The notes under the pieces: generated by a model
Database searches by the model: none
The model's input: the letters and a program-made list of their open reading frames with translations, nothing else
Told to the model about the DNA's origin: nothing
Made by a program: the position numbers and the translations under genes
Part shown: positions 1 through 24,336 of the stretch, in pieces
Position numbering within the stretch: the first letter of the stretch is position 1
Layout: each line of letters begins with the position of its first letter
Source of the DNA: a virus
Direction: 5' to 3' (one strand)
Length of the DNA: 24,336 nucleotides
IMG/VR virus record: IMGVR_UViG_3300001720_000014
Location: 1-24,336 of that record

Positions 1-411
1 ATGGGGTATGCTCCGTCTGAAGCAGAACTTAATAACATTTTAAATTCAAACATTAACTTAAATCAAGATTCGTTTACAACTGGATTAGCGGGTATTAATA
101 TAGCAAATCGTCCTGCGACTTCAACTATTCAACCATTAAGTGGTTTTACACCACAGCCTAGAATGCAACCTACCGGAATGCCTTTAAATGATCCGTTAGC
201 AGCTACAATAAACTTAGCTCCTACCCCTGTTATTGCAGGGCCTACCCCTGTTATTGCAGGGCAACAGTTTTATCAAACTCCTATTAGTCTTGCTCCTGCC
301 CCTATACAATCCACATTTAATAATACACCTTCTACTGCTTCTGCTCCTTCTAGCGTTGCATCAATGGCTTCTCCTTTTGTAAATGGAGGGTTGGCGAAAC
401 TAAGATATTAG
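1..411 (+). CDS. Unknown Pro/Ala/Ser-rich phage protein, possibly 5'-truncated
   Basis: The frame opens with ATG at base 1, so the true start may lie outside the window and the 136 residues may be only the C-terminal part of a longer protein. The visible part is low in charge and rich in Asn, Pro, Thr, Ala and Ser, with a perfect seven-residue duplication (PTPVIAG twice, about residues 74-87). It ends in FVNGGLAKLRY, a GGLA-type tail like motifs in two internal-type proteins further right. No catalytic motif, signal peptide or membrane segment is visible. It sits directly before the basic protein and the neck genes, so a virion or assembly role is likely by position only. The function is not recognised. 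Confidence 0.7.
   Translation: MGYAPSEAELNNILNSNINLNQDSFTTGLAGINIANRPATSTIQPLSGFTPQPRMQPTGMPLNDPLAATINLAPTPVIAGPTPVIAGQQFYQTPISLAPAPIQSTFNNTPSTASAPSSVASMASPFVNGGLAKLRY
220..261 (+). repeat. 21-bp perfect tandem duplication (PTPVIAG x2)
   Basis: The unit starting cctacccctgttattgcagg occurs twice back to back (220-240 and 241-261) without a mismatch. It keeps the frame and duplicates PTPVIAG inside a Pro-rich linker-like stretch. Perfect identity suggests a recent slippage event. Confidence 0.95.
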
Positions 412-423
412 ATAGGACAATAC

Positions 424-681
424 ATGGCTTTAGCTAAATCACAAAAATCTTTAAAGAATTGGACAAAACAAAAATGGAAAACAAAAAGTGGAAAACCTAG
501 CACACAAGGTAAAAAAGCTACAGGCGAAAGGTACTTACCAGCTAAAGCAATTGCCTCATTATCTGATGCAGAGTATAGAGCAACTAGTAGAGCTAAGCGA
601 AAAGGTAAGAAACAAGGTAAACAATATGTGGCTCAACCGAAAAAAATAGCAAAGAAAACAAAAGCATATAGGAAATCTTAA
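424..681 (+). CDS. Small, very basic phage protein (DUF5872-like)
   Basis: An 85-residue protein of which about 27 residues are Lys or Arg. It is built from short basic blocks: KSLKNWTKQKWKTKSG near the N-terminus, a middle GERYLPAKAIASLSDAEYRA segment, and a C-terminal RAKRKGKKQGKQ and QPKKIAKKTK tail. This resembles a small family of marine-phage and environmental proteins that I associate with DUF5872; this is from memory, not a search. The composition suggests nucleic-acid binding, perhaps with packaged DNA, but nothing proves it. An AGGA Shine-Dalgarno sequence (414-417) lies 6 bases before the ATG. The stop overlaps the next start as TAATG. Confidence 0.75.
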   Translation: MALAKSQKSLKNWTKQKWKTKSGKPSTQGKKATGERYLPAKAIASLSDAEYRATSRAKRKGKKQGKQYVAQPKKIAKKTKAYRKS

Positions 682-1397
682 TGACAACTTCAGGTACTTC
701 TAGTTTTGATCTTAATTTAACAGAAATTGTTGAAGAAGCATTTGAACGTGCAGGTTCTGAGTTACGCACCGGATATGATTTAAAAACCGCAAGGCGTTCT
801 TTAAACTTATTATTTGCAGATTGGGCTAATAGAGGAATTAATTTATGGACTGTTGAACAAGGGTCTATATCTTTGACAGCGGGTACAGGACAATATGATT
901 TGCCTGTAGATACTGTTGATTTATTAGAACATGTTATTAGAACAAATGATGGTAGTGTTTCTAATCAGTCAGATTTAACAATTTCCAGAATAAGTGTTTC
1001 TACTTACGCAAGCATTCCATCAAAATTAAATCAAGGTAGACCAATTCAAGTTTATATTGATAGACAATCTGGAACTACTAGTCCTACAGGAACACAGGCT
1101 CCAAATATAAATGTATGGCCTGTACCTGATCGAAGTAGTTTTTATACTTTTGTGTATTGGAGAATGAGAAGAATCCAAGACGCATCTACCGGGGCTGTAA
1201 GTTTTGATGTACCTTTTAGATTTTTACCATGTTTAACAGCAGGACTTGCTTATTACTTAGCATTAAAAGTTCCTAATGGTATGGAGCGTTTAACTTTATT
1301 AAAGAGTATGTATGATGAAACATGGGAGCTTGCTGCAGGAGAAGATCGTGAAAAAGCATCGGATAGACTTGTTCCACGACAAATGTTTATTACCTAA
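681..1397 (+). CDS. Head-tail adaptor-like (neck) protein, first copy
   Basis: A 238-residue protein starting in a TAATG overlap with the basic protein. The N-terminal third is a helical segment with an EAFERAG...RTGYDLKTARRSLNLLFADWANRGINLW pattern (about residues 18-55). A beta-rich middle follows (TAGTGQYDLPVDTVDLLE, then NVWPVPD), then a C-terminal helical segment starting near FRFLPCLTAGLAYYLALKVP. This helix-beta-helix order is what I know from adaptor or gatekeeper proteins of short-tailed phages (P22 gp4, T7 gp11 and marine relatives), which join portal to tail. The assignment rests on pattern recognition and on its neighbours. A second protein with a similar layout lies at 1924-2604. 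Confidence 0.6.
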   Translation: MTTSGTSSFDLNLTEIVEEAFERAGSELRTGYDLKTARRSLNLLFADWANRGINLWTVEQGSISLTAGTGQYDLPVDTVDLLEHVIRTNDGSVSNQSDLTISRISVSTYASIPSKLNQGRPIQVYIDRQSGTTSPTGTQAPNINVWPVPDRSSFYTFVYWRMRRIQDASTGAVSFDVPFRFLPCLTAGLAYYLALKVPNGMERLTLLKSMYDETWELAAGEDREKASDRLVPRQMFIT

Positions 1398-1399
1398 TT

Positions 1400-1759
1400 A
1401 TGAGTAACAGATTTAGTTCCGGTAGACATACTATTGCAGAATGTGATAGATGTGGATTTAGATATAAGTTAAAAGAATTAAAACCTTTAACAATTAAAAA
1501 TAATGTAGTAAATATTTTTGTGTGTCCTATATGTTGGGAAAAAGATCAACCTCAGTTATCATTAGGGTTGTATCCAGTAGAAGATCCGCAAGCAGTTCGT
1601 AATCCGCGGCCTGATTTAACTAGATTTCCTTCATCAAAGTCTAGGAACTTTCAGTATGGATTTAACCCCGTAGGGTTTGCAGATCCTTTAGAATTAGGAT
1701 TACCAAATAGTTTAGTTGCTAGTACAGGTGTAGGCAACGTAGTAATAGAAATTTCTTAG
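1400..1759 (+). CDS. Zinc-ribbon protein in the neck cluster
   Basis: A 119-residue protein with two CxxC pairs: CDRC at residues 15-18 and CPIC at about 42-45, separated by some 23 residues that include the basic RYKLKEL segment. This spacing is typical of a four-cysteine zinc ribbon. The rest has no cysteine and holds a VEDPQAVRNPRPD segment and a YGFNPVGF segment that look like conserved linear motifs. I recall similar proteins beside neck genes in uncultured marine phages, without known function. It lies two bases after the first adaptor-like gene, and its stop overlaps the Shine-Dalgarno sequence of the next small gene. A role in neck assembly or DNA contact is an inference from position. 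Confidence 0.7.
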   Translation: MSNRFSSGRHTIAECDRCGFRYKLKELKPLTIKNNVVNIFVCPICWEKDQPQLSLGLYPVEDPQAVRNPRPDLTRFPSSKSRNFQYGFNPVGFADPLELGLPNSLVASTGVGNVVIEIS

Positions 1760-1762
1760 GAG
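1758..1762 (+). promoter_or_regulatory. Shine-Dalgarno AGGAG for the 51-residue peptide
   Basis: AGGAG lies 6 bases before the ATG at 1769 and overlaps the upstream TAG stop (1757-1759). The same arrangement, with a GGAG-type site and 6-base spacer fused to the previous stop, recurs before 2902 and 3767. It supports the small gene as translated. Confidence 0.75.
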
Positions 1763-1768
1763 AAATAT

Positions 1769-1924
1769 ATGAAAAATGATACTAATACTTATAAACAACC
1801 AGAGCAAGTTCCTGTGCCTAAAGTTGACGGGTATCCGAATAACGTACCAAATACGCAAACAGTTGTAACGCGGGGATCTGGGGCTGCTACAAAAGGTAAT
1901 AAGTCTTCAACTAGGCTTGCATAA
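1769..1924 (+). CDS. 51-residue phage peptide between the two adaptor-like genes
   Basis: A short gene of 51 codons, ATG at 1769 and TAA at 1922-1924, with a strong AGGAG site 6 bases upstream; the next gene starts inside its stop (TAATG). The peptide is polar, with a Pro/Val middle (PEQVPVPKVDGYP) and a C-terminal VTRGSGAATKGNK segment. A RGxGAAxxGxK-type ending is one I associate with tiny proteins in the same place in other marine phages, but I could not check this. No membrane segment or cysteines are present. Without it there would be a 164-base hole in an otherwise gapless cluster. The function is unknown. Confidence 0.75.
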   Translation: MKNDTNTYKQPEQVPVPKVDGYPNNVPNTQTVVTRGSGAATKGNKSSTRLA

Positions 1925-2604
1925 TGAATTACGCTACTCTTTATGAAACTATAAAAGGGTATTGTGAAAACGATTTCCCTGACACTTCTTTTACAGATAG
2001 TGCTGGTAATTCTATTTCTTTAACCAGCACTGAACAAGTTAATACATTTATCGAACAAACTGAGCAACGTGTGTTTAACTCTGTTCAACTTTTAAATCTT
2101 AGAAAGAATGTACTAGGGTCTTTAACAGCAAGCAATCAATATTTAAAAACTCCTTCAGATTGGTTGGCTAATTTTTCTTTAGCTGTAATTGATCCTACTA
2201 CAGGAGCTTATAGTTATCTTTTAAATAAAGATGTTAGTTTTATTCGAGAAGCATTTCCAATTCCAACAGACACAGCAACTCCTACACATTATGCTTTGTT
2301 TGATGATGATACATATATAGTAGGCCCAACACCAGATCAAAACTACTCAACAGAGTTGCACTACTTTTATTATCCAGAGTCTATTGTAGCCGCAGGCACA
2401 TCATGGCTTGGGGATAATTTTGATTCGTTGTTATTATACGGGGCTTTACTAGAAGCTGCTACTTTTATGAAAGCAGAACCTGATGTTTTAGCAAACTATA
2501 CAGCCCGGTATAATGAGAGCTTATCGTTACTTAAACAATTAAGTGAAGGTAAAAATAGACAAGATATGTATAGAACAGAACAAGCGAGGTATGAAGTCAA
2601 ATGA
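1924..2604 (+). CDS. Head-tail adaptor-like protein, second copy (SU10-adaptor-like)
   Basis: A 226-residue protein starting in a TAATG overlap. The N-terminal helical part includes VNTFIEQTEQRVFNSVQLLNLRKN (about residues 39-62), followed by a beta-rich middle (GSLTASNQYLKTPSDWLANF, LLNKDVSFIREAFP, THYALFDDDTYIVGPTPD, TELHYFYYPESI). A C-terminal helical bundle carries LLLYGALLEAATFMKAEPD and ARYNESLSLLKQLSEGKNRQD. This pattern matches proteins commonly annotated as phage adaptor of the SU10 type, which sit between portal and tail. It ends with an ATGA overlap onto the next gene. The order helix, beta, helix parallels the protein at 681-1397, so the two may be distant paralogues. Confidence 0.65.
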   Translation: MNYATLYETIKGYCENDFPDTSFTDSAGNSISLTSTEQVNTFIEQTEQRVFNSVQLLNLRKNVLGSLTASNQYLKTPSDWLANFSLAVIDPTTGAYSYLLNKDVSFIREAFPIPTDTATPTHYALFDDDTYIVGPTPDQNYSTELHYFYYPESIVAAGTSWLGDNFDSLLLYGALLEAATFMKAEPDVLANYTARYNESLSLLKQLSEGKNRQDMYRTEQARYEVK

Positions 2605-2891
2605 TAGGAAATAGCACATCAGCGTTATTAGGTGGAAACGTAAAAGTTTACACAACTTCTAATAGAGGCTTTACCCCAGAAGAAATATCTGAAAGAGCTG
2701 TGGATAAAATTATATCTGTTGGCAGTCAAACACATCCTGTTATCAGAGAACAAGCTGAAGCGTTTAAAGAAAATATTAGAAAAGTTATAGTTCACTACAT
2801 GAAAGAAGCTATAAGCAGTAACAACACAACATTAGCACACAAGTTTAGGCAAGCAGGGCATCCTGAGTTAATAAAAATTTTAGACGAATAG
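2601..2891 (+). CDS. Small helical phage protein of unknown function
   Basis: A 96-residue protein overlapping the adaptor-like gene by ATGA. The first 15 residues are Gly/Ser/Asn-rich. Then come a TTSNRGFTPEEISERAVDKI segment, a short SVGSQTHPVIREQAEAF helix and a C-terminal helix pair ending in HKFRQAGHPELIKILDE. The RGFTPEE, HPVIREQA and AGHPEL blocks look like conserved motifs that I recall in small proteins of marine phages and cyanophages. There is no catalytic motif or membrane segment. Its place at the end of the neck group suggests a structural or assembly role. Confidence 0.7.
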   Translation: MIGNSTSALLGGNVKVYTTSNRGFTPEEISERAVDKIISVGSQTHPVIREQAEAFKENIRKVIVHYMKEAISSNNTTLAHKFRQAGHPELIKILDE

Positions 2892-2901
2892 GGAGTTAGA
2901 T

Positions 2902-3369
2902 ATGGCAATTACACAAGCAATGTGTACTTCATTTAAACAAGAAGTAATGTTAAGTATGCACAATTTTCATCCAACAGGTACAAGTGCAGCTAGTACGTTT
3001 AAACTTGCTCTGTATTCATCTGGAGCAACATTAAATGCTTCTACAACTGGGTTTGTTACGGCAGGCGAATGTGTAGGAACTAACTATGTAGCTACAGGTT
3101 CTGCGTTGACAGTGGTTGGAGTAACGTCAGGATCTACATCAGGCTTTGTAGATTTTGGCGATTTAACTTTTTTAAATGTTACTCTAACTTCAGACGGAGC
3201 ATTAATATACAACAACACTCCGTTTACATCTAATAATGCTGGAACTACTTTAACTAATGCTGCTGTTGCTGTGCTTGATTTTGGCGGAGCTAAAACGTCA
3301 ACGGCAGGTGACTTTACAATAGTATTTCCTGCGGCAACAAGTGCAGCTGCAATTATTAGAATAGCTTAA
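2902..3369 (+). CDS. Putative virion structural protein, beta-rich
   Basis: A 155-residue protein opening with MAITQAMCTSFKQEVMLSMHNF and followed by Thr/Ser/Ala/Gly-rich beta stretches, including FKLALYSSGATLNASTT, a GFVDFGDLTFLNVTL strand and GALIYNNTPF. This start and FKLALYxSxATL pattern recur in small structural proteins of many phages; the role there is usually unassigned (minor virion or fibre-base protein). Translation is supported by a GGGAG site (2891-2895) 6 bases before the ATG. The next gene starts two bases after the stop. Its position between neck and fibre genes fits a surface or tail-base component. Confidence 0.65.
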   Translation: MAITQAMCTSFKQEVMLSMHNFHPTGTSAASTFKLALYSSGATLNASTTGFVTAGECVGTNYVATGSALTVVGVTSGSTSGFVDFGDLTFLNVTLTSDGALIYNNTPFTSNNAGTTLTNAAVAVLDFGGAKTSTAGDFTIVFPAATSAAAIIRIA

Positions 3370-3370
3370 A

Positions 3371-3757
3371 ATGCCTTCTAGCGAATCCTTTATCGGCTGG
3401 GGTTCTGGCACTTGGAATAGAAACGGCTATGGATCGCCAGTAATAGAAGTGTCTGTAGATGGAGCCAGTGCCGCTGCTTCTTTAAGCAATGTATCTACGG
3501 TTATTGGTAAATTTGTTGATGTAACCGGAGTATCAGCAACAGGATTTTTAGGAGCACCTTCAGTTAGTGGAAATGCTAGTGCTTTAATAACAGGTTTATC
3601 TGGAACATTTGAATTAGGAGACTTTCTTGTTAACGCAGATGCAAGGGTAGAGATTACATTAGGAGTTTCAGGGTTTGGAACATCAGGTACAACATTAGTG
3701 TGGGGGGAAGTAGATACAGACCAAACCCCCAATTGGGATATAATAGAAGCAGCATAG
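3371..3757 (+). CDS. Repeat-containing beta protein of the virion surface or tail
   Basis: A 128-residue protein with an aromatic, Gly-rich N-terminus (SFIGWGSGTWNRNGYGS) and then about four degenerate repeats of 19-22 residues. The best copy is VTGVSATGFLGAPSVSGNA; others begin VDGASAAASL, ITGLSGTFEL and TLGVSGFGTS. It ends in a Trp-containing block (LVWGEVDTDQTPNWDII). Proteins built from VTGVSATGxxG repeats with a QxPxW ending are frequent in uncultured marine phages, in my recollection, with no known function. The repeat spacing suggests a small beta-solenoid or Ig-like stack. It sits just before the fibre gene, and its stop overlaps the strong AGGAG site of that gene. Confidence 0.65.
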   Translation: MPSSESFIGWGSGTWNRNGYGSPVIEVSVDGASAAASLSNVSTVIGKFVDVTGVSATGFLGAPSVSGNASALITGLSGTFELGDFLVNADARVEITLGVSGFGTSGTTLVWGEVDTDQTPNWDIIEAA

Positions 3758-3760
3758 GAG
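3756..3760 (+). promoter_or_regulatory. Shine-Dalgarno AGGAG for the fibre-like gene
   Basis: AGGAG lies 6 bases before the ATG at 3767 and is merged with the upstream TAG stop. It sets the start of the fibre-like gene. Confidence 0.75.
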
Positions 3761-3766
3761 AACATT

Positions 3767-4681
3767 ATGGCTTCGTCAGCGTCACCAGATTTAAAAATTC
3801 AACTCATGGGAACAGGGGAAAACTCTGGAGCATGGGGAACTATAACTAATAATAATCTTTCTGCTATTGAAGAAGCTATCGCAAGAACAACTGATGTTAC
3901 TTTTGCCAATGACGCACCAACTGCATCTGTAACATTAACTGATTCAAATGCTTTGCAGGCTGGAAGAAACTTTCGTTTAAACTTAGTTGGAACAGGAACA
4001 GCAGGTCATGTCTTACTTCTACCTACTGTTGAAAAAAGTTATCTTATAAATAATACGCTCACTGTAGATGTTTCAGTAAGAAACGGTACAGCAGCAGGAA
4101 CAAATTTATTTAATACTCAAACAGTACCCGCTGGAGGTGCAGCGATGGTTTACACCGATGGATCGGCTGTAACTTCTGCTGTTAGTAGTGCAAGTGCTAT
4201 GGAAGTGTTAAACGCCTTATCTATTGGAGGTGATGCTTCTGTTGGAGGAACTTTTAAAGTAACAGGAGCAGTTACATTAGATTCTAGTTTATCAACTATA
4301 GGCGCAGCTTCAGCAGGAGGTGGGTTTTCTGATGTAGATGGTTCTTTAAGATCAATACCAAGTTCTAGGCTCTTTACTGGGGCGGCAGCAACTGCTTCAG
4401 CTTTAGATAATGGTAATTTTATTTTGTTTGCGGGGACAGCTTCTTCAACACAAGTTTTTACTTTACCTATAAGCGCAGATATTGGAACTGTATTTACTTT
4501 AGTAAACACCCCATATGGAGGAAAAACTGCTGCGGCAGTTACAACTATATCAGCAGCAGCGACTGCATTTATAGCAGGAGGAGAAGCAGCAACAGCAAAT
4601 ATTACTTTAGCAACTAATGGAGTTGCAACTGTCCTCTATGTAACACCAAGAGGATGTTTTATTACAGGAAATGTGAGTTAA
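3767..4681 (+). CDS. Tail-fibre-like protein
   Basis: A 304-residue protein starting MASSASPDLKIQLMGTGENS followed by GAWGTITNNNLSAIEEAI, an N-terminal module that I recognise from putative fibre proteins of marine phages and cyanophages. The middle is beta-rich (VTLTDSNALQAGRNFRLNLVG, LLLPTVEKSYLINNTL). A Gly/Ala/Ser stretch contains MEVLNALSIGGDASVGGTFKVTGAVTLDSSL, resembling the short tail-fibre repeat found upstream of receptor-binding tips. The C-terminal third is Ala/Thr-rich and ends RGCFITGNVS. No enzyme motif is seen. With the glycine-rich protein that follows it probably forms the host-recognition apparatus. Confidence 0.7.
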   Translation: MASSASPDLKIQLMGTGENSGAWGTITNNNLSAIEEAIARTTDVTFANDAPTASVTLTDSNALQAGRNFRLNLVGTGTAGHVLLLPTVEKSYLINNTLTVDVSVRNGTAAGTNLFNTQTVPAGGAAMVYTDGSAVTSAVSSASAMEVLNALSIGGDASVGGTFKVTGAVTLDSSLSTIGAASAGGGFSDVDGSLRSIPSSRLFTGAAATASALDNGNFILFAGTASSTQVFTLPISADIGTVFTLVNTPYGGKTAAAVTTISAAATAFIAGGEAATANITLATNGVATVLYVTPRGCFITGNVS

Positions 4682-4683
4682 AT

Positions 4684-5616
4684 ATGACAGGAATCCATCA
4701 ACTTCTTTTTACCAACTTTGCAGGTGGCGTTTCTACTGGAGAGGGTGAGTTAAATGCTTCTGGTGGTAATGAAACAAAAACTATTGGTGTGTATAAATAT
4801 CATGTCTTTACTGCATCAGGTGATTTTACTGTAACAGGTGGAGGTAAGGCTAGAGTTGTAGCAATTGGAGGTGGCGGTGGTGGAGGTCAAGATGCTTCTG
4901 GCGGTGGAGCAGCAGGTGAGATTGATGATTTTCAAGAACTTTTAGAATTTAATAATTCAACAACATATAAAATTTTAATTGGTGCAGGTAATTTAGCAAG
5001 TGGTTCAAACACGACTATTTCTGCGGGAGGCACAAATTTAGTAATTTCTCTGGGGGGTGGAGAGGGAGGAAATTTCAATGCGGTTGGAGCAGATGGTGGC
5101 TCTGGCGGAGGCGGAGGAGCATCTGTAAGAGCAGGAGGATCAGCTTCTGGGGATAACACAAATGATGGCGGTACAGGTGGTCCGAACACAAGCCCTTTTG
5201 GAGGAGGCGGGGGAGGAGGAGCCACGCAAGCTGGAAAAGCGTTTGCTAATGGAGCAACTCATTCCGCAGGTAGTCAACAAATAGGTGGTGCAGGTGGAGA
5301 GGGTATTGCACTAACAGCAATTGACACAAATTTAGCTTTTGCAGATTTTTCTTCTTTTACAGAAGCAAACTCAGGAATTGTAGCCTCTGGCGGTGGAGCA
5401 GGATCGAACAGGCATGGTGGTTATACTAATACTTCTGAAGCCTCTTGTGCTCAAGGTGGCACAGGCGGTGGCATAGGAGGAAAAGCCAATGGTGCTACTA
5501 CTAATAGAAATGCAACAGGTGCTACATCATTTGGCTCTGGGGGCGGAGGTGCAGGATTTAATTCTGGAAATGGTTCTGGAGCAGATGGGTTAGTAATTAT
5601 AAGGTATGCGGCATGA
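4684..5616 (+). CDS. Glycine-rich fibre or adhesin-like protein
   Basis: A 310-residue protein when started at ATG 4684, two bases after the previous stop. An in-frame ATG at 4654 exists but would overlap the upstream gene by 28 bases, so 4684 is preferred. The N-terminal 40 residues are non-repetitive; then GVYKYHVFTASGDFTVTGGG leads into a domain dominated by Gly runs (VVAIGGGGGGGQ, SPFGGGGGGGAT) and Gly-Ala-Ser stretches, closing with GADGLVIIRYAA. This is the usual architecture of phage glycine-rich fibre proteins; comparable Gly-rich adhesins pack polyglycine helices and show binding loops to the host. The low-complexity G/T/C-rich DNA here is prone to recombination. Receptor recognition is inferred from the family type and from the adjacent fibre-like gene. 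Confidence 0.7.
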   Translation: MTGIHQLLFTNFAGGVSTGEGELNASGGNETKTIGVYKYHVFTASGDFTVTGGGKARVVAIGGGGGGGQDASGGGAAGEIDDFQELLEFNNSTTYKILIGAGNLASGSNTTISAGGTNLVISLGGGEGGNFNAVGADGGSGGGGGASVRAGGSASGDNTNDGGTGGPNTSPFGGGGGGGATQAGKAFANGATHSAGSQQIGGAGGEGIALTAIDTNLAFADFSSFTEANSGIVASGGGAGSNRHGGYTNTSEASCAQGGTGGGIGGKANGATTNRNATGATSFGSGGGGAGFNSGNGSGADGLVIIRYAA

Positions 5617-5951
5617 CAAAACGAATGGCATTAATTGATACATCAAATAATAAAGTGCTTCAAATAATTGTTACTGAAGATGATTGGACAGGTAGTAATT
5701 GGTATGAAACCACTACTAATAATTATGCAAGAATAGGTGGCACTTATGTTAATGGGAAATTTATAGACCCACAACCTTATCCTAGTTGGACTTTAGATGC
5801 TGATGAAAAATGGCAACCTCCAATAGTAGAACCTACTCCCACAGATGTTGAAAAAGCTGCTGGAAAATATTATGTCTGGGATGAATCTTTGTACCAATCA
5901 GATAATACCAAGGGTTGGGTGCTTGGAACATACGAAGAGCATCACAGTTAA
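5613..5951 (+). CDS. Small fibre-associated protein
   Basis: A 112-residue protein that starts in an ATGA overlap with the glycine-rich gene and ends in a TAATG overlap with the oxygenase gene. It is acidic and aromatic: MALIDTSNNKVLQIIVTEDD at the N-terminus, GGTYVNGKFIDPQPYPSWTL in the middle, then a Pro-rich link (WQPPIVEPTPTD) and a YYVWDES segment. The YPSWTLDADxxWxPP pattern is familiar from small proteins beside fibre genes in cyanophages and other marine phages. They are often guessed to be fibre assembly or tip proteins; direct evidence is lacking. Tight coupling to the fibre gene supports that guess. Confidence 0.6.
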   Translation: MTKRMALIDTSNNKVLQIIVTEDDWTGSNWYETTTNNYARIGGTYVNGKFIDPQPYPSWTLDADEKWQPPIVEPTPTDVEKAAGKYYVWDESLYQSDNTKGWVLGTYEEHHS

Positions 5952-6421
5952 TGAAGGTTATTAAAAATTTTTTAGACGAGGAAGAATTTATAAAGTTACA
6001 AGGTATTTTTATGTCAGCCCATTGTTCATATTATTTTCAAACTTGTGTGGCTGATTATGGAGATAAAGATTATATGTTTACTCATACTTTATTTGATAAT
6101 TATAATCCAAACTCAGAGTTATACAAATACACAGAAACATTAATTAAAAAGTTAAATGTGTTTGCTTTGAAACGAATGAGAGTTATGTGTTACCCACGAA
6201 CAGAAAAACTAATAAGACATAAAACCCATGTTGATTACAAAGAAAAACATAAAGGTGCAGTATTTTTTTTAAACACCTGTAATGGTGGACTATATATTGG
6301 AGATAAGTTTATAAAATCAGAAGAAAATACAGTAGTTAAGTTTGATTCTTCAATACCTCACTCAAGCACAAATTGTACTGACGAAAAGGCAAGATTTATA
6401 CTAAATACAAATTATATGTAA
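5951..6421 (+). CDS. 2-oxoglutarate/Fe(II)-dependent oxygenase (prolyl-4-hydroxylase-like)
   Basis: A 156-residue protein; the ATG at 5951 overlaps the previous stop as TAATG and is preferred to an ATG at 5915. The double-stranded beta-helix signature is visible. The Fe(II) ligands are HVD (His93, Asp95) and a distal His137 in SSIPHSST; Arg148 in KARFILN sits where the 2-oxoglutarate-binding basic residue is expected. GGLYIGDKF between them fits the core strand. Length fits the compact phage versions. Such enzymes hydroxylate protein side chains, nucleobases or small molecules using 2-oxoglutarate and O2; the substrate here is unknown. Its position right after the fibre genes suggests virion-protein modification, but host-directed activity is equally open. 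Confidence 0.8.
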   Translation: MKVIKNFLDEEEFIKLQGIFMSAHCSYYFQTCVADYGDKDYMFTHTLFDNYNPNSELYKYTETLIKKLNVFALKRMRVMCYPRTEKLIRHKTHVDYKEKHKGAVFFLNTCNGGLYIGDKFIKSEENTVVKFDSSIPHSSTNCTDEKARFILNTNYM

Positions 6422-6474
6422 ATATGAATACACAAACTTCCAACAAAATAACAAAGGCTTTTTAAGGAAATAAA
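6422..6474 (+). other. Longest gap (53 bases) on the + strand
   Basis: This is the only spacer above about 15 bases between + strand genes. It contains a 13-codon ATG frame (6424-6465) with no sign of being a gene and the Shine-Dalgarno sequence of the next gene. I see no convincing promoter pair or terminator hairpin, though a phage-specific promoter could not be excluded by eye. Confidence 0.6.
6464..6468 (+). promoter_or_regulatory. Shine-Dalgarno AAGGA deciding a GTG start
   Basis: AAGGA lies 6 bases before GTG 6475. No ATG is available nearby in that frame, and the reading MDPLTILAAA matches the usual beginning of this kind of protein, so the GTG is taken as the start. Confidence 0.75.
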
Positions 6475-6975
6475 GTGGACCCGCTTACTATACTAGCAGC
6501 GGCAAATACTGCTTTTACTGTAGTAAAGAAAGTTGCTAAAGCAGCAGATGAGGCTGATGCAGTTTATCAATCTTTATCTAAGTGGGCAGGACATATTAGT
6601 GATTTGCAAGAATGGATGTCTCAGGAGGAAGCCAAACCTTCTATTTTTAAAAAGATTGCCTACAATAAATCAGCAACAGCAGAAGCATTTGATACATTAG
6701 TAGCCAAAAGAAAAATCGAAGAGCAAGAAAAAGAAATAAAAAGTATGTTTTATATTGGAGCATTGAATCATCTAGGTATTAAAGGTTATAAGGAGTTTAT
6801 TCATCAACGTAGAGCGATAAAGAAAAAAAGAGAGAAAGAAGTTTATGAGCAAATTCGTAGGCGTAAAGCCTTCTTCTATAATACTATGATGGGAAGCGCT
6901 ATAACTATAATAGGGACAATTTTAATAAGTATGGTTTGGTATTTAATTGATATGATTAAGGAAGTGAGTAGCTAA
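6475..6975 (+). CDS. Tail-anchored coiled-coil protein in the lysis region
   Basis: A 166-residue protein with a GTG start supported by AAGGA 6 bases upstream. Residues 1-30 are Ala/Val-rich and weakly hydrophobic (LTILAAANTAFTVVKKVAKA). The middle is highly charged and helical, with IEEQEKEIKSMF and a basic RRAIKKKREKEVYEQIRRRK stretch. One clear membrane segment lies near the C-terminus, about residues 138-158 (MGSAITIIGTILISMVWYLI). I recall similar MDPLTxLA-starting proteins in marine phages and cyanophages without assigned function. Directly before a holin-like gene, with which it overlaps by one base (TAATG), a lysis accessory role is plausible, but the topology is not that of a standard inner-membrane spanin, whose anchor is N-terminal. 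Confidence 0.7.
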   Translation: MDPLTILAAANTAFTVVKKVAKAADEADAVYQSLSKWAGHISDLQEWMSQEEAKPSIFKKIAYNKSATAEAFDTLVAKRKIEEQEKEIKSMFYIGALNHLGIKGYKEFIHQRRAIKKKREKEVYEQIRRRKAFFYNTMMGSAITIIGTILISMVWYLIDMIKEVSS

Positions 6976-7430
6976 TGTTAAATTTAATTACAGGATTATT
7001 GCCAGTAGCGGAGAAGGTTTTAGATAAAATTCTTCCTGACCCTGAAGCTAAAGCCAAGGCTATCTTAGAACTACAGAAGCTGGAACAGAGTGGTGAATTG
7101 CGTAAGATAGAGGCTGAACACACTAACACTGCTAGTGCTAGAGAAAGAGAAGTCGCTGTCGTTACGAGTAACGTAGCCCCATTTATAAATAAAATTATCG
7201 TACCTTGCCTTGCAATTTTAATTGTTTTTCTCACATTTGGCATGATGTCAGCAATCTTGTTTATGGATATTGAGTCTGGTAAAAATTATGAGATAAGTTT
7301 ATACATCTTGGGCTTACTCTCAGGAGCATTAATGTCGTGTATTAACTACTACTTTGGCTCCAGTACTGGCTCTAAGGAGAAGAGCAAAGAACTTCAAGAT
7401 ATGTTTAGTAAAAAGGAACCTAAACTATGA
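6975..7430 (+). CDS. Holin-like membrane protein (3TM / GTA-holin type)
   Basis: A 151-residue protein. The N-terminal half is amphipathic and charged: LLPVAEKVLDKILPDPEAKAKA followed by ILELQKLEQSGELRKIEAEH. Two strong hydrophobic segments follow, about residues 70-98 (IIVPCLAILIVFLTFGMM region) and 105-128 (ISLYILGLLSGALMSCINYY). The C-terminus is polar (GSSTGSKEKSKE). The PDPxAKAKAxLEL N-terminal pattern and the Tyr-Tyr-Phe-Gly-Ser-Ser end of the last membrane segment match the holin family known from gene-transfer agents and marine phages (Pfam GTA_holin_3TM, from memory). It would open the inner membrane for the peptidase encoded 125 bases later. It overlaps the next small gene by ATGA. 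Confidence 0.75.
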   Translation: MLNLITGLLPVAEKVLDKILPDPEAKAKAILELQKLEQSGELRKIEAEHTNTASAREREVAVVTSNVAPFINKIIVPCLAILIVFLTFGMMSAILFMDIESGKNYEISLYILGLLSGALMSCINYYFGSSTGSKEKSKELQDMFSKKEPKL

Positions 7431-7555
7431 GTGACTTAACAACAGCACAAAAACGTAAACTAATTAGAGAGCTGGACAAGGCATCTGCTTTACACAAAGG
7501 TCAAGCAAATCTTCTTAGAAAAAATTTAGCTAAATCTAAAACAAAGAAAAACTAA
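7427..7555 (+). CDS. 42-residue basic peptide in the lysis region
   Basis: A short gene of 42 codons from ATG 7427 (ATGA overlap with the holin-like gene) to TAA 7553-7555, which itself overlaps the endolysin start as TAATG. The peptide is helical and basic, MSDLTTAQKRKLIRELDKAS continuing to a Lys-rich C-terminus (LAKSKTKKN). It has no membrane segment, cysteine or signal peptide. Overlap at both ends makes translation likely, since it carries the coupling from holin to endolysin. The function is unknown; a regulatory or assembly role is only a guess. Confidence 0.7.
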   Translation: MSDLTTAQKRKLIRELDKASALHKGQANLLRKNLAKSKTKKN

Positions 7556-7941
7556 TGAGTGTTGATTGGGGTAAATCTAAATATTTTAAAGCTACTGAGT
7601 TTGTTTGTTCTCACACGGGCAAGTCAGAAATGGATGAAGAATTTATTTTTAAACTAAATCAACTTAGGGATAACTTTGGCAAACCATTAACTATTTCCAG
7701 TGGGTATCGTGACCCAACACACCCTGTTGAAGCTATGAAAAAATCCGCAGGCGCACATTCCACAGGGCAGGCTTGTGATATTCTTATTGAACGAGCAGAT
7801 GCGTTTAAACTTTTGTCCCTAGCTTTTTTAGTAGGTTTTACAGGAATAGGAGTGAGTCAGAAAGGCGGGGCGAGGTTTTTGCACCTAGACACTATTGAAA
7901 GTTCTCCTGCAAGACCGCGTCCAACCATTTGGTCTTATTAA
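7555..7941 (+). CDS. Endolysin: M15-family L-alanyl-D-glutamate or D-Ala-D-Ala peptidase
   Basis: A 128-residue protein matching the compact M15 (VanY/peptidase_M15_3) fold. Visible elements are an N-terminal YFKATEFVCSHTG segment, the SSGYRDP block with Arg52, and the zinc ligands His68 and Asp75 in GAHSTGQACDIL and His110 in RFLHLD. GFTGIGVSQKG precedes the last ligand, as usual in the family. The C-terminus RPRPTIWSY is typical of phage members. No signal peptide is visible, so release to the periplasm would depend on the holin-like protein upstream. It cuts peptide cross-links or stems of peptidoglycan; the exact bond cannot be told from sequence. The next gene starts two bases after its stop. 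Confidence 0.85.
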   Translation: MSVDWGKSKYFKATEFVCSHTGKSEMDEEFIFKLNQLRDNFGKPLTISSGYRDPTHPVEAMKKSAGAHSTGQACDILIERADAFKLLSLAFLVGFTGIGVSQKGGARFLHLDTIESSPARPRPTIWSY

Positions 7942-7942
7942 T

Positions 7943-9814
7943 ATGGCACTACAAAAACTTCAATTTAAAGCAGGCATAAATCAAGATGTCACTAATTACT
8001 CTAATGAGGGCGGTTGGTTTGAATGCGATAAGGTTAGGTTCTTAAATGGTTACCCAGAAAAGATAAAAGGTTGGGAACAAAATGGCACTTATACACTAGA
8101 TGGAACTTGTCGTGCTTTATTCGGTTGGGTTACTTCTTTTACTGATAACTTTTTAGCTATAGGTACAAACAGTAAAGTATATATTGATGTTGGAGAAAAT
8201 TTAAATGACATAACTCCTATAAGAGCTACCTCAGAAGCAAACAATATATTTGCAGCTACTGATGGCTCTTCTACTATTGTTGTAACCTCATCAAGTCATG
8301 GAGCAGTAACTGGAGACTTTGTAACTTTTTCTGGCGCTGTTAGTTTAGGTGGGAATATAACCGCTGCGGCATTAAATCAAAATTATGAGATAACTAAAAT
8401 AGACAGTAATTCTTATTCTATATCCGCAAGAGATACAGATAACAATACAGTTACTGCTAATAGCAGTGACAGTGGAAATGGTGGCACTTCAACTGTGCAA
8501 ACTTTTGAAATAACAGCAGGTAATGGAACTGTTGAATATGGTTATGGTTGGGGAACTAGCACTTGGGGAAGGCTAACTTGGGGTTCTGGTTCTTTACAAC
8601 CTGTTATACTTCCTTTAACTGTTTGGTTTTTTGACAATTTTGATAATGATTTAATAATGAACGTCAATACAGACGGCAAGGGGGCTATTTATTATTGGGC
8701 AAGAGGATCAGTCGTAGACCCTACAAATGTAATATCAACTAGAGCAGTTCTATTATCAAGCCGTTCAAACGCTTCAGATGTTCCTGCTGAAGTGGGTCAG
8801 ATCATGGTTTCTCAAGTAGACAGACATTTACTTGCGTTTGGAGCAACGCCTTTTGGCGGAGGCACTTTCGATCCTTTGTTAATAAGATTTTCAAATCAAG
8901 ATGAACCTGAAAACTTTACCCCGTCTACTCTTAACAGTGCAGGGTTTATTAAAGTCAGTAGTGGGTCAAGAATAGTAACGGCATTTAGAACAAGACAAGA
9001 AATCTTAATATTTACAGATATGTCAGTGCATTCTTTACAGTTTCTTGGAACAACAGATGTTTTTGGCCTTCAGGAACTAGAAGCTAATATATCTATTGCA
9101 AGTCCACGATGTGTTGCTGGGGCAAGTAACATATTATTTTGGATGGGGGCAGATAAATTTTATATGTATAACGGAAAAGTTGATACTCTTCCTTGCACAC
9201 TTAGAGACTTTGTATTTAATAATATTAACTTTGATGCTCTAGCATATGTATATGCAGGCACTGTAGAAGCTCAAAGTGAAGTGTGGTGGTTTTACCCGTC
9301 AAAAAACAGCTTAACAAATGATTCTTATATAGTATATAACTACAAAGAAGGTGTATGGTTTTATGGTAGTTTGAATAGGTCAGCTTGGTTAGACTCTAAT
9401 TTAAGACAGTTTCCACAAGCGGTCGGCGATAATTTTGTTTACAACCATGAAGTGGGTAATGATGCAGATGGTTCAGCGATGTCAGCATTTATAACTTCAT
9501 CTGACTTTGATATTGGGGATGGAGATAAGTTTACCTTAGTTAATAGAATTATCCCTGATGTAAGTTTTACAGGTTCTAATGCTAGTGAGCCTACAGTTAA
9601 GATGACAGTTAAACCTAGAAACTTTCCGGGTAGCACGTATAGTGTAGAGCAAGATAAAAATGTAATTGAGACTGATATAAATGTTTACACTGAACAAGTA
9701 TTTTTAAGAGCTAGAGCAAGACAGATGGGGTTTAAAATATCTTCTGACACTCTTGGTACGACATGGAAGTTAGGTTCTCCTAGATTAGATGGTCGTCCTG
9801 ATGGGAGAAGATAA
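7943..9814 (+). CDS. Large tail-nozzle-like virion protein (P22 gp10 / T7 gp12 type)
   Basis: A 623-residue protein when started at ATG 7943 (MALQKLQFKAGINQDVTNYS), just after the endolysin stop; an in-frame ATG at 7895 would overlap the endolysin gene by 47 bases and is less likely. The N-terminal WFECDKVRFLNGYPEKIKGW block, repeated Trp/Gly-rich strands (LFGWVTSFTDNFLAIGTNSKV, LTVWFFDNFDNDLIMNV) and ILFWMGADKFYMYNGK indicate beta-propeller-like repeats, as in nozzle proteins of short-tailed phages. An insert at about residues 104-190 contains SSHGAVTGDFVTFSG and NYEITKIDSNSYSI. The ending includes FLRARARQMGFKIS and SPRLDGRPDGRR. The nozzle role is inferred from layout and from marine-phage homologues as I remember them. 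Confidence 0.6.
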   Translation: MALQKLQFKAGINQDVTNYSNEGGWFECDKVRFLNGYPEKIKGWEQNGTYTLDGTCRALFGWVTSFTDNFLAIGTNSKVYIDVGENLNDITPIRATSEANNIFAATDGSSTIVVTSSSHGAVTGDFVTFSGAVSLGGNITAAALNQNYEITKIDSNSYSISARDTDNNTVTANSSDSGNGGTSTVQTFEITAGNGTVEYGYGWGTSTWGRLTWGSGSLQPVILPLTVWFFDNFDNDLIMNVNTDGKGAIYYWARGSVVDPTNVISTRAVLLSSRSNASDVPAEVGQIMVSQVDRHLLAFGATPFGGGTFDPLLIRFSNQDEPENFTPSTLNSAGFIKVSSGSRIVTAFRTRQEILIFTDMSVHSLQFLGTTDVFGLQELEANISIASPRCVAGASNILFWMGADKFYMYNGKVDTLPCTLRDFVFNNINFDALAYVYAGTVEAQSEVWWFYPSKNSLTNDSYIVYNYKEGVWFYGSLNRSAWLDSNLRQFPQAVGDNFVYNHEVGNDADGSAMSAFITSSDFDIGDGDKFTLVNRIIPDVSFTGSNASEPTVKMTVKPRNFPGSTYSVEQDKNVIETDINVYTEQVFLRARARQMGFKISSDTLGTTWKLGSPRLDGRPDGRR

Positions 9815-10113
9815 TGACAATGAGGTCATTTCGTGCGCCTCCACTTCCTTTAGCGCCACAAGAATATGACAAAAGTTATTTAGATCAATTAGTTAGAGTA
9901 TTAAATATATACTTTACGCATTTGGATTCACAAAATGCTTTGCACTTAGAAGGGTTGACATTAACAAATTTAACAGAAGCACCTGTAGGATTACCACCTT
10001 TTAGTTTGTATAGAGATGGAAGAAGCGTTAAAATATTACTACCACAAGATACAGGCGTAGAGGGTCTTAGTGCAACAGTATCTTTAGGCAGTGTAACAGT
10101 TACTATTGGATAA
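9814..10113 (+). CDS. Small conserved-looking phage protein after the nozzle-like gene
   Basis: A 99-residue protein overlapping the upstream stop as TAATG; a second in-frame ATG at 9820 is possible. It has a Pro-rich N-terminus (FRAPPLPLAPQEYDKSYLD), a helical QLVRVLNIYFTHLDSQNA segment, and a beta-like second half ending SATVSLGSVTVTIG. The PPxPxxxxEYDxxYxxQLxRxLNIYFxxLD pattern is common in uncultured marine phages and in cyanophages, with no function assigned. Position between the nozzle-like gene and the internal-protein genes suggests a minor virion component, perhaps fibre-like. Confidence 0.65.
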   Translation: MTMRSFRAPPLPLAPQEYDKSYLDQLVRVLNIYFTHLDSQNALHLEGLTLTNLTEAPVGLPPFSLYRDGRSVKILLPQDTGVEGLSATVSLGSVTVTIG

Positions 10114-10116
10114 GAT

Positions 10117-11379
10117 ATGAATAACATGCAACCGTTAGCTAAAGCAATACAATCTCAAGGACGTGGCAATGACTCAATGCTTGTTCATATGACTCCTTCT
10201 GAAGTAGGGGGATTGCAAACTTTAGCTCAAAAATATAATAGAAGTTTAAGTATTAACCCTTCAACAGGACTTCCTGAAGCTGGGTTTCTTGAAGACATTC
10301 TTCCTACGTTAGCTGGTGCTGCTTTGGTTGCAGGTTCTGGGGGTACATTAACTCCGCTTGTAGCTGCTGGTCTAGTTGGAGGAGGAACTGCACTAGTCAC
10401 TGGGGATGTAGAAAAAGGTTTAATGGCGGGTCTTGGAGCGTACGGTGGAGGAGGGCTTGGGCAAGGATTAACTGCAGCAGGTGCTGCCACAGCTCCTACA
10501 AATGTAGTTGCAAGTGGTGCAGATGCTACAACCACCGCTGCAACCGGTGCAGACGTTGTGGGAAGTGTCGGTATGGATACAATTTCGGCAGCAACTCCAA
10601 CAAATATAGCAAGTATAGGTCCGGGGGGTCAAGGGATAATGCAACCGGGGATAGCGCAAGTAGCACAAACGACTCCAATCCCCACCCCGGGGAACATGAA
10701 TCCGGCAATTGGATCGCAAACTCCAAGAAATTTAGCAGGTATAAACTCGGCAGGTCAAGGGATAATGCAAGCGCCTATTGACCCTAAAACTTTAACTATG
10801 GGTGAGAATTTTAGCTTAGCTGGAAAAGGTTTTACTAATTTAGGAAGTGAAGCAGGGCGTGAGGCTTTTGTTAAAGGACTTGCTCCCGGCGGTAAGGGAA
10901 CAGTAGGAGATGTGTTTAAGTATAGTTTTGCAGGGGCTTCCCCTTTACTAGCACAAGATCCGTATGAATATAAGAAAAAAACAGGAAAAATAAAAAATTA
11001 CGATTATGATCCCGGCACTCAGGACGTATCCTATAGAACAGGTGCAAGAGGTGAAGACACTGATGAGCTTCGTTATTTTAGACCACGGTTTTTTGCAATG
11101 GGTGGATTAGCTAATTTAAATAATAGAGGTGAGTATTTAAAAGGAATGGGAGATGGTATGAGTGATACTATTCCTGCAAATATAAATAACGTACAAGAGG
11201 CTGCTCTGTCAGACGGAGAGTTTGTTATACCTGCAGATGTTGTTTCGCATTTAGGGAATGGCTCTAGTAATGCAGGAGCAAAGCGATTGTACGCTATGAT
11301 GGATAATATTCGTAAAGAAAGAACAGGTAAAGAAAAACAAGCACCTGCCGTTAATGTGAATAAGGTTATGCCAGCTTAA
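10117..11379 (+). CDS. Putative internal or tail-associated virion protein with GGLA motif
   Basis: A 420-residue protein; ATG 10117 is used, with an alternative at 10126 (MQPLAKAIQSQGRG). The N-terminal block QPLAKAIQSQGRGNDSMLVH with MTPSEVGGLQTLA is one I recognise from marine-phage proteins of unknown function. A Gly/Ala-rich hydrophobic region follows (about residues 60-140, with ILPTLAGAALVAGSGG and GLMAGLGAYGGGGLGQGL), then a low-complexity linker with two GQGIMQ copies. The C-terminal module holds FFAMGGLANLNNRGEYLKGM, SDGEFVIPADVVSHLGNGSS and AGAKRLYAMMDNIRK, conserved-looking in many such phages. The hydrophobic Gly-rich part could meet a membrane during ejection; this is inference. 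It overlaps the next gene as TAATG. Confidence 0.65.
   Translation: MNNMQPLAKAIQSQGRGNDSMLVHMTPSEVGGLQTLAQKYNRSLSINPSTGLPEAGFLEDILPTLAGAALVAGSGGTLTPLVAAGLVGGGTALVTGDVEKGLMAGLGAYGGGGLGQGLTAAGAATAPTNVVASGADATTTAATGADVVGSVGMDTISAATPTNIASIGPGGQGIMQPGIAQVAQTTPIPTPGNMNPAIGSQTPRNLAGINSAGQGIMQAPIDPKTLTMGENFSLAGKGFTNLGSEAGREAFVKGLAPGGKGTVGDVFKYSFAGASPLLAQDPYEYKKKTGKIKNYDYDPGTQDVSYRTGARGEDTDELRYFRPRFFAMGGLANLNNRGEYLKGMGDGMSDTIPANINNVQEAALSDGEFVIPADVVSHLGNGSSNAGAKRLYAMMDNIRKERTGKEKQAPAVNVNKVMPA
10627..10770 (+). repeat. 18-bp direct repeat pair, 126 bases apart
   Basis: ggtcaagggataatgcaa occurs at 10627-10644 and 10753-10770. Both copies are in frame and encode GQGIMQ, each preceded by an Asn-(Ile/Leu)-Ala-x-Ile segment. 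The offset of exactly 42 codons points to an old in-frame duplication of the linker. Confidence 0.85.
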
Positions 11380-11789
11380 TGGATTCTGTTGAGGTTGTTC
11401 CACTTTCTTTAATTCATACTGTGTGGCCTGATGTAGAAAAGTTTTTAAAAGATGGACTATCGTTTTGTGAAGGTGATTATACTGTTGAGCAAGCTAAGGT
11501 GTATATTACAAAAGGGGAATGGATGTTAGTAGTTGCTGTTAGTGAAAACAAATTAATAAAAGGTGCAGCAGCAGTACAAATTTATAATCTACCTAATGAT
11601 AGGGTGGCGTATATAACTACGATAGGCGGTAAAGGTATAGTTAGTCGAGAGTCTTTTGCAAAATTAAAAACATTGTTAAAAAGTTTTGGGGCTACTAAAA
11701 TTCAAGGTGCAGCACGAGAATCTATTGCAAGATTTTGGAGGCGGTTTGATTTTATAGAGCGTTATAAAATTGTTGAGGTAAAAATATGA
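11379..11789 (+). CDS. GNAT-fold-like protein in the internal-protein cluster (T7 gp13-like position)
   Basis: A 136-residue protein with the layout of a small acetyltransferase-type fold. It has an N-terminal helical part with SFCEGDYTVEQAKVYITKGE, strands WMLVVAVSENKLIKGAAAVQ and RVAYITTIGGKG, a helix FAKLKTLLKSFGATKIQG, and a final AARESIARFWRRFDFIERYK block. The usual acetyl-CoA loop (R/QxxGxG/A) is only weakly suggested by GGKGIVSRE, so catalysis is doubtful. T7 internal protein gp13 and its relatives in marine phages have a similar size, layout and position just before the large internal proteins. It overlaps the flanking genes as TAATG and ATGA. Internal virion assembly role inferred. 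Confidence 0.6.
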   Translation: MDSVEVVPLSLIHTVWPDVEKFLKDGLSFCEGDYTVEQAKVYITKGEWMLVVAVSENKLIKGAAAVQIYNLPNDRVAYITTIGGKGIVSRESFAKLKTLLKSFGATKIQGAARESIARFWRRFDFIERYKIVEVKI

Positions 11790-13051
11790 GAAACGCATGG
11801 GATGAAATGTTACCTGAAAGGGCATTTGTAAAACGAGCAGGGCCGGGCAATCGGCCTATGACTTTAGAGGGTGGGCCTAGTGGAGGGCAGCCTACTAGTA
11901 TGAGTCAAACTACTATACCGGAGTACGCTGAACCGTACATGGCCGATATACTAGGAAAAGCAGCAGCACTTTCTGATGTAGAAAAATCTCCGTATCAAGT
12001 ATATGGAGGAGAACGAATTGCTGGGCCTAATGTTGCACAACAAGAAGCTCGTTTAAATGCACAAAATTTACAAATGCCCGGAGGCTTTGATGCGGGAGCA
12101 AGTCTTGCTCAAACTGCTGGACTACAGGCGTTGACAAGTTCGCAATATGATCCAACTTCAACTGCGGTTAGTGGGCCACAACTTACACAATACGGTATGC
12201 AAGGCGCACAGACTGTTTACAATCCTACTCTTGCAGCGCCGGAATTTAGTAGTGAAGAAGTAGTTAAGTACGGTTCTCCGTTTATGCAAGAAGTTGTAGA
12301 ACGTCAAAAGTTAGCTGCAATAGATGATGCTAAACGAACTCAACTTTCTACAAACCTAGCCGCTGCCAGACAAGGAACTTATGGAGGAGCAAGGCAGGCT
12401 TTACTTCAAGGAGAACGAGAAGCTGCATTAGGTGGTCAGCTTGGAGACATTCAAGCACAAGGACTACAATCTGCTTATGAATCAGCACAAGCACAGTTTG
12501 AAAGAGATCGTGCTGCTAAATTAGGAGTACAGGCTCTCGGTGCTGACATAGGTTTAAAAACATCACTTGCAAATTTAGATAATGAGCAACAAGCTAGAGT
12601 ACAAAATCTTGCAGCATCCTTACAAACGCAAGGGTTAGGAGCAAATCAAGCTCTTCAAGCAGCTTTAGCTAATCAAGCTAATGAACAGTTTGGGTCTGAG
12701 ATAGGATTAAAAGGAACACAAGCAGCTACACAATCAGCCGCAGTATTAGGAGATTTAGCTGGTCGTCAAGGTCAAACACAATTAGCAAACATACAGTTTC
12801 AAAATCAAATGGCCGCACAAGCTCAAGCAGAGCGACAAGCTAGGTTAGATATGGCGTATGGAGATTTCCAAACACAACAAGCTGATCCTTATACACGTCT
12901 AGGATTTATGTCTGATCTTCTTCGTGGATCATCTAATCTTGCACAATCCGGGGGACGAGCTATTTATCAACAGCCGCCGTCTGCTATTTCGCAAATTGGT
13001 GGATTGGGGCTATCAGGTTTAGCTCTTCAAAAACTAATGTCAGGAATGTAA
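11786..13051 (+). CDS. Ala/Gln-rich internal (ejection-type) virion protein
   Basis: A 421-residue protein. The N-terminal 90 residues hold IPEYAEPYMADILGKAAAL and YQVYGGERIAGPN, patterns usual for this type. The centre (about residues 160-250) has YGSPFMQEVVERQKLAAIDD, AAARQGTYGGARQALLQGER and LGGQLGDIQAQGLQSAYESA. From there to about 375 the protein is a long, nearly continuous Ala/Gln helix with heptad-like repeats. The C-terminus is a Gly/Leu segment (SQIGGLGLSGLALQKLMSGM) that is hydrophobic enough to touch a membrane. I recognise this architecture from internal proteins of uncultured marine phages, analogous to T7 gp14 or P22 ejection proteins. It starts in an ATGA overlap. Confidence 0.65.
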   Translation: MRNAWDEMLPERAFVKRAGPGNRPMTLEGGPSGGQPTSMSQTTIPEYAEPYMADILGKAAALSDVEKSPYQVYGGERIAGPNVAQQEARLNAQNLQMPGGFDAGASLAQTAGLQALTSSQYDPTSTAVSGPQLTQYGMQGAQTVYNPTLAAPEFSSEEVVKYGSPFMQEVVERQKLAAIDDAKRTQLSTNLAAARQGTYGGARQALLQGEREAALGGQLGDIQAQGLQSAYESAQAQFERDRAAKLGVQALGADIGLKTSLANLDNEQQARVQNLAASLQTQGLGANQALQAALANQANEQFGSEIGLKGTQAATQSAAVLGDLAGRQGQTQLANIQFQNQMAAQAQAERQARLDMAYGDFQTQQADPYTRLGFMSDLLRGSSNLAQSGGRAIYQQPPSAISQIGGLGLSGLALQKLMSGM

Positions 13052-13053
13052 TT

Positions 13054-15390
13054 ATGGCACTCACAATATCTGATCCTAACATCGCAAAGCTCGACTCGTT
13101 AATTAAAAAAGCTGTACCAAAAGGGCCAAAAGGAATACCGTTTTTAAAAAATATGTTACGAGAAATAACTCTTAAGCGTCCACAAGATGTAGGAAGTAAA
13201 AAGTATTTACTGTTAGCAGGAGAGTTGCAAGCTAGAAAAAGCACGGCAGAGAAAATGAAAGGCGCTGGCCCTAAGCCTCCTAGTGTAATGCAGTCTTTAA
13301 CTGCGCCTGCTCCTCAAGATGGGTTAGGTTTAGATATGTCACAGCCTGCTGTTAGAAACTTAGCAGCACAAAATCAAATGGCTACTATTGGGGGCAAACC
13401 TCCTGCAGGTAACAGAGGAGGTATAGTTGCGTTTCAAAATACAGGATATGTAAATTTACCAGAAGACAATTTAAAAAGAATACTTGAACAAGCTCGTGCA
13501 GCCGCAGCACGAGGAGATACTAAATTTAATTACATTGAAGTTTTAGAAAAATTTAAAAAAGCTGGGCGCCCTCTTCCACAAACTCAAGCCTTTCAAAAAA
13601 TTGTGCAAGCTGCTACGAATCAACGCATAGGCGGTATAGGAGCAAGTCCTTTTGATAGAAATCTAAAAATGCCGGGGCCAACTGTAAAAGGTGACCCAAC
13701 TAAATTTCAGCCAAAAAGTGTAGGACAGGGAGGAGAAGTAGATCGTCAAGTAGTTCGTGATCGAAGAGTAGATAGACTTGTGTTAAATAAAGCGGAGCAA
13801 CAAGCAAAAATCAAAGCAGACAAACTCAAAGCAAAAGCAGCTAACAAAGCAGCTAACAAAGCATATTTTGAGTCTGGAAAAAGGTTTCTTCCAAAAGGTG
13901 TTATTGGAAAAAGTCTTGGGCTTGTAAACCCTCTTAGTACCTACGGAAAAGTTCCTAAAGGAGCAGCCGCATTACTTGCTGCAGGGGATGCAGGAGCAGG
14001 AGAAGATGAAATTGTAAAACGTATGCAAGCTATGCAAAATTTTCCAGACTTATATCGTCAACAAAATGTATTAAACCCTCAAGGGGGAATTTCTGCAACA
14101 ACTCCAGTTACTATTCCTGAAATAACAACTCCTACTTTTAGTTTTGGGGCTGTTCCAGATATATACGAAGAGCAAGGGTTTATGCCAGCGGCTAAAGAAG
14201 TTTTTTCGCAAGTTGGAAATATAATGGATAAAGGACTTGCTCCAAAAGTTACACCTGCTGGCAACTTAAGAAATTTTGAAACTCTTTCTAAACTTCCACA
14301 ACCTGTGTATAACGCAATACAAGAAGCTAGATCGTACGGTATGAAACCAGATCAAATAAATTCTTTATTACGTGATGAGACTGGGAATTTTGGAGGATTA
14401 GAAGCTCTACAATCAGCTATATCTGAAATAAAACCACAAGCAACTCCTGTATATCCTTCTTCTATAAAAGAAGAAATTCTTTCTGTAAATCAATCTCCTG
14501 TAGGTGGCCCTCTTGCAAATGGCCGTGGGCTTGTTGCAGATGCCCCTCCACAATCTGATTTATCTATGCCTTCATTAGACAGTTTAAACAATCAACTAGC
14601 TGAACTAGGGTTTAAGAATGATTTTGAAGATCTGAAACCAAAAGAGGTAGGTGATTATGTAGATACTGTTAATCTTGCTATGGAAAAGGCTGGGTATGAT
14701 AAAAATTATTTCGCAGAGGCAAAAACAAAATTAAAAGAAATGCAGGCGCAAACTAAAGCCGAAGGAAAAGAAGGACGTGCTTTACGTTTGTTTGAAATGG
14801 GGTTAGGTATAATGGCTGGAGAATCGCCTAATGCTTTCGTTAATATTGGTAAGGGCGCAGCCCCTGCAGTTAAAGGACTTGCTGAAGATATTAAGTATTA
14901 TCAAAAGATGGACAGAGATTATAACAAAGAAGCACTGAGTCTTGAGAAAGCCTTCCAAACATCCAATAGACAAACGGGCATAGCTGCAATAAACATGAAA
15001 GAAAAAGCACAAGATCGTTTTGACAAAGCTCAACAAGAAAGAAAATTAGCTAAATTAGCATTACAGAAAACAATCATAACAGGCAAGTTTAGTGTAAAGG
15101 CGGCAAAAGAAAGATCAACTTTTGGTGGTCTTGGTCTTGGTCTTGGTAGTGGTCTTAGCGGTTTAAGTGCGAGTAACAGGCTAAATATACAAAGACAAGT
15201 GAAAGATATTCTAATAAAACCGGATCAAAAAATGCATGTAGCTAGGATTATGGGGGTAAAGCCTGAACAGGTAGACGAAGAAATTGCTATGCAGTTTATT
15301 CAACGTACGTTAGGTATGAGCGGTAGTGGCGGTTCATCAGGAGCAAACTTTAGTTATGACCCAAAAACTGACAATCTGTTAAGGAACTAA
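13054..15390 (+). CDS. Large internal virion protein with GGIV motif
   Basis: A 778-residue protein. N-terminal basic region, then KPPSVMQSLTAPAP and a NRGGIVAFQNTGYVNLPEDN block (about residues 120-139). A Lys/Ala-rich helix contains a duplicated AANK. Residues 366-387 carry AVxDxYxxxGFxPAAKEVxSQV, also found in the next protein. The C-terminal third contains LRLFEMGLGIMAGESPNAFV with NIGKGAAPAVKGLAEDIKYY, a conserved-looking block in marine-phage internal proteins, then a helical KEALSLEKAFQ region and a Gly-Leu repeat (GGLGLGLGSGLSG, about 691-703). No enzyme motif is visible. It lies between the Ala/Gln-rich protein and the giant protein, the position of the second internal protein of short-tailed phages (T7 gp15-like), an analogy only. 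Confidence 0.65.
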   Translation: MALTISDPNIAKLDSLIKKAVPKGPKGIPFLKNMLREITLKRPQDVGSKKYLLLAGELQARKSTAEKMKGAGPKPPSVMQSLTAPAPQDGLGLDMSQPAVRNLAAQNQMATIGGKPPAGNRGGIVAFQNTGYVNLPEDNLKRILEQARAAAARGDTKFNYIEVLEKFKKAGRPLPQTQAFQKIVQAATNQRIGGIGASPFDRNLKMPGPTVKGDPTKFQPKSVGQGGEVDRQVVRDRRVDRLVLNKAEQQAKIKADKLKAKAANKAANKAYFESGKRFLPKGVIGKSLGLVNPLSTYGKVPKGAAALLAAGDAGAGEDEIVKRMQAMQNFPDLYRQQNVLNPQGGISATTPVTIPEITTPTFSFGAVPDIYEEQGFMPAAKEVFSQVGNIMDKGLAPKVTPAGNLRNFETLSKLPQPVYNAIQEARSYGMKPDQINSLLRDETGNFGGLEALQSAISEIKPQATPVYPSSIKEEILSVNQSPVGGPLANGRGLVADAPPQSDLSMPSLDSLNNQLAELGFKNDFEDLKPKEVGDYVDTVNLAMEKAGYDKNYFAEAKTKLKEMQAQTKAEGKEGRALRLFEMGLGIMAGESPNAFVNIGKGAAPAVKGLAEDIKYYQKMDRDYNKEALSLEKAFQTSNRQTGIAAINMKEKAQDRFDKAQQERKLAKLALQKTIITGKFSVKAAKERSTFGGLGLGLGSGLSGLSASNRLNIQRQVKDILIKPDQKMHVARIMGVKPEQVDEEIAMQFIQRTLGMSGSGGSSGANFSYDPKTDNLLRN
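13837..13860 (+). repeat. 12-bp tandem duplication (AANK x2)
   Basis: gcagctaacaaa is repeated twice in frame (13837-13848, 13849-13860) within a Lys/Ala-rich helix; a small, recent-looking slippage product. Confidence 0.9.
15127..15144 (+). repeat. 6-bp tandem repeat (Gly-Leu x3)
   Basis: ggtctt is present three times in a row and once more after ggtagt. It encodes the GLGLGL core of a Gly-Leu segment in the C-terminal part of the internal protein. Confidence 0.85.
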
Positions 15391-15391
15391 T

Positions 15392-18300
15392 ATGCCTGTA
15401 GTTCAAATACCAAATGTTGGGCGAGTTAGATTTCCTGACACCATGACGGATGAGGAAATAAAAGAAGCTATTCGTACAAGCCCAGCATTTAAAGCAGCAT
15501 TTCAATCTGAAGAAGATTCACGAGAAGGTGTTGGCCCTGCTGCTAGACGTGGATTAGAAGTTCTTAAATCAGGATTTCAAACAGCGTTTGAATCTGCAAC
15601 AGATGACAAAGATGCAGCAGCTTTAGCAGGATTAAAAAGACAAGAAGAAATTGCCAAACAATTTGCTCCCGGTTCTAATTTAGAAGCTGTTATTGACGCA
15701 TATAAACAAGAGGGTTTTTTACCTGCAGCTAAAGAAGTTGTTAGTCAAGTGCCAACAGCTATTGCAGAACAGTTTCCTAATATTGCAGGTACAGTGGGAG
15801 CCAGTTTTGTAGGAGGTAGAACATTTGGAGCGCCCGGAGCTATAGCTGGAGGATTGTCTTTTGCACTTCCACAACTTTATTCGTCTTTCCTTGAGCGTCA
15901 AGCAGAAGAAGATGTAGCAGCAGGAAGAGATGTAGATGTTGATAGAGGCAAAGCTCTCTTGGCAGCAGCACCGGCTGCAGGTTTAGAGTTAGCAGCTACG
16001 TTTACTGTTTTGGGAAGGGGAGTTATTGGAAGTTTGTTGGGGCCAAAGGTTGAACGGTTATTGGCCGAGGGAGGAAGTAAAGCTATTGATGAAGGAATTA
16101 TATCTTCATTAGCAAAAGGTGGAGCAAGAGGTTTAGCTGTTGAATCAGGAACAGAAGTTGCACAACAAATGATTGAGCGTTATCAAGCAGGGTTGCCGCT
16201 GTCAACTCCTGATGCTGTTCAAGAGTATGGACGTGCTGCGTATGGAGCTGCACTGGTGGGTACACCGCTTGGTGGAGCAGGACGTTACTTTGAAGCTGGA
16301 CGAGATCCTGCTGTTGATACTCCTTCACAAACTCCTGTTGTTGACGAAGCCTTAGTTCAAAGGTCAGATGAAGCACAACCTGACACTGAAACGTCAGAAA
16401 TAGCTAGATATAAACAAAGTCTAAATGCTAACAAAGAACAACTTAAAAAATTAAAACAGTTATTAAAAGATAAAACTTTAGATAAAGATATACGATCTGA
16501 AGCAACTAATCGAATTGATATTTTAGAACAACAAATTAATAGTGATACAGAAACACTTAGAGCTATGGGAGGTTTGCCTAGCTTTGAAGAAGTTCTTGAG
16601 CAACAAACAAAACCTGTTGAAGAACCTACGGTTAAAGAACCTACAGTTAAAGAACCTACGGTTGAAGAACCTACAGTTAAAGAACCTACTGTAGCAGAGC
16701 GTATGGCTGAAGAACCTGCAGCGCCTGTTGTAGAAGAGGATGCTACTAGAGAAGGTTTAAGAAAAGAAGTTGCTTTCTTTGTAGAAGATTTAGAAAGTGC
16801 AGGAATAAATACTGAAGCTATTGATTCAAGTCTACGAGATACATATGACGATCTTGGGCGTCCTGATTACAATAAACAATTAAAAAAATTAGAAGAGCTT
16901 AAAGATAGCACTCAAAAACTTAGAGCTGTAGAAGCTGAAAAACAAATTAAAGATACTCGTGATCTTCGTAATAAATTATCTACAAAGTTTTTAAAAGATT
17001 TTAGCACCGCACAAAAAATAAAAGATAAAAAAATAAAAGATGCAGAAACTGAATCTGTTTTAAAAAATTACTTTGATGAGCAAACTAGTGGCGAGTTTGA
17101 TTACGATATACTTTTTCCTAAAGCAGAGCCAAAACGATTACCGTTTGATTATACAAAAAGATTAGCATCTGCGAATAAAACTATTAACACGATGAATCGT
17201 GAAATTGAGAAAAGAGAAAACCAACGTAAGTTATTTCAAGAAACAGGAAGAGATAAAGAAGCAATATTTAAACTTTCAGATGAGATAAGTGTATTAAGAG
17301 GCAATAGACGTAAAGCTATGGAAGCTATTGCAGATACTGCAGAAACTTCTACTACAACTGCATTTGAAAATTTTAATAGAGATCTTAAAAAAGGGCAACT
17401 TTCTAACGAAGTAGCTAAAGCTCTTGGGCTTAAAGATCTTGAAAAAATACGAGGGAAAACACAACCAGTAACTGCAAAGACAACACCTAGACAATCTGTC
17501 TTTATAGATGCTTATGATAAAAATGTTAAAGAAGCTATTCGCCAAAGAATTAAAACATTAAAATTTAATCAACAACGAAGAGAACTCCCCGGAGCAGAAT
17601 CTTTAATTAACTTTAAAACAGGTAAACTTTTTAAAGAAAAAGGTAATACAGCAATTAAAGAAAATGTACAACTTAGAATACTTAATGAGTTGTTAGCAAC
17701 AGTTCAAACTTCTGCACCCGTACGTTCAGATGCCGCAAGAATTACAGAAGTTGAAAAAATACTTGAATCAAATATTGCTCCTTCAGGCAAAAAACTTACA
17801 GAAGAATTAAAAAAATCATACCAAGAAGAACTTACTAATCTTAAAAGAGATCAACCAGCTCTTGATGCAGGATTAGAGAAAACTTTAACTAGTGTGTCAC
17901 GAGATGCAGAACTAGGTAAAAAACTTAGAGGCGACTTTCCTGTTGATATTGTTGGCGCAAAGGCAGTGACACCTCAAGGCATAGAAAGAGAACGAAGTGC
18001 TGGCGATCTTTCTTTCACTCAGTTTAATGAATTACTTAATGATTTAAGAACTACGACATATCTTGATAGCCCTAATGAAAATAGAAGAGTGGGAGCTAGT
18101 TTTACTCGTGAAGGGTTAATTAAAAAAATTAATACAAACCGTGAAAACTTTTTAAATAGTTTAGTAGATGAAGTTGCTTTGCGTAGGAAAAGAGATAACA
18201 TTAAACTATTAACAAATAACGAAACTACAGAAGTTAGAAATAAAGTTAATGAAATTTTAGATGAAATTTATAATAGACAACTAGCATCTAAAGAAAAAGT

Positions 18301-21300
18301 TCTTGTTACATTACAACCTGCACAAACACGAGGAACTAAATTAATAGCAGAAGCAAAAACTATTTATAAAGATGTAAGACCTCTTGAGCAACGACCGTTT
18401 GGCAATCCTAAACAAGCCTTAGAAGTTTTAACAGAATCAATAAATCAATTAAAAGAAGAAGCTGCAACAAGTAGAAATGTTAGACAAGTATTTGGACTTA
18501 TAGGACAAACGCCAAAAGCTCTACAAGAATTACAAAAAAAAGAAGATGTAAAACCTGTTACAAAAAGACGTCCTTCTAGTGATGTGCCTGAAGGACAATT
18601 AGAATTTGCTTCTTTTAAACAACCCGAAGCACGTAATGTAAAACTTGGTAGACTTCAAAAAGAATTAAAAAAAGTAGTAGATGATAGAACAGATGTTGCT
18701 AGACAAATTTTAGAAATAAAACCATTAACTGAATTTGTTGAACTTGATAAAGGCTTTGACCAAACATTTTTAGTAGAAGCATTAAACAAAAAAACCCAAC
18801 CTTTTATACCAACTTCTCCTATTGGACGAGTGCAAGCTAAACTTAAAGCAGCAGAAGAACAAGTTAATAAACCTGATATTCCTCAAGCAAGAATTAACAA
18901 ATTAAATAAAGACATTGAAAAATATACAAAACAAATTAAAACTTTTGTTGAAGCAGAACTTACTAAATTAGATAAGAAAAAATTTAATATTATTAAAAGA
19001 GAAGTTGCAATAGAAAATCAAATAAATAACTTATCTGATGTTACAAAAGAAGAAAAAGAAGACGCTGTTCGTGAAGCTAAAAAATTAGCTGTAGAACAAT
19101 TAAAAGATAGAGAAAATAAAAAAAATGCTGAAACAAAAAAACTTTTAGCAGAAAGAAAAGAAGCTAAAAAAGTTGCAGCAGAAAAAGCAGAAGCTGCAAA
19201 AGTAAAAGCAGCACCTGAAGAACTTCGTAAGTCTTTACCCGGCAGGAAAATTACTCCTGTAACTAGACAAGCACGAACTGATATTGCAGATGAACTTGAT
19301 CCTAGTGGAAGCTCTAAAATAAAACAAGAAGTGGTACAACTTAGTGATGATTTAGCATATAGAGCTGCATTACAAAGAGATAAAAAGGGAAAATCAGACT
19401 TTAGAAAACAAGCTGACAAAGATAAAGCAGAAAAAATTAAAGCTCTTAAGCCTGAACTTGCAAAAGTAGAAGAAGAAATTACAAATATAGAAAAAGAATT
19501 AGAAGCTCCAAAAATTACAAAAAAATTAAAAGCTAATTTAGAAGATAAGTTAGATAATAAAAAAACTGAAAGAGGTATACTAAAAAATAATTTTCAAGAA
19601 CTTACAAAATCTCCTGTTGCTAGATTTACAATTGCAGAAATAAAAGCTGTTGATAATCTTTCAGGAATGCCAGATTTACTTGAAGCAACTCCTGAATTGA
19701 GAAAAGAAAAACAAGAAGCAGATACTAGAATTAACGCAATAGAAAAAATATTAGAATCAAATGTAGATACTGCAGGCAAAAAACTTACAAATAAATTAAA
19801 GACTCAGTATAAAAAAGAGTTAGCAGATATTAAAAAAACACAAAAAGCATTAGCATTTGTAAGTGAAGATGTAGGAAAGGGAATTGACTTGTTTGGCAAT
19901 CCTGAACAATCAACTGTTACTCCTACAACATTAAGCACTACTGCTATTAGTAAACTTTTTGTTAATCCTGCAAATGTTGATAAAAAAATTCAAGCTGTAG
20001 AAGAAAAATTAATAAGTAAAAAAACAGAACTTAAACAAACCAAAGGAGAAAAAAACAAACAAAAGCGTTTAGACTTAAATGAAGAAATTGAATCGTTAGA
20101 AAACGATCTTACAGACTTAGCTATACTAAGCGAAGCTAAAGATGTTCAACCAAAATTTAATTCTTTAAAAAAGATACTTAAAAATAGATATGCTCAAGCT
20201 AATAATTTAAGAAGCAAATTAAACCTTGGGGCTATTACACGACCTGAAATAGAAGAAACAATAAAAGAGGTTATACGTCTTACTAAGTTTACAAAAGACA
20301 AAACGGTTGGTAAAAATTTTAAAATCGTATCTGAAAATTACGCTAAAAAAAATATTGATTTAGCGTTTGATTTACAAACTTATTTAAACACTTTAGATAG
20401 AATAAAATTTCTTAATAACAATTTACAAAAAGCAAAACGAGATGAATTATCAAATTTAGGAGGTATTCTTCTTGATAAACCAGAACTGCCTAATGTAAAA
20501 AACCTACGAAAACGAACCGTTAAGCCAGACGAATTTCGTAATCCAGATTTTTCTATTAATCAACAAAAAACTTTTACAGACAAACAAGCATTTGATTTAT
20601 TAGGAACTGTTGGATCTTTTATAGAAGGTAAAACTTTTAATAGAGATGGTTTTGATTACAGAATTAGTGAGTCTGCTGCATCAGGAGAACTCGATGTTAA
20701 TGCTGCTGTTGAGCGTTTAAAAACTACTAAAGAAAAAGCAACTGCTGCGGATATAAATTTTAATTACTATAAAACATTCGATGCTTTGCCTGATAATGTA
20801 AAAAAAGATATACAAGCAAAAGGATTAGAGTCGTATAAAAATCAAATTAAAGGTGGCGTTCTACCTGATGGCTCTGTATTTATCGTAGTTGATAATCATT
20901 CTAGTATGATTGATTTAGAAAAAACTTTAGCGCATGAGTTAATTGGACACTACAGCGTTGAGTCTGTTCTAGGCCAGAACGGAATGAAGAAACTTTTAAA
21001 ACAAGTAGAGAATCAATACGGAAATGTTTATACCCTAGCAGATAAATTAAACTTGCAAGGGTTAGAGCATGAAGCCTACGCACTAATGGGTAAGAATGGC
21101 TCTACTGACAACGCTAAAATGTTAATGCTAAAAGAAATAATAGCATTTACTGCAGAGAAAAAAGTTGATGCGTCATTTTTACAAACTGCAAAGCGTTGGT
21201 TGCAAGAGTTAGTAGGCGCTATTAGGGCGGCGTTTAAAAAGATTGGATTGTTAGACGCTAACAAGATGTCAACGTCGGATATATTTTATTTACTTAAACA

Positions 21301-23983
21301 AGCCGAAGCAAACTTTAATGCTGGCAAACCTATGGCAAAAGTAGATGCACGAGGTGATGTTTCTTTTAGAATTACTCCTGCTAAATATAACAATGATGTG
21401 CCTACAGAGTTACAAGGTGCAGCAGAAAGAATTATTGATTTGGGTACTCCTGCTGCACAGAGAATAAAAGCAGAAAATTTAGGACTAGCAGGTCGAGTAA
21501 AATATTTTGATAGGTTTGGTGCTACTGAAGCCCTTATTAAAAAAGGTGCAGAAAAAAATATTATAGATTCTGTTAAAGCAATGGACGTAATGTACTTTAA
21601 TAGAATGTCAGATCAACGAAATAGTTTTATAGCAGAAGTAGCTACATCAGGGCCACTGTCTCTTAAAAAAGTAAAACGTCCTGACAATAAGGAAGAACGC
21701 ATTATTGAATCTACTCCCGGTGCTAGTTTAAAACAGGTAGCTGAAGCATTGCGTGGTGCAAATATTGGAAATGATAAAGCAACAGAAGCTCAGTTTACTC
21801 TATACCTACTAGCAAAACGTGCAAAACGTGTAGGTAAAAAAGTATTAGATTTAGAAGGCAGGATTACAGACGCTGAGTTAGCAGCCGCTGAACAGTTTGG
21901 AGATTCTAATAAGTCATTTCAAAATGCAAGAAAGATTTACAACGAATACAACAAAGGGTTGATTGACTTTTTAATTTCTACTGGCGCTATGGGTAAGAAC
22001 ATAGGTGAGAAATTAAAACTTACAAATGATTATGTGCCTTTCTATCGTTCAGATGGCGATAGCGTTATGTTAAATATACAAGGAGAAAAACCATTTAGAG
22101 TAGGAGATCTTACAAGTCAACCATACCTTAAAGAATTAATAGGAGGTCAGCAAAAAGTATTTACTGTATTTGATTCTGCTTTACGAAATACAAATCTTTT
22201 AACTGACATGGCTTTAAAAAATTTAGCTACTCGAAACACTGCTTTTGTATTTAAAGATTTAGGTGTTGCTACAATATCTAAAGGCACTGGAAAAGCTGAT
22301 CGCTCTACTATTAGATTTAAAATAAATGGAGAAGATTTTTCGGCTGTTGTTAATACTGAAAATAAAGAGATGTTGTTTGGAGACATACCCACAGAGTTAG
22401 TAGTAGAAGGTTTACATGGTATCCAAGCATCTATTCCAACGGCTATTCGATTACTAGGTATGCCTGCTAACTGGCTAAGAAAGTTTGTTACTCGTTCTCC
22501 AGACTACGCAGTCAGACAAATCTATCGTGATTCTATGGCGGCTGTTATGACTACAGGTGCAAACTTTACGCCTGTTGTTGATACGTTAAGAGAGTTAACT
22601 CGTGCAAATAGAGATGGCGCTTTTGGCAGCTTACAAAAACGAGGTGTTATTGGAGGTCAGGTTTTATCTGGAGCCTCTGATGACATGCAAAAAATTCTTT
22701 TGCAAATTACTTCAGGCAAAAGTAATTGGGCATCAAGTCTTGCTAAGTTAGATTCTTTAGCTATGAAAGGTGATGGTGCTACACGAGTGTCAATGTACAA
22801 CTCGTTTTTACAACAAGGACTATCAGAAAGAGAAGCTACGTTTGGTGCGTTAGAAGCTATGAACTTTAGCCGACGTGGGCTATCTCCTACTATGATGCAC
22901 CTTAATACTTTAATTACATTTTTTAATGCAAACATTCAAGGTATTGACGTTATCTACAGAGCATTTAAAGGAGACATGCCAGCTTCTCAAAGACTAAAAG
23001 TTAAAAGAAAACTGTACTCACGTTTAATTATGATGGCTGCTATGACTCTTTCATACACTCAGATGATGGAAGATGAAGATCTTTACAAAGATGCTACTCC
23101 TGCACAACGTCTTAGTAATTGGTTTATTCCTATAGGGGGTACTGCGTTACGAGTACCTATTCCATTTGAAGTTGGATTCATTGGTAAAGCTCTTCCTGAA
23201 GGTGTGTACAACATGGCGTTCTCTGATAGAGATGCGTCCAAAACTTTAAAAGAATTATATGACATGTTCTTACGAAGCATGCCTTTAGTTAATCCGGGCG
23301 CAGGATTAATTCCAGTACCAGACTTGCCAACAGGGGTAAAACCTTTTATAGAACTTGCTACAAATTATTCTTTCTTTACGCAGGCGCCGATTGAAAGCCC
23401 TCGTATGAAAACTTTAATTCCGTCTGAAAGATATTCTTCATCTACTCCAGAAGCTCTTAAACAAGCAGGACAATTAACTGAGGTGTTGGGAGTTTCTCCT
23501 ATTCAAATTGAAACTTTATTTCGTGGGTTTACTGGGGGGTTAGGAATAAGTTTATTAAAACTATTAAACCCTGTGCTTGAAAAAGATATTATAAAACCGG
23601 ATGGCTCTATTGCTAATGCTCCTTTTATTGGAGGATTATTTCAACCAGATAGTGCTGGCGGTATAGTTAACGGAGCATATCAAACTGCAATAGAAACTGA
23701 CAAAATTGTTAAGACCTATAAAAAATTAATAGACGAAGGTAGAGATAAAGAAGCATTTAAGTTTTATAAAGATAACGAAGTAGATTATTTACTAGGAAAA
23801 GCAGGGGCTGTGTTTAGAAAAAGCGCAGGGGAGATACAAAAAGAAATTAGACGAGTTAGAGAAGACCCTGAGTTACCTAAAGAACAAAAAGAACGCGACT
23901 TAAAAGATCTAAAAAAATTATTAAAAGATTACGCTAATTATTATCAACAAAGTAAAAAAGAACCCCTAGCAATTGATTTTTAA
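15392..23983 (+). CDS. Giant 2863-residue internal/ejection polyvalent protein with HExxH metallopeptidase motif
   Basis: The largest gene here. It opens with VGRVRFPDTMTDEEIKEAIR, a start familiar from large phage virion proteins. Residues 99-120 carry the motif shared with the preceding protein. About 125-300 are Gly/Ala-rich hydrophobic segments able to meet a membrane. At 411-435 lies a five-fold EPTV(K/E/A) linker. From about 450 to 1700 the protein is Lys/Glu-rich helix, with a 42-residue module at 783-824 repeated at 1446-1487. A zincin motif follows: LAHELIGHYSVE with His1848, Glu1849 and His1852, and EHEAYALMG, where Glu1894 is a likely third ligand. The C-terminal third has NDYVPFYRSDGD, VTRSPDYAVRQIYRDSM (near 2366) and MNFSRRGLSPTMMHLNTLIT (near 2490). 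These are patterns of LPD38-type domains in large polyvalent phage proteins. It is probably ejected with the DNA, as T7 gp16 is; the peptidase target is unknown. Confidence 0.75.
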   Translation: MPVVQIPNVGRVRFPDTMTDEEIKEAIRTSPAFKAAFQSEEDSREGVGPAARRGLEVLKSGFQTAFESATDDKDAAALAGLKRQEEIAKQFAPGSNLEAVIDAYKQEGFLPAAKEVVSQVPTAIAEQFPNIAGTVGASFVGGRTFGAPGAIAGGLSFALPQLYSSFLERQAEEDVAAGRDVDVDRGKALLAAAPAAGLELAATFTVLGRGVIGSLLGPKVERLLAEGGSKAIDEGIISSLAKGGARGLAVESGTEVAQQMIERYQAGLPLSTPDAVQEYGRAAYGAALVGTPLGGAGRYFEAGRDPAVDTPSQTPVVDEALVQRSDEAQPDTETSEIARYKQSLNANKEQLKKLKQLLKDKTLDKDIRSEATNRIDILEQQINSDTETLRAMGGLPSFEEVLEQQTKPVEEPTVKEPTVKEPTVEEPTVKEPTVAERMAEEPAAPVVEEDATREGLRKEVAFFVEDLESAGINTEAIDSSLRDTYDDLGRPDYNKQLKKLEELKDSTQKLRAVEAEKQIKDTRDLRNKLSTKFLKDFSTAQKIKDKKIKDAETESVLKNYFDEQTSGEFDYDILFPKAEPKRLPFDYTKRLASANKTINTMNREIEKRENQRKLFQETGRDKEAIFKLSDEISVLRGNRRKAMEAIADTAETSTTTAFENFNRDLKKGQLSNEVAKALGLKDLEKIRGKTQPVTAKTTPRQSVFIDAYDKNVKEAIRQRIKTLKFNQQRRELPGAESLINFKTGKLFKEKGNTAIKENVQLRILNELLATVQTSAPVRSDAARITEVEKILESNIAPSGKKLTEELKKSYQEELTNLKRDQPALDAGLEKTLTSVSRDAELGKKLRGDFPVDIVGAKAVTPQGIERERSAGDLSFTQFNELLNDLRTTTYLDSPNENRRVGASFTREGLIKKINTNRENFLNSLVDEVALRRKRDNIKLLTNNETTEVRNKVNEILDEIYNRQLASKEKVLVTLQPAQTRGTKLIAEAKTIYKDVRPLEQRPFGNPKQALEVLTESINQLKEEAATSRNVRQVFGLIGQTPKALQELQKKEDVKPVTKRRPSSDVPEGQLEFASFKQPEARNVKLGRLQKELKKVVDDRTDVARQILEIKPLTEFVELDKGFDQTFLVEALNKKTQPFIPTSPIGRVQAKLKAAEEQVNKPDIPQARINKLNKDIEKYTKQIKTFVEAELTKLDKKKFNIIKREVAIENQINNLSDVTKEEKEDAVREAKKLAVEQLKDRENKKNAETKKLLAERKEAKKVAAEKAEAAKVKAAPEELRKSLPGRKITPVTRQARTDIADELDPSGSSKIKQEVVQLSDDLAYRAALQRDKKGKSDFRKQADKDKAEKIKALKPELAKVEEEITNIEKELEAPKITKKLKANLEDKLDNKKTERGILKNNFQELTKSPVARFTIAEIKAVDNLSGMPDLLEATPELRKEKQEADTRINAIEKILESNVDTAGKKLTNKLKTQYKKELADIKKTQKALAFVSEDVGKGIDLFGNPEQSTVTPTTLSTTAISKLFVNPANVDKKIQAVEEKLISKKTELKQTKGEKNKQKRLDLNEEIESLENDLTDLAILSEAKDVQPKFNSLKKILKNRYAQANNLRSKLNLGAITRPEIEETIKEVIRLTKFTKDKTVGKNFKIVSENYAKKNIDLAFDLQTYLNTLDRIKFLNNNLQKAKRDELSNLGGILLDKPELPNVKNLRKRTVKPDEFRNPDFSINQQKTFTDKQAFDLLGTVGSFIEGKTFNRDGFDYRISESAASGELDVNAAVERLKTTKEKATAADINFNYYKTFDALPDNVKKDIQAKGLESYKNQIKGGVLPDGSVFIVVDNHSSMIDLEKTLAHELIGHYSVESVLGQNGMKKLLKQVENQYGNVYTLADKLNLQGLEHEAYALMGKNGSTDNAKMLMLKEIIAFTAEKKVDASFLQTAKRWLQELVGAIRAAFKKIGLLDANKMSTSDIFYLLKQAEANFNAGKPMAKVDARGDVSFRITPAKYNNDVPTELQGAAERIIDLGTPAAQRIKAENLGLAGRVKYFDRFGATEALIKKGAEKNIIDSVKAMDVMYFNRMSDQRNSFIAEVATSGPLSLKKVKRPDNKEERIIESTPGASLKQVAEALRGANIGNDKATEAQFTLYLLAKRAKRVGKKVLDLEGRITDAELAAAEQFGDSNKSFQNARKIYNEYNKGLIDFLISTGAMGKNIGEKLKLTNDYVPFYRSDGDSVMLNIQGEKPFRVGDLTSQPYLKELIGGQQKVFTVFDSALRNTNLLTDMALKNLATRNTAFVFKDLGVATISKGTGKADRSTIRFKINGEDFSAVVNTENKEMLFGDIPTELVVEGLHGIQASIPTAIRLLGMPANWLRKFVTRSPDYAVRQIYRDSMAAVMTTGANFTPVVDTLRELTRANRDGAFGSLQKRGVIGGQVLSGASDDMQKILLQITSGKSNWASSLAKLDSLAMKGDGATRVSMYNSFLQQGLSEREATFGALEAMNFSRRGLSPTMMHLNTLITFFNANIQGIDVIYRAFKGDMPASQRLKVKRKLYSRLIMMAAMTLSYTQMMEDEDLYKDATPAQRLSNWFIPIGGTALRVPIPFEVGFIGKALPEGVYNMAFSDRDASKTLKELYDMFLRSMPLVNPGAGLIPVPDLPTGVKPFIELATNYSFFTQAPIESPRMKTLIPSERYSSSTPEALKQAGQLTEVLGVSPIQIETLFRGFTGGLGISLLKLLNPVLEKDIIKPDGSIANAPFIGGLFQPDSAGGIVNGAYQTAIETDKIVKTYKKLIDEGRDKEAFKFYKDNEVDYLLGKAGAVFRKSAGEIQKEIRRVREDPELPKEQKERDLKDLKKLLKDYANYYQQSKKEPLAIDF
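15686..15751 (+). other. Shared 22-residue motif in the giant protein
   Basis: This stretch encodes AVIDAYKQEGFLPAAKEV plus VSQV (residues 99-120). The preceding gene encodes AVPDIYEEQGFMPAAKEV plus FSQV at 14149-14214. Fifteen of 22 positions are identical. Confidence 0.85.
16622..16696 (+). repeat. 15-bp tandem repeat, five units (EPTV[K/E/A])
   Basis: Five in-frame units of the type gaacctacggttaaa start at 16622, 16637, 16652, 16667 and 16682. They differ mainly at the third base of the Thr codon and in the last codon (Lys, Lys, Glu, Lys, Ala). They form an extended charged Pro linker between the hydrophobic N-terminal part and the helical body of the giant protein. Confidence 0.95.
17738..17863 (+). 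repeat. Internal module A of the giant protein
   Basis: Encodes residues 783-824, including RITEVEKILESN and GKKLTEELKKSY. It matches the stretch 19727-19852 at 23 of 42 residues without gaps, including the 15-base identity ggcaaaaaacttaca. Confidence 0.8.
19727..19852 (+). repeat. Internal module B of the giant protein
   Basis: Encodes residues 1446-1487, including RINAIEKILESN and GKKLTNKLKTQY. It is the second copy of module A, 663 residues further on, inside the same Lys/Glu-rich helical region. Confidence 0.8.
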
Positions 23984-24125
23984 TTCCTATACTAGCCCTA
24001 GCTTTTAATACTTTTTGAGACACCGCAGCTTTTAATCCTTCCTCATAAACCTTTTGCGTATCTAAACAAGGGACAAAAAATCCTTGCCCCTTTTTAAGTT
24101 TCTTCCACGGGTATTGAATCTTCAT
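23934..24125 (-). CDS. Small phage protein on the opposite strand, convergent with the giant gene
   Basis: A 63-residue protein read leftward from ATG at 24125 to TAG at 23934-23936. MKIQYPWKKLKKGQGFFVPC continues with LDTQKVYEEGLKAA and ends GIKNQLLGVLFYFVDNN. The (Y/F)PWxKLKxGQGFFVPCLD start and LLGVLF end look like a small family that I associate with regulatory or replication-side regions of marine phages; the function is unknown. A purine-rich AAAGGAAG lies directly before the ATG. Its start overlaps the gene upstream on the - strand by 32 bases, and its last 50 bases overlap the end of the giant gene tail to tail. Amino-acid composition is balanced, unlike the low-complexity antisense shadows elsewhere. 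Confidence 0.65.
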   Translation of the reverse strand: MKIQYPWKKLKKGQGFFVPCLDTQKVYEEGLKAAVSQKVLKARASIGIKNQLLGVLFYFVDNN

Positions 24126-24324
24126 CTTCCTTTCTGGATATCTGCATTGCGTTCACACGCATGGTTGGCCCCTTTGTTTTTGCTAACATATCTTTTTTCT
24201 TGTACGACACTCGATACTTCTTTTCAATTTGATTCTTAAAGTCAGAGTATCCAAAGCTCATACTAGAACAATACTTCTTTAGCAGTTGCTCTTCTAAATA
24301 AAAATCTATATACCCCGGTGACAT
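24094..24324 (-). CDS. Small phage protein on the opposite strand, possibly 5'-truncated by the window edge
   Basis: A 76-residue reading from ATG at 24324. The same frame stays open to 24336 (four more codons, VEHG), so the true start may lie outside the window. MSPGYIDFYLEEQLLKKYCS is followed by a basic IEKKYRVSYKKKDMLAKTKG segment, TMRVNAMQIS and an acidic tail (RKEDEDSIPVEET). The KKKDMLAKTKGPTMRVNAM stretch looks like a conserved motif. The function is not recognised. It overlaps the next - strand gene by 32 bases, so the two are probably one transcript, the visible end of a leftward module. Confidence 0.6.
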   Translation of the reverse strand: MSPGYIDFYLEEQLLKKYCSSMSFGYSDFKNQIEKKYRVSYKKKDMLAKTKGPTMRVNAMQISRKEDEDSIPVEET

Positions 24325-24336
24325 GCCATGCTCTAC

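Follow-up and report, generated by a model that had tools for sequence, protein, structure and literature searches.

The virion operon of a short-tailed phage closes with a giant gene, which raises the question of why its product carries a zincin-like domain and on what substrate such a domain might act. The stretch of DNA that was analyzed, referred to as the window, comprises 24,336 bases out of a 32,176-base virus record, and a second record of 43,995 bp, from the same or a nearly identical virus, encodes an identical giant. The giant is an LPD38-type polyvalent protein, probably the largest ejection protein of its phage, and belongs to a class that has already been described and is widespread.

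Gene neighborhood of the giant

15392..23983, + strand: giant ejection-type polyvalent protein, 2863 aa (single ORF; identical protein in the second record)
13054..15390, + strand: mosaic ejection-type protein, 778 aa, immediately before the giant gene (in several relatives, an SLT transglycosylase domain is found in this gene)
11786..13051, + strand: PHROG 4287 “DNA ejection protein,” 421 aa (E=1.4e-9)

The ORF of the giant is uninterrupted from its ATG at 15392 to its stop at 23983, and the 2863-residue protein proposed in the first-pass annotation is thus an intact one that recurs unchanged in the second record. In the upstream part of the virion operon, which is covered by the 43,995-bp record, terminase, portal, and major head protein are encoded in that order; the window has SU10-type adaptor proteins, a virion structural protein, the “DNA ejection protein,” the 778-aa protein, and the giant as the last gene of the operon, after which replication genes follow on the opposite strand. 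This is the gene layout of a short-tailed phage. The assignment of the giant to the ejection-type proteins, made at first from the sequence alone, is upheld by its position after short-tail and ejection genes, by its LPD38 domain, and by a homolog detected in virions, gp69 of phage JC1. A search of genome contigs for prophage relatives, sought as a clue to the host, found none.

Two conserved parts and a fast-evolving middle

Comparison with 12 close relatives revealed two large conserved blocks in the giant, residues 1-300 and 1750-2840, separated by a fast-evolving Lys/Glu-rich region.

15392..16381, + strand: residues 1-330, Gly/Ala-rich hydrophobic N-terminal module (blocks of 32-46% identity to relatives L017, L021, L022, and L026; conservation profile; hydropathy)
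16382..20566, + strand: residues 331-1725, fast-evolving Lys/Glu-rich middle (composition, conservation profile, Pfam/PHROG scans)
18011..18460, + strand: residues 874-1023, conserved block within the middle, its end formed by RPLEQRPFGNPKQALEVL and a short helix (matched locally in L017, L022, and L062)

Residues 100-300 contain 15% Gly and 17% Ala, and the hydropathy averaged over 19 residues reaches its N-terminal maximum of 1.67 at residues 189-207, so composition and hydropathy agree with the glycine-rich hydrophobic segments that had been noticed near the N terminus. The module of residues 1-330 is possibly the membrane-inserting part of the protein. The middle, residues 331-1725, is poor in Pro and Gly and contains 24% Lys plus Glu, a proportion that rises to 33% at residues 1190-1400, and neither Pfam nor PHROG recognized an enzyme in it. 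A Lys/Glu-rich tract is therefore present as first described, but a very long, continuous helix is not borne out, because the longest run free of Pro and Gly extends over only 110 residues (1165-1274).

Two smaller observations concern this region. An island at window positions 18350-18460 (residues about 987-1023), which holds RPLEQRPFGNPKQALEVL, is kept in L017, L022, and L062, while its surroundings are much less conserved; one Pseudomonas phage relative is annotated as a “PLxRFG domain-containing protein.” Two similar copies of ~43 residues, RITEVEKILESNIAPSGKKLTEELKKSYQEELTNLKRDQPAL and RINAIEKILESNVDTAGKKLTNKLKTQYKKELADIKKTQKAL, lie at 17735-17863 and 19724-19852 (residues about 782-824 and 1445-1487) in the Lys/Glu-rich region and probably represent an internal duplication.

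The zincin-like domain

20753..21337, + strand: residues 1788-1982, HExxxH zincin-like domain (AlphaFold2 model; family alignment of 43)
20933..20950, + strand: H1848-E1849-L-I-G-H1853, predicted zinc ligands and catalytic Glu (alignments)
21134..21136, + strand: E1915, predicted third zinc ligand (alignments, including relatives collected independently of the motif)

The metallopeptidase motif LAHELIGHYSVE, from which a zincin had been proposed, is present, but its second His is residue 1853 and not 1852, which is Gly, and the motif therefore has the form HExxxH (HELIGH). Such a HEXXXH form was described in 2017 for one set of polyvalent-protein zincins (Iyer et al., PMC5512222). The giant has 6 His in its 2863 residues, and the chance expectation of an HExxxH motif in it is about 0.001. 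H1848, E1849, H1853, A1918, and E1915, the last of which lies in LKEIIAFTAE, are invariant in all 44 aligned domains. That alignment was collected using the motif, and conservation was retested on relatives gathered by the C-terminal module alone, where the same five residues, together with E1922, are kept in 30/30 members of the subfamily. Glu1894, which had been put forward as the third ligand, gives way to E1915, since its position is occupied by Glu in only 3 of the 44 relatives.

Modeled in isolation by AlphaFold2 (pLDDT 85.7, pTM 0.76), the domain consists of strands, a motif helix at model positions 52-89, and a later helix at positions 118-135 that carries E1915 (model position 128). 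A motif helix preceded by a sheet, with a Glu in a later helix, agrees with the polyvalent HEXXXH MPTase domain as described in the text, not the alignment, of PMC5512222, and this order of secondary structure fits the zincin-type domain that had been suspected. A comparison of the model with the PDB gave no significant fold match, and the N4 vRNAP entry 9pnt (E=4.8) was not used as evidence; its best matches in BFVD are mainly large phage proteins, several of which are named polyvalent. The zincin profile matched PDB sequences only at chance level, e.g., “HEVIGHFG” of ribosomal protein S5, and Pfam searches with 43 members of the family gave only weak, scattered matches, some of them to zincin families.

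Metallopeptidase activity is predicted for the domain: H1848, H1853, and E1915 would bind zinc and E1849 would act as the catalytic base. The strict retention of the presumed catalytic Glu and ligands suggests catalysis. A variable spacing of the motif has a parallel in DPP III (M49), whose zinc site can be built from either a hexa- or a pentapeptide motif (PMC5805324). DPP III shares a local pattern with the giant, HExxGH plus a second ExxA motif, but the zincin domain of the giant is far smaller, and its assignment to M49 was rejected because Pfam and PDB profile searches gave no M49 match.

The C-terminal module

21389..23896, + strand: residues 2000-2835, C-terminal module, conserved and largely helical (close clade, 36-46% identity; tblastn; PHROG 9854, E=6e-41; model)
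23078..23626, + strand: residues 2563-2745, LPD38 (PF18857) (108.7 bits, cut-off 27, E=5.1e-31)

The structure model predicts a mostly helical module, and the score of its LPD38 domain far exceeds the curated gathering score of 27 for PF18857. The LPD38-like blocks reported earlier in the C-terminal third are thus confirmed in kind, although they lie further toward the C terminus than the suggested residues 2330-2640. By tblastn, a block corresponding to residues 2078-2860 is common to 50 phage records, and homology at 23-28% identity, over as much as about 700 aa, extends to phages of many hosts, i.e., Vibrio, Bacillus, Pelagibacter, Escherichia, Aeromonas, Achromobacter, Shewanella, and cyanobacteria; a motif scan confirmed at least 550 relatives in IMG/VR. 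In HTVC204P and HTVC034P, the LPD38 protein sits between the internal-virion genes and the tail fibre. The model of the whole C-terminal part had no match in the PDB at E<=0.001.

Retention and exchange of the zincin

Of 60 distinct long-clade proteins that were gathered through their C-terminal module only, 59 contain a zincin, and the lone protein without it is a 599-aa ORF that is probably truncated. Three types occupy the slot, HExxxH in 30 proteins, HExxH in 17, and HEVG[AV]H in 12, of which only the HExxxH count is free of a choice by motif, the profiles of the other two having been built from motif-bearing members. The HExxH motif is kept in 18/18 members of its type, a set chosen partly by that motif. 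The zincin mostly lies 305-350 aa before the C-terminal module, while the HEVG[AV]H type is often found further upstream. Profile comparison links the HExxxH and HEVG[AV]H types at 97%, but the HExxH type to them at a far lower 53%, and a profile search detected the zincin in the giant, in PTXU04, and in ARM81mr. Mapped on the module tree, the three types require no fewer than 14 switches, compared with a possible minimum of 2; if only well-supported branches are considered, 11 changes are still needed for the HExxxH type. Taken together, this retention and switching indicate, as far as sequences can tell, that the zincin is exchanged for another subfamily and not lost. Long-clade giants retain it across phage hosts as different as Vibrio and Burkholderia, whereas their remaining N-terminal part changes repeatedly, with helicase, methylase, InPase, and ParB-type domains that come and go among the relatives.

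A zincin was found in 0/56 proteins shorter than 1600 aa and in 71/72 of those of 2000 aa or more. The short LPD38 proteins (<1600 aa) belong mostly to one clade, which includes Pelagibacter phages, and the link between length and zincin was not accepted as independent evidence because it reflects mostly one phylogenetic split (independent-pairs test, 4 vs 1, p=0.375).

Comparison with known giant phage proteins

The closest experimental counterpart is JC1 gp69 of a Burkholderia phage, a Lessievirus “DarB-like” giant homologous to Bcep22 gp75, which has the same zincin family (residues 3435-3566, E=5e-11) and the same C-terminal module (E=2e-45) in the same order. It was identified by 51 unique peptides in virions purified through CsCl and has an N-terminal LT-like domain (PMC9144972). 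It differs from our giant in its length of 4515 aa, in its additional LT-like, methylase/helicase, and LPD3 domains, and in its motif, HEAFH, which is one residue shorter and thus represents a deletion to HExxH within the giant's own zincin family.

The phage-type polyvalent proteins are likewise very large, multidomain, encoded near virion genes, and equipped with HEXXXH zincins and LPD38, a domain listed as phage-only (PMC5512222). The giant combines zincin and LPD38 in 2863 aa and follows the virion genes, but, unlike those proteins, it has the zincin as its only recognized enzyme, and about half of its chain is fast-evolving and rich in Lys and Glu.

In coliphage N4, the vRNAP (gp50) consists of a membrane-inserting NTD, the RNA polymerase cargo, C1 with an HExxH motif, and a large helical C2 (PMC12633501), and the order of membrane NTD, linker, cargo, zincin C1, and helical C2 is the same as in the giant. 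C1 matches the HExxH subfamily of the LPD38-giant slot (hhalign probability 94%, E=1e-7). The giant is nevertheless no member of the N4 vRNAP family, because it has no RNAP domain and C2 is without profile similarity to the LPD38 module, whose candidacy as a C2 homolog was rejected at an hhalign probability of 0.2%; the HExxH motif of N4 also differs from the HExxxH of the giant. In open-access full text, we found no earlier statement of a near-obligate, exchangeable zincin slot or of its link to N4 C1.

With T7 gp16 and P22 gp16, the giant likely shares its role and its genome position as the largest and last ejection-type protein. T7 gp16 has an N-terminal transglycosylase, which the giant lacks, and neither profile searches nor Foldseek matched the giant to PDB chains, so membership in the T7 gp16 family is not indicated.

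Proposed role of the zincin

We tentatively regard an ejected giant whose zincin acts mainly on a phage-made substrate as the best explanation of these findings. In the course of events that we infer, from packaging and membrane topology to metal binding, catalysis, and substrate, the giant would probably be packaged in the head and pass through the tail ahead of the DNA. Its hydrophobic N terminus would insert in the inner membrane, while the C-terminal zincin and the helical LPD38 module, by analogy with N4 vRNAP, would face the cytoplasm. The zincin might then cut the giant itself or co-packaged ejection proteins, either during assembly or after entry, and the cleavage would free the upstream part of the giant. 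If the zincin processes the giant in this way, it would explain how a very large multidomain cargo is unpacked once it has passed a narrow tail. A phage-made substrate is favored because the zincin is fixed in place, replaced when lost, and independent of the host, while the N-terminal enzymes are not, and replacement of the function while the N-terminal cargo differs was counted in the same direction. To our knowledge, neither cleavage sites nor processing products nor protease assays have been reported for LPD38 giants, which counts against a phage-made substrate. P1 DdrB, which carries an MPTase domain and is cleaved before packaging (PMC5512222), may serve as a precedent by analogy, while its HExxH motif (HELGH) does not match the zincin family profile of the giant. 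The main counterevidence to a phage-made substrate is N4 vRNAP, which is packaged unprocessed (PMC5512222) and was purified without degradation (PMC12633501).

The same comparison lends some plausibility to a structural or regulatory zincin, which would bind metal but contribute to the C-terminal hub chiefly through folding, anchoring, or autoinhibition, without relevant proteolysis. N4 vRNAP, with the same order of parts and a C1 that matches one zincin subfamily of the slot, stays intact, and its CTD inhibits its polymerase, slowing transcription (PMC12633501). We nevertheless consider such a role somewhat unlikely, given the retention of the catalytic Glu and ligands throughout the HExxxH members and of HExxH in its own, partly motif-chosen set; an enzyme would also tolerate swapping among subfamilies of little sequence similarity more readily than would a structural part that has to fit its surroundings.

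An unlikely reading is the one offered at first, in which the zincin is a delivered effector protease that cuts a host defense, regulatory, or envelope protein after ejection. Its catalytic residues are invariant, the zincin is the sole recognizable enzyme in the giant, so that no further enzyme is recognized that could be set free, and effector roles, like self-processing, have been proposed for polyvalent MPTase domains (PMC5512222). An effector would not be expected to stay fixed in position across very different hosts and to be replaced by other zincins while the N-terminal domains come and go. A universal host target would also account for the retention, but retention and swapping hint at a routine phage job over an attack on one host target. 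In open-access full text, no test of either self-processing or an effector role was found for this class.

A broader extension of the self-processing idea is that LPD38 giants and N4 vRNAP represent one general carrier, composed of a membrane N terminus, exchangeable cargo, an obligate zincin, and a helical cytoplasmic hub, in which the zincin would be an essential ejection-stage protease acting on the carrier itself, replaced but never lost; we consider this doubtful.

That the zincin takes over from an absent transglycosylase and opens a passage for DNA by cutting stem peptides of peptidoglycan or a protein of the envelope is highly improbable despite the lack of an SLT domain, and hence of an SLT-bearing ejection protein, in the 44-kb record of this virus and of any recognized cell-wall hydrolase among the window proteins scanned, because relatives carry both, either in one chain, as in JC1 gp69, or as an SLT domain encoded directly upstream of a zincin-bearing giant in 5/50 related records (L074, L076, L082, L088, and L111). 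The absence of SLT here, taken at first to mean a zincin in place of a transglycosylase, is one state of a mosaic and no exchange for the zincin.

Other observations on the locus

Between the tail-type and virion genes, window positions 5915-7430 contain short ORFs, one of which has a weak GTA_holin_3TM match (E=0.001), and these are possibly lysis genes. A separate 100-aa SprT/WLM-like HExxH protein (HEITHAIL) is encoded by the same virus at 7704-8006 (- strand) of record L002, where it adjoins polymerase-like and RecB-like genes. The first 135 residues of the 778-aa upstream protein (13054-13458) are 91-93% identical in relatives L024 and L025, whose giants are only about 37% identical to the 2863-aa giant, and this disparity between the sequences points to a recent module exchange.
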